This document shows, piece after piece, positions 1-64,000 of a DNA stretch of 64,000 nt. Numbering within the stretch: position 1 is the first letter of the stretch; each line of letters opens with the position of its first letter. The notes under the pieces were generated by a model. That model worked only from the letters and a program-made list of their open reading frames with translations. It had not been told where the DNA came from and did not search any database. The translations under genes were made by a program, and so were the position numbers. Where the stretch lies: positions 248,001-312,000 of the forward strand of contig NZ_LR215050.1 in the NCBI RefSeq assembly GCF_900660755.1, given 5' to 3'. This stretch comes from Acholeplasma hippikon. Lineage in GTDB: Bacteria; Bacillota_I; Bacilli_A; Acholeplasmatales; Acholeplasmataceae.

Positions 1-429
1 GCCATTGACGCATTTGCAGGTGTGGCACCTGTATCACATTATGTCTATAAATATGCTAAAAAGGTGTATGCAATCGAAATTAATAAAGAAACATCAGATA
101 CTGCAAAAGAAGCACTAAACTTCAATAATGTTACAAATGTTGAAGTGATCAATAGTAGTTTTAAACAATCAACTAATCTTTTAATGAATGAAAATATTGA
201 TGTTATTTTCTTTGATCCTCCACGCTTAGGCTTAGGATTTGATGGCATTGATATGGTAAAAAAATTATTTCCAACTCGAATTGTGTATGGTTCATGTAAT
301 CCCTCAACACTCGCTAAAGATATTAATGAATTAAAAGATTTATATGATATTAAAACAATAGTGCCTGTTGATATGTTTCCATTCACAAGTTTAGTTGAAT
401 CCATTACATTATTAGAAAAAAAGAACTAA
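1..429 (+). CDS. TrmA/RlmD-family m5U RNA methyltransferase, 3' part (5' end outside window)
   Basis: The frame is open from base 1 to TAA at 427-429. It encodes the C-terminal half of a SAM-dependent RNA uracil-5-methyltransferase. Seen: a SAM-binding start (DAFAGVAPVSHY), the FFDPPRLGLG motif and the catalytic-cysteine motif GSCNPSTLAKD, ending in a VESITLL tail. The protein is very similar to the C-terminal half of the complete gene at 7040-8410, so the region carries two paralogues. In the family the motif cysteine attacks uracil C6 and methyl is transferred from SAM to C5. Whether the target is 23S rRNA or tRNA cannot be told from this fragment. Confidence 0.9.
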   Translation, partial: AIDAFAGVAPVSHYVYKYAKKVYAIEINKETSDTAKEALNFNNVTNVEVINSSFKQSTNLLMNENIDVIFFDPPRLGLGFDGIDMVKKLFPTRIVYGSCNPSTLAKDINELKDLYDIKTIVPVDMFPFTSLVESITLLEKKN

Positions 430-450
430 GTTTAGTTAAATAATATATAT

Positions 451-480
451 AAATACATCTCATTATGAGATGTATTTTCT
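451..480. terminator. hairpin terminator after the m5U methyltransferase
   Basis: A perfect 12-bp inverted repeat, AAATACATCTCA (451-462) and TGAGATGTATTT (466-477), has a 3-nt loop and lies 21 bases after the stop. It is followed only by a short T-rich stretch, so it is a good hairpin with a modest U-tract. Confidence 0.75.
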
Positions 481-492
481 TGAGCCTTTAAT

Positions 493-520
493 TTGAGTTA
501 TTTAGATATATCGGTATAAT
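493..520 (+). promoter_or_regulatory. sigma-A type promoter for the CaCA antiporter
   Basis: TTGAGT (493-498), a 16-bp spacer and a perfect TATAAT (515-520) lie about 50 bp before the ATG at 571, which is itself preceded by AGAAGGAG (558-565). Confidence 0.7.
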
Positions 521-570
521 AAGTAACATGTGGAAAAACATATTCATCATGAATATTAGAAGGAGTAAAT

Positions 571-1581
571 ATGGAAATTTTTAATCAAACAGGATTAAAT
601 GTCTTGGCTAACATTATGATACTAATTGTTGGTGGATTAATTTTAATAAAGTGTGCTGATATCTTTGTCGATAGTGCATCAAGCCTAGCCAAAAAATTAA
701 AGATATCAACACTTGTGATTGGATTAACAATTGTTGCATTAGGAACATCATTACCTGAATTAGCGGTAAGTTTAGTTTCAGCAATTAAGGCAAAGGGAAC
801 ATCTGATTTAGCATTGGGCAATGTGATTGGATCAAATATCGTGAATATTACTTTAATTTTAGGTATTGGCCCATTATTTGGTACTATTTTAGTTGGAAAA
901 AATATACAAAAACGTGACATTCCATTCATGATTTTGGCTACAGTTATGTTTGTATTATTTGGGTTTTTATTCAATACGGATCAAAGAATTGTTTGGTATG
1001 AAGGTATTATTTTACTATTAATTTGTGCGTTATACATTTATATTTTAATTAGAAGTTCTAAAAATGAAGTAAATCATGAAGAAGAGCATGAAGTTAAACC
1101 ATTTACTAAATGGACAATTCCATTATTAATAATTGGTGCTGCAGGAATTGCAATTGGAGCTGAATTGGTCACAACGCCTGCTACATATTTAGCAGAAACT
1201 GCAGCAGTTGCATTTGGAATGACGAAAACTGCTGCAACAACTTTAGTAGGATTAACTATTGTAGCAGTTGGAACTTCATTACCAGAATTAATGACAACAA
1301 TTGCAGCAGCTAAAAAAGGGCAAAATAATATGATTTTAGGGAATGTCATTGGCTCTAACATTTTAAATATCTTATTCATTATAGGCTTATCTTCAACAAT
1401 CACAAATCTTAAGTTTAATGAAGCTATTTTAATTGATTTAGTAATTATGCTTGGTGTGACAATCTTTGTATCACTATTTGCGATTAAAGGAAAACTTACA
1501 AAAAATGTTGGTTTAATTTTAATTGTTACTTATATTTTTTACGTGGTTTACTTAGTTTTAAGAACATTTGGAGTATTATAA
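571..1581 (+). CDS. CaCA-family calcium/sodium antiporter (YrbG-like)
   Basis: A 336-residue integral membrane cation antiporter. Seen: two homologous halves, each carrying the alpha-repeat signature of the Ca2+/cation antiporter superfamily: GTSLPE (residues 58-63) with GNVIGSN (83-89), and GTSLPE (234-239) with GNVIGSN (257-263). The acidic and polar residues of these repeats bind the cation. About ten hydrophobic segments are split by a charged loop around 162-178 (NEVNHEEEHEVK). The length is normal for bacterial YrbG proteins. Known of the family: exchange of Ca2+ for Na+ or H+ across the plasma membrane; the exact ions here are inferred. It is a single-gene unit between a hairpin and the right end of an IS110 element. 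Confidence 0.93.
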   Translation: MEIFNQTGLNVLANIMILIVGGLILIKCADIFVDSASSLAKKLKISTLVIGLTIVALGTSLPELAVSLVSAIKAKGTSDLALGNVIGSNIVNITLILGIGPLFGTILVGKNIQKRDIPFMILATVMFVLFGFLFNTDQRIVWYEGIILLLICALYIYILIRSSKNEVNHEEEHEVKPFTKWTIPLLIIGAAGIAIGAELVTTPATYLAETAAVAFGMTKTAATTLVGLTIVAVGTSLPELMTTIAAAKKGQNNMILGNVIGSNILNILFIIGLSSTITNLKFNEAILIDLVIMLGVTIFVSLFAIKGKLTKNVGLILIVTYIFYVVYLVLRTFGVL

Positions 1582-1615
1582 AAAGAAGGCATATCAAAGC
1601 TTACTTTTAATTAGC

Positions 1616-1657
1616 CAACTATTAGATGAATGTCAAGTGTTTAACAAATAATAGTTG
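1616..1657. repeat. 9-bp inverted repeat in the right end of the IS110 element
   Basis: CAACTATTA (1616-1624) and TAATAGTTG (1649-1657) form a perfect inverted repeat with a 24-bp gap. The gap contains the candidate -35 box TTGACA (minus strand 1636-1631). The outer arm includes AGTTGG, which abuts the proposed CT core and recurs in the candidate donor-guide strand of the bridge RNA. Confidence 0.6.
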
Positions 1658-1730
1658 AAATGATAAAAAGACATGCTAAAACAGATGTCCATGAAACACC
1701 TTATTTTAAATCTTTGATAATTAAATACGG

Positions 1731-2912
1731 TTAATGAGAAACAGTATATACACTATTGTTCTTTAAAATGGAACGAATAACTCTAAGGAGCTTCTTAGTA
1801 ACGTGGCCAATAATTGTTAGGTAATGCTTTCCTTCAGATTTTTTCTTCTCATAGTAAGCGTTAAAAACGGGGTCATGAATAACCGCTACCTTAGCAGCTT
1901 GAAAGATGGCCCATCTCAAAATAGATGATCCACGCTTTGATATCTTAAAGCTGCCTTCATAATTACCGGATTGATAAACAGATGGATCAAGACCGGCATA
2001 TGCTAGTAAGGCATCATCTGATTTAAAACGATTGATATCACCAATTTCGGCTAAGATGATAGCACCGGTCTGAGTACCAATGCCGGGAATACTTAAAAGG
2101 GTGGTTTTAGATTCAGTGATATGGTGTTCTAACAATTGATTAATTTGGTCAATCTGACTTTCAATAGTTCTAATGGTTTGGACAGATTGTTTGATGGATA
2201 GTGATAAAGATGCACTATCTATACCAATTGAATCTTTAACTAATGTTTTAATGAGTTCAACTTTTGCTAAACCATGTCTACCTTTAGAAGATTTCTTAAG
2301 AAGTTCAGATAACGTATTTACTCTAACGCGTTTTAGTTCTGATAATGAAGCATACGACGATAAAAGTGTTAATGGGGCGTTAGATAAGATATTCTTGAAT
2401 ACGGTATGATATTCAGGGAAAGCCTGATCTAAGAATGCGTGAAGTTGATTAGTTATTTGATTTAATTGTTTTTTTAAAGATTTTCTTTGTCTAACAAGTA
2501 TTTTGAGTTCATCAATATGATATGATGATAGTGTATAGGGTTTGAAATCGTTTTGGTTTCGAATGAGAAACATACAAATGGCCTTGGCGTCTATAGAGTC
2601 AGTCTTCGTTTTACGAACTGAGGAAGCCTTTCGGTCCATATTGGTTAATAATGGATTAATAAACATTACATCGTATCCCTCGAGGATTAAGAAGTATAAG
2701 ATATTTCTAGAGTAATGTCCAGTAGATTCAAGCCCTATACGCACATTAGAATCTTTGAAGAACTCTTTGGCCAATGAAATTTGCTCAAGGAGTTTTTTAT
2801 AGCCTTGACGTGTATTATCGATTGTAAAGTGTTTATTAAATACTTCACCTAATGCATTCATAATGAAGATGTCATGTTTATTTGAGGCGACATCAATACC
2901 TACTAGAATCAT
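1731..2912 (-). CDS. IS110-family transposase (DEDD recombinase)
   Basis: A 393-residue recombinase. Seen: an N-terminal RuvC-like DEDD domain with D7 (GIDVAS), E62 (LESTGHYS), D105 and D108 (KTDSIDAK). A coiled middle section (about 130-265) follows, then the C-terminal Transposase_20 domain (LLSIPGIGTQTGA, about 272-284) with the YQSG motif whose Ser315 aligns with the IS110 catalytic serine. All catalytic positions are present, so the protein should be active. Known: IS110 enzymes recombine DNA at a core dinucleotide guided by an RNA made from the element's non-coding end. Here that end lies upstream of the gene, as in the IS110 rather than the IS1111 group. The ATG follows AAAGGCAGGG. Confidence 0.95.
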   Translation of the reverse strand: MILVGIDVASNKHDIFIMNALGEVFNKHFTIDNTRQGYKKLLEQISLAKEFFKDSNVRIGLESTGHYSRNILYFLILEGYDVMFINPLLTNMDRKASSVRKTKTDSIDAKAICMFLIRNQNDFKPYTLSSYHIDELKILVRQRKSLKKQLNQITNQLHAFLDQAFPEYHTVFKNILSNAPLTLLSSYASLSELKRVRVNTLSELLKKSSKGRHGLAKVELIKTLVKDSIGIDSASLSLSIKQSVQTIRTIESQIDQINQLLEHHITESKTTLLSIPGIGTQTGAIILAEIGDINRFKSDDALLAYAGLDPSVYQSGNYEGSFKISKRGSSILRWAIFQAAKVAVIHDPVFNAYYEKKKSEGKHYLTIIGHVTKKLLRVIRSILKNNSVYTVSH

Positions 2913-2949
2913 AAGATCCCTGCCTTTCTTTGATGAACACGAAGCTTAG

Positions 2950-3108
2950 CGCTGCAGACTTTAATGAATGTAACCTAATTAGAAATAACCAGTCATAAAA
3001 TGCTGTATCCAACTCATAACCATATTTAATTAAAGTCACAGATATATCCTATTTTAACCAGTCGTAAACGCTGTAGGGAGAATATAAACTAGTCTGTGAT
3101 ATCATCAT
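2950..3108 (-). ncRNA. candidate IS110 bridge RNA (two guide lobes)
   Basis: Between the left end and the transposase ATG the minus strand can fold as two stem-loops. Lobe 1: closing stem TCACAGA (3099-3093) with TCTGTGA (3042-3036). Lobe 2: closing stem GACTTTAAT (3037-3029) with ATTAAAGTC (2965-2957); the two stems share two bases. Both lobes carry nearly the same segment (3075-3055 and 3007-2986) that folds as CAGCG-TTTA-CG-A-CTG in lobe 1 and CAGCAT-TTT-ATG-A-CTG in lobe 2, so a G:C pair is replaced by A:T. The flanking strands, where guides would sit, differ. The start is set from the junction-promoter TATAAT (3120-3115) and the 3' end is approximate. Length is close to known bridge RNAs. 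Confidence 0.75.
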
Positions 3109-3149
3109 AAGTTTATTATAGTGGACAATCACTTATAAATAAAAAAATA

Positions 3150-3171
3150 ACATGTAAATTGTCTTACATGT
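3150..3171 (+). promoter_or_regulatory. 8-bp inverted repeat upstream of the isochorismatase-like gene
   Basis: ACATGTAA (3150-3157) and TTACATGT (3164-3171) form a perfect inverted repeat with a 6-base spacer, 8 bases before the AGGAG ribosome site (3179-3183). It could be an operator or a leader hairpin. It lies outside the proposed IS110 boundary. Confidence 0.45.
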
Positions 3172-3188
3172 ATATATTAGGAGAATAT

Positions 3189-3704
3189 ATGAGAGCTTTA
3201 ATAGTAATTGATGTCCAAAAAGGATTGATCGATTTAAAAAAAGAAACAAAAATTATTGATAAAATTAATGAATTAATCAAAAAGTTTAGAGAAAATAATG
3301 ACAAAATTATTTTTGTTAGACACTGTAGTGAGCATAAAGAAGATTTCTTTAATAAAGAGAATGAAGGATCTAAAATTTCTGAAATGTTAGATTATCAAAA
3401 TGAGTTTGTTGTAGAAAAATATACACCGAGTGCATTCTTTCAAACAACACTAACATCATATTTAAAAGATAATCAAATTGATGAACTATATGTTACTGGC
3501 TTTAATAGTGAATATTGTATTGCATTTACATCAATTGCTGCCTATGATAGAGGATACAAAGTTAAAATTGTAGAAGATGCAATTGATACTGTAAATAAAG
3601 GTAAAATTTATGGTTATAAATCATTAGATATTACTGATTTTTTACTTACTGTAATTCATAATTCAAATGTAATTGAACTTGTTGAAACTGAAAATGTAAA
3701 TTAG
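3189..3704 (+). CDS. isochorismatase-family cysteine hydrolase
   Basis: A 171-residue cytoplasmic hydrolase of the isochorismatase/nicotinamidase superfamily. Seen: the catalytic triad D8 (VIDVQKG), K77 (VEKYTPSAF) and C110 (GFNSEYC) in the usual order and spacing, and the DRGYKVKIVEDA strand after the cysteine. The start is the ATG at 3189, placed after AGGAG (3179-3183); an in-frame TTG ten codons upstream has no ribosome site. Family members cleave amide or vinyl-ether bonds, for example in nicotinamide; the substrate here is not readable from sequence. The gene stands alone next to the left end of the IS110 element. Confidence 0.85.
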   Translation: MRALIVIDVQKGLIDLKKETKIIDKINELIKKFRENNDKIIFVRHCSEHKEDFFNKENEGSKISEMLDYQNEFVVEKYTPSAFFQTTLTSYLKDNQIDELYVTGFNSEYCIAFTSIAAYDRGYKVKIVEDAIDTVNKGKIYGYKSLDITDFLLTVIHNSNVIELVETENVN

Positions 3705-3805
3705 ATTAGATGTAAAGAAAAAAATATATTTTTTGAATTCTAGGAAAATTTAAGTCAGGCTTTGTTTTATGTGTTAAAATGAAAACAAGTTATGGAGGAG
3801 AGAAA

Positions 3806-5497
3806 ATGAAATTTCAAGATTTTAAATATGAAAGAATTGATAAAGAACAAGCTAAAGCTAAAATGACAGAGCTTAAAGAACAATTCGAAAAAGCAACTTC
3901 TGCTCAAGAACAATTAGAAATTATTAAAGCATATAACGACTACAATGATTACATTGATACAATGTTCCAGCTTGCTAGCGTTAGATATACAATTAATACA
4001 GCTGATGAGTTCTATGCAGCAGAACAAGATTATATGGATGAAGCAGCACCAGAAATTACTGAATTTAATGTATTATTTGAAAAGGCTGTTGTTGAATCAA
4101 AGTTTAGAACTGAATTAGAAAAGGAATTAGGTTCACTATTATTCAAACAATATGAGTTAGGTATTAAAGTGTTTGATGCATCAGTGATTGAACTTATTCA
4201 AGAAGAAAATAAATTAAATTCAGAATATACTAAAGTTAGAGGTACAGCTAAAATTGAATTTAATGGCGAAACTTACAATTTATCAAGTATCGGTAAATTA
4301 ACAACAGATAAAGACCGTAATATTCGTCGTGGGGCATCTTTAGCGGTTGCAAACTGGTATAAAGAAAACGAAACTAAAATTGATGAAATTTATGATAAAG
4401 CAGTAAAAGTTCGCACTGAAATTGCTAAAAAATTAGGTTATGAAAACTTTATCCAATTAGGTTATGACCGCTTAAAACGTGTTGATTATGATGCTTCAGA
4501 TGTTAAAAAATATAGAGAACAAATTTTAAAAGATGTAGTTCCTTATGTTGAAGCATTAGAACGTCGTCGTGCAAAGCGTTTAGGTATTGAAAAACCATTA
4601 TCATATGATTTAAACTTAAACTTCTTATCTGGTAATCCTACACCAAAAGGGGATATGAAACACTTAGTTAATCAAGCAATGGAAATGTATGATGAAATGA
4701 GTAAAGAAACATCAGCATTCTTTAGAATGATGGTAGAAAAAGACTTATTTGATTTAGAGAGCAAAGCAGGTAAAGCATCTGGTGGTTACTGTACTTATTT
4801 CCCTAAATTTGAAGCTCCATTTATTTTTGCTAACTTTAATGGAACACAACATGATGTGGATGTATTAACACACGAAGCAGGGCATGCATTCCAAGTTTAT
4901 ACATCAAGAAACTTACTTCCAAGCCAACGTTGGCCAGGATATGAAGGTTGTGAAATTCACTCAATGTCAATGGAATTCTTAGCATGGCCATGGATTCAAA
5001 AATTCTTCCAAGAAGATACTGAAAAATATAAATTTAGTCACTTATCAGGAGCAATTACTTTCTTACCATATGGTGCATTAGTTGATCACTTCCAACATGA
5101 AGTTTATGCTAATCCAAATATGACACCAGCAGAAAGAAAAGCCACTTGGAAAGCATTAGAAGCTAAATATCAACCATGGAAACAGTATGATGAGGAAGAC
5201 CCAACAAGCGAAGGTTTATGGTGGTTCCGTCAACTTCATATCTTTGATTCACCATTCTATTATATTGACTACACATTAGCTCAAGTTATTGCATTTGACT
5301 TCTGGGGTAGAAATCAAGTAGATAGAAAATCAACTTGGGATAACTACTATGCATTATGCCAATTAGGTGGTTCAAAGAGTTTTGTAGGTTTATTAAATGC
5401 AACTAACTTACCAGTTCCATTCAAAGAAAATACAATCGCTCGTATCATGGCTCCACTAAAAGCATATTTAGATCAAGTGGATGATACTAAATTTTAA
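3806..5497 (+). CDS. M3-family oligoendopeptidase (PepF-like)
   Basis: A 563-residue zinc metallopeptidase without a signal peptide, so cytoplasmic. Seen: the HEAGH zinc site (HEXXH, residues 356-360) with the third-ligand helix region that follows (GCEIHSMSMEF), and an all-helical layout typical of M3B peptidases. Length fits the family. Known: M3 oligoendopeptidases degrade short peptides imported or released by proteolysis. The start is the ATG at 3806 after GGAGGAG (3794-3800); an in-frame ATG at 3779 lies upstream of that site and is rejected. TAAAAT (3775-3780) may be the -10 box. The gene is monocistronic and ends in a good terminator. Confidence 0.93.
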   Translation: MKFQDFKYERIDKEQAKAKMTELKEQFEKATSAQEQLEIIKAYNDYNDYIDTMFQLASVRYTINTADEFYAAEQDYMDEAAPEITEFNVLFEKAVVESKFRTELEKELGSLLFKQYELGIKVFDASVIELIQEENKLNSEYTKVRGTAKIEFNGETYNLSSIGKLTTDKDRNIRRGASLAVANWYKENETKIDEIYDKAVKVRTEIAKKLGYENFIQLGYDRLKRVDYDASDVKKYREQILKDVVPYVEALERRRAKRLGIEKPLSYDLNLNFLSGNPTPKGDMKHLVNQAMEMYDEMSKETSAFFRMMVEKDLFDLESKAGKASGGYCTYFPKFEAPFIFANFNGTQHDVDVLTHEAGHAFQVYTSRNLLPSQRWPGYEGCEIHSMSMEFLAWPWIQKFFQEDTEKYKFSHLSGAITFLPYGALVDHFQHEVYANPNMTPAERKATWKALEAKYQPWKQYDEEDPTSEGLWWFRQLHIFDSPFYYIDYTLAQVIAFDFWGRNQVDRKSTWDNYYALCQLGGSKSFVGLLNATNLPVPFKENTIARIMAPLKAYLDQVDDTKF

Positions 5498-5507
5498 TTG
5501 ATTACTA

Positions 5508-5537
5508 AACATCTATCGTTATGATAGGTGTTTTTTA
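5508..5537 (+). terminator. terminator after the M3 peptidase
   Basis: AACATCTATC (5508-5517) pairs with GATAGGTGTT (5523-5532) with one G:U pair and a 5-nt loop. A run of six T follows from 5531. Confidence 0.85.
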
Positions 5538-5596
5538 TAGATTTTCATGTGATTATAAAGAAACCATATTAAGTTAAAACAATATTTTTAATTTCA

Positions 5597-5605
5597 TGGT
5601 ATACT
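5597..5605 (+). promoter_or_regulatory. extended -10 promoter for the DEAD-box helicase
   Basis: TGGTATACT has the TGn extension followed by the -10 hexamer TATACT (5600-5605), about 63 bp before the ATG at 5668. No good -35 box is seen. Confidence 0.5.
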
Positions 5606-5667
5606 TTATAAGGCAATTAGCGTATGAATTAATATTTAAGTGTCAAATAAGTAAGAAAAGAGATTTT

Positions 5668-7023
5668 ATGAATACATTTAGTAATTTAGGTTTAAATGAA
5701 AAAATAGCAAAGTCAGTGGCATTTGTTGGTTATACTGAACCAACACCAATACAAGTTGAGGCAATTCCACATTTATTAGCAAAGAAAGATTTATTAGGAA
5801 GTGCCCAAACAGGAACAGGTAAAACTGCAGCTTTTGCGTTACCAATTTTACAACATATCTATGAATCTTTAGATTTTACAAAACCTCGTAAAATTGAGGC
5901 ATTAATATTAGCCCCAACAAGAGAGTTAGCAACTCAAATTGGTGAAAACTTCACCAAATATTCGAAGTTTATTAATATCAAAAACACAATAATTTATGGC
6001 GGAGTTAGCCAAAAGAAACAAGAAGAAGCACTTAGAAAAGGTGTTGATATCTTAATTGCTACTCCGGGTCGATTAATGGATTTAATGGAACAAAAAATAG
6101 TTAAATTAGACCATGTGAAATATTTGGTTTTAGATGAAGCAGATCAAATGCTTGATATGGGGTTCATCAAAGACATCAAAAAAATTATTAGTCATATTCC
6201 AAAAGAAAGACAATCAATGTTGTTTTCTGCAACTATGCCAAAAGAAATTGAAAAATTAGCTACAGAAATGTTAGTTGATCCAGTAAGAATTGCGGTTGCA
6301 CCTGTAACTCAAACATTAGATATTATTTCACAACGTGTATATCATGTTAAAAAGAAACAAAAGATAAATTTATTAGCACATTTACTTGAAACTGAAAATA
6401 TGAAACGTGTCTTAATTTTCGTTAGAACAAAACGTAATGCAGACCGTTTAGTTAAAAATTTAGCTGAGTTGAACATTCATGCAGAGCCAATTCATGGTAA
6501 TAAATCACAGGCTGCACGTGACAGAGCATTACTTAATTTTAAAACAGGAAAAACTAAAATCCTGGTTGCAACTGATGTTGCATCTCGTGGATTAGATATT
6601 AGTGGACTAGACTATGTTTTCAATTATGAACTTCCAGAAATTGAAGAAACATTTATTCATCGTATAGGTAGAACTGGTCGTGCTGGTAAAGCAGGTGAAG
6701 CAATTGCCTTTGTCAGTGATGAAGAAAAAGATTTATTAAAAGATATCGAAAAACATATCAATTTAAAACTTCAAGTATTCCCTCACCCATTCATGGATGA
6801 AAAAGAAAAAGAAGTTGTAAAAGATGTGAAAACAACAAAAGAAACAAAGAAGAATCCTTCAAATAAAAAGAACGACCAAAAGAAAAAGGTTGAAAAACAA
6901 CCAGATTACCTAAGATTTAGAGGATATGATCCTAAAAAGAAAAAAAATTCAAAGAAAAAGTCGGATTCTTTTGAGCAATATAAGAAAAAGAAAAATCCTT
7001 ATTATCAATCAAAGAGTAAATAA
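5668..7023 (+). CDS. DEAD-box ATP-dependent RNA helicase (CshA/DeaD-like)
   Basis: A 451-residue RNA helicase with all core motifs: Q motif (TPIQ, 26-29), Walker A AQTGTGKT (46-53), PTRELA (83-88), TPGR (132-135), DEAD (156-159), SAT (187-189), ATDVASRGLD (301-310) and HRIGRTGR (331-338). From about 375 to the end the tail is lysine-rich, as in helicases that bind ribosomal or structured RNA through a basic extension. Known roles are mRNA decay, ribosome assembly and cold adaptation. The start at 5668 is chosen because it opens the Q-motif region; the further in-frame ATG at 5596 lies within the promoter. The ribosome site is weak (AAAAGAG). It is followed after 16 bases by the m5U methyltransferase, probably one operon. 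Confidence 0.92.
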   Translation: MNTFSNLGLNEKIAKSVAFVGYTEPTPIQVEAIPHLLAKKDLLGSAQTGTGKTAAFALPILQHIYESLDFTKPRKIEALILAPTRELATQIGENFTKYSKFINIKNTIIYGGVSQKKQEEALRKGVDILIATPGRLMDLMEQKIVKLDHVKYLVLDEADQMLDMGFIKDIKKIISHIPKERQSMLFSATMPKEIEKLATEMLVDPVRIAVAPVTQTLDIISQRVYHVKKKQKINLLAHLLETENMKRVLIFVRTKRNADRLVKNLAELNIHAEPIHGNKSQAARDRALLNFKTGKTKILVATDVASRGLDISGLDYVFNYELPEIEETFIHRIGRTGRAGKAGEAIAFVSDEEKDLLKDIEKHINLKLQVFPHPFMDEKEKEVVKDVKTTKETKKNPSNKKNDQKKKVEKQPDYLRFRGYDPKKKKNSKKKSDSFEQYKKKKNPYYQSKSK

Positions 7024-7039
7024 GGTATAGGTGGTAAAA

Positions 7040-8410
7040 ATGATAAATGAACAATTAAAAATTGGTGATGTTATCGAAGTTGAAATTAAAAAAATTGGAA
7101 TCAACGGTGAAGGTATCGGCTATTATCATAAATTAGCAGTATTTGTTGATAATGCATTACCAGGTGAAGTAGTTGATGTTAAGTTAACTGAACTTTATGA
7201 GACACGTGGTGTTGCTGAAATCATAAATATCAAAGTAAGTAGTCCAGACCGTTTAGAAGTGAAGTTCCCTTCATACGATGCATGTGGCGCTTACAGCATG
7301 CAACATTTAACTTATAAACGTGCACTTGCATTAAAAAGAGATATTTTAGTTAATGCACTGAATCGTTATGTGACATCAAAAATTAAATACGCAATGATTA
7401 AACCAACTATTGGTATGAGAGAACCATTGGGGTATCGTAATAAAGTTTCATTACCAGTTAGAAAAATAGACGGACATAACAAGTTTGGTTTATTTGCAAA
7501 AGGAAGCAATGAATTTATTCCTGTTAATGATACGCCGGTACAAAACCCAAGAATTAACGAAATGGTTCAAGCTTTAGAACTTATTATGGATGAAACAGGA
7601 TTTGACGCTTATATTCAAAAAGATAAATCAGGTTTTGTAAAGTCAGTAGTCATTCGTCGTGGTCATTTCACAGGTGAAACTCAGGTATCTTTCCTACTCA
7701 TGAAACATGATGAACGCATTGAGTTAGTTGCTGAGAAGTTAGTTCAAAAGTTCCCTGAAATTATGAGTGTTTATGAATTCTTAACAGATAATTATAAAGA
7801 ACAAGTTTTCTTTTCAACAAATAGTCGCTTAGTCTACGGTAAACAAACAATTAACGAAAAAATAAATGGCCAAACTTTCTCATTATATCCAGAATCATTC
7901 TTCCAATTAAATACAGTGATGGCAGATAACTTCTATAATAAAATGAGAGAATTAGCAAACTTAAGTAAAGATGATATTGTCATTGATGCTTATGCAGGGA
8001 TTGCCCCAGTGAGCCATTACATTGCTAAAGATTGTAAAAAGGTTTATGCAATCGAAATCGACCAACGCAGTGTTCAAAGTGCGATTTTATCTCTTAAACG
8101 AAATAACATAAAAAATGTGACTGTACTACAATCTGATTTTACAAAGGCGTTAAAAAACTTAGAAGAAAAATCAATTGATGCGATGTTCTTTGACCCACCT
8201 CGAACAGGTTTAGGATATGAAACAATCAAACAAGTCTTAAAATATAAACCTAAGAAGTTGATTTATGGATCATGTAATCCATCAACACTTGCTAAAGATT
8301 TAGAAATGTTATTAAAAGTGTATGATTTAAAAGAAATCGTGCCACTTGATATGTTCCCATATACACCGCTTGTTGAAAGTGTTTCATTACTAGTTTTAAA
8401 AGATGAGTAA
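7040..8410 (+). CDS. rlmD: 23S rRNA (uracil-5-)-methyltransferase, RlmD/RlmCD family
   Basis: A 456-residue RNA m5U methyltransferase. Domains: N-terminal TRAM RNA-binding domain (about 1-62), central RNA-binding part, and a C-terminal Rossmann methyltransferase domain with DAYAGIAPVSHY, FFDPPRTGLG (motif Asp 385) and GSCNPSTLAKD (nucleophile Cys412). The iron-sulfur cluster usual in RlmD needs four cysteines; here only one (C82, DACGAYSMQHL) remains in the N-terminal region, so the cluster is probably lost. The start at 7040 follows AGGTGG (7029-7034). It sits directly behind an RNA helicase gene, in keeping with ribosome maturation. A paralogue fragment lies at 1-429. The exact uridine modified is inferred from family only. 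Confidence 0.9.
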   Translation: MINEQLKIGDVIEVEIKKIGINGEGIGYYHKLAVFVDNALPGEVVDVKLTELYETRGVAEIINIKVSSPDRLEVKFPSYDACGAYSMQHLTYKRALALKRDILVNALNRYVTSKIKYAMIKPTIGMREPLGYRNKVSLPVRKIDGHNKFGLFAKGSNEFIPVNDTPVQNPRINEMVQALELIMDETGFDAYIQKDKSGFVKSVVIRRGHFTGETQVSFLLMKHDERIELVAEKLVQKFPEIMSVYEFLTDNYKEQVFFSTNSRLVYGKQTINEKINGQTFSLYPESFFQLNTVMADNFYNKMRELANLSKDDIVIDAYAGIAPVSHYIAKDCKKVYAIEIDQRSVQSAILSLKRNNIKNVTVLQSDFTKALKNLEEKSIDAMFFDPPRTGLGYETIKQVLKYKPKKLIYGSCNPSTLAKDLEMLLKVYDLKEIVPLDMFPYTPLVESVSLLVLKDE

Positions 8411-8415
8411 TTATT

Positions 8416-8448
8416 AAAGACTGAAAGAAATAATTTCAGTCTTTTTTT
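8416..8448 (+). terminator. terminator after rlmD
   Basis: AAAGACTGAAA (8416-8426) pairs perfectly with TTTCAGTCTTT (8434-8444) over 11 bp. The loop is 7 nt and a T run follows. Confidence 0.9.
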
Positions 8449-8509
8449 GTAAATAACTTTACATTAAAATTGATTACATATACAATAATTTTATGGAGAG
8501 ATAATTAAG

Positions 8510-9124
8510 ATAATCAAAACAAAATTAGAACAAATTCCGAGATACATAAGAATTATCATTGCCTTATCACTGGGTGTATTTTTATTTTTTATTGTTGATT
8601 TCTTTAATGGTAAGAATCTTTATCGCGGGAGTTTTGATTTAAATGAAGTTTTAACAATTGAAGAAAGTATTTCGAATCGAACAAAAACAGATGTTAATCA
8701 GTTAACACTCGTTGGTGAATTTATCATTAAGACAAATAAAGATGGTAAAATCACTAAATTTGAAATGAATGTTTATGATCGTTCTACAAGAAATTATTAT
8801 GAAATTAAGATGAATGGATAAACTTTTAATTTTAAAAAGATAGAAAAGTTTTCAGGTAATTTATATAATACATACCTCCACGATGTTTTAAATACTTTCG
8901 CTTTAATAGATAGAAAAGATCGTGCTATTGAATTAATTTTTTCAGGAACAGTTGTTGATAACATTCATAAGTCAATCATGTATGATCAGTTTAGATACTC
9001 AAACGGAAAACTAGTTAAAGTAGAAGAAAAAGTAATAGGAAAATATATTAATTTTACTCTACTCGATAGAACAGATAATTCATACAATATTTCAGCTTCT
9101 GAATTATATTATATTAAGGCATAA
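8510..9124 (+). pseudogene. decayed membrane-anchored protein gene (lost start codon, in-frame stop)
   Basis: One frame reads as protein-like sequence for about 204 codons but has two lesions. Where a start is expected, 9 bases after TGGAGAG (8494-8500), there is ATA (8510-8512) and no ATG, GTG or TTG; an in-frame TAA sits at 8819-8821. Before the stop the frame encodes a basic N-terminus and one hydrophobic segment (IIIALSLGVFLFFIVDFF), then a polar domain; after it, about 100 more codons ending at TAA 9122-9124. This suggests a single-span, outward-facing protein. I do not recognise the family. An unusual start plus two short products cannot be excluded. Confidence 0.6.
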
Positions 9125-9125
9125 A

Positions 9126-9153
9126 AAAATCCACTTTAAAAGTGGATTATTTT
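9126..9153. terminator. bidirectional terminator between convergent genes
   Basis: AATCCACTT (9128-9136) and AAGTGGATT (9140-9148) form a perfect 9-bp hairpin with a 3-nt loop. An A run precedes it and T-rich sequence follows, so it can serve both strands. Confidence 0.8.
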
Positions 9154-9790
9154 ATTTTGATTCAGCAACCACAGTAAAACGTTGATTTAAGTGTTTTGGA
9201 TGCTCAATCTCATCAAGTAGCGCAATCGCATAGTCAAGATAACTAACATAACTTTCTCCCTTAGCATTCAATATTAATTCATCTTTTCCTATGACATATT
9301 TACCAGTTTTTGGGCCATGATAATCAAATATCATAGCAGGAGATATAAATGTCCAATTAAGGTTAGAAGAACTTTCTAAGTCCAATAAATTCTTTAGTTG
9401 TCCATTGGCAATTGGATGAACAAATTCCGGAAGTGTCTCTACCACTCTTTTTTGATGCAATTTATCTGTAAATAAGCTTCCAGCACCACCTACAACAATT
9501 AAACGGGTTTTGGTGTGTGCTAATGCATTAATCAGTAATCTACCTAATTTGATATGATTTGATTCAGTATCTTTATCTAGTGGAGCGCCATATGCATTGA
9601 CTAAAACATCTAAGTCTATAAAGTCCGCTTTAGTTAAGCTGAAGGCATCTTTTTCAATAACTTTTACTTTATCAGTTTTTAATTTAGATTTATTTCTTAC
9701 AATCGCAGTAACTTCATGCCCTCTAGCAAGTGCTTCATTTAAAATTAACTCGCCAGCTTTACCGGTTGCACAAATAATTCCTATTTTCAT
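9152..9790 (-). CDS. NAD(P)-binding SDR/NmrA-type protein
   Basis: A 212-residue Rossmann-fold protein of the atypical short-chain dehydrogenase group (NAD(P)H-binding, NmrA/YwnB-like). Seen: the N-terminal nucleotide-binding turn ICATGKAGE (residues 6-14) and the strand LDVLVNAYGAP; the classical YxxxK catalytic pair is not clear. Related in sequence and length to the protein at 53976-54608. Function unknown; relatives are annotated as NADH-flavin reductases or redox sensors. The start follows a strong AAGGAGG (plus strand 9801-9807). It is convergent with the decayed gene and divergent from groES. Confidence 0.8.
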   Translation of the reverse strand: MKIGIICATGKAGELILNEALARGHEVTAIVRNKSKLKTDKVKVIEKDAFSLTKADFIDLDVLVNAYGAPLDKDTESNHIKLGRLLINALAHTKTRLIVVGGAGSLFTDKLHQKRVVETLPEFVHPIANGQLKNLLDLESSSNLNWTFISPAMIFDYHGPKTGKYVIGKDELILNAKGESYVSYLDYAIALLDEIEHPKHLNQRFTVVAESK

Positions 9791-9882
9791 TAATAATTCC
9801 TCCTTATTGCTTAATTCAAGTTTATCATATTTTTTTATTGAAATTGATTTTTAGAATTATGCTAAAAAGTTTAAACAAGGTA

Positions 9883-9910
9883 TTGACAGTGTGAAAATCT
9901 TGACTATAAT
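9883..9910 (+). promoter_or_regulatory. groES-groEL promoter
   Basis: Perfect TTGACA (9883-9888), a 16-bp spacer and perfect TATAAT (9905-9910), just upstream of the CIRCE operator. Confidence 0.9.
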
Positions 9911-9920
9911 AATAATTGAA

Positions 9921-9947
9921 ATAGCACTCTAGATTAAAGAGTGCCAA
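9921..9947 (+). promoter_or_regulatory. CIRCE operator (HrcA binding site) of groES-groEL
   Basis: ATAGCACTC (9921-9929), N9, GAGTGCCAA (9939-9947). Against the consensus TTAGCACTC-N9-GAGTGCTAA this is 16 of 18 bases. It lies at the expected transcription start, so HrcA (hrcA at 60931-61953) should block initiation until heat stress. Confidence 0.95.
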
Positions 9948-9968
9948 TAACTGAATGGAGGTGTAATT

Positions 9969-10226
9969 ATGTTAAAACCATTGAACGAATATGTGGTTTT
10001 ATCGTTCGAAAAGGTTGAGTCAAAGACTGAGTCAGGCATTATCCTTTCAACTTCTGAAAAGGATAAACCTTCAATTGGTAATGTCGTTGCACTTGGTCCT
10101 AAAGTGAAAGATATCAAAGTAGGCGATAAAGTTGTATACCAAACATATTCAGGAACAAAAGTGAAATTTGATGAAAAGGAATATTTAATCATCAAAGAAG
10201 AAAATATATTAGCCATATATGAATAA
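9969..10226 (+). CDS. groES: co-chaperonin GroES
   Basis: An 85-residue Hsp10 subunit, slightly short for the family. Seen: the LKPLNEYVVL start, the mobile loop around residues 17-32 (ESKTESGIILSTSEKD), the roof strand and the VGDKVVYQTYSGT strand with the YLIIKEENILA end. It forms the heptameric lid on GroEL that closes the folding chamber. ATG 9969 follows GGAGGTG (9957-9963). First gene of a CIRCE-controlled pair; groEL follows after 33 bases. Confidence 0.97.
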   Translation: MLKPLNEYVVLSFEKVESKTESGIILSTSEKDKPSIGNVVALGPKVKDIKVGDKVVYQTYSGTKVKFDEKEYLIIKEENILAIYE

Positions 10227-10247
10227 AATTTAGTTAATTTAGTTTGA

Positions 10248-11867
<1,620 letters not shown>

Positions 11868-11883
11868 TCAATATAAAGTAAAG

Positions 11884-11894
11884 CAGTCACATCA
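11884..11894 (+). terminator. left arm of the groEL terminator, split by IS3 insertion
   Basis: CAGTCACATCA (11884-11894) is complementary, with one mismatch, to TGATGTGTCTG (13577-13587), which is followed by a T run. The two arms now lie on either side of the IS3 element, 1.7 kb apart. This is inferred from complementarity. Confidence 0.55.
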
Positions 11895-11938
11895 CTTGAA
11901 CAGCCTCTTGTCAAGTAGACACGGTAAATAATATAAAA

Positions 11939-12658
11939 TTAGATGGCCATATACCTATATTCTAAAGGTGTATGGCTTTTTAATTTGCGTTGTATTCTTT
12001 CTTGATTATAGAACTTAATGTAATCTTTAATTGCTTTTGTGAGTTTTTCTGATGAATCAAACGTTTCTAAATAATACATTTCAGATTTGATGATGCCCCA
12101 TAAGTTCTCGATTGGTCCATTATCAATACACTTACCTACTCTAGACATACTTTGCACCATATTGTGTTTATCTAATAGATTCTTAAATGATCTGCTCGTG
12201 TATTGAAATCCCCTGTCACTATGAAACATTGGTTGAGCACCAGGATTCTTTTTCACTGCCTTATTAAAGGTTGTAAAAACGAGATGATTATCATTTCTAT
12301 GATGTATATGATAAGAAACTACACTCTTATCATATACGTCTAATATCGCACATAAGTAAAGCTTTTGACCACTGTATCCATATTTAAATTCTGTAACATC
12401 ACTTAACCATTTCTCATTTGGATTGGATGCACTAAATTCTCTATTTAATATGTTTTGTCCAACTTGTTCAGGTTTAGTCTTCAAGAAACCTGGACGTTTA
12501 CGACGGATAATAGATTTTAAATTGTAGGCTCGCATTAAACGATAAATGTAGTTTTCTGAATGATTTTTTCCAGTATATTTATTGATGTTATCTCTAATAC
12601 GTCTATAACCGTATTTTTTATTGAAATGTTTATAGTAGGTTTGTATAACTTCTAGCAT
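11939..12658 (-). CDS. IS3-family transposase OrfB (DDE integrase)
   Basis: The catalytic half of the transposase, 239 residues from the ATG at 12658. The same frame is open further upstream to the A tract at 12849-12841, so the natural product is probably an OrfAB fusion. Seen: HTH_21-like start, then the rve integrase core with D (LSDVTEFKY), D (HSDRGFQYTS) and E (IENLWGIIKSE), the last two about 35 residues apart as in DDE enzymes. No stop interrupts it. The gene ends inside the left terminal repeat. Confidence 0.93.
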   Translation of the reverse strand: MLEVIQTYYKHFNKKYGYRRIRDNINKYTGKNHSENYIYRLMRAYNLKSIIRRKRPGFLKTKPEQVGQNILNREFSASNPNEKWLSDVTEFKYGYSGQKLYLCAILDVYDKSVVSYHIHHRNDNHLVFTTFNKAVKKNPGAQPMFHSDRGFQYTSRSFKNLLDKHNMVQSMSRVGKCIDNGPIENLWGIIKSEMYYLETFDSSEKLTKAIKDYIKFYNQERIQRKLKSHTPLEYRYMAI

Positions 12659-12777
12659 TTCTTCATTCTTTGTTTCATAGGATGGTTTAATTCTGTTTGA
12701 CCATTTATAATATGCAGATCGCGGTATACCTAACAGTTCACAGAGCCATTTAATATCGTAAACATCTTTAAAATAAG

Positions 12778-13488
12778 CTATTGTTTCATATGTTTCTTGG
12801 TTTCTAATCTTGTTAAGTGGGATTTGGCCTCCAACTCTTGTTTTTTTTTGAAGACTTCCTTGGCTGCCTCACTTAAATATAATTCTTTTTTTAGGCGTTC
12901 ATTCTCACGTCTTAATTTTTCAAGTTCTGATAATTCATCAGGTTGTTTTTTTCGACCACGCTTGTCACTAAGTCCATCAACACCAAAAACTTGGTACTTT
13001 TTGTACCAAGTGTATACTTGTTGGTAGCTTACTTCAAACTTCAAGGAGGTACCTTGATAATCAAACTCATTTTGAATTAAGTATTCTACAATTTTAACTC
13101 TTTCATCTAATGTTGTTTTACGTCCCATAATATCGATACCACCTGATTCACTATGTGTAGTTTTGATATTATTATACCCTAATACCCATCTTGCTATTAA
13201 TGACGGATTACGAATTCCATATTTTAGGGCTAAATCATAATATCTTCCAGCACCATTCCTATATGATTCAACAACTTCATTTTTTAATGTTTCAGTATAA
13301 CTTTGATTCATACCTTGCATACGTAATGCTTCAGCACCAAACTTACTATATTTGAAAATCAGTACCTCTATTGCGCTTTTGCTTACGCCAAACTGACTTG
13401 CTAACTGTCTAAGTGACCCTTCGCCTTTCTCATATATCGTGCAAATAAGTAATTTTTCTTCATAACTTAATCGTTTGTTTTTTCTCAA
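12778..13488 (-). CDS. IS3-family transposase OrfA (helix-turn-helix)
   Basis: A 236-residue DNA-binding half. Seen: two helix-turn-helix segments of the HTH_28 type (about 9-50 and 128-170; GSLRQLASQFGVSKSAIE and GTSLKFEVSYQQVYTWYKK) and a leucine-zipper-like coiled coil near 185-220 (LEKLRRENERLKKELYL). Near its end nine consecutive A (minus strand 12849-12841) allow a -1 shift into the OrfB frame. The -1 frame is open from there through the OrfB start, as in IS150, where frameshifting makes the active transposase. The ATG at 13488 has its own leader inside the right terminal repeat. Confidence 0.9.
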   Translation of the reverse strand: MRKNKRLSYEEKLLICTIYEKGEGSLRQLASQFGVSKSAIEVLIFKYSKFGAEALRMQGMNQSYTETLKNEVVESYRNGAGRYYDLALKYGIRNPSLIARWVLGYNNIKTTHSESGGIDIMGRKTTLDERVKIVEYLIQNEFDYQGTSLKFEVSYQQVYTWYKKYQVFGVDGLSDKRGRKKQPDELSELEKLRRENERLKKELYLSEAAKEVFKKKQELEAKSHLTRLETKKHMKQ

Positions 13489-13576
13489 AATAAAATACCT
13501 CCAAGTATTAACAGTAATAATATATATTTCTTTATATTATTTCCTGTGTCTACTTTAGAGGTATCATATCAACTTA

Positions 13577-13594
13577 TGATGTGTCTGTTTTTTA
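13577..13594 (+). terminator. right arm and T run of the split groEL terminator
   Basis: TGATGTGTCTG (13577-13587) followed by seven T. It pairs with CAGTCACATCA at 11884-11894 on the other side of the IS3 element. Confidence 0.5.
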
Positions 13595-13665
13595 TTAATT
13601 TATTAGATAAATTGAAATAATTAAATTATAATAAAGGTGAAAATAAATCATAAAGGGTGATAAGT

Positions 13666-15174
13666 TTGAAAAAAATATTTATAGCAATTTTTTTTGTTTT
13701 ATTGCTTGTTGCATGTCAGATGAAAGATCCATTAATTTTATTTGATACAGATGGGGCAGGAGAGATTCCTCCAATTAAGTTAAGTGAATTAAAAGAATTA
13801 CCTACGCCTATAAAAAGTGGGTTTACTTTTAAAGGTTGGTATTTAGATTTAACTTTTGAAGAAGAATTTAAGTTAACTACCAAAGTAAGTAAAGATACAA
13901 CACTTTATGCAAAATTTGAAGTTAATCCAACACCACCAATAGAAATTGTAATTATGCATGCAGCTTTAGAAGAGGTAGATCCTTTTCATCCAAATTATAA
14001 AGGTAAGTATAAAACTGAAAAACAAAATCTTCAAAGAGAAGTAGAAACTAAATATAATGTAACCATCACATATAAAACATATCCTTCTAGTGCAATGTGG
14101 GGTCCAAGTCGTATATCCGCAATTAGTGAAGGACATCACTTAAATAAACCTCTGGCAGATATTTATTCAGTATCATCTGATTGGATATCTGATTTATCTA
14201 GATTGGATGCGATTGCGTCAATCAATAAATATTTAAGTACTTATGGAAGAAATATAGATGAAAGATATGTACCATTTGTTTCTTATCGTGATCAAATTTA
14301 CGGCTTTGAAGTTAGTAAGCCTAAAGTATCAAAAGGTTTATTCTATAATATAGATTTATTAAATGAACTTAATGTAGCTAACCCTGCTGAGTTATATTTA
14401 GAAGGCAAATGGACATGGTCTGAATTTGAATCATGGTCACGTGTTGTTCAAAATCAATTAAGTGCTAAAGGTGATAATTACTATGCATTAGGTGGACAAC
14501 CGATTACTTGGGCAATGAACATGGTTCCATTAAATGGTGGGTCATTCTTAAATCTAGATGAGTTAACTGTAGACTTTGTAAAACCTAATTCAGTAGAGAC
14601 TTTCGATTTTATTTCTGATTTACTATTAGATTATCAAGTATTTGAACCAAATGGAACTTATGATGCAGGCTCAGATGATTGGCTAAATGGTAGAGTACTT
14701 ATTCATCCAGGAAGCCTACATTTCTTAAATGTTGGTAACCGTTGGTTAAATCGTTCATTTGAAATGGGCTTTGTGCCTTACCCTGTAAGTAACACTTACA
14801 CAGGTGATTATGTGTCATTTGAATATGGCTATAACGTTTATGTGATTGGAAAATCAAATGAAGAGAAAGAAGAATTAGTCTTCAAAGTTTGGAATGAATT
14901 GCAGTACTGGCAAACTGATGAAGCATTAGAAAATGATTTAAAAACATCATTAAAAAAAGTCTTTGATGATGATTTATCATTAGAAGTTTATATGACAATC
15001 TATGAAAAAACATATCTTGATTTAATCGATATACTATCAGATAGCTTATACGCACCGAATGGTTTTATTACACAAATGAATGCTACAATTAAAGATAGAA
15101 CAAGTGAAACTAAACTTAATGAAATAAAAGAGAAATATACCCAACTGATTGAAAACTATAAAAATAGACTATAA
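13666..15174 (+). CDS. extracellular solute-binding lipoprotein with InlB-type repeat
   Basis: A 502-residue lipoprotein. Seen: signal peptide with lipobox LLVAC (Cys17 lipidated), an InlB-like beta-grasp repeat (about 22-85; GFTFKGWYLD then LYAKFEVNP), then a family-1 solute-binding fold of about 400 residues (NADIYSVSSDW-type and W-rich segments such as WTWSEFESW). Such proteins normally deliver sugars or oligosaccharides to an ABC importer, but no permease or ATPase gene is nearby, so it is an orphan. Start: TTG 13666, 6-8 bases after AAAGGGTG (13652-13659), gives a normal signal peptide; an in-frame GTG at 13657 lies within the ribosome site. A terminator follows. Confidence 0.85.
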   Translation: MKKIFIAIFFVLLLVACQMKDPLILFDTDGAGEIPPIKLSELKELPTPIKSGFTFKGWYLDLTFEEEFKLTTKVSKDTTLYAKFEVNPTPPIEIVIMHAALEEVDPFHPNYKGKYKTEKQNLQREVETKYNVTITYKTYPSSAMWGPSRISAISEGHHLNKPLADIYSVSSDWISDLSRLDAIASINKYLSTYGRNIDERYVPFVSYRDQIYGFEVSKPKVSKGLFYNIDLLNELNVANPAELYLEGKWTWSEFESWSRVVQNQLSAKGDNYYALGGQPITWAMNMVPLNGGSFLNLDELTVDFVKPNSVETFDFISDLLLDYQVFEPNGTYDAGSDDWLNGRVLIHPGSLHFLNVGNRWLNRSFEMGFVPYPVSNTYTGDYVSFEYGYNVYVIGKSNEEKEELVFKVWNELQYWQTDEALENDLKTSLKKVFDDDLSLEVYMTIYEKTYLDLIDILSDSLYAPNGFITQMNATIKDRTSETKLNEIKEKYTQLIENYKNRL

Positions 15175-15178
15175 AGAT

Positions 15179-15202
15179 GAGCACATTTTGTGCTCTTTTT
15201 TC
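15179..15202 (+). terminator. terminator after the solute-binding protein
   Basis: GAGCACA (15179-15185) and TGTGCTC (15189-15195) with a TTT loop, then a T run. Confidence 0.85.
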
Positions 15203-15273
15203 TATATGTGTGAAGAAGCTTAAGTTTTTGAATAAATATTATATAATAAAGTTAGGGTATAGGAGGATTTCTA

Positions 15274-15528
15274 ATGTATAAAACAGAAATTATTTCTAAG
15301 ATAAAAGATAACAATGAAAAGGCGCTAAAAATGTCAGAATTGATCAATAAACAAGAAACAATTGGTTGGGATTTTGTGAATGCAATTGCAGTTAAAAACA
15401 ATAGTGTTATCTTAGTTTTCAAGGAGAATCCAACATATAAATTAAATCAAGAAGTTAATAAAGGAATTAATACAGTTAAAGAAACAATCACTAAAGTCGT
15501 AGACTCTATATCAAAAAATAAGAACTAG
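15274..15528 (+). CDS. small protein of unknown function
   Basis: An 84-residue, lysine-rich soluble protein. I do not recognise it. Seen: an N-terminal helix-forming stretch (KIKDNNEKALKMSELINKQ), a central beta-like segment (WDFVNAIAVKNNSVILVFK) and a C-terminal amphipathic helix (INTVKETITKVVDSI). No signal or membrane segment. ATG 15274 follows AGGAGG. Its stop codon is inside a terminator stem, so it is a separate transcription unit. It opens a run of small uncharacterised genes that continues to 17079. Confidence 0.7.
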   Translation: MYKTEIISKIKDNNEKALKMSELINKQETIGWDFVNAIAVKNNSVILVFKENPTYKLNQEVNKGINTVKETITKVVDSISKNKN

Positions 15529-15546
15529 AATTACTAGTTCTTTTAT
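15520..15546 (+). terminator. terminator overlapping the stop codon
   Basis: AAGAACTAG (15520-15528) and CTAGTTCTT (15534-15542) with a 5-nt loop and a T tract. The TAG stop is part of the stem. Confidence 0.8.
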
Positions 15547-15572
15547 TACAAAATTTTTAAAGGAGGATATGT

Positions 15573-16073
15573 ATGGCAGATAAAAAACTATTTAAAGAAA
15601 TTGAAAAGAGATTAGACTATAAAATAGAGAAAATTAATAAAAATGAAATTGTCTTAAAAGAAGATGTTTTTAAAGATGGTAGATTAACAAAATTAGGTTA
15701 TGTAAATCTAAAAGCACAAGCTGAATACATATCAACAAATGATGAAATTGATCTATTTATTCCATTTGCATATGAAGCAAAGTTTATGAATACATTAGAA
15801 TATTTAGCAGCTTTAGAAATTGCTAGAATTAAAAGTGATCTAAGACAAGCAAGATGGATTGCAATCATTTTATTTTTAATCGGATTAGTTTTATTAATCA
15901 TACCTACCATAATTCCATTACTACAACAAAAAGTCTTCAATGATATTGAAGTGATAATTAGTTGGGTATTTATTTGGTCTTCTGTTGAAAAAATGTTTTT
16001 TGAAAGAAATTCATTAAAAAAAGATAAGATGAAAATTCTACACATTTTATCGGCTAATATTATTACATATTGA
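15573..16073 (+). CDS. uncharacterised protein with C-terminal membrane segments
   Basis: A 166-residue protein I do not recognise. Seen: a soluble N-terminal domain of about 90 residues (KKLFKEIEKRLDYKIEKI at the start; many acidic and lysine residues), a strong transmembrane helix (IAIILFLIGLVLLIIPTIIP, about 95-114), and a second weaker hydrophobic stretch (VIISWVFIW). The likely topology is a cytoplasmic domain anchored by a hairpin. ATG 15573 follows AAAGGAGG. The stop is TGA, and the next gene follows after 20 bases, so the two are probably cotranscribed. Confidence 0.7.
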   Translation: MADKKLFKEIEKRLDYKIEKINKNEIVLKEDVFKDGRLTKLGYVNLKAQAEYISTNDEIDLFIPFAYEAKFMNTLEYLAALEIARIKSDLRQARWIAIILFLIGLVLLIIPTIIPLLQQKVFNDIEVIISWVFIWSSVEKMFFERNSLKKDKMKILHILSANIITY

Positions 16074-16093
16074 ATTATTTAAGGGGGAAAATT

Positions 16094-16534
16094 ATGGACA
16101 AGTTTATTAATGTATATTATAGGTATTTTAAATTTGAGGCAATCTTATTCGGTTTAATAACATTAGGGTTATTAGGCTTAACTATTGTTATGTTTGTGGT
16201 ACCTGGACTTAATCAAATGGTTTTTATGAAAATACTTTTTGTCCTTGCAACCTTACTTGGAGTAATTGCCACAACAAGACGTGCAATTCAGGCAATTAAC
16301 CATAAGTATGTAAATGAAGATACGATTCAAAAAATAGAATTATCACTAGGACATCTAGATTTTCTTGGTATTGTAAGATACAGTTTTATTTTTGATAATA
16401 AAAGTCATTATACTAAAAAACATTTTTCTACAAAAATCTATGCAAAACTTGATAAACATGAATTTGAACAAATTGTATTTTATGCGGCTTACAACAAAAA
16501 AGCAACTTCAGTTGTATTATTAGAAAAAAGATAA
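16094..16534 (+). CDS. uncharacterised two-TM membrane protein, paralogue of the next gene
   Basis: A 146-residue protein. Seen: two N-terminal transmembrane helices (about 14-36 and 42-62) followed by a soluble domain with SHYT in the middle and a Y-x-KK-x2-SVVLLEKR ending. The protein at 16648-17079 has the same architecture, a similar HYT motif and the same YSKKYNSVFLFKK-type ending, so they are diverged copies. The start at 16094 follows AAGGGGGA (16081-16088); the in-frame ATG at 16070 overlaps the previous gene and lacks a ribosome site. Function unknown. Confidence 0.7.
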   Translation: MDKFINVYYRYFKFEAILFGLITLGLLGLTIVMFVVPGLNQMVFMKILFVLATLLGVIATTRRAIQAINHKYVNEDTIQKIELSLGHLDFLGIVRYSFIFDNKSHYTKKHFSTKIYAKLDKHEFEQIVFYAAYNKKATSVVLLEKR

Positions 16535-16539
16535 TTAAT

Positions 16540-16606
16540 TAGACCTCTATTTAAGGAATACAAAATTGTAGAATTTTGATTTAAATGAATAGAGTCTATT
16601 TTTTTA
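16540..16606 (+). terminator. long imperfect terminator hairpin
   Basis: TAGACCTCTATT (16540-16551) pairs with AATAGAGTCTA (16588-16598) around one bulged base. An inner stem is CAAAATT/AATTTTG. A run of T follows from 16599. Confidence 0.7.
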
Positions 16607-16647
16607 AACTTCATGTATAATTATTATTAGTTAAAGGAAGAGATAAT

Positions 16648-17079
16648 ATGAGCAAAAAAAATAACATTTATTTTGATGTTTACTTACGAACTTTTCTATT
16701 CTATATCATCTGTGTATTGTTTGCAATTGGATTATCGATTGCTATTTTCCTTGCAACTGATAATAAATGGATAGCTATCTTAATTGATGTCTTATTAGTT
16801 TTACCGTTATTAGTGAAAACAATTTATTCTTTCCATCACTTAATTAAGTATAACTCAATGGATTTGACTAATTTAGAAGAGGTTAAACTTGGTCAAGTCT
16901 ATGAGATGAATAGAACACTAGCTAAATTTAAATTCGTTTATATGGGAAAAGAACATTACACACTTGCAATTTTTAAGATTAAAAATGTAGGTGACTATAC
17001 AGTAGATAAGTATAAGGATCGAGTTGTCTTAGCAGGCTATTCAAAAAAATATAATTCAGTATTTTTATTTAAAAAGTAA
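16648..17079 (+). CDS. uncharacterised two-TM membrane protein, paralogue of the previous gene
   Basis: A 143-residue protein with two N-terminal transmembrane helices (about 12-33 and 40-62) and a soluble C-terminal domain containing GKEHYT and ending AGYSKKYNSVFLFKK. It matches the protein at 16094-16534 in order of features and in the C-terminal motif. It has its own leader and terminators on both sides, so it is regulated apart from its paralogue. ATG 16648 follows AAAGGAAGAG. No known family recognised. Confidence 0.7.
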   Translation: MSKKNNIYFDVYLRTFLFYIICVLFAIGLSIAIFLATDNKWIAILIDVLLVLPLLVKTIYSFHHLIKYNSMDLTNLEEVKLGQVYEMNRTLAKFKFVYMGKEHYTLAIFKIKNVGDYTVDKYKDRVVLAGYSKKYNSVFLFKK

Positions 17080-17106
17080 CTAGAGTTCAAACTCTAGTTT
17101 TTTTTA
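17078..17106 (+). terminator. terminator overlapping the stop codon
   Basis: AACTAGAGTT (17078-17087) and AACTCTAGTT (17090-17099) form a 10-bp inverted repeat, then a T run to 17105. The TAA stop overlaps the left arm. Confidence 0.9.
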
Positions 17107-17133
17107 CATAATTTTTTTCTAAGTGCTAAATTA

Positions 17134-17161
17134 TTGACTATTATAAAAAAATCAATATAAT
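17134..17161 (+). promoter_or_regulatory. promoter of the marR-ABC exporter operon
   Basis: TTGACT (17134-17139), a 16-bp spacer and TATAAT (17156-17161), directly followed by a palindromic operator. Confidence 0.8.
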
Positions 17162-17162
17162 T

Positions 17163-17176
17163 GTTAGCATGCTAAC
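17163..17176 (+). promoter_or_regulatory. palindromic operator, probably for the MarR-family repressor
   Basis: GTTAGCATGCTAAC is a perfect 14-bp palindrome starting two bases after the -10 box and ending seven bases before the AGGAGG of the marR gene. Size and position fit an autoregulatory MarR site; which protein binds is inferred. Confidence 0.7.
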
Positions 17177-17195
17177 TAATTTAGGAGGTCACACG

Positions 17196-17633
17196 TTGAA
17201 GAAAATTGGACTAGAGTTAAGAAACTTAATGAATCTAATTATGCGATTCACGCATAAAGAAGCATCGACTGAAAATATCTCTATGTCTCATGCTGCAATT
17301 CTAAAGTATTTGACAAAACATAAAAATGAAGAAGTCAATCCGAAAGATTTAGAAGAAGCATTCATGATGCGTAAATCAACAGTTTCCAGAATGCTTCAAT
17401 TAATGGAAAGTAATGGATTAATTGAAAGATTAGATGATCCACAAGATTCCAGAAAGAAAATCATTAAGCTTACAGACCATGCTTCAAAACTTCATCATAA
17501 ATTTGATGAAAAGTATGAAGAAATGGAAGTTGCAATGGCTAAGGATATTGCACCTGAAGATCTAGAAGTTTTCTTTAAGGTACTCGATCAAATTAAGTTA
17601 AATTTAAAAGAAGAAAAGGAAGAAGAAAAATAA
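17196..17633 (+). CDS. MarR-family transcriptional regulator
   Basis: A 145-residue winged-helix regulator. Seen: an N-terminal dimerisation helix, the recognition region NPKDLEEAFMMRKSTVSRML, the wing with the conserved MarR pattern DDPQDSRKKIIKLT and a long C-terminal helix ending in an acidic/lysine tail. The start is TTG 17196, seven bases after AGGAGG (17183-17188); an in-frame ATG at 17169 lies inside the operator and before the ribosome site. One base separates its stop from the first ABC exporter gene, so it is the local regulator of that pump. Known: most MarR proteins repress export or stress genes until a small ligand is bound. Confidence 0.9.
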   Translation: MKKIGLELRNLMNLIMRFTHKEASTENISMSHAAILKYLTKHKNEEVNPKDLEEAFMMRKSTVSRMLQLMESNGLIERLDDPQDSRKKIIKLTDHASKLHHKFDEKYEEMEVAMAKDIAPEDLEVFFKVLDQIKLNLKEEKEEEK

Positions 17634-17634
17634 T

Positions 17635-19386
17635 ATGCTAAAAATACTAAAACATATTAAGACAACTGAATGGCTGTGGATATTAGTTTCTATTCTCTTA
17701 ATTGGTGGTCAAGTCTGGCTAGAACTTGAAATCCCTACTTATATGGGAACAATTTCAAAAATGGCTTTAGAAGGCAACGCCAATATTTGGGATATCGTAG
17801 TAGAAGGCTTAAAGATGCTAGGTCTAGCATTTGGAAGTTTAATTTCAGCAGTAATCGTTGGCTTAATTTTCGCAAGAATTTCATCTAGATTCTCAGCTAG
17901 ATTAAGATCAATGATGTTTACAAAGACAGCAGACTTCTCAATGGAAGAAATCAATGCATTTTCTACACCAAGTTTAATCACTCGTTCTACAAACGATATT
18001 ACACAAGTACAAAACATGATTTCAATGGGAGCACAATTATTATTAAAGGCTCCAATCCTTGCAATATGGAGTATTTATAAAATTTCGGGTTCACAATGGC
18101 AATTTACAGCAATCACTGCAGGTGCAATTTTAGCTATCTCAATCGTGTTAGTTGTGATTATTTTCGTTGCTGTACCAAGATTTAAACGTATTCAAAAGAA
18201 TACAGATGAGTTAAACAAGTATTCAAGAGAAAACCTTGCAGGTTTACGTGTTATTAAAGCTTATAACGCTGAAAAGTTCCAAACTAAGAAAATTGACACA
18301 GTAAATGATGTTTTAATGACTGACGGTTTACTTGCTGGTAGAATTATGAGTTTAATCAGTCCAACAATGGCACTTGTTTTATCAGGTGTAAGCTTATCAA
18401 TTTATTGGATTGGTGCACATTTAATTGATGGTATTCCATTTGTGAATATGTTAGACCGTGTAGATATTTATCAACAAATGATTATCTTCTCACAATATGC
18501 AATGCAAGTTATCATGGCATTCATGATGTTAGTAATGATCTTCATTATCTTACCAAGAGCACAAGTATCAGCTGGTCGTATCCTAGAAGTATTAAATAAG
18601 AAAACAAAAATTAAAGATGGTTCTCAACCATTAAAAGAGCATGTTAAAACACTTGAATTTAACAATGTTTCATTCCAATATCCTGATGCATCTGACCCAG
18701 TATTAGAAAATATTAGTTTCAAGGCAAACAAAGGTCAAACAGTTGCGATTATCGGTGCAACAGGTGCTGGTAAATCAACAATGATTAATTTAATTCCTAG
18801 ATTCTATGATGTAACAGAAGGTGAAATCTTAATTAATGGTCAAAATATTAAACAATTTAAGGCACATGATTTAAGAAAGAAAATTGGTTACATTTCACAA
18901 CAAGCATTCTTATTCAGTGGTACAATCGGTTCTAACGTTAACTACGGTTTAGAAGAAGAAAAAGAATTAGATTATGCACTAGAAATTGCACAAGCATCAG
19001 ATTTTGTTAACAGCTTAGAAGAAAAAGGCAATTCAAGAGTTTCTCAAGCTGGTAAGAACTTCTCTGGTGGTCAAAAACAAAGATTATCAATTGCACGTGC
19101 GATTCAAAGAGATGCTGAAGTATTAATCTTCGATGACTCATTCTCTGCACTTGACTATCGTACAGATCGTAATTTAAGAAATGCGTTAAAAGAAAACTTA
19201 AACAATCAAATTACATTAATTGTTGCACAAAGAATCGGTACAATTAAAAATGCTGATGTTATCTTAGTCTTAGATGAAGGTAAGATTGTTGGTGCTGGTA
19301 CGCATAAAGAATTACTAAAAGATAATAAAGTCTACAGAGAAATTGCATTATCACAACTATCAGAGGAGGAATTAGCAAATGAATAA
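17635..19386 (+). CDS. ABC exporter half-transporter with degenerate ATP site
   Basis: A 583-residue half-transporter: six-helix membrane domain (about 1-325) and a C-terminal ATPase domain with Walker A GATGAGKST (from residue 374) and signature FSGGQ (476-480). Two catalytic positions deviate: the Walker B glutamate is Asp (FDDSFSALD, D501) and the switch histidine is Gln (VAQR, Q532). Its partner next door has the intact versions, so the pair forms a heterodimer with one degenerate and one active ATP site, as in LmrCD, BmrCD and TM287/288. It starts one base after marR. Substrate is unknown, with drugs or lipids likely by family. Confidence 0.93.
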   Translation: MLKILKHIKTTEWLWILVSILLIGGQVWLELEIPTYMGTISKMALEGNANIWDIVVEGLKMLGLAFGSLISAVIVGLIFARISSRFSARLRSMMFTKTADFSMEEINAFSTPSLITRSTNDITQVQNMISMGAQLLLKAPILAIWSIYKISGSQWQFTAITAGAILAISIVLVVIIFVAVPRFKRIQKNTDELNKYSRENLAGLRVIKAYNAEKFQTKKIDTVNDVLMTDGLLAGRIMSLISPTMALVLSGVSLSIYWIGAHLIDGIPFVNMLDRVDIYQQMIIFSQYAMQVIMAFMMLVMIFIILPRAQVSAGRILEVLNKKTKIKDGSQPLKEHVKTLEFNNVSFQYPDASDPVLENISFKANKGQTVAIIGATGAGKSTMINLIPRFYDVTEGEILINGQNIKQFKAHDLRKKIGYISQQAFLFSGTIGSNVNYGLEEEKELDYALEIAQASDFVNSLEEKGNSRVSQAGKNFSGGQKQRLSIARAIQRDAEVLIFDDSFSALDYRTDRNLRNALKENLNNQITLIVAQRIGTIKNADVILVLDEGKIVGAGTHKELLKDNKVYREIALSQLSEEELANE

Positions 19387-21208
19387 TGATGAACAAAAAC
19401 CACGTCAAAGAACATCTAGTCATGGTCATGGCGGCATGGGCGTCGGCGAAAAAGCTAAAGACTTCAAAAAATCCTTCAAAAAATTATTAAATTATGTAAG
19501 AACTTATAGAGCCATCTTAATTCTTGCGATTATCCTTGCATTCATCGGAACAATCCTAAACCTTTTAGGACCTGATATGATTAAAACAATCACTAACGAA
19601 ATCACTGCTGGTATGACTGATATCGTTAATGGTATTAATATTAAGAAAATTGATAGAATTGCAATCACATTAGTTATCTTCTATATTTTAGGTTTTATCT
19701 TTAACTATATTCAAGGTTTCTTCATGGTTACAATTGGTCAAAGAGTTTCTAACAAGTTTAGAAAAGAAATGGCACAAAAAATCAATAAAGTTCCATTTAA
19801 GTACTATGATACTAATAATATCGGTGATATCTTAAGTAGATTCACAAATGACGTTGATACAATTGCACAAACATTTGCACAAAGCTTTGGTACATTAGTA
19901 ACTGCGATTACCATGTTTATTGGGTCAATTGTTATGATGTTCTATACAAACTGGTTAATGGCACTTACAGCAATTTTATCTTCAGTAATTGGTTTTGTCT
20001 TTATGGCAACAATCATTAAGGGTTCACAAAAACACTTTAAGACATATCAAGGTCAATTAGGTGCTTTAAATGGACACATTGAAGAAACATATACAGGACA
20101 TACAATCGTTAAGGCTTATAACGGAGAAAATGAAGCAAAAGAACAATTTGAAACTATGAATAGAAAATTATTTGTTAGTGGTTGGAAAGCTCAATTCTTC
20201 TCAGGATTAATGATGCCTTTAATGAGTTTTGTTGGTAATATTGGATATGTTGCAGTTATTATTGTTGGTGCATTATTAGTTTCTAACAATAAGATTGAGT
20301 TTGGTGTTGTCTTAGCATTTATTATTTACGTTAGATTATTTACACAACCATTATCACAAATGGCTCAATCAATGAACGCTTTACAATCAGGTACAGCTGC
20401 ATCAGAACGTGTATTTGAATTCTTAGAAGAAAAAGAATTAGCAGATGAATCACACAAGACTAAACAATTAACAAATGTAAAAGGTGATGTTAAGTTTGAT
20501 CATGTTAAATTTGGATATGATGAAAACAAAATTATTATTAAAGACTTCTCTGCTAACATTAAAGCAGGTCAAAAAGTTGCCATCGTTGGTCCAACAGGAG
20601 CAGGTAAGACAACTTTAGTTAACCTATTAATGAGATTCTATGAAGTAAACGAAGGTTCAATTTCAATTGACGGTGTTGATACTAAAGAATTAACAAGAGA
20701 AAACGTTCATAACTTATTTGGTATGGTTCTACAAGATACTTGGTTATTTGAAGGTACTGTTTATGAAAACTTAGTCTTCAATAAGAAAGATGTAGATGCT
20801 GAAACTGTCAAGAATATTTGTAAGACAGTAGGTATTCACTTCTTTATTAATACATTACCTGAAAAATACAATACAATCTTAACTGACAAGTTAAACTTAT
20901 CTGCAGGACAAAAGCAATTATTAACAATTGCTCGTGCAATGATTCAAAATGCTCCATTATTAATCTTCGATGAAGCAACTTCATCAATTGATACAAGAAC
21001 TGAAGTATTAATTCAAGATGCAATGGATGCATTAATGAAGGGTAGAACTTCATTCGTAATTGCGCATAGATTAAGTACAATTAAAAATGCTGATTTAATT
21101 CTAGTAATGAAAGAAGGGGATGTCATTGAAAGTGGCACTCACGACCAATTACTTGCAGCAAACGGATTCTACGCAGAATTATATAATTCACAATTTGAAG
21201 AAAAATAA
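19379..21208 (+). CDS. ABC exporter half-transporter, partner subunit with catalytic ATP site
   Basis: A 609-residue half-transporter overlapping the upstream gene by 8 bases. Seen: a polar, glycine-rich N-terminal extension (HGHGGMGVGEK), six membrane helices (about 35-340) and an ATPase domain with Walker A GPTGAGKTT (from 404), Walker B FDEATSSID (E532) and switch H563 (IAHR). Its signature is LSAGQ (507-511) instead of LSGGQ. Since the signature of one subunit completes the ATP site of the other, this deviation falls in the same site as the D501 and Q532 changes of the partner. The degenerate site is therefore coherent and the other site intact. It ends at a UUCG-loop terminator. Confidence 0.93.
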   Translation: MNNDEQKPRQRTSSHGHGGMGVGEKAKDFKKSFKKLLNYVRTYRAILILAIILAFIGTILNLLGPDMIKTITNEITAGMTDIVNGINIKKIDRIAITLVIFYILGFIFNYIQGFFMVTIGQRVSNKFRKEMAQKINKVPFKYYDTNNIGDILSRFTNDVDTIAQTFAQSFGTLVTAITMFIGSIVMMFYTNWLMALTAILSSVIGFVFMATIIKGSQKHFKTYQGQLGALNGHIEETYTGHTIVKAYNGENEAKEQFETMNRKLFVSGWKAQFFSGLMMPLMSFVGNIGYVAVIIVGALLVSNNKIEFGVVLAFIIYVRLFTQPLSQMAQSMNALQSGTAASERVFEFLEEKELADESHKTKQLTNVKGDVKFDHVKFGYDENKIIIKDFSANIKAGQKVAIVGPTGAGKTTLVNLLMRFYEVNEGSISIDGVDTKELTRENVHNLFGMVLQDTWLFEGTVYENLVFNKKDVDAETVKNICKTVGIHFFINTLPEKYNTILTDKLNLSAGQKQLLTIARAMIQNAPLLIFDEATSSIDTRTEVLIQDAMDALMKGRTSFVIAHRLSTIKNADLILVMKEGDVIESGTHDQLLAANGFYAELYNSQFEEK

Positions 21209-21212
21209 GAAA

Positions 21213-21237
21213 AAAAGCTTGCTTCGGCAAGCTTTTT
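21213..21237. terminator. bidirectional terminator with TTCG loop
   Basis: AAAAGCTTGC (21213-21222), TTCG, GCAAGCTTTT (21227-21236). It lies between the convergent exporter operon and yaaA, with A and T runs for both directions. Confidence 0.92.
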
Positions 21238-21913
21238 ACTTTGTAAAGATGAACTCAAATTCAGTTGAAAGTTCTTGATTAAATTTAAAATCATTAATAA
21301 CTAACGATTTAATCTGATCGAGTGTTTGTATGTTTTTATTAACGATTTCTCTAGCAAATAAACCACGCATTTGTTTAAGTAATACAGTCGGTGTTGTTTT
21401 TTGATTTAATACTTTAAAATCAATTCGATATTTTGGTTTGATAATTAAATCTTCAAATTCTTTGCTTGTTAAATCAATTAATATTTCATTTTTGAACTCA
21501 AGTTTCATATAGTGAGTTAAATCTTTTTTCCAGTAGTGATAGAGATTTCCTAACATACGATGCGTAAAATCAATTCGATATTTTTTAATTTCTGCATCAT
21601 GTGGAACTAAACCATACATTGCTGATAAAATGAAAATTTGATTATCTTTAAAGTTTAATGTTTCTGCATCTAAAGACTTATAAAGAATACCGCCATAGCG
21701 AATAATTGCTTGGCTTAATGTTTGTTCTTTATGGTAATAATCATAAACCTCATCTACTAATTTATCGGATAAGTCGAATTTTATTTTAATTTCATCTTTT
21801 TTAAATGATTTAATTTCATTAAATAATCTTTCTGTCTTATCTTTAAATAAAATAGATTTCCCTGGTTTGATTGAATTTGTAAAAGTTTTACTTGGTGAAA
21901 TAAAAATAATCAT
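21236..21913 (-). CDS. yaaA: peroxide stress protein YaaA (UPF0246)
   Basis: A 225-residue YaaA-family protein. Seen: the N-terminal IFISPSKTF, the central AIIRYGGILYKSLDAETL and NQIFILSAMYGLVPHDAEI, and a later LIDLTSKEFEDLI, all diagnostic of the family. Known: in E. coli YaaA limits free iron and DNA damage during hydrogen peroxide stress; the biochemical activity is not settled. It is read toward the ABC exporter and is probably a single-gene unit; its ATG is preceded by a weak AGAGGTAG site. Confidence 0.88.
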   Translation of the reverse strand: MIIFISPSKTFTNSIKPGKSILFKDKTERLFNEIKSFKKDEIKIKFDLSDKLVDEVYDYYHKEQTLSQAIIRYGGILYKSLDAETLNFKDNQIFILSAMYGLVPHDAEIKKYRIDFTHRMLGNLYHYWKKDLTHYMKLEFKNEILIDLTSKEFEDLIIKPKYRIDFKVLNQKTTPTVLLKQMRGLFAREIVNKNIQTLDQIKSLVINDFKFNQELSTEFEFIFTK

Positions 21914-21954
21914 ATAAGCTACCTCTAAAACTATTATAAACGAATTTACTTTGA

Positions 21955-21960
21955 TATAAT
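21955..21960 (+). promoter_or_regulatory. -10 box of the MFS transporter gene
   Basis: TATAAT at 21955-21960, 20 bases before the ATG at 21980. No convincing -35 hexamer is seen. Confidence 0.45.
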
Positions 21961-21979
21961 CACAAATAAGAGGTTAATT

Positions 21980-23137
21980 ATGGCATCTATTTTATTAGTT
22001 ATTATTTATATAGCATTTATTAGTTTGGGTTTACCAGATTCTTTATTAGGTTCAGCATGGCCTGTAATTTATAAAGATTTAAATATACCAATTTCATCTA
22101 TGGGCATGTTAACGATGCTGATTTCATTTGGAACAATTACATCAAGTTTGTTTGCGAGTAAACTTAATCATAAGTTTGGCTCTGGACTCGTCACTAGTAT
22201 ATCCGTTTTCTTAACGGCGATTGCAATGTTTGGGTTTAGTATCTCAAACTCACTTTTAATGCTTTCTCTTTTTGCTTTCCCTTATGGATTTGGTGCTGGT
22301 GCAATTGATTCGACATTAAACAATTATGTTTCACTCCATTATAAAAAGAAACATATGAACTTTTTACACGCTTTTTGGGGAATTGGAACTTTAGTAGGTC
22401 CATTTGCAATGAGTTATGCAATTTCAAATAAATTAGGGTGGCAAAAAGGTTATGAAGTTGTTGCAATGATTCAACTAGTTATCTCATTAATTGTTTTTGG
22501 ATCATTATTTATGTGGAAGAAACAAAGAGAAGAACAACAAAATGAACAAGAACACTTAAACATTTTTCAAGTACTTAAAATAAAGCATATTAAGTATTTG
22601 ATGTTTGCATTTTTACTTTATACAGGATTTGAAGCGACAATGTTTAACTGGGTAAGTACGTATCTTGTCAAAGATAAAGGAATTAGTGAGGATTTAGGTG
22701 CATTACTCGCATCAATTTTCTTTATTGGCATGACAGTAGGTAGAATCATTTCGGGTATATTATCAAATAAAGTGAAATCAAAACATATCATTCGTATTGG
22801 ATTTTTACTTATTATAACTGGGATGATTGTAATCTTATTTTCATTTATATATTATCAAGTAGCAGTTTTAGGTATTATTATTGCAGGGTTAGGTGCTGCA
22901 CCAATTTTTCCTTCAATTATTCATCGAACACCGAGTTTATTTGATAGAAAAAAATCTCAAGCAATAATTTCGATTGAAATGTTTTTTGCATATTCTGGAG
23001 TTGTACTTATGCCAGCTATTTTTGGTTTAATCGCAAATTACGTAACGATTCAATCATTACCCTTATATATTTTGATAATTATTATTATAAGTTTTATACT
23101 TTTAGAAACGCTCAACAAAAAAGTAAAAAACACATAA
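21980..23137 (+). CDS. MFS transporter
   Basis: A 385-residue major-facilitator protein with about twelve hydrophobic helices and a short charged central loop (MWKKQREEQQNEQEH, near 175-190). Seen: start ILLVIIYIAFISLGLPDSLLGSAWP, close to the FucP/YbjJ-type subgroup, and the loop 2-3 segment ASKLNHKFGSGLV in the motif A position. The glycine-rich helix AFPYGFGAGAIDSTLNNYV supports that assignment. The substrate cannot be predicted; sugars are common in the subgroup. It is a single gene between yaaA and the DsbA-like gene. Confidence 0.88.
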   Translation: MASILLVIIYIAFISLGLPDSLLGSAWPVIYKDLNIPISSMGMLTMLISFGTITSSLFASKLNHKFGSGLVTSISVFLTAIAMFGFSISNSLLMLSLFAFPYGFGAGAIDSTLNNYVSLHYKKKHMNFLHAFWGIGTLVGPFAMSYAISNKLGWQKGYEVVAMIQLVISLIVFGSLFMWKKQREEQQNEQEHLNIFQVLKIKHIKYLMFAFLLYTGFEATMFNWVSTYLVKDKGISEDLGALLASIFFIGMTVGRIISGILSNKVKSKHIIRIGFLLIITGMIVILFSFIYYQVAVLGIIIAGLGAAPIFPSIIHRTPSLFDRKKSQAIISIEMFFAYSGVVLMPAIFGLIANYVTIQSLPLYILIIIIISFILLETLNKKVKNT

Positions 23138-23213
23138 GTTTCAACTTATAGGCAATTAAGCGTTTCAATATTAGCCCACATGTTAAAATGAATATGAACT
23201 CATGGAGGTAAAT

Positions 23214-23915
23214 ATGATGATGAATATTGAAATATGGAGTGATTATTCTTGTCCATTTTGTTATATTGGGAAAAGAAAATTAGAGAATGCAATTAAAGAA
23301 TTAGGTGTTGAAAATAAGATTAAATTGGTATTCAAAGCATATCAATTAAATCCAGATGCACCAGAAGTTGCAATTGATGGTATTGAAGGATTAAGCAAAA
23401 TTAAAGGTATTCCAAAAGAACAAGTTAAAGTGATGTATGGTCAAGCAACAACTTATGCGAAAATGGTTGGTTTAGATTATCATATGGATAAAATTCAATA
23501 CGTATCGACATACAAAGCTCACCGATTAGCAAAACTAGCTAAAAAATATGGTAAAGAATCAGAATTAACTGAACTATTAATGGATGGTTATTTTGTTAAA
23601 GGTTTAAACCTAGGTGATCATGATACTTTAACAAAACTTGCCACATCTGTAGGATTAGATGAGGAATTAGTAAAATCTATTCTAAATACAAATGAATTTG
23701 CCAATTTAGTGGATAAAGATATTGAAGAAGCAGAATCAATAGGCATACAAGGTGTCCCATTCTTTATTTTCGGAAGAAAATACGCTGTAAGTGGTGCACA
23801 AGATACAGCAATCTTTAAACAAGCAATTACTAAAGCACTCGAAGAAACTAAGTCCTTTACACTTTTAGATGAAGAAGACGCACCTAAATGTGAAGGTGAT
23901 GAATGCTCTATTTAA
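23214..23915 (+). CDS. DsbA-family (FrnE-like) thiol oxidoreductase
   Basis: A 233-residue cytoplasmic thioredoxin-fold protein. Seen: active-site CPFC (C13, C16; DYSCPFCYIGKRKLE), the inserted helical domain, and the cis-proline loop GIQGVPFFIFGRKYAVSGAQ near 180-199, all typical of FrnE/DSBA oxidoreductases. The tail has two additional cysteines (PKCEGDECSI), a possible metal or redox pair. No signal peptide. The start at 23214 follows GGAGG (23204-23208); two further ATGs follow at once, so the exact start could be 3 or 6 bases later. The substrate is unknown. Confidence 0.88.
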   Translation: MMMNIEIWSDYSCPFCYIGKRKLENAIKELGVENKIKLVFKAYQLNPDAPEVAIDGIEGLSKIKGIPKEQVKVMYGQATTYAKMVGLDYHMDKIQYVSTYKAHRLAKLAKKYGKESELTELLMDGYFVKGLNLGDHDTLTKLATSVGLDEELVKSILNTNEFANLVDKDIEEAESIGIQGVPFFIFGRKYAVSGAQDTAIFKQAITKALEETKSFTLLDEEDAPKCEGDECSI

Positions 23916-23952
23916 AACACCAAAACATCAGTTAAAAACTGGTGTTTTTTCT
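23914..23952 (+). terminator. terminator after the DsbA-like gene
   Basis: AAAACACCA (23914-23922) and TGGTGTTTT (23940-23948), then more T. An inner CAGTT/AACTG pair can compete for part of the stem. Confidence 0.75.
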
Positions 23953-24039
23953 TTTTAGTTAATAAATTTAGAAAAAAATAAACTTATAGTTTCTTTTAAT
24001 TTTTTCTATGCAAAGCGTAAAATCAATTAAAAACCTTCA

Positions 24040-24048
24040 TGCTATACT
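24040..24048 (+). promoter_or_regulatory. extended -10 promoter of the GNAT gene
   Basis: TGCTATACT has the TGn extension and hexamer TATACT (24043-24048), 34 bases before the ATG at 24082. Confidence 0.5.
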
Positions 24049-24081
24049 AAAAATAGTTAATGAATACTTATGGAGGTTTAT

Positions 24082-24924
24082 ATGGAATTTATCAAATTAA
24101 AAGATTTAAGTAGCGAAGCATATTATGAGTGTTTCTCTGATGCCTTTAGTGATTATGTGGGATTCAGACACGTCCCTTATCAAGATTTTATGAATATGAT
24201 GAAGGTAAGAGGAATGGATCCAGAAATATCTTATGCAGCTAAAATAGATGGTCAACTAGCAGGTGTCATCATGAATGCTTATAAACAAAATGATGAAGCG
24301 AATATTGGATATGTTGTATCCATTGGGGTAAGACCAAAATTTAGAGGTCAAAAAGTTGCTCAAAGTTTAATCCTTCATTCCATTCATACTTTTAAAAATA
24401 TGAAGATTCATTCCTATATGTTAGAAGTAATTACAATCAATGAAAAGGCATATAATTTATATACTAAATTAGGTTTTAAAAAGCAAAGAGACTTCCCATG
24501 TTTTAAAATTAATAAAATTGATAAAAAATATAAGGTGTATCCAATTGAGAAAGTTGACAAAATTGACTATAATGATGTTAAGGACTTAATGGATGTTATG
24601 CCTTCATGGCAAAACTCATTTAGTTCACTTAATCGAAATCCAGGTCAGTTTACATACTTAGTCGTAAAAGATAACGATAAAATAATTGGATATGCAATTA
24701 GTGATCTAAATAAACGCTCATTACTTCAAATTGCGGTACATAAGAATTACAGAAGACAAGGTATTGGAAGTAGTTTACTAAATGAACTCTTTACCTTATC
24801 AAATGGGACGCAATTAGGTATTTTAAATGTTGATGAAACATCAATTAGTTTAATTGAGTTTTTCAAACATTTTAAAGCGGAAGAGTTATTAAAACAATTC
24901 GAATTAGTTAAAGTCCTAGAATAG
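24082..24924 (+). CDS. tandem GNAT-family N-acetyltransferase
   Basis: A 280-residue protein with two acetyltransferase folds. Seen: an N-terminal GNAT domain with the acetyl-CoA motif IGVRPKFRGQKVAQSL (about 86-101) and a following NEKAYNLYTKLGFKK segment. A second copy near 215-260 has IAVHKNYRRQGIGSSLL. The glycine/arginine pyrophosphate-binding pattern is intact in both. The acceptor substrate is unknown. The start at 24082 follows GGAGG (24072-24076); the in-frame ATG at 24070 overlaps that site. The next gene begins 9 bases downstream, so they form one transcript. Confidence 0.88.
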   Translation: MEFIKLKDLSSEAYYECFSDAFSDYVGFRHVPYQDFMNMMKVRGMDPEISYAAKIDGQLAGVIMNAYKQNDEANIGYVVSIGVRPKFRGQKVAQSLILHSIHTFKNMKIHSYMLEVITINEKAYNLYTKLGFKKQRDFPCFKINKIDKKYKVYPIEKVDKIDYNDVKDLMDVMPSWQNSFSSLNRNPGQFTYLVVKDNDKIIGYAISDLNKRSLLQIAVHKNYRRQGIGSSLLNELFTLSNGTQLGILNVDETSISLIEFFKHFKAEELLKQFELVKVLE

Positions 24925-24933
24925 GGTGATTTG

Positions 24934-26109
24934 ATGGGGAAAATAAATATTGGATTATTTATTGATACATTTTATCCAATGATCGATGGTGTGGTAAAAG
25001 TCGTAGATAGTTATGCAACAAGATTATCAAAAGTTGCTAACGTCTATGTTTTTTGTCCGAAAGGAAGAGATGCAAACTATAAAGACAAATTTCCTTATGA
25101 AGTCATTCGTTGTAAGAAGATGCCAATTCCCTTAACAGATTATGATTTACCACGGCCTAAACAAGATAAAGAGTTTATGGATAGATTAAACTCGCTTCAA
25201 TTAGATATCGTACATATTCACTCCCCATATGCCATTGGCGAAGTCGGTGTAGAATACGCGAAAAGACGAGGCATACCAGTTGTTGGTACTTTGCACAGTC
25301 AATATCATAAAGATTTTCAAATGAGAACAAAGTCTAAACTTATATCTAAAGTCATGGTCAAAAAAATAGTTTCCTTATTAAATGAACTTGATCAATGTTA
25401 TGCAGTTAATAAAAAAATAGCAGAAATTTATCATGGCTTTGGATTAAAGAAAGAACCCCTTGTATTAGAAAATGGAACTGATTTTGTTTATAGTAAAAAT
25501 CAAAAAACAGTTCTTTACTTAAAATCTAAGCATGAAATTAAAGATGAAAAAGTATTTTTATTTGTTGGAAGAATTGATAAAATAAAAAATATCTATTTTC
25601 TAATTGATGTTTTAAAAGAACTTAAAGATAAAGACTTTAAATTTAAAATGATTTTTATTGGTTCAGGACCACATACGAATCAACTTGATTTCAAGATTAA
25701 TTTTTATGGTTTAAAAAATGATGTCAAAATTTTAGGTAAGATTGCAGATAGAGAGCTACTTGCAGAATATTTTAATATGGCAGATTTATTTGTCTTTCCA
25801 TCTAAATATGACACATCATCACTTGTTCAAATAGAAGCGGCAAGTCAAAAGACACCAACTTTATTTTTAGAAAATACGGTAACTGCATCAAATATTATTG
25901 ACAATCGAAATGGATACCTAGCAAAGGATGATGTCAAAGATTATGCTAACCGTATTGTTGAGATTTTTAGTGATATGAAAGCCTATGAACAAGTCTGTGA
26001 AAATGCATATAAAGATTTGTATCGTAATTGGGATGATCTAGTAAAAAAGGTTTATCAAATGTATTTAGAGCAAATCAGTTTGAAAAATGCAGTAAATTCA
26101 ACTAGGTAA
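24934..26109 (+). CDS. family 4 glycosyltransferase
   Basis: A 391-residue GT-B enzyme. Seen: N-terminal acceptor domain with the glycine-containing loop DTFYPMIDGVVKVV, HIHSPYAIGEVGVEYAKRRG and GTLHSQYHKDF, and a C-terminal nucleotide-sugar domain with LFVGRIDKIKNI and the glutamate motif SSLVQIEAASQKT. This is the GT4 type that includes diacylglycerol glucosyltransferases of Acholeplasma and Gram-positive bacteria. A glycolipid role is plausible but other acceptors cannot be excluded. ATG 24934 follows AGGGTGA (24923-24929). It ends at a strong terminator. Confidence 0.85.
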   Translation: MGKINIGLFIDTFYPMIDGVVKVVDSYATRLSKVANVYVFCPKGRDANYKDKFPYEVIRCKKMPIPLTDYDLPRPKQDKEFMDRLNSLQLDIVHIHSPYAIGEVGVEYAKRRGIPVVGTLHSQYHKDFQMRTKSKLISKVMVKKIVSLLNELDQCYAVNKKIAEIYHGFGLKKEPLVLENGTDFVYSKNQKTVLYLKSKHEIKDEKVFLFVGRIDKIKNIYFLIDVLKELKDKDFKFKMIFIGSGPHTNQLDFKINFYGLKNDVKILGKIADRELLAEYFNMADLFVFPSKYDTSSLVQIEAASQKTPTLFLENTVTASNIIDNRNGYLAKDDVKDYANRIVEIFSDMKAYEQVCENAYKDLYRNWDDLVKKVYQMYLEQISLKNAVNSTR

Positions 26110-26122
26110 GAAAAAAATAATC

Positions 26123-26151
26123 AAAATGTTGAGGAAACTCAACATTTTTTT
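26123..26151 (+). terminator. terminator with GAAA loop
   Basis: AAAATGTTGAG (26123-26133), GAAA, CTCAACATTTT (26138-26148), then T to 26151. The 11-bp stem is perfect. Confidence 0.92.
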
Positions 26152-26220
26152 ATTATCACATGAAAATGAGTTAAAAATAGTTTATAATGAAGTTAAGAAA
26201 CGACAAAAGAGGAATTAAAA

Positions 26221-26928
26221 ATGTTCAAAAAGACAATTTTCAAATGGTTAATCATCTTATCAGCTTTAGCTGGCGTTTACTTACAAATGTTTGCAAGCTC
26301 AGTAGACTTTATGGGTGGTACATCCATGATGTTATATTTTACAATCCAAAGTAATCTATGGATGGCTATGATTGCAGCAGTAGGATTAATTTATATTTAT
26401 CGTGATAAAGAAATGAAAGAAGGTTATTTTATATCGAAATATACTTTAACCGTTGGCATACTCATAACTTATGTGGTGTTTTCAATTTTACTAACCCCTT
26501 CATTACCTTTAAGTTATTTATTAACTCCATCAAATATTTTGGTTCATACTTTAACACCAATTGTTTCAATTTTAGATTACTTATTAAATGATCGTAGAAT
26601 TTATCGTAAGAAACTTTATTTATTTGGCTTAATTACGCCATTATACTATATGATATTTGCATATATTATGTACGCTTTCGGTATAAAATTTAGTGGTAGT
26701 AATTTCCCCTACTTTTTCTTAGATTTCATTGATAATGGCTGGTTAACAATCTCAGATGGTAAAATTGGAGTGGTTTACTGGTATATTTTCATACTAGGAT
26801 TGGTATTGTTAATTTCAGCAAGTTCAATAAAACTTAAGAAAATTATTGATAAGAAAGTCCCGATTTATGTGGCATCAACGATGATTGTATTAACTTTTTT
26901 AATGACATTACTACAAGCAATTAGCTAG
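26221..26928 (+). CDS. Pr6Pr-family integral membrane protein
   Basis: A 235-residue protein with six or seven transmembrane helices. Seen: the YFTIQSNLW segment in helix 2 and the SNILVHTLTPIVSILDYLL helix, both characteristic of bacterial Pr6Pr/FAR-17a-like membrane proteins, plus the conserved WLTISDGKIGVVYWYIF region. The His of helix 4 is a family-conserved position. Relatives in animals (AIG1/ADTRP) hydrolyse fatty-acid esters of hydroxy fatty acids; whether the bacterial proteins do so is unknown. ATG 26221 follows GAGG. The next gene starts 9 bases downstream. Confidence 0.8.
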   Translation: MFKKTIFKWLIILSALAGVYLQMFASSVDFMGGTSMMLYFTIQSNLWMAMIAAVGLIYIYRDKEMKEGYFISKYTLTVGILITYVVFSILLTPSLPLSYLLTPSNILVHTLTPIVSILDYLLNDRRIYRKKLYLFGLITPLYYMIFAYIMYAFGIKFSGSNFPYFFLDFIDNGWLTISDGKIGVVYWYIFILGLVLLISASSIKLKKIIDKKVPIYVASTMIVLTFLMTLLQAIS

Positions 26929-26937
26929 GGAGAAAAT

Positions 26938-28290
26938 ATGTATCAAGAAATATATAATTTTTTAAATGAATGTGAACAAAACGAAAGTATTAAGAATATT
27001 AGTTTTGGAATAGTTAACGAAAATGAAGTATTATATCAAATGAATAAAAAACCATATCAAATTGATCAGCCTAGAATCATGTTTTCCATTACTAAATCAT
27101 TTACAGGGCTAGCAATTGGAATGTTATTAGATGATGGATTAATAAATTTAGATGATAAAGTGTCAAAGTACTTTAAGGACTATTTTCCAAAGATTCTCAA
27201 TGAAAATTTAGAAAAGATGACAATTAGGCATCTTTTGTCGATGTCAAGTGGATTAAAATATGAAAACTTTAAAGATGCATTAGTCGATGATGATTTTATT
27301 AAAACTTTTTTTTCTAGAGAATTCGTTAACAAACCAGGAAGTAAATACCTATATTCAACAAGAACATCACATATCTTATCAGCATTAGTTCGAATCACTA
27401 CTGGAAAAACATTACAGGTATTTTTAGATGAAAGACTATTTAAACCATTGGAAATCACCAATTATTTTTGGGAAGAAACACCTGAAGGCAATAGTTACGG
27501 CGGAAGTGGATTAGCAATCACTCATGATGCAATGGCAAAACTAGGCATACTTTTACTTAATGATGGAGTTTATAAAGGTAAACGCATTGTTTCTAAAGCA
27601 TTCTTAGATGAAGCAACCAAAAGCCAAGTCATTAAACAAGATAGTGTTGGGACTGAAGCATCAAAATCAAGAGGTATTTCATATGGATATCAATTCCACA
27701 TCGTAAATGAGAACGAATATGCAGCAGATGGCATGTTTGGGCAAGTTATTTATGTGTTTAAAGATTTAAAAATAGCAATTATCTTAACCTCTCAAACGAC
27801 TGATTTTGTTAAAATATATGCTTTAATTCAAAAACATTTTAGAAACTTTACGTTGTCAAATGATATCAACAAAGATCAGTTAGATCTATATGTTAAGACA
27901 TTAACTTATGAAAAAGAATCATCAAATGTTGTTTTCAAACACGATTTAACATTTAAACTTGATAAAAATTCATTAAAAGTAAATTCAGTCCGTGTAAACA
28001 AAGATTTTATTGAGTTTACGCATGATGATGAATCAGTTGATCGATTAAATCTAAACGAACGAATTGGTTATTTAAGATTTATTAGAACGATTAATTATGA
28101 GCGACAAAAAGTATTTTTAACTGTTTTAGCCTCAAGCGAGGACAAGTTAGTTATTGAACTTACTCATTTAGAATCACCATTTATATCGCAGTTTATTTTT
28201 GAAAAGCGTGAATCTGAATCAATTTTTAGATTTGAACCTATCATTACTTTTTATTTAGATAAATTTGAACAACCAATTAGAAATCATTAG
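26938..28290 (+). CDS. beta-lactamase-fold serine hydrolase
   Basis: A 450-residue cytoplasmic-looking serine hydrolase of the class C/esterase EstB superfamily. Seen: the SxxK nucleophile motif S50-I-T-K53 in MFSITKSFTG, the helix DDKVSKYFKDYFP, HLLSMSSGLKYE, a tyrosine motif near YSTRTSHILSALV, and a GG-rich region (NSYGGSGLAIT). The C-terminal 130 residues form a beta-rich extension. No signal peptide is seen. Family activities range from esterase to peptidase; mollicutes have no wall, so cell-wall action is unlikely. It is cotranscribed with the Pr6Pr gene. Confidence 0.87.
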   Translation: MYQEIYNFLNECEQNESIKNISFGIVNENEVLYQMNKKPYQIDQPRIMFSITKSFTGLAIGMLLDDGLINLDDKVSKYFKDYFPKILNENLEKMTIRHLLSMSSGLKYENFKDALVDDDFIKTFFSREFVNKPGSKYLYSTRTSHILSALVRITTGKTLQVFLDERLFKPLEITNYFWEETPEGNSYGGSGLAITHDAMAKLGILLLNDGVYKGKRIVSKAFLDEATKSQVIKQDSVGTEASKSRGISYGYQFHIVNENEYAADGMFGQVIYVFKDLKIAIILTSQTTDFVKIYALIQKHFRNFTLSNDINKDQLDLYVKTLTYEKESSNVVFKHDLTFKLDKNSLKVNSVRVNKDFIEFTHDDESVDRLNLNERIGYLRFIRTINYERQKVFLTVLASSEDKLVIELTHLESPFISQFIFEKRESESIFRFEPIITFYLDKFEQPIRNH

Positions 28291-28314
28291 AAAATTGATG
28301 ATTTCTTTTTTTTT
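28279..28314 (+). terminator. terminator overlapping the stop codon of the serine hydrolase
   Basis: AGAAATCAT (28279-28287) and ATGATTTCT (28298-28306), then a T run to 28314. Confidence 0.88.
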
Positions 28315-28347
28315 ATGACAAAAAAAGTGCATTTGATGTCATTAAAA

Positions 28348-28375
28348 TTAAGTTAATAGTTTAACTTGTTACAAT
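28348..28375 (+). promoter_or_regulatory. promoter and operator-like inverted repeat of the carotenoid operon
   Basis: TTAAGT (28348-28353), a 16-bp spacer and TACAAT (28370-28375). Between the boxes lies the perfect inverted repeat AAGTTAA (28350-28356), 4 bases, TTAACTT (28361-28367). Its position over the promoter suggests an operator; the binding protein is unknown. Confidence 0.55.
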
Positions 28376-28401
28376 ATACTTAATTTACATGGAGGTTCTA
28401 T

Positions 28402-29909
28402 ATGAAAAAAGTTATTGTGATTGGTGCAGGAACTGCAGGTTTAGCTTCAGCAATTAGATTACAAAAAAATGGATACGATGTGACTATTTTAGAAAAAAAT
28501 GAAAAAGTAGGCGGAAGAATGTATCAAATTGAATCTAATGGTTTTAAATTTGATGTTGGACCTACAATTGTTATGATGAAAGACATTTATGAAGAATTAT
28601 TTAGATATAGTGGTGTTGATCCTAAAGACTATATTCAAATGAGTCGTGTGGAACCAATGCTTAGTTTAACTTTCGCAGATGGTTATCAAATGGATGCAAG
28701 TTCTGATTTGGTACATATGACTAAAACGCATGAAGCAATCAGTGAAAAAGATACACAAGGATATTTAGCGTATTTAGCAGATATCTATAAAAGATATTTA
28801 ATTGCTAAAAATGATTTTATTGATCGTAGTTTTAGAAAACCAAGTGACTTTTATAATCCAAAAACTTTATATCAGGCATTAAAGTTAAAAACATTTTCAA
28901 ATGCCTATGACTCAATTGGTAAATTTGTAGATGATGAAAGAATGCGTCAAGCATTAGCTTTCCAAACATTATACATTGGTGTATCACCTTATTCAGGACC
29001 AAGCATTTATACAATTATTCCAATGATTGAACTTTTATATGGCGTTTATTATATTAAAGGCGGCATGTATAGTATGGCTAAAGCAATGGAACGTCGTTTT
29101 TTAGAACTTGGTGGTAAGATTTTATTTAATCAAAATGTAAGCGAGATAGTTATTAAAGATAAAATTGCAGAAGATGTTATTTCAAATCATGAAATGATAA
29201 CTGCAGATCTTATTTTATCGAATGCGGATTTCCCTTATGCAATGGATAATTTAATTAAGGAAAATAAATATAAAAAGAAATATACCTATAAAAGGGTAGA
29301 TAAAATGGAGTATTCATCCTCATCATTTTTAATTTATCTAGGGATGAATAAAAAATATCCTAAAGCTCTTCATAATATTTATTTCACTTCAAACTTCAAA
29401 GAAAATGTTAACAATTTATTTGAAGATCAGATGCCATTAGATCCATCCTTTTATGTATATAGCCCAAGTCAAATTGATGAGAGTGTTGCTCCTGAAGGAA
29501 AAGAATTGTTATATATTTTAGTACCTGTTCCAAATAAACATCATTCAAAACATACTTGGACTAAAGAGTTTACTGAAAAATATGAGAATCATGTCTTAAA
29601 TATCATGGCTAAAAAGAAGGATTTGAAGATATACTTGAACATATTGAAGTTAAAACTTATTACACACCAAATGATTTTGAAGAAAAATTCAATTTAAAAC
29701 ATGGTGCAACATTTGGTTTAAAGCCTACACTTAAACAAAGTAATTATTTTAGACCACAAACCAAATCTAGATATGTAAAGAATTTATACTTTGCAGGAAG
29801 CTCGAACCATCCAGGTGCAGGCGTTCCAATTGTCTTAACATCTGCAAAATTAGCAGTTAATGAAATATTAAAGGATGATTTAAATGAGCCAATTAAGAAG
29901 AGATTATAA
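28402..29909 (+). pseudogene. crtI: phytoene desaturase CrtI/CrtN, frameshifted near the 3' end
   Basis: A FAD-dependent carotenoid desaturase, which removes hydrogens from (diapo)phytoene in the membrane. Seen: N-terminal dinucleotide fold VIVIGAGTAGLASAIRLQ and GGRMYQIESNGFKFDVGPT. The frame from 28402 ends at 29697 after an unrelated 28-residue tail. The neighbouring frame from about 29617 continues with GFEDILEHIEVKTYY and the diagnostic C-terminus NLYFAGSSNHPGAGVPIV, running to TAA 29907-29909. One missing A in the A5 tract 29611-29615 explains the break; restoring it gives about 502 residues, the normal CrtI length. It may be a true mutation, a switchable tract or a sequencing error. 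Confidence 0.9.
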
Positions 29910-30735
29910 AAAATGCGAACGTATTATAAAGAAAAACTCTAAGACATTCTATAAAGCATTTAGTATGTTAACGAATGAAGATAAGAAAAATGCTGTGTAT
30001 GCAGTTTATGCGTATTGTCGTTATGCAGATGATATCATCGATCAATCAAATGATTTAGCTGCGTTAAATCAACTAAAAAAAGAACTTGATGATTTTGTAA
30101 GAAACGAAGAAGTAAATAATTTCATCTTTAGAGCACTTTTAGATGTTCGTAAGAAGTTTTATCAGGATTTCGATTTTAAACCATTTTATGACATGCTTGA
30201 AGGCCAATATATGGACTTAAACTTTAAACCAATTAACTCTTTAGAGGAATTAAGAAATTATGCTACAAAAGTTGCATCTAGTGTCGGAATGATGTTAACG
30301 CCAATACTAGCACCAAATGGTAATAAAGAAAAACTAGATTTAGTTTCTTATCATTTAGGTGTTGGCATGCAGATAACAAATATTCTTCGCGATATTGGTG
30401 AAGATTATAAGATCAATCGTATATATCTACCTAGCGATTTAATGTCAAAATACAACTATAAAATAAGTGACTTAGCAATTGGATTAATAAATGATGATTT
30501 TATGAATTTATTTAATGAGATTGCCTTCACTGCAAAAACCCATTACAGAATTGCATTAGAAAATATGGATGTTTTTCCGAAAGAAGAGCGCCAAATCTTA
30601 ACATATGCACTTGTTTTATATAGAGAGATTATTGATGTCATTATTGAAAATGGATATGATGTATTTTCAAGAAAACAAAGTGTAAGTGAAATGAGAAAAA
30701 TAAAACTAATTAAGGAGTATACCATAAATGAATAA
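29884..30735 (+). CDS. crtM: phytoene/diapophytoene synthase (CrtB/CrtM)
   Basis: A 283-residue head-to-head prenyl synthase that joins two prenyl diphosphates into (diapo)phytoene. Seen: both aspartate-rich motifs, DDIID (D49, D50, D53; YCRYADDIID) and DIGED (D170, D174; ILRDIGEDYKINRIYLP), which bind Mg2+ and the diphosphates. Length is normal. Farnesyl (C15) versus geranylgeranyl (C20) substrate cannot be decided from sequence. The ATG lies inside the end of the repaired crtI frame, showing tight coupling. The gene is intact although crtI is not. Confidence 0.93.
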   Translation: MSQLRRDYKKCERIIKKNSKTFYKAFSMLTNEDKKNAVYAVYAYCRYADDIIDQSNDLAALNQLKKELDDFVRNEEVNNFIFRALLDVRKKFYQDFDFKPFYDMLEGQYMDLNFKPINSLEELRNYATKVASSVGMMLTPILAPNGNKEKLDLVSYHLGVGMQITNILRDIGEDYKINRIYLPSDLMSKYNYKISDLAIGLINDDFMNLFNEIAFTAKTHYRIALENMDVFPKEERQILTYALVLYREIIDVIIENGYDVFSRKQSVSEMRKIKLIKEYTINE

Positions 30736-31387
30736 TATCTTAGGGCTAGTATTTTCTTTTGTCTTTGTGTTTTTGATGATTGGTTTATCGACTATCCTAC
30801 AAAAGAAAAATGTTTTAAATGATGAAGGTGCAAGAAAGTTTATCCATATTGGTGTAGCTAACTGGTGGTTCTTTGTTATATTTATGTTTGATAACATGTA
30901 TTATGCCATTATTCCACCAATTGTATTTATTCTTCTTAATTATGCATCTTACAAGATGAATTTAATTAAGAGTATGGAAAGAAATGACAAAGGTAACTTA
31001 GGTACAGTTTATTTTCCAATTTCACTATTGTTATTAGTAATTGCAAGTTTCACATTCATGGATCCAATTATTGCTGGATTAGGTATTTTTATCTTAGGTT
31101 ACGGGGATGGATTTGCAGCAGTTTTTGGTAAAGCCTATGGTAAGAAAAAATTAATAAATGGTAAAAGTATCATTGGAACAGTTACCATGTTTGTTGCCTC
31201 ACTTATAGTAGTTTTTACAATGAGTCTTATTGGGGTATCAATTCCTTTCATTTATACGCTATTATTTAGTATAATAATTGCAGTTGTTGCAACAGTAGTA
31301 GAATTATTTACACCTAAAGGACTAGATAATTTATCAATTCCTTTATCAACAAGTTTATTACTCTGGCTTTTGCTATTACTTTTATAA
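30728..31387 (+). CDS. DGK1/VTE5/SEC59-type isoprenoid-alcohol (or lipid) kinase
   Basis: A 219-residue membrane protein with about seven helices. Seen: ARKFIHIGVANWWF near the start, SMERNDKGNLGTVYFP, and LGYGDGFAAVFGKAYGKKK with the conserved Asp and basic patch of the CTP-dependent kinase family that includes dolichol kinase, phytol kinase VTE5 and diacylglycerol kinase DGK1. It overlaps crtM by 8 bases and is followed after 13 bases by a DUF92 gene. Known: VTE5 phosphorylates phytol using a nucleoside triphosphate. Inference from context: it phosphorylates an isoprenoid alcohol for carotenoid synthesis. A diacylglycerol kinase role is the main alternative. Confidence 0.82.
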   Translation: MNNILGLVFSFVFVFLMIGLSTILQKKNVLNDEGARKFIHIGVANWWFFVIFMFDNMYYAIIPPIVFILLNYASYKMNLIKSMERNDKGNLGTVYFPISLLLLVIASFTFMDPIIAGLGIFILGYGDGFAAVFGKAYGKKKLINGKSIIGTVTMFVASLIVVFTMSLIGVSIPFIYTLLFSIIIAVVATVVELFTPKGLDNLSIPLSTSLLLWLLLLLL

Positions 31388-31400
31388 AGGAAGGTATTGT

Positions 31401-32174
31401 ATGGATTTTCTAATTGGGTTCATCTTAAGTCTATTGATTGCTATTCTATCTTATAAAAAGAAGTCCTTAAATCTTTCAGGAGCAATTGCCGCTACCTTAT
31501 TCGGTACGTTAATTTATGGAATGGGAACATATATTATGTTCGTTCTTTTAATCTCATTCTTTTTATCAAGCAGTATCATTCAAAAAATAAAACATTTAGA
31601 AAAAGAAGAAAAAGATGGAAGGAACTTTATTCAAGTGATTGCTAATATTTTAGCTGCTACCATCTTTTCAGTGATTTATTTTGTCACTAAAGAACAAATT
31701 TTTATGGTTGTTGCTGCTGTTGGAATAGCCGCATCAACTTCTGATACTTGGGCATCAGAAATTGGTAAAACCTCAAAAGGTAAAATTGTATCGATTGTAA
31801 ACTTTAAAGAAGTGCCAAGAGGTGAGTCTGGTGGAGTTAGTTTATTAGGGACATTGTCTTCACTTTTCGGAAGCATATTTATTTCGTTTTTATTTATCTT
31901 GTTATATGGAATAACCTTTGAGTTTTCAATAGCTTTATTTGGTTATTTTATTATGATTACAATCGGTGGTTTTTTAGGTTGTGTTTTTGATAGTTATCTA
32001 GGTATTTTTTTACAAGCAAAATACATTGAATTAAAAACAGGGAAAAAAATAGAAAAAAGAACAAATCACGGAGAATACAAACTGGTGTCTGGTTTACCAT
32101 TTGTGAATAATGATATGGTAAACTTATTAAGTACAGTATGCATAGCAATTATATTTGCTTTAATTTTAATTTGA
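31401..32174 (+). CDS. DUF92/VTE6-like membrane protein (candidate prenyl-phosphate kinase)
   Basis: A 257-residue membrane protein of the DUF92/TMEM19 family. Seen: LNLSGAIAATLFGTLIYGMG, the conserved AASTSDTWASEIGKTSKGK, FKEVPRGESGGVSLLGT, GGFLGCVFDSYLGIFLQAKY and a C-terminal NDMVNLLST. Known: the plant and cyanobacterial member VTE6 phosphorylates phytyl phosphate to phytyl diphosphate. Next to a VTE5-like gene and crtM, it could supply the second phosphate for a prenyl diphosphate. That function is inferred from family and context only. ATG 31401 follows AAGGAAGG. Confidence 0.82.
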   Translation: MDFLIGFILSLLIAILSYKKKSLNLSGAIAATLFGTLIYGMGTYIMFVLLISFFLSSSIIQKIKHLEKEEKDGRNFIQVIANILAATIFSVIYFVTKEQIFMVVAAVGIAASTSDTWASEIGKTSKGKIVSIVNFKEVPRGESGGVSLLGTLSSLFGSIFISFLFILLYGITFEFSIALFGYFIMITIGGFLGCVFDSYLGIFLQAKYIELKTGKKIEKRTNHGEYKLVSGLPFVNNDMVNLLSTVCIAIIFALILI

Positions 32175-32183
32175 GGTGATTAT

Positions 32184-32567
32184 ATGGGTTACATTAAAGA
32201 TTTAGAAGATTATGGTCAAAGATTCATAAAAGAAGAGTCAAATCGTAAAGTATTTTTAGATTTGTGCAATTGGGTTAAAAATAATTTTAATTTAAATCTT
32301 GAAATCAAATATAATCAACCTATGTTTTTAATGGATGGTACATTTATTCTTGCCTTCTCTGCTTCAAAAAATCACTTTTCTGTAGCACCAGAAGTTAAAG
32401 CAATGGAATACTTTAAGGATGAGATTTCATTAGCTAAATATGAACAAACAACACATTTATTTAGAATAAAATATAAAGATGAAATCAATTATCACTTATT
32501 AACTCGTATCATCGAGTATAATATGAAAGATAAAAAAGGATATACTAAATTTTGGAGAGAGACATGA
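32184..32567 (+). CDS. DUF1801/YdhG-like protein
   Basis: A 127-residue soluble protein of the DUF1801 (YdhG) family. Seen: the family core LEIKYNQPMFLMDGTFILAF, then SASKNHFSVAPEVKAME and a C-terminal segment with FRIKYKDEINYHLLTRII. Some homologues are described as intracellular iron chaperones, such as B. subtilis YdhG/Fra; that is not shown by sequence. It follows the DUF92 gene after 9 bases and its stop overlaps the next start, so it is part of the carotenoid transcript. Confidence 0.8.
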   Translation: MGYIKDLEDYGQRFIKEESNRKVFLDLCNWVKNNFNLNLEIKYNQPMFLMDGTFILAFSASKNHFSVAPEVKAMEYFKDEISLAKYEQTTHLFRIKYKDEINYHLLTRIIEYNMKDKKGYTKFWRET

Positions 32568-32848
32568 TATATTTAATTATTCATTCAGCTGTTTGGGTAT
32601 TAGTTTCCCTAATTACAGCATCTTTATATAAAATAGATAAAAAAAGAGCAATCAAAAATAAATGGAGAATAAAAGAAAGTTCATTATTATTGTTTTCATT
32701 TTTCTTTGGATCTTTAGGTGGTTTATACAGTTTATATGTTTTAAGACATAAAAATCGACATTGGTATTTTGTTTTAGTTAACTGGCTAGGCTTTATGATA
32801 CACACTGCAATTTTTATTTATTTATTATTACCAGTTTTAGGAGTTTAA
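32564..32848 (+). CDS. DUF1294 small membrane protein
   Basis: A 94-residue protein with three hydrophobic helices. Seen: DKKRAIKNKWRIKESSLL, GSLGGLYSLYVLRHKNRHWYF, the DUF1294 pattern in the correct order. The start at 32564 shares ATGA with the previous stop and follows GGAGAGAG; an in-frame start 12 bases upstream would overlap the preceding gene more deeply and has no site. Function of the family is unknown. Confidence 0.82.
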   Translation: MIYLIIHSAVWVLVSLITASLYKIDKKRAIKNKWRIKESSLLLFSFFFGSLGGLYSLYVLRHKNRHWYFVLVNWLGFMIHTAIFIYLLLPVLGV

Positions 32849-32849
32849 A

Positions 32850-33587
32850 ATGAGTTTTGAAAAACGTATACAATTATCGAGCAATAATTATGGTATGCTA
32901 ACATACGTTAAAGAGGCAAAAAGAGATATATTTGTAATCTTTCCTGGTGGAGGATATCAATATACATCCCAAAGAGAGTCAAAGGTTGTAGCCGATAAAA
33001 TTTTAAATGAAGATTTTCACACACTAGTTTATTACTATAGAGAGTCTAAATTACTTTATCCGGAAACAACATTAGAAGTTTATGAATTACTAACTAAATT
33101 AAAAAAAGAACCAAACATTGGTAGAATCTTCTTGCTTGGTTTTTCAGCTGGTGGGCACTTAGCACTTCAAACTGTGATTAATTATAAGAATTTTATCAGT
33201 GGTGCAATTTTAGCTTATCCTGTTGTTTCAACTGAACCAGATTTAATTCATCAAGGATCATTTGATGCTTTATTAGGAGAAAGTAAAAAGTATTTAGATG
33301 AAGTATCTTTAGAAAAACAAATTAAAAGAAAACTACCACCAATTTATGTATGGCATACAGAAGAAGATAAGTCAGTTTTCGTTGGAAACACTTATAAACT
33401 GGTTGAAAAATTAGTTTTAACTTTAACACCACATATGGTTAGAATTTTTGAAAATGGACCACATGGATTATCACTTGCAACCAGTGAAGTTGCACCGGAA
33501 AATGTTGATCCTAAATTATTTGAAGAAACATATAAAGAACAAAGCACTTGGCTTAAAGAAGCCCTAAACTTCATAAAAAGTATTTAA
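32850..33587 (+). CDS. alpha/beta hydrolase (esterase-like)
   Basis: A 245-residue serine esterase of the BD-FAE/acetyl-xylan-esterase-like group. Seen: the oxyanion segment FPGGGYQYTS (31-40), the nucleophile elbow GFSAGG (Ser99), an acid in WHTEEDKS and a histidine in NGPHGLSLA. All triad positions are present, and no signal peptide is seen. It starts one base after the previous stop, with TTAGGAG inside that gene, and is the last gene of the transcript before a weak terminator. It could process a carotenoid or lipid ester; that is context only. Confidence 0.85.
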   Translation: MSFEKRIQLSSNNYGMLTYVKEAKRDIFVIFPGGGYQYTSQRESKVVADKILNEDFHTLVYYYRESKLLYPETTLEVYELLTKLKKEPNIGRIFLLGFSAGGHLALQTVINYKNFISGAILAYPVVSTEPDLIHQGSFDALLGESKKYLDEVSLEKQIKRKLPPIYVWHTEEDKSVFVGNTYKLVEKLVLTLTPHMVRIFENGPHGLSLATSEVAPENVDPKLFEETYKEQSTWLKEALNFIKSI

Positions 33588-33612
33588 AAGTCGAATAAAT
33601 CAACTTTTTTTA
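33586..33612 (+). terminator. weak terminator ending the carotenoid operon
   Basis: AAAAGT (33586-33591) and ACTTTT (33603-33608) plus GA/TC across one mismatch, then a T run. Confidence 0.55.
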
Positions 33613-33697
33613 TTGAAAAACACTGTTTTTAGTATAAAAACACCAATATTTAATAAAAATTATGTAAAATATAATTAAAGAATAAAGGAGGATTTGT

Positions 33698-34270
33698 ATG
33701 TTAGTATTTGAAGGGGGATTTGAAAATATGGGTTTAACAGAATATCTAATTATTGGTGGTGCTTTACTACTAATTATTTTGTTAGCAGTTATTCTATTTA
33801 AGCCTAAAAAGAAAAAGGCAGTTGCTGAAAGAAAAGTTGAGCAACAAGAAATGAAAACTGAGCCTGTAAAAGTAGAACCAGCTAAAGTTGTTGAGGCAAA
33901 ATCTGAAACTGAAAAAGAAGTTGTGAAGGCTGAAGAAAAACCAGTAATGCAAGATAAGCCAAAAGCTCCAACTAAAACTGAGGTTAAAGAGACAGCAAAA
34001 GATGAGGAAACTGAAGAAGAGGAAGTTGAAGAAGATGGAAAACCAAAACGTCCTGCAAAATATCATATTTCTCAAAATAAAGATACAGATGCTGAACATG
34101 CTGGAGAATGGCGTGTAAGAAAAGAAGGTTCAACAAAAACAATTAAGTATTTTAGAACACAAAAAGAAGCTATTGAATTTGCTGAAAAACTTGCTGAAAA
34201 TCAAGACTCATCAATTGTGATTCATAAACGTGATGGATCAATTAGAAAACAAGATTATAAGAAAAAGTAA
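33698..34270 (+). CDS. single-span membrane protein with DUF2188 domain
   Basis: A 190-residue protein. Seen: one N-terminal transmembrane helix (TEYLIIGGALLLIILLAVIL), a long Lys/Glu/Pro-rich linker (about 40-118) with repeated KVEPAK-type segments, and a C-terminal DUF2188 domain (KYHISQNKDTDAEHAGEW, FRTQKEAIEFAEKLA and IVIHKRDGSIRKQDY). The linker looks disordered. ATG 33698 has the best site (AAAGGAGG); an alternative ATG at 33728 after GGGGGA would remove ten residues. DUF2188 has no established function. Confidence 0.8.
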   Translation: MLVFEGGFENMGLTEYLIIGGALLLIILLAVILFKPKKKKAVAERKVEQQEMKTEPVKVEPAKVVEAKSETEKEVVKAEEKPVMQDKPKAPTKTEVKETAKDEETEEEEVEEDGKPKRPAKYHISQNKDTDAEHAGEWRVRKEGSTKTIKYFRTQKEAIEFAEKLAENQDSSIVIHKRDGSIRKQDYKKK

Positions 34271-34273
34271 AAT

Positions 34274-34303
34274 AATCCTCCACAATGGAGGATTTTATTT
34301 TTT
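34274..34303 (+). terminator. terminator after the DUF2188 gene
   Basis: AATCCTCCA (34274-34282), CAA, TGGAGGATT (34286-34294), then T-rich sequence. Confidence 0.88.
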
Positions 34304-34348
34304 GATGTGATACAATACTAGTGATTATATAAATATAAGAGGCAAATT

Positions 34349-35125
34349 ATGCAAAAAGAAAAATTAAGATTAGCGGATTTATTTCAAGCATTTGATAATG
34401 AAGTCATCGTTGAACCACTTAAATTAACTGGTTTATCAGCACTTCAATATTTAATTAAAGAAACCGAATACTTTCAAAATAAACTTCAGTTTGATTTTGA
34501 TACGACACTTGATGTAAAACATGTATCAGAAGTAAGAAAAGAATTATTAAAACAATTACCACATATTCTACTAAAACAGTCTTTTTCAATTGATGCTAAA
34601 AAATCTGAATTCACCTCATCATTTGACAACTATGTCATTCTAGATGAAAAATCAAAGCTTAAGTTTGACTTAAGAATTGATTATCTAAATAGATCGCACA
34701 TCTTAAAACCCGAACAGTTTGCTAGAAAAGATGAAACGTTTAAGGATATTCACATCAATAGTCTTGGGTTAGCTGAAAATTACGCAATTTATATTGTTAA
34801 TTATCTAGTTAATGATGAAGATTCAAGTGTGTTAAAGACATTATTTTCTGAAAATAAAATTATAATTCAACAAGTTCCATTTATTAGAAAAATGGTTGCA
34901 TTTTACCTAAGTTTAATGGATAATCAAACAATTAATGAAAAAAAGTTATTTAATGACGTGTTAAAAGAAATAATTAATTTCAATGAAAAAGAATTAGCCT
35001 ATTTAACAAACTTTAAAAATGGAATTTATCAACCAGATATATTATTTCCTCCAACATTAGCAAAAAATATACTTAACCACCCAAAAGCATTATTAAAAAT
35101 TAAAAAAATTAACCAAGAATCGTAG
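34349..35125 (+). CDS. protein of unknown function
   Basis: A 258-residue soluble protein I do not recognise. Seen: no signal or membrane segment, predicted helices mixed with strands, a beta-rich middle (SFDNYVILDEKSKLKFDLRI) and a long alpha-helical C-terminal half. It lies 15 bases upstream of an ArsB/NhaD-type permease and probably shares its transcript. No catalytic motif stands out. A weak likeness to the helical part of AbiEii-type proteins was considered but is not supported by a nucleotidyltransferase motif. Confidence 0.6.
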   Translation: MQKEKLRLADLFQAFDNEVIVEPLKLTGLSALQYLIKETEYFQNKLQFDFDTTLDVKHVSEVRKELLKQLPHILLKQSFSIDAKKSEFTSSFDNYVILDEKSKLKFDLRIDYLNRSHILKPEQFARKDETFKDIHINSLGLAENYAIYIVNYLVNDEDSSVLKTLFSENKIIIQQVPFIRKMVAFYLSLMDNQTINEKKLFNDVLKEIINFNEKELAYLTNFKNGIYQPDILFPPTLAKNILNHPKALLKIKKINQES

Positions 35126-35140
35126 GTCTAATTATTCATC

Positions 35141-36439
35141 ATGGCAACTATTTTATTTATTATTACGATTACCGTAATGATGTTATCTTTAGTGTTTTTT
35201 CCTAAAATACATATTTTCAAAAGAAAGTTTCAAACACATTGGATAATCATTCTAATTGGAGCACTTTTATCCATTGTCTTTGGATTTGTTGACTTAAATA
35301 CATTAAAAGATATGATGTTTGCGGATTCATCAATGAATCCAGTGAAACTGATTGTACTATTTATTTTTCTAACAATTTTATCATTATTCTTAGATGAAGT
35401 AGGATTCTTCAAGTGGTTAGCCTATAAATTAATTAATAAAATAGGCTCAAAGCAAATCTATATATTTATTTCTGTATATTTATTAGCATCAGTTTTAACT
35501 GTGTTTACATCTAACGATATTATTATCTTAACCTTAACACCATTTTTAATTTATTTTTGTAAGAATACAAAAATTAAACCTTATGCTTATTTATTTGGTG
35601 TATTAACTGCAGCAAACACTTGGAGTTTACTTTTAATTATTGGTAACCCTACAAATATTTACTTAGCATCTGTGTATGAAATTGGATTTATGGAATATTT
35701 CAAAGTGATGGCTTTACCTGGTTTAGTTGCAGGATTCTCGGGATTAGGAATGATTTACTTAATTTTTAGAAATCAATTAAACCAAAAAATGGAAAAAGTA
35801 GAAGGTTTTGTTGAATTAAAAGAACCTGTATTAGTCGGTATTGCGCTAGCACATTTGATTGTTTGTATTATTTTAATGGCACTATCAAATGTGATTTCAT
35901 TAGAAATGTGGTTAATCACTGTGATAATGGCATTAAGTTTAACTTTAATTGCAATTATCTATTTAAAAATTAAGAAGATTAAGTTAACTGCTGTAACAAA
36001 TACATATAAGAAAGCTCCATGGAATTTTATTCCGATGATACTTTCAATGTTTGTATTAATTGTTTCATTAACTGAAAGTGGCGTGACAACACACTTAGCA
36101 AATTTCTTAAATGATTTAGACCCAATTTGGGGATATGGTATCTCTTCACATTTTGCAAGTAACTTAATGAATAATCAATCGATGAGTATGCTTTTTGCTG
36201 AAATCTTAAGACCTAATATAGCAGATCCTGTTGCGCTAGAAAGATTATATGCAAGTATTATCGGTTCAAACACTGGTGTTTTACTTACACCTTTTGGTGC
36301 CCTTGCAGGATTAATGTGGTTTGAATTATTAAAAAAACACAATATAGAAATTTCAATGAAGAAGTACATTACCACATTATTCATGGTAGGTTTTGTTGTA
36401 TTGGGATTAACTTTATTAACACTAAAATTTGTAATTTAA
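35141..36439 (+). CDS. ArsB/NhaD-type ion permease
   Basis: A 432-residue permease of the ion-transporter superfamily with about eleven helices. Seen: two inverted halves with the hairpin motifs FTSNDIIILTLTPFLIYF (N-terminal) and IGNPTNIYLAS, and the C-terminal matches SNLMNNQSMSMLFAE and GSNTGVLLTPFGALAG. These resemble ArsB/NhaD, which exports arsenite or exchanges Na+ for H+. No arsR or arsC is nearby, so a Na+/H+ or organic-anion role is as likely. The start at 35141 is the first ATG after an imperfect ribosome site, 15 bases past the unknown gene. Confidence 0.82.
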   Translation: MATILFIITITVMMLSLVFFPKIHIFKRKFQTHWIIILIGALLSIVFGFVDLNTLKDMMFADSSMNPVKLIVLFIFLTILSLFLDEVGFFKWLAYKLINKIGSKQIYIFISVYLLASVLTVFTSNDIIILTLTPFLIYFCKNTKIKPYAYLFGVLTAANTWSLLLIIGNPTNIYLASVYEIGFMEYFKVMALPGLVAGFSGLGMIYLIFRNQLNQKMEKVEGFVELKEPVLVGIALAHLIVCIILMALSNVISLEMWLITVIMALSLTLIAIIYLKIKKIKLTAVTNTYKKAPWNFIPMILSMFVLIVSLTESGVTTHLANFLNDLDPIWGYGISSHFASNLMNNQSMSMLFAEILRPNIADPVALERLYASIIGSNTGVLLTPFGALAGLMWFELLKKHNIEISMKKYITTLFMVGFVVLGLTLLTLKFVI

Positions 36440-36465
36440 CTTGGCAATAGCCAAGTTTTTTATTT
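36438..36465 (+). terminator. terminator after the ArsB/NhaD-type permease
   Basis: AACTTGGC (36438-36445), AATA, GCCAAGTT (36450-36457), then a T run. It overlaps the stop codon. Confidence 0.88.
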
Positions 36466-36476
36466 TTTAAAAAATA

Positions 36477-36490
36477 GGAAAACGTTTATC
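36477..36490 (+). promoter_or_regulatory. weak LacI/CcpA-type operator candidate 1
   Basis: GGAAAACGTTTATC matches 11 of 14 positions of TGWAARCGYTWNCW and has the symmetric centre AAACGTTT. It is the weakest of three such sites ahead of glgP. Confidence 0.4.
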
Positions 36491-36540
36491 TATTAAAGTT
36501 AGATTATTTAACCACAAGAAAAATGATAATTACCAAATAA

Positions 36541-36554
36541 AGTAATCGCTTTCA
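36541..36554 (-). promoter_or_regulatory. LacI/CcpA-type operator candidate 2
   Basis: AGTAATCGCTTTCA; on the minus strand TGAAAGCGATTACT, 13 of 14 positions of the cre consensus TGWAARCGYTWNCW. Confidence 0.6.
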
Positions 36555-36642
36555 ACACTCAAAATAATGAATTTTCCCATTAAAACCACTTTAATTATAA
36601 AAAAATGTAAAAATGAGTTAATATGACTTTGCGAATGATTAA

Positions 36643-36656
36643 TGTAAACGGTTGCA
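36643..36656 (+). promoter_or_regulatory. LacI/CcpA-type operator candidate 3
   Basis: TGTAAACGGTTGCA matches 13 of 14 positions of TGWAARCGYTWNCW. It lies just upstream of the glgP promoter. Confidence 0.65.
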
Positions 36657-36677
36657 CAAAAAAACCACTACTTTAGT

Positions 36678-36686
36678 ATGGTAGAA
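36678..36686 (+). promoter_or_regulatory. extended -10 promoter of glgP
   Basis: TGGTAGAAT contains TGn and the hexamer TAGAAT (36681-36686), 42 bases before ATG 36728. A TTGCAC at 36652-36657 is too far away to act as a standard -35 for this hexamer. Confidence 0.45.
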
Positions 36687-36727
36687 TTAACGTGTAATGT
36701 CAGCAAAAAACGAAAGGAATTTTAAAT

Positions 36728-39103
36728 ATGAAAGAAATTTTCTCAAATAAAGACACTTTTAAAGGTGCATTTATTGCCGCGCTAGATCATTTATTTAATA
36801 AAAATATTGAAAATGCTTCTTTATATGAAAGATATGCGACACTAGCACACCTTTTAGACAAGAAATTAGCAGAAGATTATAATAAAACAACAAATTACGT
36901 AAAAGAAAATAATTTAAAAAAGACAATCTACTTCTCAATGGAGTTTTTAATTGGACGTTTAATTACTTCTAACTTAATGAACTCAGGATATGCTCCAATT
37001 GTTCAAGCAGCTTTTAATGATTTTGGATATGACTTAAATGAAATTGAACAAGTAGAAGCAGATGCAGGATTAGGAAATGGTGGTCTTGGTAGATTAGCAG
37101 CATGTTTCTTAGATTCAGCAGCATCAGTTGCCTTACCACTGTATGGTAACTCTTTAAGATATGAAAAAGGATTCTTTGTTCAAAAAATCGAAAATAACAA
37201 ACAAGTTGAGTATCCAGATAACTGGTTAAATAATCCGTTCATTTGGGAAGAAAGAAAAGATGCTGAAGCAGTATATATTCCATTCTATGGTTATGTAGAA
37301 TATACAGTATTAAAAAATCCAGTTTGGGTTAAAGCAGTTCCTTATGATGTTAAAGTGGTTGGTGCAAATAACGAAGTGGTAACCCATTTAAGATTATGGA
37401 AAGCTGAACCTACAAGTTTACATTATAACCATGATGAATGGTATTTAAATATGGTAAGCAAAATAAATGAATCATTATATCCAGATGATTCAAAAGAAGC
37501 TGGTAAATACTTAAGATTACAACAACAATATTTATTCTCAGCTGCTGGTATTAAGTCAGCTATTAATGAACATAAAGCATTAGGTAGATCAGTTAAAGAT
37601 CTAGCTAAATACTATACATTCCAAATTAATGATACACACCCAACGTTAATCATTCCTGAATTAATGAGAATTTTAATGGATGAAGAACATTTAGGTTATG
37701 ATGAGGCATGGCAAATTGTTAATGAAACATGTGCATACACAAATCATACAATTTTAGCAGAAGCTTTAGAAAAATGGAATGTTGATATTTTCAGAAATTT
37801 ATTACCAAGAATTTATGAAATCGTTGAAGAAATGAACCGTAGATTCGTTCGTATGTTACAAGAAAAATCATATGCAGAAAATAAGATTAACGAAATGAAG
37901 TTAATTGGAAATAATAGCGTGCGTATGGCTAATATCTGTATTTATGGTTCTTACTCAGTAAATGGGGTAGCAGCACTTCATACAGAAATCTTAAAAAATA
38001 TCGAATTAAATGACTTCTATCAATTATATCCAAATAAATTTAACAATAAAACAAATGGTATCACTCATCGCCGTTGGTTATTACATATCAACCCTGAATT
38101 AGTGAAAATCATTGATAAATTAATTGGTACTGAATGGCAAAAAGATTTATCTTTAGTAAAAGCATTAGAAAACTATGCTACAGATACTAAAGTTCAAAAA
38201 CAAATTAAATCAATGAAATTAGCTAAAAAACGCGCGTTAATTCAAAAGATTAAAGAAGATACGGGTGTTGAATTAAACGAAAAAGCAATCTTCGATATTC
38301 AAATTAAACGTCTTCACGAATATAAACGTCAGTTATTAAATGTCTTAAATATCATTTATGTATACTTAAGATTAAAATCAGATAAGAACTTCAAGAAGAA
38401 TTTCCATGCACAAAACTTTATTTTTGGAGCAAAAGCAGCACCTTCATATGTGATGGCTAAAGACATTATTGAATTAATTAATAAAGTTTCACACATCATC
38501 AATAATGACCCTGAAACAAATGATTTATTAAAGGTTGTATTTGTTTCAAACTACAATGTTTCATATGCTGAATTCTTATTCCCTGCAGCTGATATTTCTG
38601 AACAAATTTCAACAGCATCAAAAGAAGCAAGCGGAACAGGTAATATGAAGTTCATGTTAAATGGAGCAGTAACTGTTGGTACATTAGATGGCGCTAACGT
38701 TGAAATTGCTGAATTAGCAGGAATGAATAATGAAATTATCTTTGGTTTAACAGCTGAAGAAGTTACAAATATTTACAAAGCAAATAATTACAATCCAAGA
38801 GCAATTTATGAACAAGATCAAAGATTACAAGATGTATTTGCATTCATTAGAACTTTAGGTGATAATGAACACTATTTTGATAATGTTTTAAACAATTTAT
38901 TAAACAAAGATTATTTCTTAGTATTAGCTGACTTTGCATCATATGTTGAAGCACAAGAAAAAGCTAATAAGTTATATCAAGATGAACAAACTTGGTATAA
39001 GATGTCAATCATGAATATCGCCAATGCAGGTTTCTTCTCATCAGACCGTACAATTTCTCAATACAACGCAGATATTTGGCATTTAAAAGAAATCAAATTC
39101 TAA
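36728..39103 (+). CDS. glgP: glycogen/alpha-glucan phosphorylase
   Basis: A 791-residue GT35 phosphorylase that releases glucose-1-phosphate from the non-reducing ends of alpha-1,4-glucans. Seen: the active-site segment EADAGLGNGGLGRLAACFLDS, the FQINDTHPTL motif, and the pyridoxal-phosphate site EASGTGNMKFMLNG with Lys641. Length is close to bacterial and maltodextrin phosphorylases. No signal peptide, so it is cytosolic. ATG 36728 follows AAAGGAA. It leads a glucan gene cluster (glgB, lacI-type gene, pulA, ROK kinase) and its 290-bp upstream region holds three LacI-type operator candidates, so sugar-dependent control is likely. Confidence 0.97.
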   Translation: MKEIFSNKDTFKGAFIAALDHLFNKNIENASLYERYATLAHLLDKKLAEDYNKTTNYVKENNLKKTIYFSMEFLIGRLITSNLMNSGYAPIVQAAFNDFGYDLNEIEQVEADAGLGNGGLGRLAACFLDSAASVALPLYGNSLRYEKGFFVQKIENNKQVEYPDNWLNNPFIWEERKDAEAVYIPFYGYVEYTVLKNPVWVKAVPYDVKVVGANNEVVTHLRLWKAEPTSLHYNHDEWYLNMVSKINESLYPDDSKEAGKYLRLQQQYLFSAAGIKSAINEHKALGRSVKDLAKYYTFQINDTHPTLIIPELMRILMDEEHLGYDEAWQIVNETCAYTNHTILAEALEKWNVDIFRNLLPRIYEIVEEMNRRFVRMLQEKSYAENKINEMKLIGNNSVRMANICIYGSYSVNGVAALHTEILKNIELNDFYQLYPNKFNNKTNGITHRRWLLHINPELVKIIDKLIGTEWQKDLSLVKALENYATDTKVQKQIKSMKLAKKRALIQKIKEDTGVELNEKAIFDIQIKRLHEYKRQLLNVLNIIYVYLRLKSDKNFKKNFHAQNFIFGAKAAPSYVMAKDIIELINKVSHIINNDPETNDLLKVVFVSNYNVSYAEFLFPAADISEQISTASKEASGTGNMKFMLNGAVTVGTLDGANVEIAELAGMNNEIIFGLTAEEVTNIYKANNYNPRAIYEQDQRLQDVFAFIRTLGDNEHYFDNVLNNLLNKDYFLVLADFASYVEAQEKANKLYQDEQTWYKMSIMNIANAGFFSSDRTISQYNADIWHLKEIKF

Positions 39104-39105
39104 CA

Positions 39106-39130
39106 AAAACTGCCATAACGGCAGTTTTTT
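39106..39130 (+). terminator. terminator between glgP and glgB
   Basis: AAAACTGCC (39106-39114), ATAAC, GGCAGTTTT (39120-39128), then T. Confidence 0.88.
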
Positions 39131-39131
39131 C

Positions 39132-39155
39132 ATTTTACTTATAGTAAAATATAAT
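39132..39155 (+). promoter_or_regulatory. glgB promoter region with 8-bp inverted repeat
   Basis: ATTTTACT (39132-39139), TAT, AGTAAAAT (39143-39150) is a perfect inverted repeat that runs into the -10 box TATAAT (39150-39155). It could be an operator. Confidence 0.45.
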
Positions 39156-39176
39156 TAAAGATCAAAGGGGAATAAT

Positions 39177-41021
39177 ATGAATAAAATAGACGGACATATA
39201 GATTTATATCTTTTAGGTAAAGACTACTTAGCTTATGAATTTTTAGGTTCTAAGTTAAATAAAGATAAAGATGGACGTATAATTTCAACAACTTTCACAG
39301 TATATGCACCGAATGCCAAAGAAGTTAGACTTTTATCTAGTTTCAATAATTATGAAGGTTGGAAACATGTGCTAACAAAAGTGCACCCTCAAGGTTTCTT
39401 TTCAATTACGATACCTGAGAATTTAGAATGGGCTACTTATCGTTATGAACTTCATTTAAATAGTGGTGAAATAATCTATAAATCAGATCCGTTTGCGTAT
39501 TATGCAGAAGAAAGACCAAATAATGCGTCAAAAGTATATGACATTGATGGTTATACTTGGCATGATCAAAAATGGTTTGAAACAAAGAAAAAAGTTTATC
39601 AAGAACCATTTTTAATTTATGAACTACATTTAGGATCATGGAAAAAAAAGGATGGTAACTTCATTAGATATAACGAAATCGTTGATGACTTAATTAATTA
39701 TGTCAAAGAAAATGGATTTACACATATTGAACTCATGCCAATTTATGAACATCCACTTGATGATTCATGGGGATATCAAGGTACAGGATTTTTTGCCGCA
39801 ACATCACGTTATGGGACGCCAAAAGATTTAATGTACTTTATTGATAGATGCCATGAAGCAGGTATTGGCGTAATTATTGACTGGGTTTTAGGTCATATTA
39901 ATAAAGACTGGTTTGGATTATCTAAATTTGATGGAACCTACCTTTATGAGTTCGAGGATGATTTAAGAAGAGAAAATGTTGTTTGGGGTACAAGTAACAT
40001 TGACTTTGATAAGGGAATTTCAAGAAGTTTCATGCAATCAGCACTTAATTTTTGGGTTGATTACTTCCATGTTGATGGCTTTAGAATTGATGCAGTATCA
40101 AACTTAATTTATCACTTAGGAAATCGTGATATGGGAGAAAACACAGGTGCCTTAAGTTTCTTAAGACAAGTATCTAATCATCTATTTAGCAAGGATGACA
40201 GAATTATTTTCTCAGCAGAAGATTCTACTGATTATGCCAGAGTAACATGGCCAACCGATATTGGTGGTGTAGGATTTAACTATAAATGGAATATGGGCTT
40301 TATGAATGATACATTGAAGTACTTCAAAGAAGACCCAATCTATAGAAAGTATCATCACGATAAAATAACATTTGGTTTAGTTTATACATATAATGAACAA
40401 TTTATCTTACCATTTAGTCACGATGAAGTGGTTCACTTAAAAGGTTCATTATTAAATAAAATGCCTGGAACGTATGAACAAAAATTCCAAAACTATCGTT
40501 TACTTTTAACACTATGGATGACACATCCAGGTAAAAAGTTACTCTTTATGGGACAAGAATTTGCTCAATATGATGAATGGAATTTTAAACAAGAATTGGA
40601 TTGGGGTTTATTAAACTATCCAATTCATGATTCTGCAAATAGGTATTTTAAAGATTTGGCTAAAATTTATAGAACAAATGATGCTCTATATAAATATGAT
40701 CATCAACCGAAAGGATTTGTGTGGTTAGCATCTGATCATGTAGACTCATCTGTTTTTGCTTATATGAGACAATCAGACAATGAAACATTAGTGATTGTCT
40801 TAAATATGACACCAAACTATTATGAATCATATGAAATACCAGTACCTTTTGAAGGTCAATATGAAGAAATTTTAAATTCTGATAAAGATATTTATGCTGG
40901 TTATGGACAATATAATGGATTACCATTAAAAGCTATAAATGAGCCAAGAGGTCATTTTAATTATCATCTTAAAATTAAACTAGGTTCATTAACAGGTCTA
41001 ATTTTAAGATTAAAAAAATAG
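39177..41021 (+). CDS. glgB: 1,4-alpha-glucan branching enzyme
   Basis: A 614-residue GH13 branching enzyme, which cuts an alpha-1,4 chain and reattaches it by an alpha-1,6 bond. Seen: N-terminal CBM48-like domain (FTVYAPNAKEVRLLSSFNNY), then the barrel with HLELMPIYEHP-type and DGFRIDAV (nucleophile Asp305), FSAEDST (acid Glu348) and LPFSHDEVVH. It is short of the E. coli enzyme because the extra N-terminal domain is missing, as in many bacteria. ATG 39177 follows AAAGGGG. It has its own promoter behind the glgP terminator. No glgA or glgC is seen in the window, so the source of the glucan is open. Confidence 0.96.
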   Translation: MNKIDGHIDLYLLGKDYLAYEFLGSKLNKDKDGRIISTTFTVYAPNAKEVRLLSSFNNYEGWKHVLTKVHPQGFFSITIPENLEWATYRYELHLNSGEIIYKSDPFAYYAEERPNNASKVYDIDGYTWHDQKWFETKKKVYQEPFLIYELHLGSWKKKDGNFIRYNEIVDDLINYVKENGFTHIELMPIYEHPLDDSWGYQGTGFFAATSRYGTPKDLMYFIDRCHEAGIGVIIDWVLGHINKDWFGLSKFDGTYLYEFEDDLRRENVVWGTSNIDFDKGISRSFMQSALNFWVDYFHVDGFRIDAVSNLIYHLGNRDMGENTGALSFLRQVSNHLFSKDDRIIFSAEDSTDYARVTWPTDIGGVGFNYKWNMGFMNDTLKYFKEDPIYRKYHHDKITFGLVYTYNEQFILPFSHDEVVHLKGSLLNKMPGTYEQKFQNYRLLLTLWMTHPGKKLLFMGQEFAQYDEWNFKQELDWGLLNYPIHDSANRYFKDLAKIYRTNDALYKYDHQPKGFVWLASDHVDSSVFAYMRQSDNETLVIVLNMTPNYYESYEIPVPFEGQYEEILNSDKDIYAGYGQYNGLPLKAINEPRGHFNYHLKIKLGSLTGLILRLKK

Positions 41022-41040
41022 GAAACTTTCGTTTCCTATC
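41011..41040. terminator. bidirectional terminator between glgB and the LacI-type gene
   Basis: ATAGGAAAC (41018-41026), TTTC, GTTTCCTAT (41031-41039). Seven A before the left arm give a U-tract for the minus-strand gene; the right side is less T-rich. The stem overlaps both gene ends. Confidence 0.85.
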
Positions 41041-42007
41041 TTGTAGATTTTCTTTCAATGATTTCAACATCAATCACTTCATGCAATGTGTCTAATTCAA
41101 CACCGCGAATTAATCGTGTAATGTTTAAGAAGGCTTGTTTTCCTAATAAATTAATTGGTTGACTGATTGTTGAGATTGGTGGATTAACCCATTCACAGAA
41201 TGGTGTGTTGTCATATCCAATGATTTGCACATCTTCTGGAACGCGTCTTCCAATTTTTTGGAGTGTTGATTGAACAACAAGTGCTAATGTATCTGAGTAA
41301 CAGAAGATACCATCAATATGAGGGTTAGCACGTAAGATTTGTTCAATTAACTTCGCATCAGGATTAACTAAGTCAAAGTCAAAGATTTCTGCATATAAAT
41401 TATGTTTAGCAATTTCTTTTTTGAATCCTAAAGTTCTTTCGATGGTTGTCATTAAGAAAGAAGGTCCTCTAAAGACTGCTAAATTTTTAGAACCACCTTT
41501 AATTAATTTTTGTGCCGCTAATTCACCAGCTTTGACGCTATCGGCAGTAATTGAAGGAATGGTTTCATCTAAAATGTGGTCAATCGTGATGATTGGAACT
41601 TTCATTTCATCTAATTTGTTTGCATTTTGGAAATTTGAAGCAATAATAATACCTTCAATATTATATTGTTCAAAGAATTTAATATATTCAAGCTCACGTT
41701 CAGGATCATCTTGAACGTTGAAGAACATGATTTTATATCCGTTTGCTTGAGCTTGAGCCTCAATACTTTCTAAAAGTTGGCCGTAGAAATATGGTCCGAT
41801 GTGAGGAACGATCACAGCGATAATTTTACTAGAACGATTTGTTAAACTTCTAGCTAACTGATTAGGAACAAATCCTAATTCTTTAATTGTTTTGTCAATA
41901 AGAACCTTTGTTTCTTCATGAACATAACCTTTTTGGTTAATGACTCTCGAAACAGTTGAAATGGATACGTTTGCTTTCTTAGCTACATCTTTAATAGTTG
42001 GTTTCAT
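41036..42007 (-). CDS. LacI/GalR-family transcriptional regulator
   Basis: A 323-residue repressor. Seen: N-terminal helix-turn-helix TIKDVAKKANVSISTVSRVI, hinge GFVPNQLARSLTNRSSK, and a periplasmic-binding-protein-like ligand domain (IAVIVPHIGPYFYGQLLESIE) ending VEIIERKSTR. It lies between glgB and pulA on the opposite strand; the operator-like sites ahead of glgP have the CG-centred palindrome this family binds, so it is the likely local regulator of glucan use (ligand probably a maltodextrin or phosphorylated sugar). A global CcpA role cannot be excluded. The start follows AGGGGGA (minus strand). Confidence 0.9.
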   Translation of the reverse strand: MKPTIKDVAKKANVSISTVSRVINQKGYVHEETKVLIDKTIKELGFVPNQLARSLTNRSSKIIAVIVPHIGPYFYGQLLESIEAQAQANGYKIMFFNVQDDPERELEYIKFFEQYNIEGIIIASNFQNANKLDEMKVPIITIDHILDETIPSITADSVKAGELAAQKLIKGGSKNLAVFRGPSFLMTTIERTLGFKKEIAKHNLYAEIFDFDLVNPDAKLIEQILRANPHIDGIFCYSDTLALVVQSTLQKIGRRVPEDVQIIGYDNTPFCEWVNPPISTISQPINLLGKQAFLNITRLIRGVELDTLHEVIDVEIIERKSTR

Positions 42008-42073
42008 AATTGTCCCCCTGTATATAAGTCAATTTTATCATAATTAGTTTAAAAAATAAGAAAGCGAGTCTAT

Positions 42074-44026
42074 ATGAAAGCGTTTATAGATGATTTTAAT
42101 TTAATAAGAATCGAATCAAATGTGTATATTTCACACATTGGAATTGAAGGATATCAACTTTACTGGTTAAAAAATGAAAATGGGAACCAATACTTTAAAA
42201 CTGATAAAAATTTAGAATTACATTTAGTTGATCACATTTGGATTAATGAGGTAAGTTATCCATTATCAATTGGATTAATTACATTACAGAAATCTTTCAA
42301 TCAAAAATTTAAGTATGATGGCCCTTTAGGTTATCAATATACAAAAGAAAAAACAACATTTACAGTATTTAGTCCAGTTGCAAAGGAAATTATACTTGAC
42401 GTCAATGGAAGTAAATATCCTATGACATATGAAAAACCAGTCTGGACAGTAGAAGTTTCTGGCGATTTAGAATCTTTACCATATCATTATGAAATAAGAT
42501 TGGTTGACGAATTTGAGACTGCAACAGATCCATATAATATTGCAAGCAATTTAACTGATTCAATTATTATAGATTTAACTAAAGTTGAAAAAGAACAATA
42601 TGACTTTGTAAAATTAAAAAAATATACAGATGCTGTAATTTATGAAGGTCACATTAGAGATTTATCTTTAAATTTAGATGTTGTAAATAAAGGTACCTTT
42701 TTAGGTGTTACAGAGCATAGCGAAAAGTTAAATGGAAGCGTGCTTGAATATATAAAGAATTTAGGTATAACGCATTTACAACTTTTACCAGTATTTGATT
42801 TTTATGGGGTTGATGATATAGAAAAATCTAAAGCTTATAACTGGGGCTATAATCCAATGCAATATTTTGCAATAGATGGCTGGTTAAGTAGAAACCCCAA
42901 TGATCCTTATGAAAGAATAAAAGAATTTAAAAAAGTAGTTGATGAGGCGCACAAATTAAATTTAGGTATTGTCATGGATGTTGTTTACAATCACGTTTAT
43001 GAACGTGCATTATTCCCTTATGATGTCTTTGCACCAGGTTACTTTTATCGACATGACAAAAACTTCAAACAAACACACTCATGTTTCTTAGAAAACGATG
43101 TAGAAACTACAAATTATATGGTTAGAAGATTAATTTTAGACTCGTTGGAACATTTTGTAAGATTTTATAAAGTCGATGGTTTTAGATTTGACTTAATGGG
43201 ATTATTAGATAATGAAACAATGAATTTAGCTTATGAACGCTTAGTTAAAATTAATCCTTCAATTATCCTTTATGGTGAAGGATGGAATATGGATACTGCC
43301 GTTACTAAGAAGTTAAGAAGCAATATGGCTAATCAAGCAACTATGAAAAAAATAGGGCACTTTAATGATTTTTATCGTAATATTTTTAAAGGCCAATTAC
43401 ATACAAAAGAATTAGGCTACGCTACAGGACATCAAGGACTATCTGACAAAGCAATGTTAGGGATTCTTGGTTCTCCACACATGTTTGATTCGCCAATTAA
43501 ATCAATAAATTATGTGGAATGTCACGATAATTTAACTTTATTTGATACACTCTCATTTAATTATGATAAATTGGAGGTAAAACAAATATACCAAGATTTA
43601 AATAACCATTTAATCGCAATTTCACAAGGGGTTCCTTTTTACCATGCAGGACAAGAAATGTATCGTTCAAAAAATGGTGTAGAAAATTCTTATAATAGTT
43701 CAGATGAAATTAACTCAATTAAGTGGTATGATTATAAGAGCATTAGTAAGTTTAGACAAATTTTAAAAATAAGAAAGCTACATAGTGTATATCGTTTTGA
43801 TAAATATGTTAAAAAAGGTATTTCAATTGAAAAGATTGAAAACTATATTTACTATGAATTACAAACAAAAGACTACACATTATCGCACTATATTAAAAAT
43901 GATTTTAAAAAATCTACGCTACCTAATGATGGAAAATTAATATTTACTTCACAAAAAGTAAATAAACAAAATGGCTTTATCTACGCAGATAAACCTGGTG
44001 TTTATATTATTAAAAGAAAGAGATAA
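42074..44026 (+). CDS. pulA: type I pullulanase (glucan debranching enzyme)
   Basis: A 650-residue GH13 enzyme that hydrolyses alpha-1,6 branch points. Seen: a CBM48-type N-terminal part, the type I pullulanase signature YNWGYNPMQYF, DGFRFDLMG with nucleophile Asp373, YGEGWNM with acid Glu402, and VECHDNLTLFDTL for the transition-state stabiliser. No signal peptide, so it acts inside the cell on stored or imported glucan, unlike secreted pullulanases. The start has only a weak ribosome site. The kinase gene follows after 4 bases. Confidence 0.94.
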   Translation: MKAFIDDFNLIRIESNVYISHIGIEGYQLYWLKNENGNQYFKTDKNLELHLVDHIWINEVSYPLSIGLITLQKSFNQKFKYDGPLGYQYTKEKTTFTVFSPVAKEIILDVNGSKYPMTYEKPVWTVEVSGDLESLPYHYEIRLVDEFETATDPYNIASNLTDSIIIDLTKVEKEQYDFVKLKKYTDAVIYEGHIRDLSLNLDVVNKGTFLGVTEHSEKLNGSVLEYIKNLGITHLQLLPVFDFYGVDDIEKSKAYNWGYNPMQYFAIDGWLSRNPNDPYERIKEFKKVVDEAHKLNLGIVMDVVYNHVYERALFPYDVFAPGYFYRHDKNFKQTHSCFLENDVETTNYMVRRLILDSLEHFVRFYKVDGFRFDLMGLLDNETMNLAYERLVKINPSIILYGEGWNMDTAVTKKLRSNMANQATMKKIGHFNDFYRNIFKGQLHTKELGYATGHQGLSDKAMLGILGSPHMFDSPIKSINYVECHDNLTLFDTLSFNYDKLEVKQIYQDLNNHLIAISQGVPFYHAGQEMYRSKNGVENSYNSSDEINSIKWYDYKSISKFRQILKIRKLHSVYRFDKYVKKGISIEKIENYIYYELQTKDYTLSHYIKNDFKKSTLPNDGKLIFTSQKVNKQNGFIYADKPGVYIIKRKR

Positions 44027-44030
44027 ATGT

Positions 44031-44921
44031 ATGGAAAAGTATTATATTGGCATTGATGTTGGTGGAACCAACGTAAGAATGGGATTGGTAGACGAAAAAA
44101 ATAATATCTTATTTGAAGAAAAGCATAAATCTCAACCAATCGCACATAAATTAGATGAAGTAGTAAAGGATTTTGTAAATAAATATAAAAATGATTATCA
44201 TATCGTAGCAATTTCTATGGGATTCCCTGGCTTAGTTGATCAAGAAACTAGAGCTGTCATTGATACGCCTAATATTAGAGCGTTAGAAGGCAATTACTTG
44301 ATGAAACTAGAACAAGAATTAAATATTCCAATCATATTAGGTAATGATGTGAATTATTTATTAATGTATGATGCTGAATATTTCAATATCAATCCAAAAC
44401 AATCTGTTTTAGGATTTTACCTTGGAACAGGATTTGGAAATGCGATTCGTATTAAAGATGAATTATACCAAGGAGATAATGGGGCGGCTGGAGAAATTGG
44501 GCATGTACCTCAATACTTAAATGGTATTAACTACAACGATAAACAAAGTGATTTAGAAAGTTATGTTTCTGGATTTAAATTAGTGGAAATTCATAAAAAA
44601 CATTTTAATCAAACACCTTTTGAAAGATTATTTATAGATCACTTTGATTCAAAAGAAATTCAAGATTATTTACACTTGTTAGGTTTTTATATTGCAGCAG
44701 AAATTACGATTTTAGATATTGCCACCATTATTTTAGGTGGTGGTGTGATTATGAGTGAACAATTCCCTCGCGAGTATTTAGAAAAAATTGTAAAACGTAA
44801 TTTACATGCAAAAGTAACTGTAGATAAATTAAAGTTCTATTATGCTGAATCACAAGCAAATTCAGGTATCTTAGGTGCTACTATTTACGCAAAAAACTAT
44901 TTAAGTAAAAATCAAAAATAA
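44031..44921 (+). CDS. ROK-family sugar kinase (glucokinase-like)
   Basis: A 296-residue ROK kinase that phosphorylates a hexose with ATP. Seen: phosphate motif GIDVGGTNVRMGLV, the sugar region GNDVNYL, and the LGTGFGNAI and GAAGEIGHVPQ segments. The zinc motif CxCGxxGCxE that normally follows GEIGH is absent (NDKQSDLESY in its place), a known variant in some ROK proteins. The substrate is probably glucose from the pullulanase and phosphorylase path; other hexoses are possible. The start at 44031 is preferred to an in-frame ATG 60 bases upstream inside pulA because it gives the normal N-terminus. Confidence 0.88.
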   Translation: MEKYYIGIDVGGTNVRMGLVDEKNNILFEEKHKSQPIAHKLDEVVKDFVNKYKNDYHIVAISMGFPGLVDQETRAVIDTPNIRALEGNYLMKLEQELNIPIILGNDVNYLLMYDAEYFNINPKQSVLGFYLGTGFGNAIRIKDELYQGDNGAAGEIGHVPQYLNGINYNDKQSDLESYVSGFKLVEIHKKHFNQTPFERLFIDHFDSKEIQDYLHLLGFYIAAEITILDIATIILGGGVIMSEQFPREYLEKIVKRNLHAKVTVDKLKFYYAESQANSGILGATIYAKNYLSKNQK

Positions 44922-44932
44922 AAGGGGAACTT

Positions 44933-45940
44933 ATGAAAGTCTTACTTTATTCAAGTAATCAAAAACTTAAGAAAAAATCGGGAATTGGAAGAGCATTCTA
45001 TCACCAAAGAAAGGCACTAGATTCTGCGGGAGTTTCATATACCCTTGACCCAAAAGATACATTTGATGTTGTTCATATTAACTCAGGAAGTCCAAAAGAT
45101 ATTAAACGCTTTAAGAAAAAAGCACCAGTTTTAGTACATGGACACTCTACGTATCAAGATTTTAGAAGAAGTTTTAGATTATGGCGCTTTATTGAACCAT
45201 TCTTTGCCAAACACCTACAAAACACATATGGTATTGCTGATCTAATTGTTACACCAACAAAATACTCTAAATATTTAATTGAAAGTATGCACGTTGTGAA
45301 GGCTCCTGTGCTCGCTATTTCTAACGGTATTGATTTAGATGCATACAAACCAGATGTAAACAAAGTGAAGGCTTTTAAAGAAAGATTTAATATTAAAGAA
45401 GGCGATAAGGTCGTTATTGGTGTAGGACTTTTATTTGAGCGCAAAGGACTCCATGATTTCTTTGAAGTTGCAAGAATGATGCCTGATTATAAGTTTATTT
45501 GGTTTGGTCATCTAAACAAAATCTTACGCACGCACTTTATTAATAAGGCAATTAAGCATAGACCAAATAATGCAATTATGGCAGGATATGTTGATGGTGA
45601 TGTGATTAAAGGTGCATATCAATGTGCAAATGTTATGTTCTTTCCAACTTATGAAGAAACCGAAGGTATTGTTGTCTTAGAAGCTATGGCTTCAAAAACA
45701 CCAATTATTACACGTGATATACCCGTATATTACGATTGGTTACAAGACAAAACGCACGTGTTAAAAGGAAATAACAATCAGGAATTCAAATCATTAATTG
45801 AATATGTATCTCAAAATGATTTATCTGAAATGACAGATAATGCTTTTGAAGTTGTAAAAGAAAGAACGCTTGAAAAAGTTGGTCAAGAACTTAAAGGAGC
45901 ATATCAACAAACAATTGAAACAAGAAAAATAAAGAAATAG
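44933..45940 (+). CDS. family 4 glycosyltransferase (candidate glucolipid synthase)
   Basis: A 335-residue GT-B enzyme. Seen: the short N-terminal domain typical of lipid glycosyltransferases (KVLLYSSNQKLKKKSGIGRA), HGHSTYQDFRR, VTPTKYSKYLI and the nucleotide-sugar site ETEGIVVLEAMASKTP with the paired glutamates. The layout resembles diglucosyldiacylglycerol synthases of Acholeplasma and CpoA of streptococci, which add a second glucose to a membrane lipid. This assignment is by general likeness and needs a direct comparison. ATG 44933 follows AAAGGGG; the gene follows the ROK kinase by 11 bases. Confidence 0.82.
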   Translation: MKVLLYSSNQKLKKKSGIGRAFYHQRKALDSAGVSYTLDPKDTFDVVHINSGSPKDIKRFKKKAPVLVHGHSTYQDFRRSFRLWRFIEPFFAKHLQNTYGIADLIVTPTKYSKYLIESMHVVKAPVLAISNGIDLDAYKPDVNKVKAFKERFNIKEGDKVVIGVGLLFERKGLHDFFEVARMMPDYKFIWFGHLNKILRTHFINKAIKHRPNNAIMAGYVDGDVIKGAYQCANVMFFPTYEETEGIVVLEAMASKTPIITRDIPVYYDWLQDKTHVLKGNNNQEFKSLIEYVSQNDLSEMTDNAFEVVKERTLEKVGQELKGAYQQTIETRKIKK

Positions 45941-45967
45941 ACTTAAGTTTTAAGTCTATCTTTTTTT
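45937..45967 (+). terminator. terminator after the GT4 gene
   Basis: ATAGACTTAA (45937-45946), GTT, TTAAGTCTAT (45950-45959), then T to 45967. It overlaps the stop codon. Confidence 0.9.
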
Positions 45968-45979
45968 CGGAGAATCTAT

Positions 45980-47653
45980 ATGAAACAATCAACATCTAAA
46001 CAAGTACTTACTATTTTTTATATTAGTTTAATCGTTAATATTTTACTAACTGTCATTAAACTAACATTTGGGTATTTATATAAATCACAATCACTTTTGA
46101 GTGATGGATTCAATTCTTTAGCAGATATTTTAGTAAGTATGGGTTTAATTTTAACGATGAAAATTGCAACAAAAGCACCGGACTTTGATCATCCCTACGG
46201 ACATCAAAAGTATGAAGGAGTTACATTCTTAACTTTAGGTTTTGTCATTTTACTTACAGGTGGATTTATTGGATACGATGGACTGATGACTATTATCAAT
46301 AAAACTACATCAATTCCATCAAAAGAAGCAATTATTGTAGCTAGTGCTGTCTTAATGCTTAAGTTATTTGTTGCAATTCTTAATTATAAAGGTGCTAAAA
46401 AATATAATACACCAACGTTAAAAGCAGATAGTGTCAATCATATTTCTGATGCATTTGTGACTTTATTCGTTTTAATTTCTGTTGCTCTTTATCACTTAAC
46501 AGGTCTATATATTGAACATATTGTTTCACTTATCATTGGAATCTTTGTTATTAAAACAGCCTTGAGTTTATTAAAAGAAGGGTTATCATATCTTGTTGAT
46601 GAGGTACCATCTGTAGAGTTTTATGACCAAGTAAGAGATGAAATACTAAAAATACCTGGTGTAATACAAATTGACATGTTAAAAATGAGAAAGCATGTAA
46701 ACTATATCTATATCGATGCAGAAATTGGTGTTCATGATTATTTAAGTTTAAAAAAAGCACACGATATATCAGAAAAAGTTCATGATCATATTGAAACTAC
46801 ATTTGAAAATGTGCTTCACATTATGATTCATGTCAATCCAGTAAAGGAGAAAGATATGGAGTATATTAAGTTAAATAACGGGATGCTCATTCCGATGGTA
46901 GGTATGGGTACAAATACATTTGGAAAAATAGGTAACGAATTTGGTGGTGAAATTAACATGGACACCAAAGAATTACTGATGGCTTATGACAATGGGTACC
47001 GATTAATTGATACTGCAATTATGTATAGAAATGAAGCTGTAATTGGTAAATCATTAAAAGAAACAAAAATTGGCAGAGATGAAATTTTTGTAACCTCAAA
47101 GATTTCAACCAAAGGATTAGATTTTAATCATATTGAATCAATTAAAAATAAAATTGATCAATCTTTAGTTGATGTTGGATCATATATTGATATCTATCTT
47201 ATCCATCACCCATCTGAAAAAAATGAAGAAAACTTAATTTTATGGAACATTTTAATTGAGTATTATAAGGAAAATAAATTTAAAGCAATAGGAGTATCAA
47301 ACTTCAATGTAGAACAATTAACATATTTAATAAATCATAGCAAAGTAAAACCGATGATTAACCAGATTGAATCAAATCCAAGTCGTTGGAATCATGAAAT
47401 TATTAAATTTTGTATTAAAAATGATATTGTTCCTGAGGCATGGGGACCATTAGATCCAGTTCCAAACAAGGATTTATTATTAGAAATCGGTAAAAAATAT
47501 AATAAATCTTGGGCACAAGTCTTACTTAGATATCAGCTTCAACGTGGGGTTGTTGTTATACCTAAATCACACAATAACATGCGTCAACAAGAAAATATTA
47601 ATATCTTCGATTTCAGATTAACTCAAGCTGATATTGATTTGATTGAAAATTAA
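45980..47653 (+). CDS. in-frame fusion: CDF cation efflux protein plus aldo/keto reductase
   Basis: A 557-residue frame with two unrelated halves. Residues 1-292 form a complete cation diffusion facilitator: six helices with LLSDGFNSLADI and HPYGHQKYE, DSVNHISDAF, and the cytosolic metal-binding domain ending HIMIHVNPVK. Residues 293-557 form an aldo/keto reductase: YRLIDTAIMYRNE (Asp and Tyr), VTSKIS (Lys), YLIHHPSE (His) and VIPKSHN. At the joint, AAAGGAG (46844-46850) precedes ATG 46856, so the reductase can also start on its own. A lost CDF stop codon is likely. CDF proteins export Zn2+ or Mn2+; AKRs reduce carbonyls with NADPH. Confidence 0.85.
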   Translation: MKQSTSKQVLTIFYISLIVNILLTVIKLTFGYLYKSQSLLSDGFNSLADILVSMGLILTMKIATKAPDFDHPYGHQKYEGVTFLTLGFVILLTGGFIGYDGLMTIINKTTSIPSKEAIIVASAVLMLKLFVAILNYKGAKKYNTPTLKADSVNHISDAFVTLFVLISVALYHLTGLYIEHIVSLIIGIFVIKTALSLLKEGLSYLVDEVPSVEFYDQVRDEILKIPGVIQIDMLKMRKHVNYIYIDAEIGVHDYLSLKKAHDISEKVHDHIETTFENVLHIMIHVNPVKEKDMEYIKLNNGMLIPMVGMGTNTFGKIGNEFGGEINMDTKELLMAYDNGYRLIDTAIMYRNEAVIGKSLKETKIGRDEIFVTSKISTKGLDFNHIESIKNKIDQSLVDVGSYIDIYLIHHPSEKNEENLILWNILIEYYKENKFKAIGVSNFNVEQLTYLINHSKVKPMINQIESNPSRWNHEIIKFCIKNDIVPEAWGPLDPVPNKDLLLEIGKKYNKSWAQVLLRYQLQRGVVVIPKSHNNMRQQENINIFDFRLTQADIDLIEN

Positions 47654-47694
47654 TTTGTAAATAAATGGTATTTATTATTGAAAATAATTAAACG

Positions 47695-47703
47695 TGATAT
47701 AAT
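47695..47703 (+). promoter_or_regulatory. extended -10 promoter of tig
   Basis: TGATATAAT: TGn and TATAAT (47698-47703), 32 bases before ATG 47736. Confidence 0.6.
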
Positions 47704-47735
47704 AAAAAAGATGAACGTTATTTTAGGAGGAAAAT

Positions 47736-49025
47736 ATGAAATTTGAACGTATTAATAGTAACCACGTAAAGTTTACTTTTACAGTTACACCACACGAATT
47801 TGAACATGCTTTAGAACATGCATTTGATCACATCAAAGATGATGTAGAAATCAAAGGTTTTAGAAAAGGTCATGTAACAAGAAAAATTTATGAACAAAAA
47901 TTTGGTGCTCAATCATTATGGGCTGAAGCTTTAAACCATGCAATTGGACACAAATTCCAAGATGCTATGTTAGTTAAGGAATTCACAATTGTTTCTGATC
48001 CATTAAATATTGATTTAGATTGGAACAGTATCTCAACTGAAAAAGACTTTGAAGTATCATTCGAAGTTGCAATCAAACCAGAAGTTACATTAGGCGCTTA
48101 TAAAGGTGTTGAAGTTGCTAAAGTTGATTCAGTTGTAACAACTGATGAAGTAAAAGCAGAAATTAATTCATTATTACAAATGAACGCTGATTTAGAACCA
48201 AAAGCTGAAGGTTTAGCATTAGAAATGGGAGATACAGCAATCTTTGACTTCGAAGGATTCCAAGATGGAGTTGCATTCGAAGGTGGTAAAGCTGAAAACT
48301 TCTCACTTCAAATTGGTTCAGGTCAATTCATTCCAGGATTTGAAGAAGGAATGGTTGGTATGAATGTTGGAGAAGAAAGAGACGTTAACGTAACTTTCCC
48401 AGAACAATACCAAGCTGAAAACTTAGCGGGTAAACCAGCAGTATTTAAAGTTAAATTACATGAAATTAAAGTAACTAAAGGTGCTGAATTAAACGATGAA
48501 TGGGTTAAATCATTAAATCGTGAAGGTATCTCAACTGTTGCTGAATTAGAAAAATCAATTGAAAAAGACTTACAAGAACAAAAATCAGCAAATGCTAAGA
48601 ATGTGTTAACTGATTCAGTAATTAAAGCTGTAGTTGCGAATGCATCATTAGATGTTCCACAAGAAATGTTTGATGCTGAAATCGAAAACTTCAAAAAGAA
48701 TGTAGAAAATCAAGCTAAACAATATCAATTAGACTTACCTACATTCTTACAATTATCTGGTTTAACAGAAGAAGCATTTGAACAACAAGCTAAAGAACAA
48801 GCAGAAAGAAGAGTAACTCAATCTTTAGTTATCGAAGCTGTTGCTAAAGCTGAAGGATTCACTGCAACTGAAGAAGAATTAGCAGCTCGTTACCAAGAAT
48901 TAGCTAACTACTACAAGATGAAAGTTGAAGAAATTAAACGTTACATCAGTGATGAATTAGTTAAAAATGACATTGCATTTGAAAAAGCAGTTGACTTCTT
49001 AGTAAACAGTTCAATTCAAAAATAA
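47736..49025 (+). CDS. tig: trigger factor
   Basis: A 429-residue ribosome-bound chaperone and prolyl isomerase. Seen: N-terminal ribosome-binding domain with GFRKGHVTR (41-49), a variant of the GFRxGxxP signature in which Thr replaces Pro; a FKBP-type isomerase domain (about 150-240; GDTAIFDFEGFQDGVAFEGG, GSGQFIPGFEEGMVGM) and a long helical C-terminal arm. It binds nascent chains at the tunnel exit. ATG 47736 follows AGGAGG. It precedes lon but has its own terminator. Confidence 0.95.
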   Translation: MKFERINSNHVKFTFTVTPHEFEHALEHAFDHIKDDVEIKGFRKGHVTRKIYEQKFGAQSLWAEALNHAIGHKFQDAMLVKEFTIVSDPLNIDLDWNSISTEKDFEVSFEVAIKPEVTLGAYKGVEVAKVDSVVTTDEVKAEINSLLQMNADLEPKAEGLALEMGDTAIFDFEGFQDGVAFEGGKAENFSLQIGSGQFIPGFEEGMVGMNVGEERDVNVTFPEQYQAENLAGKPAVFKVKLHEIKVTKGAELNDEWVKSLNREGISTVAELEKSIEKDLQEQKSANAKNVLTDSVIKAVVANASLDVPQEMFDAEIENFKKNVENQAKQYQLDLPTFLQLSGLTEEAFEQQAKEQAERRVTQSLVIEAVAKAEGFTATEEELAARYQELANYYKMKVEEIKRYISDELVKNDIAFEKAVDFLVNSSIQK

Positions 49026-49033
49026 GTAAGCAT

Positions 49034-49064
49034 AAACCTCTAGATGACTCTGGAGGTTTTCTTT
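49034..49064 (+). terminator. terminator after tig
   Basis: AAACCTCTAGA (49034-49044), TGAC, TCTGGAGGTTT (49049-49059) with one G:T pair, then T-rich. Confidence 0.85.
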
Positions 49065-49109
49065 AAAATTAACTTCTATTCATAATATTGTGTAATTTTG
49101 TGAGAATTA

Positions 49110-49136
49110 TTGGCACTCACGCAATTCGATTGCTAA
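49110..49136 (+). promoter_or_regulatory. CIRCE operator upstream of lon
   Basis: TTGGCACTC (49110-49118), N9, GATTGCTAA (49128-49136): 16 of 18 consensus bases (TTAGCACTC-N9-GAGTGCTAA). It directly abuts the lon -35 box, so HrcA would hinder polymerase binding. Confidence 0.88.
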
Positions 49137-49164
49137 TTGACAAAAAAGATATATAATATATAAT
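49137..49164 (+). promoter_or_regulatory. lon promoter
   Basis: Perfect TTGACA (49137-49142), 16-bp spacer, perfect TATAAT (49159-49164). Confidence 0.85.
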
Positions 49165-49195
49165 AGAAAATATCATAGAGGAAGGGATGATAAAT

Positions 49196-51505
49196 ATGGA
49201 ATTACAAACAAGTTTACCTGCTGTTGTTGTTCGTGGAATTGTACCAATGCCAAACAATGATTTTAGAATTGAAGTCGGCAGAAAAGTATCCCTAAGAGCA
49301 GTTGAAGAGGCTGAAAAAAACTTTTCATCTTATGTATTAATATTAGTTCAAAAAAATCCATTAATTGAAAATCCTACAACATCTGATTTAGAAAACTATG
49401 GTGTACTTGCAAAAGTAGCAATGAAGATCAAATTACCTAACGATAATTACAAAGTTAAGTTTAATATTGTGTCTAGAATCAGAGTAAAAGAATATTTCTT
49501 AACCGACCCTTATTTCGTTGCAGATTATGAAGAAGTAGAAACTATTCCTGGAAATATTGATGAAGAACAAACATTAATTAAGATGATTGCAAATGAAATT
49601 GTCTTAAATGCTAATCAATTGTTAAACAATGCACAACAAGTATCTGAACAAGTTCAATCTGGACTATCAGCCGAAAAAGTTGCAGATATCTTAGCATGCA
49701 ATTTAAGAATTAATGAAACAGATAAATATAAATATTTAGCTGAATTAAACTTAAATAAACGTTTAAAATTAATTTTAGAAGATATTTCTAAATTAAAGAT
49801 GATTGCTGATCTTGAACAAAGAATTAATGATGATGTTAAAAAAGCAATTGATGAAAATCAAAAAGAATATTACTTAAGAGAAAAGATGCGCGCAATTCAA
49901 AATGAACTTGGCGATAAAGCTAAGAAAGAAGATGAAATTGATGCGCTAAGAGAAGCGATTAAAAAGGCTAAGATGCCTAAGTCAATCGAAGAAAAAGCAC
50001 TTCAAGAATTAGCTAGATACCAATCAACACCTTCAGCAATGGCTGAAAGCCAAATTATCAAAACATATCTTGATTTTTTAGTTGCACTTCCTTGGAAGAA
50101 AGCAAGCAAAGACTTAAATGTCTTGCAACAAGTTCAAGAAAAGTTAGATAAAAACCATTATGGTCTTGAAAAGGTAAAAGAAAGAATTATTGAATATTTA
50201 GCAGTCAAAATTATGACTGGTAAGACACCACAAACTATCCTTTGTTTCGCTGGTCCTCCGGGGGTTGGTAAAACATCTTTAGCAATTTCAATTGCTGAAG
50301 CATTAGGAAGAAAGTTTGTTAAACAATCTCTTGGTGGTGTAAAAGATGAATCTGAAATCAGAGGTCATAGAAGAACTTATGTTGGTGCTATGCCTGGTAG
50401 AATCTTAAAAGGTATGAAAGATGCAGGAACAATTAATCCAGTCTTTCTATTAGATGAAATTGATAAGATGGCATCAGATTACAGAGGGGACCCAGCTTCA
50501 GCAATGTTAGAAGTTTTAGACCCAGAACAAAACAACAAATTCTCTGATCACTACTTAGAAGAACCATACGATCTATCTCAAGTATTGTTCATTACAACTG
50601 CAAACTACCTAGAAAACGTTCCTGCTCCATTAAGAGACAGAATGGAAATCGTTGAGTTATCAAGTTATACTGAACATGAAAAAGTTCAAATCGCTAAAAA
50701 CCATTTAATCCAAAAACAATTAAAGTCACATGGATTAGATACTAATAAATTCTTGATTGATGATGAAACACTTTACTTTATCATTAGACATTACACAAGA
50801 GAATCAGGTGTACGTGAATTAAATCGTTACATTGGTTCTTTAGTCAGAAAAGCAATTAAAGATATCTTAATGGGTAAAGTTGAAAAAGTAACAATTAATA
50901 AATCAAATATTGAATCATATATTGGAAAACCAAAGTTTGTTCATAATATGATTGATGAAAAAGAACAAATTGGTGTCGTAACTGGATTGGCATATACACA
51001 ATTTGGTGGTGATACATTACCAGTTGAAGTTACTTATTATAAAGGTAAAGGTCAATTAGTCTTAACTGGTAAATTAGGTGATGTAATGAAGGAATCTGCA
51101 ATCACTGCATTATCTTTTGTAAAAGCACACGCATCAGATTATGGTATTGATCCAGTTATCTTTGAAAATAATGATTTCCACGTTCACGTACCAGAAGGTG
51201 CAGTCCCTAAAGATGGTCCATCTGCCGGTATAACAATGGCTACAGCAATCATGTCAGCAGCTGCTAATAAATATGTTAGAAAAGATGTTGGTATGACTGG
51301 TGAAATCACACTAAGAGGTTATGTATTACCAATTGGTGGATTAAAAGAAAAAGCAATTGCAGCTCATAGAAGCGGTTTATCAACAATTTTAATTCCTAAA
51401 GAAAATGAACGCGATATCGAAGATATTCCAGTTGAAGTAAGAAAAGAATTAAAAATTATACCAGTTGATAAAGTAAGTGACGTATTTAAAGAAGCATTAA
51501 AATAA
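49196..51505 (+). CDS. lon: ATP-dependent protease Lon
   Basis: A 769-residue AAA+ serine protease that degrades misfolded proteins. Domains: N-terminal LAN domain (about 8-200), coiled-coil ([15 protein letters not shown]), AAA+ module with Walker A GPPGVGKT (353-360) and Walker [11 protein letters not shown], then the protease domain with the Ser676-Lys719 dyad (PKDGPSAGI and [11 protein letters not shown], 43 residues apart as in other Lon proteases). Start: ATG 49196 lies about 9 bases after GAGGAAGGG (49178-49186); the ATG at 49187 touches that site. A CIRCE element joins it to the HrcA regulon. Confidence 0.97.
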
Positions 51506-51530
51506 CCGAGTTAATCGGTTATTTTTTTCT
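51501..51530 (+). terminator. terminator after lon
   Basis: AATAACCGA (51501-51509), GTTAA, TCGGTTATT (51515-51523), then a T run. It overlaps the lon stop codon. Confidence 0.9.
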
Positions 51531-51569
51531 TTGTAAAACTTGCGATAATGGTCAAATTAAGGTTAGGTA

Positions 51570-51590
51570 TTTATCATCTTATGATAAAAT
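51570..51590 (+). promoter_or_regulatory. engB promoter with overlapping inverted repeat
   Basis: TTTATCAT (51570-51577), CTT, ATGATAAA (51581-51588) is a perfect inverted repeat. Its right arm forms the extended -10 TGATAAAAT (51582-51590). Confidence 0.45.
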
Positions 51591-51610
51591 AGAATAGCGG
51601 AGGTTTAGGT

Positions 51611-52195
51611 ATGATTAAACAAGCAGAATATATAAAATCAGCTGTATCTGTAAGCGACCTGCCAGTCGATGACTTGCCACATATCTTATTATTAGGAAGA
51701 TCAAATGTAGGTAAATCATCATTAATTAATGCAATTACAAATAGAAAAAGTTTAGCACGTGTATCAGGAACACCTGGTAAGACAATTACACTAAATTTAT
51801 ATTTATTAAATAATTCATTTTATTTGGTAGATGCTCCAGGTTATGGATATGCAAAAAGATCAAAAACTCAAACTCAATCATTCTTGAAAATGATTAAAGA
51901 CTATATTAAATATAATGGTCACTTAAAAAAGATTTTTCAATTGGTTGATTTTAATGTTGGTCCAACTGAAGACGATTTAAATTTATATCGTGAACTTCAA
52001 AAAATAGATATCAAACTTGTTATTATTGCAACTAAATATGATAAAGTCAAATCATCATTTAGATTAAAACAAGAAAAAGAAATTAGAAGTAAATTCTTGG
52101 ATGGACAATTATTATATGTGACTTCAAGTGAGTCGAAATATGGCATTGAAAAATTAGTAAACGAGGTAATTAACTTTGAAGAAGATAATCATTAG
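51611..52195 (+). CDS. engB: ribosome-biogenesis GTPase EngB/YsxC
   Basis: A 194-residue GTP-binding protein needed for large-subunit maturation. Seen: G1 GRSNVGKSS, the G2 threonine region SGTPGKTITLN, G3 DAPGYGYAK, G4 TKYDK and the characteristic short length of the EngB family. ATG 51611 follows CGGAGG. It overlaps the DegV-family gene by 20 bases, so they are translated from one transcript that also continues toward ldh. Confidence 0.95.
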   Translation: MIKQAEYIKSAVSVSDLPVDDLPHILLLGRSNVGKSSLINAITNRKSLARVSGTPGKTITLNLYLLNNSFYLVDAPGYGYAKRSKTQTQSFLKMIKDYIKYNGHLKKIFQLVDFNVGPTEDDLNLYRELQKIDIKLVIIATKYDKVKSSFRLKQEKEIRSKFLDGQLLYVTSSESKYGIEKLVNEVINFEEDNH

Positions 52196-53027
52196 TACAG
52201 ATTCAACAGCAGATTTAAGTAAAGAATTAATTGAAAAGTATGATGTTAAAACAATTCCATTACATGTAAGATTTGGTGATGAAGCTTATTTAGATGGCGT
52301 AAATATTACAACAGAAAAACTTTATGAGTTAGTAGATGAACTAGGCTATCTTCCAAAGACTCAAGCAGTTTCACCTGGTAGTTTTGAATCATTTTTTAAA
52401 GAATATTTAGATCAAGGGTATCAAATTGTACATATCTCAATTGGTTCTAAGATTTCTGCAACATATCAGTCAGCAAAACTTGCAGTTGATTTGTTAGAAA
52501 CAAATGATGTGTTTGTGGTTGATTCACAAAACTTATCAAGCGGTATTGCTTTACTTGTATTAAAGGCTAGTGATTTTAGAAAACAAGGTTTAGAAGCTAA
52601 AGAAATTGCTAAAAAAGCACAAGCATTAGTTCCGAAAGTTAGAAGTCAGTTTGCAATTAAAACATTAGAGTATCTACACAAAGGTGATCGTGCAAAAGGA
52701 ATCGCTGCATTTGTTGGTGGTATTCTTCAAGTAAAGCCAATTATTAAAGTTGAAAATGGAACGTTAGATGTTTACAAAAAATCAATTGGTAAGATGAGTA
52801 AAGCATTAGATATTATGATTGATGACTTATTAACATTAGGTGACAAAGTTGATAAAGACTATATCTTTATTACACACTCTATGGCATCAAATTCATTTGA
52901 TTACATAAAAGAAAAATTAGAAGGTAAAATTGAAGTTAAAAACTTATATGAAGGTCATGCAGGTTGTGTTATTTCATCACATTGTGGTGCAGGGACAATC
53001 GGTATCCTTTATATCGTAAATGAATAA
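52176..53027 (+). CDS. DegV-family fatty-acid-binding protein (FakB-like)
   Basis: A 283-residue DegV protein. Seen: STDSTADLSKELIEKY at the start, SPGSFESFFKEYLDQGYQ, ISIGSKISATYQSA, and VDSQNLSSG, which line the fatty-acid pocket of the family. Known: FakB members hand exogenous fatty acids to the kinase FakA, which fits a fatty-acid-importing mollicute; no fakA is in the window. The start is TTG 52176, 8 bases after GAGGT (52163-52167), inside the end of engB. The next gene overlaps only at its leader. Confidence 0.9.
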   Translation: MKKIIISTDSTADLSKELIEKYDVKTIPLHVRFGDEAYLDGVNITTEKLYELVDELGYLPKTQAVSPGSFESFFKEYLDQGYQIVHISIGSKISATYQSAKLAVDLLETNDVFVVDSQNLSSGIALLVLKASDFRKQGLEAKEIAKKAQALVPKVRSQFAIKTLEYLHKGDRAKGIAAFVGGILQVKPIIKVENGTLDVYKKSIGKMSKALDIMIDDLLTLGDKVDKDYIFITHSMASNSFDYIKEKLEGKIEVKNLYEGHAGCVISSHCGAGTIGILYIVNE

Positions 53028-53037
53028 GGGGGATAAA

Positions 53038-53979
53038 ATGAAAGCTAATAAGATTTCTGTTATTGGTGCTGGTAATGTTGGTGCTGCAACAGCATTTAGT
53101 TTAATGATGAATAAAGTTGCATCTGAAATTGTGATTTATGATATTGATCACAAAAAAGCAGAAGGAGAAGCACTTGATATTTATCAAGGTACATCTTTAG
53201 TTGCACCCGTATTAGTAAATGCAGGAACAATTGAAGACACTAAAGATTCTGATATTGTCATTATTACTGCAGGTGCTGCACAGAAACCAGGAGAAACAAG
53301 ATTAGATTTAGTTAATAAAAATATTACAATCTATCAAAAATTAATTCCTGAAATTGTTGCACAAAATCCAAATTCAATTTTATTAGTCGTTTCAAATCCA
53401 GTAGATATTCTCACCTATATTACGTGGAAAATCTCAGGATTCCCTAAAGAAAGAGTCATTGGTTCAGGAACTGTCTTAGATACATCACGATTCAAGTCAA
53501 GTATTGCTAGAGAATTCAATATTGATGCAAGAAATGTACATGGTTACATTATTGGAGAACACGGTGATAGTGAAATTGCAGTTTATTCAAGAACCAACAT
53601 TGGTGGTATTACATTTGATGAATACTACAAGAAACAAAGAATCAAAGAAAAAGGATTCAAAGAAAGAATTGCTAAAGAGGTAAAAAACGCTGCTTACGAA
53701 ATTATTTCTAGAAAAGGTTATACAAACTATGCAGTTGCAGTTGCTGTAACAAGAATTTGTACTGCGATTTTAAGAGATGAAAAATCAATTTTAACCACAT
53801 CATCATACTTAGATGGTCAATACCATGTAAGTGATGTGTATTTATCAACACCAACCATTATTGGTAGAAAAGGAGTGTTAGAAATCTTGGAATTTGATTT
53901 AGCAGCAGAGGAGCAATTAGCATTTGAAGAATCCGCAAATATTATTAAAAATATGATAAAGGAATCGAATTTAGAATGA
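53038..53979 (+). CDS. ldh: L-lactate dehydrogenase
   Basis: A 313-residue NAD-dependent dehydrogenase that regenerates NAD+ by reducing pyruvate to lactate. Seen: nucleotide fold ISVIGAGNVGAATAFSL, the specificity loop AGAAQKPGETRLDL with Gln at the lactate-type position (malate enzymes have Arg), VVSNPVDILTY, the GSGTVLDTSRFKS segment and the catalytic histidine in GEHGDSE. Start: ATG 53038 follows AAGGGGGA; an in-frame start at 53020 overlaps degV and lacks a site. The next gene overlaps the stop by ATGA. Confidence 0.96.
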   Translation: MKANKISVIGAGNVGAATAFSLMMNKVASEIVIYDIDHKKAEGEALDIYQGTSLVAPVLVNAGTIEDTKDSDIVIITAGAAQKPGETRLDLVNKNITIYQKLIPEIVAQNPNSILLVVSNPVDILTYITWKISGFPKERVIGSGTVLDTSRFKSSIAREFNIDARNVHGYIIGEHGDSEIAVYSRTNIGGITFDEYYKKQRIKEKGFKERIAKEVKNAAYEIISRKGYTNYAVAVAVTRICTAILRDEKSILTTSSYLDGQYHVSDVYLSTPTIIGRKGVLEILEFDLAAEEQLAFEESANIIKNMIKESNLE

Positions 53980-54608
53980 AAATAGCAATTATTGGAGCAT
54001 CTGGATTTGTAGGGGAAAAAATTGTTGATGAAGCACTATTAAGAGGGCATCAAGTGGAGGCAATTTATCGTAGAAATGCGATTAAAGAAAGAGCTAACTT
54101 AAATCAACATAAAATTACAATTTTTGATGAACAAATTTTTACAGACATTGTTAAATCATGTGATTTAATCATTTCTGCATACAATCCTGGTTATTATCAT
54201 GTCGCACAAAAAGAAAGATTCTTAGATGCATATGAATTGATTTTTAGAGTAGCAAAATCTTTAAGCAAACGTGTCATTGCAGTCATTGGTGCAACTTCAC
54301 TTATTCAATATGATGGTGAATTAGCAAGAGAAGGATTCTTCCCTAAACCATGGTTGAAGGCTTTAGAAGGCCCTGATGCTGTTTACTTTAAGTATAAAGA
54401 TGATATGTCTATTCATAAAACATTTGTTTCTCCAGCAGCTGAATTAATCGATGGAGAAAGAACAGGTAAGTACCAAGTAGGTAAAGATCACTTATTATAT
54501 GATGAATATAATGAATCAAGAATTTCTGTTCAAGATTTAGCTCACCCTATTTTAGATGAAGCAGAAAATCCAAAACATATAGGTACGCGATTTACAATTG
54601 CTTATTAA
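53976..54608 (+). CDS. NAD(P)-binding SDR/NmrA-type protein
   Basis: A 210-residue Rossmann-fold protein starting IAIIGASGFVGEKIVDEAL, with the glycine-rich turn GASGFVG. It is a paralogue of the protein at 9152-9790: similar length, the same EALxRGHxVxAI segment and the same closing pattern (EAENPKHIGTRFTIAY; compare EIEHPKHLNQRFTVV). Substrate unknown. Its ATG shares four bases with the ldh stop, so it is translationally coupled to lactate dehydrogenase, hinting at a redox role. Confidence 0.82.
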   Translation: MKIAIIGASGFVGEKIVDEALLRGHQVEAIYRRNAIKERANLNQHKITIFDEQIFTDIVKSCDLIISAYNPGYYHVAQKERFLDAYELIFRVAKSLSKRVIAVIGATSLIQYDGELAREGFFPKPWLKALEGPDAVYFKYKDDMSIHKTFVSPAAELIDGERTGKYQVGKDHLLYDEYNESRISVQDLAHPILDEAENPKHIGTRFTIAY

Positions 54609-54625
54609 AAATAATTTGATATAAT
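54598..54625 (+). promoter_or_regulatory. promoter of the T-box-valS operon
   Basis: TTGCTT (54598-54603), 16-bp spacer, TATAAT (54620-54625) with a TGn extension (54617-54619). The -35 lies inside the end of the preceding gene. Confidence 0.7.
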
Positions 54626-54631
54626 ATTATT

Positions 54632-54866
54632 TGAAATGCGATGAAGTGAAGGAGTAATTAATTTTCAATTACTAGAGACAAGTCGTTTGGTGAAAGACTT
54701 GATTGGAATTAATGAAGGTAGTCATGGAGCAGCTTATACGAAATTCTTAGTAGTTTAAGCCGGGAAATCCCGTTATAGATCATGAAGGTGCGTATATATA
54801 TTTATACGAACTAAGGTGGTACCGCGATACAATCGTCCTTAGACATTTTTGTCTAAGGATTTTTAT
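54632..54866 (+). promoter_or_regulatory. T-box leader, valine-specific (tRNA-Val sensor)
   Basis: Seen: the conserved T-box AAGGTGGTACCGCG (54813-54826), whose UGGU can pair with an ACCA tRNA end; a Stem I start GAAGTGAAGGAGTA; and the specifier-loop pattern GAA-G-GTA-G (54714-54721) with GTA (54718-54720) as valine codon. A terminator stem TCCTTAGACA (54836-54845) with TGTCTAAGGA (54850-54859) and T run follows. Known: uncharged tRNA stabilises the antiterminator and lets transcription continue. The Val assignment fits valS downstream; the adjacent GTC is also a valine codon. Confidence 0.93.
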
Positions 54867-54881
54867 TTTTAGGAGGTTTAC

Positions 54882-55439
54882 ATGCTGCCAATTTTAGAAT
54901 CAAAGCGAATCGTTTTACGTCCGCCGAAAAATTCTGATTTAGTTTCATTTTATTATTACGCATCTAAACCAAATATAGGTCCACTGGCTGGATGGTATCC
55001 ACATCGAAATTTAGATGATAGTAAACTCATTTTAGATCTCTTTATAAAAGAAGAGAATATATGGGCTATCACACTTAAAAATGATGATGTCATGATTGGA
55101 ACCATTGGATTACATAATCGACAAGTTAATCATGTAGACGGTGAGGGTTGCGAAATTGGTTATATATTAGATGATACCTATTGGAATCAAGGATTAATGT
55201 CAGAAGCCGTCAGCGAGGTCTTAAAATACGTGTTCTTTACATTAGATTTCGACTATGTTCTTGCAAGCCATTTGGAAGGTAACATGGGTAGCAAACGAGT
55301 CTTAGAAAAGATGAAGTTTAAATTTATTAATGCTAGAAAAGATAAGTATTTAGACAATCATGAAAAAACATTTTATTATTACAAAATTACAAAAAGGGAG
55401 TATTTAGGCTATGAAACAACAACTATCTCCGAAGTATGA
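54882..55439 (+). CDS. RimJ/RimL-type GNAT acetyltransferase
   Basis: A 185-residue N-acetyltransferase of the RimJ/RimL group. Seen: start LESKRIVLRPPKNSDLVSFY, GTIGLHNRQVNHVDGEGCEI, and the motif region GYILDDTYWNQGLMSEAVSEVLKY (positions about 92-115), where glutamine-glycine replaces the commoner RGxG. Lies between the valine T-box and valS and overlaps the valS start by 29 bases, so it is also controlled by tRNA-Val charging. Substrate unknown. ATG 54882 follows AGGAGG. Confidence 0.88.
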   Translation: MLPILESKRIVLRPPKNSDLVSFYYYASKPNIGPLAGWYPHRNLDDSKLILDLFIKEENIWAITLKNDDVMIGTIGLHNRQVNHVDGEGCEIGYILDDTYWNQGLMSEAVSEVLKYVFFTLDFDYVLASHLEGNMGSKRVLEKMKFKFINARKDKYLDNHEKTFYYYKITKREYLGYETTTISEV

Positions 55440-57993
55440 CTTCAAAGAAGTAGAAAAAGGAAGATATCAATTCTGGTTAGATAACGAATTCTTTAAAGCC
55501 GGAAAAGATCCAAGAAAAGAACCATTTACAATTGTTATTCCACCACCAAATGTTACTGGTAAATTACATTTAGGGCATGCATGGGATACAACAATTCAAG
55601 ATATTATTATTCGTCGTAAACGTATGCAAGGATATGATGCTTTATACTTACCAGGTATGGATCATGCTGGTATTGCAACGCAAGCTAAAATTGATGAAAG
55701 ATTAAAGAAACAAGGCATCTCAAGATATGATTTAGGTAGAGAAAATTATCTTGTTAAAGCTTGGGAATGGAAAGAAGAATATTCTAACTTTATTAAAGAT
55801 CAATGGGCTGCATTAGGGTTATCTTTAGATTATTCTAGAGAAAGATTTACATTAGATAGTCAATTAAATCAAGCGGTAAACAAAGTATTTATCGATTTAT
55901 ACAACAAAGGATGGATTTACCGTGGCTATCGTATTATTAACTGGGATGTTGAGGCTAAAACAGCTTTATCAAACATTGAAGTTGAATATGAAGAAACACA
56001 AGGTAAACTATATCACTTTAATTATCCATTTGTTGATGGAACAGGGCATTTAGAAATTGCGACAACACGTCCTGAAACAATGTTTGCGGACCAAGCATTA
56101 ATGGTACATCCAGAAGATTCACGTTATAAAGCATTTATTGGCAAAAAAGTATTTATTCCAGGTACAAATAGAGAAATTCCAGTGATTGCAGACGATTATG
56201 TAGATATGGCATTTGGTACAGGTGTTGTTAAAGTAACACCAGCACATGACCCAAATGACTATGAAGTTGCTAAACGTCATCAATTAGAAATGCCATTATG
56301 TATGAATGAAGATGGTACGATGAACGAAATGGCTGGTAAATATCAAGGTCAAGAACGTTTTGAATGTAGAAAAAATGTAACAAATGATTTAAAAGCACTT
56401 GGCTTATGTCCACTCGTTGAAGAATATACTCACCAAGTTGGTTATTCTGAAAGAACTGGTGTTATGGTTGAACCAAGATTATCGCTTCAATGGTTTGTTG
56501 ATATGAAGGGTTTATCTAAACAAACATTAGAAAATAATCAAGTTGAGTTTGTTCCAGAACGCTTTAGAAAGACTTTTGAAAACTGGATGACAAATATTCA
56601 AGACTGGACAATTTCACGTCAATTATGGTGGGGACATCGTATTCCTGCATGGTTTAAAGGTGAGGAAGTTAAAGTTCAAATTGAATGTCCAGGTGAAGGT
56701 TGGGTTCAAGATGAAGACGTATTGGATACTTGGTTCTCAAGTGCACTATGGCCATTCTCAACTTTAGGTTGGCCAAATACTGAACATCCTGATTTTAAAC
56801 GTTATTACCCAACAAATGTATTAGTAACTGGATATGACATTATTTTCTTCTGGGTATCTAGAATGATGTTCCAAGGATTAGAATTCACAGGTAAAGATCC
56901 ATTCAAACAAGTTTTACTTCATGGTTTAATTCGTGATAAAGAAGGAAGAAAGATGAGTAAATCACTTGGGAATGGTGTAGACCCAATGGATGTTGTTGCT
57001 AAATATGGAATTGATGCTTTAAGAAACTTTATCGTATCAAATTCAGCTCCAGGTATGGATACTCGTTATGATGAAGAAAAAATCGAAGCTTCATGGAATT
57101 TCATTAATAAACTATGGAATATTACACGTTTCTTAACAATGAATATTGAAGATGCATCAATCGAAATAAATGAAGCTGAATTAACTGTATTTGATAAATG
57201 GATTTTAACTAGACTTTCAGAAACAATTAAAGAAGCAGATAATTTCTATGAAAAATATGAATTTAATGAAGTATCGCGTGTCTTACAAAACTTCATTTGG
57301 AATGAATTTGCAAGCTGGTATTTAGAAATTTCTAAAGTAAGTTTACAAAATCCAAAACTAAATAAAAATACACAAGCTGTTTTACTTTATGTATTAAAAG
57401 ATGTATTAAAATTAATGCATCCATTTATTCCATTTGTAACTGAAAAACTATTCTTAGAAATCTATGATGAAAAATCAATTATGGTTTCTTCATGGCCAGA
57501 GGCTAAGTATGATTTCAGTAATGATAAACAAGTATTTGCAGCATTTGAAGAGATTGTAACAAAAGTTAGAACATTAAGAAATGAATATAATGTTGCGCCA
57601 TCTAAACCACTTGATATTATTTTAGAAACTAAATCGGATAAAGTATTAGGTGAATTAAAAGATATTGAAGCATACTTAATTAAGTTCTTAAACTCTAAAT
57701 CATTACAATTTAATGAAACAAGTAACAATGACACTGTTTTATTAGCAGGAACATATGCAAATATTCATGTTGTAAAGAGTGATTTAATTGACTTAAAGGC
57801 TGAGAAAGAAGCTTTATTAAAACAAAAAGAAACTTTAGAAAAAGAAATTGCTCGTTCTGAAGGCTTATTAAATAATCAAAGTTTCATTTCAAAAGCACCA
57901 GAACAAAAGTTAGCAATCGAAAGAGAAAAATATGCTAACTATCAAAAACAATACGAAGACGTATTAGAAAAACTAAAGAAACATGTTCAATAA
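55411..57993 (+). CDS. valS: valyl-tRNA synthetase
   Basis: An 860-residue class I synthetase that charges tRNA-Val. Seen: HLGH (53-56; PPPNVTGKLHLGH), the editing domain near 200-340 with ATTRPETMFADQA, KMSKS (514-518), and a C-terminal coiled coil (about 800-860; KQKETLEKEIARSEGLL) typical of ValRS. The start at 55411 follows GGGAG and lies within the end of the GNAT gene. Transcription is controlled by the upstream T-box. It overlaps folC by 11 bases. Confidence 0.97.
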   Translation: MKQQLSPKYDFKEVEKGRYQFWLDNEFFKAGKDPRKEPFTIVIPPPNVTGKLHLGHAWDTTIQDIIIRRKRMQGYDALYLPGMDHAGIATQAKIDERLKKQGISRYDLGRENYLVKAWEWKEEYSNFIKDQWAALGLSLDYSRERFTLDSQLNQAVNKVFIDLYNKGWIYRGYRIINWDVEAKTALSNIEVEYEETQGKLYHFNYPFVDGTGHLEIATTRPETMFADQALMVHPEDSRYKAFIGKKVFIPGTNREIPVIADDYVDMAFGTGVVKVTPAHDPNDYEVAKRHQLEMPLCMNEDGTMNEMAGKYQGQERFECRKNVTNDLKALGLCPLVEEYTHQVGYSERTGVMVEPRLSLQWFVDMKGLSKQTLENNQVEFVPERFRKTFENWMTNIQDWTISRQLWWGHRIPAWFKGEEVKVQIECPGEGWVQDEDVLDTWFSSALWPFSTLGWPNTEHPDFKRYYPTNVLVTGYDIIFFWVSRMMFQGLEFTGKDPFKQVLLHGLIRDKEGRKMSKSLGNGVDPMDVVAKYGIDALRNFIVSNSAPGMDTRYDEEKIEASWNFINKLWNITRFLTMNIEDASIEINEAELTVFDKWILTRLSETIKEADNFYEKYEFNEVSRVLQNFIWNEFASWYLEISKVSLQNPKLNKNTQAVLLYVLKDVLKLMHPFIPFVTEKLFLEIYDEKSIMVSSWPEAKYDFSNDKQVFAAFEEIVTKVRTLRNEYNVAPSKPLDIILETKSDKVLGELKDIEAYLIKFLNSKSLQFNETSNNDTVLLAGTYANIHVVKSDLIDLKAEKEALLKQKETLEKEIARSEGLLNNQSFISKAPEQKLAIEREKYANYQKQYEDVLEKLKKHVQ

Positions 57994-59218
57994 ATTAGAA
58001 GATGCAATCAATTGGATTGTAGTTCAACAAAAATTTAGACCAAAAACAAGTCTTATACATGTAAAGAAAGCATTTGACATGCTTTCTTTAGACTTGTCAC
58101 ATATTAAAAAAGTACATGTAACTGGTACCAATGGTAAAGGTTCAACTTGTATGTATCTAACTAAAATCTTTGTTGACCAAGGATTGAAAGTTGGTACATT
58201 CATGTCTCCATATTTAGTAAGTTTTAATGAGCGTATTAAAGTGAATGGAGAAAATATTTCAGATGATTTGTTATTGAAACACATTAATTTAATTTATTTG
58301 GTTGCTGCAAAATATAAAGATGAAACAAAAGAAACATTATCTTTCTTTGAACTTTTAACATTGACATCGTTAAGTGTGTTTCATGAACTTAATTTAGATA
58401 TCATTGTCATGGAAGTTGGCATTGGTGGCTTACTAGATGCGACAAACATTTTAAACTATGATGCTTCAGTGATTACAAATATTGGTTATGATCATATGAA
58501 AACACTAGGTAATACTTTAGAAGAAATTGGACTCAATAAATTAGGTATAGTTAAAGAACATAATCACTTATTTACAACAGTAGATAAATCATTATATGAT
58601 TTATTTAATAATTATGTTAAAGATAAAAATGCAGAAATCATGATTATTAAAGAAGAAGATATAAAGATTTTATCTAACTTACCAAATATCATTGAATATA
58701 AAAATGAAACTTATGAACTATCACTGTTAGGCACCTATCAATCGAAAAATGCTGCACTAGCAATCGAAGTAGCGAAGTTCATTTTACCTGAAATTACTCA
58801 TGAAAGTTTAAATCAGAGTTTAAGTTTAGTATCCTATGGTGGAAGATTAGAAAAAGTATTAGATGGTGTTTATATTGATGGTGCACATAATACGCACGCA
58901 ATGAAAGAATTGATAAATACTTTACATTCTACTTTTAAAATGTATAATATTAATATACTGTTTAGTGCATTATCTGATAAAGAGCCGATAAAAATGCTTG
59001 AAATGCTTGAAGGGCATGTGAAAAGTATTACAACGACTGCTTTCCCGGATACTCGTTATGAGAGCTTAGCCTCACTTCCATTTAAATTTGAAGAAAATCC
59101 AAAAATAGCGTTAGAAAATTTAATCAAAAATAAAAGCGAACAAGACTTAGTAATCATAACAGGTAGTTTGCACTTTATTGGGTACATTAAAAAAGAAATT
59201 ATTCCGTACTTGAAATAG
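57983..59218 (+). CDS. folC: folylpolyglutamate synthase
   Basis: A 411-residue Mur-ligase-like enzyme that adds glutamates to folates, keeping them in the cell. Seen: ATP loop HVTGTNGKGSTCMYL, the SFFELLTLTSLSVFHE segment, MEVGIGGLLDATN and a C-terminal domain with DGAHNTHAMKELI. Whether it also makes dihydrofolate from dihydropteroate cannot be told. The start overlaps the end of valS, so it belongs to the same transcript. A good ribosome site is not obvious. Confidence 0.92.
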   Translation: MFNKLEDAINWIVVQQKFRPKTSLIHVKKAFDMLSLDLSHIKKVHVTGTNGKGSTCMYLTKIFVDQGLKVGTFMSPYLVSFNERIKVNGENISDDLLLKHINLIYLVAAKYKDETKETLSFFELLTLTSLSVFHELNLDIIVMEVGIGGLLDATNILNYDASVITNIGYDHMKTLGNTLEEIGLNKLGIVKEHNHLFTTVDKSLYDLFNNYVKDKNAEIMIIKEEDIKILSNLPNIIEYKNETYELSLLGTYQSKNAALAIEVAKFILPEITHESLNQSLSLVSYGGRLEKVLDGVYIDGAHNTHAMKELINTLHSTFKMYNINILFSALSDKEPIKMLEMLEGHVKSITTTAFPDTRYESLASLPFKFEENPKIALENLIKNKSEQDLVIITGSLHFIGYIKKEIIPYLK

Positions 59219-59227
59219 GGTGATACC

Positions 59228-60022
59228 ATGTTAATTAACCAAACTATGATTTATACTGAGCAACACAGTGCGAAAAAACCTAAAGGGATTGTAATAATTA
59301 CTCACGGTATAGCACTTCATGCTTTATACTACAGAAAAATTGCAGAGGGTTTAAACAAAGGCGGATATTCCGTCCTTTTGTATGACGTACGCGGTCATGG
59401 AAAGAGTCAAGGTGATAGAGGTGATATCAAAACATATCAAACATTCATCGATGACTTACATTTAATCGTTGATGAAGTAAGAAAAGATAATAATCTACCT
59501 ATCTATTTACTTGGACATTCTATGGGTGCTGTGATAACAAATGTTTATGCAACACAGTATGATGATTATGATGGTTCAATTTCACTTTCTGCGCCAACGA
59601 TTCCTTTAAAACTTGGTGTTTTAAATATGCTTCCAATGTGGTTGGTTGGTAAGTCTAAAGTTAAAACTAATTTTAAGGATGAAAGATTAAGTCATTTCCC
59701 ACCTTCAGATAATGTGGATCCATATGCCTTAAAGTACTTCACTTTTAGATTAGCTAAACAAGTAACGAAAAAAGCAGTTAGTGATACACTAAAAAAAGTC
59801 AACAACATAAAAAAACCAATACTTATTATGCATGGAACTGAAGATAAAATTGTATCTAAAGAAAATGCAGAACACTTATATGATCTTTTGCCAATAGAAG
59901 ATAAGACATTAAAACTGATTCAATCAGGTTATCATAATTTAAATCATGATACTGTGACTGGAGAAGTAATTAAAGAAATCATTCATTGGTTAGACAATCA
60001 AATAGAAAAAAGCACTACTTAG
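59228..60022 (+). CDS. alpha/beta hydrolase, monoacylglycerol-lipase-like
   Basis: A 264-residue serine hydrolase of the Hydrolase_4/lysophospholipase group. Seen: oxyanion HG motif THGIALHALYY, YDVRGHGKSQGDRGD, nucleophile elbow GHSMGA with Ser98, the acid in HGTEDKIVS and the histidine in GYHNLNHD. These are the marks of lysophospholipases and monoglyceride lipases; the lipid substrate is inferred. No signal peptide, so cytosolic or membrane-associated. ATG 59228 follows AGGGTGA, 9 bases after folC. Confidence 0.9.
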   Translation: MLINQTMIYTEQHSAKKPKGIVIITHGIALHALYYRKIAEGLNKGGYSVLLYDVRGHGKSQGDRGDIKTYQTFIDDLHLIVDEVRKDNNLPIYLLGHSMGAVITNVYATQYDDYDGSISLSAPTIPLKLGVLNMLPMWLVGKSKVKTNFKDERLSHFPPSDNVDPYALKYFTFRLAKQVTKKAVSDTLKKVNNIKKPILIMHGTEDKIVSKENAEHLYDLLPIEDKTLKLIQSGYHNLNHDTVTGEVIKEIIHWLDNQIEKSTT

Positions 60023-60036
60023 TAGTGCTATTTTTT
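60010..60036 (+). terminator. terminator after the valS-folC-lipase operon
   Basis: AGCACTACT (60011-60019) and AGTAGTGCT (60021-60029), then A and a T run. It overlaps the stop codon. Confidence 0.88.
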
Positions 60037-60107
60037 ATGTTTTATGATAGAAGTTGTTGATTGAAAATACCCAAAATTAAATATAATCACGATTGCAGTA
60101 AAGATAA

Positions 60108-60773
60108 CTACTTATTTTTCTTTTGACCAATTCGATTTTCAGTACCATTTTTTAATCTAATAAAGTTTTTCTTGTGCATATAAATGATTAATAAGCACAT
60201 AAATGAAATAGCAATTAAATTAAAGAATTGTGTTTCGAATGTTTGACTAGGTGCTAATGCAACTGAAATCCACATACCAACACCAACTAAAAAAGTAGCA
60301 ACAACACTTCCGATTGATACGTAGCGAGTTGCAAATGCAACAATGAAGAAGATTAGAATGCCTGATAATCCAACGATTGGATTTAATGCAATAACTGCAC
60401 CAACACCAGTTGCGACTGCTTTACCGCCTTTTCCTCTTAAGAAGATAGAGAAGATGTGGCCAACACCTGCAGCGACACCATAAAAAATTACAATATCATA
60501 CTGATTAATGAAATTTAAATCTGTATGTATTTGTCCTTGAAGTATATATCTAATAATAATGATAGGTAAAGCACCTTTAAATGAATCAAGTAAAAATACG
60601 GGAATACCAAATTTTTTACCTAATGTTCTTGTGACATTTGTCGATCCAACGTTCTTTGAACCATGTTCTCTAATGTCGATATTTCTAAAAACTTTAGGAA
60701 TAATGTATCCCCATGGAATGGAACCTATTAAATAAGAAACGAATAAAGCGATAATTATATAAATAAATTGCAT
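60108..60773 (-). CDS. plsY: glycerol-3-phosphate acyltransferase PlsY
   Basis: A 221-residue membrane acyltransferase that moves an acyl group from acyl phosphate to glycerol-3-phosphate, the first step of phospholipid synthesis. Seen: five hydrophobic segments, and the three PlsY motifs: SYLIGSIPWGYI with GSKNVGSTNVTRTLG, HIFSIFLRGKGGKAVATG, and a later proline/glycine loop. The ATG is preceded by GAGGTAG on the minus strand. Divergent from hrcA. It would use acyl phosphate from a FakAB-type system, in line with the DegV protein at 52176. Confidence 0.95.
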   Translation of the reverse strand: MQFIYIIIALFVSYLIGSIPWGYIIPKVFRNIDIREHGSKNVGSTNVTRTLGKKFGIPVFLLDSFKGALPIIIIRYILQGQIHTDLNFINQYDIVIFYGVAAGVGHIFSIFLRGKGGKAVATGVGAVIALNPIVGLSGILIFFIVAFATRYVSIGSVVATFLVGVGMWISVALAPSQTFETQFFNLIAISFMCLLIIYMHKKNFIRLKNGTENRIGQKKNK

Positions 60774-60843
60774 GATTTACTACCTCATGTGCAATTATAA
60801 CATATTTCAATGAATTTATTCATTATCGTAAAAATCCCAAAAA

Positions 60844-60870
60844 ATAGCACATTAATGTTGACAGTGCCAA
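60844..60870 (+). promoter_or_regulatory. upstream CIRCE-like site of the hrcA operon
   Basis: ATAGCACAT (60844-60852), N9, CAGTGCCAA (60862-60870): 13 of 18 consensus bases, with both half-site cores kept. It overlaps the -35 box (60858-60863). Weaker than the downstream site. Confidence 0.55.
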
Positions 60871-60886
60871 AGTGATGTTGTACAAT
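60858..60886 (+). promoter_or_regulatory. hrcA-grpE-dnaK promoter
   Basis: Perfect TTGACA (60858-60863), 17-bp spacer, TACAAT (60881-60886). Confidence 0.85.
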
Positions 60887-60890
60887 ATAG

Positions 60891-60917
60891 TTGGCACAAA
60901 TGATAGATGAGTGCTAA
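60891..60917 (+). promoter_or_regulatory. downstream CIRCE operator of the hrcA operon
   Basis: TTGGCACAA (60891-60899), N9, GAGTGCTAA (60909-60917): the right half is perfect and the left differs at three positions. It covers the expected transcription start and reaches the ribosome site of hrcA. Confidence 0.85.
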
Positions 60918-60930
60918 AGGTGGAATGAGG

Positions 60931-61953
60931 ATGTTATCAAATAGACAAAAGTTAATCTTAAAAGCAATTATTGACATTCATTCGGATACTGCTGAACCAG
61001 TAGGGTCAAAGACATTAATGAATTTACCCTATTTAAACTTTTCATCAGCAACACTTCGTTATGATATGGCAATTCTTGAAGATTTAGGATACTTAGAAAA
61101 AACGCATACATCATCAGGTAGAATTCCTTCTGAAAAAGGATATCGTTACTATGTAGAAAACTTAGTAACTAGAGATTCGGAAGTTGCGAAAGTCTTTCCA
61201 CTTGTTGACCAAATCTTCGAACAAAAATCATTTACGAGAGATGATGCAATTCAAGAAGCATTAAAACTCTTATCTGATTTAACAAACTATACAGCTGTGG
61301 CTGTTGGCCCAGATGTAGAACAATCAAAAATTAAGCGTATTGACTTTGTTCCTCTCGGACAAACTGAGGCAGTCATTCTGATTGTTACAGATACAGGGCA
61401 TGTTCAACATCAACAAATTCGTATTAGTGGTGACATGAGTATGAATGAATTAAGAGAAGTTATTAAGACTTTAGATGAACTGCTTAAAGATCGAACAATC
61501 AGTGAGGCAATGGGCGTATTAAAAGAAGAGTATGCTCAACATGAATTGAGTCGTTTCATGGCATATCAAGCTCAATTGATAGATTCATTTGTTCAAGCAT
61601 TTTCTAAATTTGCTTCAGACAAATTCTATTTATCAGGTATGACAAATGTGTTTGAACAACCCGAATTTAATAATGTAAATCACATTAAAAAGTTCATTGA
61701 TATGTTGGATCGACGTGAAATTATCAAACTCATAGGTAGTGATGATGGCTTATCCATTAAATTTGCTTCAGATTTAGAAGTAATTCCAATGAATCATATG
61801 ACAGTTGTTTCTGTGCCTTATGAAGTTGGAGACGGAGAAAAAGGTACAATCGCTTTACTTGGACCATCTCGAATGGCATACAAGAAAATTATTCCTCTCT
61901 TGGAATACATAGCGGCAAACCTTGCAAAGCTTTACAAAAATAATAAGGAGTGA
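60931..61953 (+). CDS. hrcA: heat-inducible transcription repressor HrcA
   Basis: A 340-residue repressor that binds CIRCE and needs GroEL for activity. Seen: N-terminal winged helix LSNRQKLILKAIIDIHSDTA with PVGSKTLM and SSATLRYDMAILEDLGYLEK, then the HTSSGRIPSEKGYRYYV signature and a GAF-like C-terminal domain (DGLSIKFASDLEVIP, GTIALLGPSRMAYKKIIPLL). The start at 60931 gives the normal N-terminus and lies 7 bases after AAAGGTGG; the upstream in-frame ATG at 60907 is inside the CIRCE. Its operon carries one clear and one weaker CIRCE, so it is autoregulated. The stop is TGA. Confidence 0.96.
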   Translation: MLSNRQKLILKAIIDIHSDTAEPVGSKTLMNLPYLNFSSATLRYDMAILEDLGYLEKTHTSSGRIPSEKGYRYYVENLVTRDSEVAKVFPLVDQIFEQKSFTRDDAIQEALKLLSDLTNYTAVAVGPDVEQSKIKRIDFVPLGQTEAVILIVTDTGHVQHQQIRISGDMSMNELREVIKTLDELLKDRTISEAMGVLKEEYAQHELSRFMAYQAQLIDSFVQAFSKFASDKFYLSGMTNVFEQPEFNNVNHIKKFIDMLDRREIIKLIGSDDGLSIKFASDLEVIPMNHMTVVSVPYEVGDGEKGTIALLGPSRMAYKKIIPLLEYIAANLAKLYKNNKE

Positions 61954-61958
61954 ATTAA

Positions 61959-64000
<2,042 letters not shown>

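What the first reader, a model, noticed from the sequence alone, without database searches (positions are those of the whole stretch)
2945..3121. Two-lobed bridge-RNA candidate upstream of the IS110 transposase, with covarying hairpins
Seen: the minus strand folds into two consecutive stem-loops with closing stems of 7 bp (3099-3093/3042-3036) and 9 bp (3037-3029/2965-2957). Each contains nearly the same internal segment (3075-3055; 3007-2986), whose hairpin differs by a compensatory G:C to A:T change, while the flanking guide positions differ. Established: IS621 and other IS110 elements use a bridge RNA with target- and donor-binding loops. Inference: lobe 1 is the target lobe and lobe 2 the donor lobe. 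In lobe 2, AGTTGG (plus strand 3009-3014 as CCAACT) equals the last six bases of the right end before the CT core (plus strand 1615-1620). In lobe 1, TTAAAATAG (plus strand 3049-3057) fits 7 of 9 positions of the strand complementary to the right target. This would be a bridge RNA in a mollicute.
Basis: partly seen in the sequence, partly recalled or inferred. Interest (0 to 1): 0.9.

Follow-up and report, generated by a model that had tools for sequence, protein, structure and literature searches.

The report
RNA-guided jumping gene targeting ribosome-binding sites
This Acholeplasma jumping gene (an IS110-type insertion sequence) carries a guide RNA whose structure and pairing with DNA are conserved across many relatives, and the RNA appears to steer the element into the start-of-translation signal of host genes.

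Summary
The finding holds. The element is a single-copy IS110-group insertion sequence: left end 2913-3178, tnp 1731-2912, right end 1613-1730, all minus strand, core CT. Its left end encodes a two-loop bridge RNA (2959-3102). Folding this one sequence shows nothing (z -0.54); comparison shows a lot. In 35 related elements all 28 base pairs of the two-loop model show compensatory changes, and 95.9% of cells pair. A structure-blind alignment gives 20 of 28 pairs and 95.6%. The model's hits sit just upstream of IS110 transposases in 39 of 392 genomes sampled from the phylum, all in the window's class.

The guide assignments also hold. Right-donor guide plus core predicts the element's own end exactly in 34 of 35 elements (8 different 4-mers, including core CA with guide TG). 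Target guides match their own flanks beyond all 20,000 permutations on both sides. The window's insertion site is the best of 6,256 CT sites in the window.

An ATG lies 6-14 nt from the junction in 31 of 34 insertions (20% expected), with Shine-Dalgarno sequence spanning the insertion point. This parallels IS900, long known to target such signals. It is a new member of a known kind. Expression and activity are untested.

The parts
1731..2912 (-). IS110-family DEDD recombinase, 393 aa, intact; catalytic D7, E62, D105, D108, S315
   Evidence: PF01548 E 5.5e-39 and PF02371 E 1.4e-28; phmmer to IS621 8wt6 E 5.1e-23 with DEDD and Ser aligned; residue positions
2913..3178 (-). left non-coding end (LE, 266 nt); first base at 3178
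   Evidence: border from alignment of 8 loci in different genomic sites
1613..1730 (-). right non-coding end (RE, 118 nt), ending in core CT (plus strand 1614-1613)
   Evidence: alignment of 8 loci
2959..3102 (-). bridge RNA, two-loop part (144 nt)
   Evidence: covariance model R1 166 bits E 1.9e-30 (a training sequence, so by construction); independent support from 27 other elements
3036..3099 (-). target-binding loop (lobe 1), closing stem 3099-3093/3042-3036
3078..3086 (-). [quoted passage not shown] core-position bases CC at 3077-3076 (flank has CT)
3049..3055 (-). right target guide AAAATAG (core AG at 3050-3049); 3 of the first 5 right-target bases match, plus both core bases
2959..3035 (-). 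donor-binding loop (lobe 2), closing stem CUUUAAU/AUUAAAG
3009..3014 (-). left donor guide AGTTGG, identical to RE bases plus 1615-1620
2975..2979 (-). right donor guide ATTAG, complementary to core plus LE start CTAAT
3115..3120 (-). conserved internal TATAAT (-10 box) 18 nt before lobe 1: probable bridge-RNA promoter
   Evidence: 27 of 35 elements have TATAAT within 30 nt 5' of lobe 1, nearly all 11-19 nt; about 3.8 expected
1631..1636 (-). -35-like TTGACA; in the excised circle 17 nt from TAATAT formed across the RE-core-LE junction
   Evidence: sequence
3179..3183 (+). target site: Shine-Dalgarno AGGAG of the flanking gene; AG (3179-3180) is the core
   Evidence: sequence
3189..3704 (+). 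target gene, isochorismatase-like reading frame with ATG at 3189, divergent from the transposase
   Evidence: family name inferred from sequence, not searched

Best explanation
The element is an IS110-group insertion sequence with a bridge RNA encoded in its left end on the minus strand. Lobe 1 reads the target on both strands: the left guide equals the top strand left of the core, and the right guide is complementary to the top strand right of the core. Lobe 2 reads the element's own joined ends in the same way. The DEDD/serine recombinase would use both loops to bring the excised circle and the target together at the CT core and exchange strands. The target guides of this element and its relatives are written to recognise translation-initiation signals (Shine-Dalgarno sequence, with the start codon at fixed distance), so insertions land at the ribosome-binding site of a gene running away from the transposase. 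Shown here: the RNA structure by covariation, pairing to donor and target by covariation, the core, element borders in the close family, the empty sites of two relatives, and the target class. Inferred: that the RNA is made, binds the recombinase and directs recombination, as proved for IS621.
For: Structure: 28 of 28 pairs with changes on both sides, 95.9% of cells paired versus 74.2% shuffled and at most 41% slid; structure-blind alignment 20 of 28, 95.6% versus 82.1%. Donor: right-donor guide plus core predicts the LE end in 34 of 35 elements, 138 of 140 letters, none of 20,000 permutations reach it (best 111), including core CT to CA with guide AG to TG. Left-donor guide variants AGTTGG, AGTTAG, AGTAGG, AGCTGG, AGATGG and AGCTAG recur at the matching right ends. 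Target: left guide 145 matches versus 103.4 permuted, right guide 65 versus 39.6, 0 of 20,000 each; the window's own site ranks first of 6,256 CT sites. Ribosome-binding site: ATG 6-14 nt from the junction in 31 of 34, background 0.20, p 7e-19; Shine-Dalgarno substring mean 6.4 nt versus 3.3. Empty sites without duplication for two relatives. Catalytic residues.
Against: Single-sequence folding is no better than shuffles. The window copy mismatches the core at one guide base (CC for CT), has lost one lobe-1 stem pair, and only 3 of the first 5 right-target bases match. Permutation tests do not remove relatedness between elements. Left-donor ends were picked partly by their match to the guide, so that comparison is weaker than the right-donor one. 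No empty site could be found for the window's own insertion. No RNA or transposition data.
Confidence: 0.94

Rival explanations
1. The left end is structured DNA (recombinase-binding repeats), not RNA: the two similar lobes are duplicated protein-binding sites, and target choice is made by the protein.
For: The two lobes contain nearly the same internal segment. Ribosome-binding-site targeting is shared across elements with different guides.
Against: Compensatory changes in all helices, G-U pairs included. The guide bases change together with the element ends, even the core CT to CA, and with the target flanks. Homologous RNAs in IS621 and ISEc21 are proved (PMC11208160, PMC11187229).
Confidence: 0.03
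2. A real bridge RNA, but in this copy a decayed relic: changes in lobe 1 (core CC, lost stem pair) make it unable to direct new insertions.
For: Six substitutions and one indel in lobe 1 against one substitution in the remaining 198 nt of LE relative to the A. equifetale copy (p 0.0004). Single copy in the genome. Lower model score than the A. equifetale and G014 copies (166 versus 177-179 bits).
Against: The changed left guide fits its own site 9 of 9, which looks like retargeting rather than decay. The recombinase is intact. Other copies, such as G367 and L066, also read CC at the core position.
Confidence: 0.2
3. The RNA serves to regulate transposase expression (leader or attenuator), with guide-like matches a by-product.
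For: It lies directly upstream of the transposase gene, and the 5' part of LE in many relatives holds hairpins and anti-Shine-Dalgarno tracts.
Against: Does not explain covariation with both element ends and with target flanks.
Confidence: 0.03

Closest known systems
IS621 (IS110 group, Escherichia coli) and its bridge RNA (PMC11208160, PMC11208158)
   Same: DEDD plus serine recombinase; RNA in the long left end; target loop then donor loop; left guide identical to the top strand, right guide complementary to it; CT core; one-base linker after the target guide and A-U linker after the donor guide; bulged A in the lobe hairpins; junction promoter
   Different: Larger recombinase (393 against 326 aa); the left donor guide stops before the core; a conserved TATAAT inside LE suggests an RNA that starts at lobe 1 without the 5' stem-loop; targets are translation-initiation signals, not REP elements
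IS900 of Mycobacterium avium subsp. paratuberculosis (PMC8141618; Doran et al. 1997, known to me by title from its reference list)
   Same: IS110 family; target CATGNNNNNNTCTCCTT, start codon and Shine-Dalgarno complement in the same order as here
   Different: Actinobacterial; the papers I could read do not assign its target choice to an RNA; its guides were not examined here
ISEc21 and its seekRNA (PMC11187229)
   Same: IS110 type, non-coding region upstream of tnp, RNA with matches to both strands of the target, circle with promoter across the joined ends
   Different: Target is a conserved stretch inside certain IS3-family transposase genes

Membership tests
IS110 family, IS110 group | DEDD (PF01548) and Tnp (PF02371) domains with catalytic D, E, D, D and S | tested here: met
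IS110 family, IS110 group | Long non-coding region on the left (upstream of tnp), shorter right end, no long subterminal inverted repeats as in IS1111 | tested here: met
   LE 266 nt, RE 118 nt; absence of long inverted repeats was judged by reading the ends, not by a separate search
IS110 family, IS110 group | Insertion without target duplication at a short shared core | tested here: met
   two relatives aligned to empty sites with a single CT; for the window itself inferred from aligned copies, no empty site found
Bridge RNA | Two consecutive stem-loops with internal loops, conserved by covariation | tested here: met
Bridge RNA | Loop 2 guides pair with both strands of the joined element ends | tested here: met
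   right guide 34 of 35 exact; left guide 6 of 6 in the window and matching variants elsewhere
Bridge RNA | Loop 1 guides pair with both strands of the target | tested here: met
   permutation tests, rank test
Bridge RNA | Promoter reconstituted across the circle junction | tested here: inconclusive
   TTGACA-17-TAATAT by sequence; activity unknown
Bridge RNA | 5' stem-loop ahead of the two loops | tested here: inconclusive
   inverted repeat ACATGTAA/TTACATGT at 3171-3164/3157-3150 with one compensatory change in L003; the internal TATAAT may start the RNA after it
Bridge RNA | RNA expressed and bound by the recombinase; guides direct recombination | not testable with these tools
   needs experiment

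The most novel reading that the evidence does not exclude
A broad clade of IS110 elements in the window's class (Bacilli), from Acholeplasma to Enterococcus and Leuconostoc, has settled on bridge-RNA guides that imitate the anti-Shine-Dalgarno end of 16S rRNA (and, in some, the complement of the start codon). They therefore read the one signal that every host offers at thousands of genes, and insert between promoter and start codon while leaving the Shine-Dalgarno sequence on the gene. The same logic would explain the translation-initiation targeting of IS900.
Probability: 0.65. Interest if true: 0.65.

Novelty: new member of a known kind. Interest (0 to 1): 0.55.

Why it matters
It extends proved bridge-RNA biology to mollicutes and close relatives with strong guide-DNA covariation, including natural change of the core dinucleotide together with its guides. 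It offers a concrete RNA explanation for why some IS110 elements, IS900 among them, sit at ribosome-binding sites. The clade supplies many naturally varied guide, target and core combinations, useful for learning the pairing rules. The internal promoter and the donor guide that stops short of the core are testable differences from IS621.

Tried and rejected
Rfam search found nothing relevant. Single-sequence folding is uninformative. RNAalifold on the seven nearly identical close copies gave a different, poorly supported fold; only more distant relatives settle the structure. The single protein scan of genome contigs found only two loci, so the genome search was used instead. Laying out the whole genome was not possible. 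No empty site for the window insertion was found, because the target gene has no close homologue in the 8 genomes of the genus held. I considered whether the guides of each copy are rewritten to match their own insertion: the window fits (9 of 9), but the A. equifetale copy fits its site poorly (4 of 7 left, 2 of 6 right) and the G014 and G137 copies show no such rule, so I dropped it. I found no paper in the library linking bridge RNAs with Shine-Dalgarno targets or describing IS110 elements of Acholeplasma; the four papers holding both IS110 and Mollicutes are not about this. The library lacks most subscription journals.

Full report
What is there. Window 1613-3178 (minus strand) is a complete IS110-group element. 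Borders were set by aligning eight loci from five genomes that share the element in different surroundings: the window, three copies in G014 (87% protein identity), two in G021 (68%), one in L003 (71%) and one, with a deleted transposase, in Acholeplasma equifetale. The left end begins with AATATATA after a CT core; the right end closes with AGTTGG and a CT core. It is the only copy in its genome. The 393-aa protein has both IS110 domains and aligns with IS621 over the DEDD residues and the catalytic serine.

The RNA. A covariance model of the close family found further copies in held loci and in 16 of 395 genomes of the class. The hits lie directly upstream of an IS110 reading frame wherever the contig and the gene are intact; the exceptions are truncated contigs, broken genes and one orphan copy. 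A second model from 35 members hit 39 of 392 genomes sampled from the phylum, all within the window's class, and 21 of 88 of the family. On the 35-member alignment all 28 pairs have changes on both sides and 95.9% of cells pair; sliding the partner by one to three columns drops this to 22-41%. That alignment was fitted to the model, so I repeated the count on a plain MAFFT alignment of 18 members: 20 of 28 pairs compensated, 95.6% paired against 82.1% shuffled, no shuffle as good. A third set of 22 further matches (18 distinct), including Enterococcus, Leuconostoc, Lactococcus and Monoglobus elements, gives 25 of 28.

Anatomy compared with IS621. In the published structure the target guide is followed by a one-base U linker and the donor guide by an A-U linker, a G-U linker follows the lobe hairpin, and each lobe hairpin has a flipped-out A (PMC11208158). 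All recur here: CTCCT-U-ACAGC, AGUUGG-AU-ACAGC, CUG-GU, and the bulged A in CAGC...GACUG. The donor guide pairs with the six bases before the core but not with the core C, a difference from IS621.

Guides and DNA. For each of 35 elements I read the guides from fixed alignment columns and the element end from the conserved TATAAT-like left end. The complement of the right donor guide plus core equals the observed core and first two LE bases in 34 of 35 cases, with eight different 4-mers; permutation never came near (138 against a best of 111 of 140). Five elements have core CA, and all five carry TG instead of AG in the guide. Left donor guides differ between groups (AGTTGG, AGTTAG, AGTAGG, AGCTGG, AGATGG, AGCTAG), and the same hexamers stand at the right ends; the ends were partly chosen by this match, so I give it less weight. 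Target side: own matches exceed permuted pairings at left positions -1 to -4 and right positions +1 to +3 (145 against 103.4, 65 against 39.6, 0 of 20,000 each). The window's reconstructed site scores 10 of 12 and is the only CT site of 6,256 in the window to do so.

Targets are ribosome-binding sites. On the strand opposite to the transposase the left flank reads AGGAG-N5-ATG in the window and similar in the others; an ATG lies 6-14 nt from the junction in 31 of 34 insertions against 20% of CT sites (p 7e-19). The reconstructed sites hold on average 6.4 nt of perfect Shine-Dalgarno complement, background 3.3. In the G023 copies the left guide itself contains CAT and the right guide GGAGGAG. 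For two relatives on plasmids the uninterrupted site exists in other records and shows a single CT and no duplication. The IS900 target CATGNNNNNNTCTCCTT (PMC8141618) has the same order, and a 1997 title in that paper's reference list states that IS900 targets translation-initiation signals. So the target class is not new; its link to bridge-RNA guides is what I add, and I found no paper in the library making it.

Expression, inferred. The circle would place TTGACA (1636-1631) 17 nt from TAATAT across the joined ends, as in other IS110 elements. In addition 27 of 35 elements have TATAAT shortly before lobe 1 (about 3.8 expected), at 3120-3115 in the window, so the RNA may start at lobe 1 from the integrated element. 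No clear -35 box precedes it.

Fast guides. Compared with the A. equifetale copy, lobe 1 of the window carries six substitutions and one indel in 68 nt, against one in the other 198 nt of LE. This fits retargeting, as natural reprogramming has been reported for IS1111 elements (PMC11187229), but it may include decay: the guide has CC at the core and one stem pair is lost.

Limits. Relatedness is not modelled in the permutation tests. No RNA or activity data exist here. The taxonomic claim rests on the held genomes, sampled evenly, and on a few plasmid records.

Noticed in passing
L109 (NZ_OY725734.1), 1-1563: A 1,563-bp circular 'plasmid' record of Monoglobus pectinilyticus is an IS110 element with its ends joined (bridge RNA at 68-202). 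The junction reads AGTTAGTCT-CACCT-CGTATAAT, with five extra bases, so it is either a real circle with a target remnant or a tandem-copy assembly artefact.
   Followed up: partly
LE of about half of the 35 elements, for example L057, L058, L051, L055, upstream of lobe 1: A 6-9 nt copy of the anti-Shine-Dalgarno sequence (CTCCTTTCT) lies inside LE about 35-55 nt from the border (34-82 over all elements), often right after a hairpin; absent in the window copy. It could sequester the transposase ribosome-binding site in read-through RNA, or be an attenuator.
   Followed up: partly
L090 (G137:C1:2942360-2942499): An orphan bridge RNA with an intact left end but only a 34-codon open frame behind it: a deleted copy that could be mobilised in trans.
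   Followed up: no
L110: An Enterococcus faecium IS110 element (37% identity) sits at the start of the sat4 resistance gene between sat4 and aad(6); the first codon fits a GTG start after a Shine-Dalgarno-like AGGCGGG. Its RNA was not detected by model R2.
   Followed up: partly
window 3150-3171 (arms 3164-3171 and 3150-3157): Perfect 8-bp inverted repeat followed by a T run just inside the left end: a 5' stem-loop or weak terminator ahead of the bridge RNA.
   Followed up: partly
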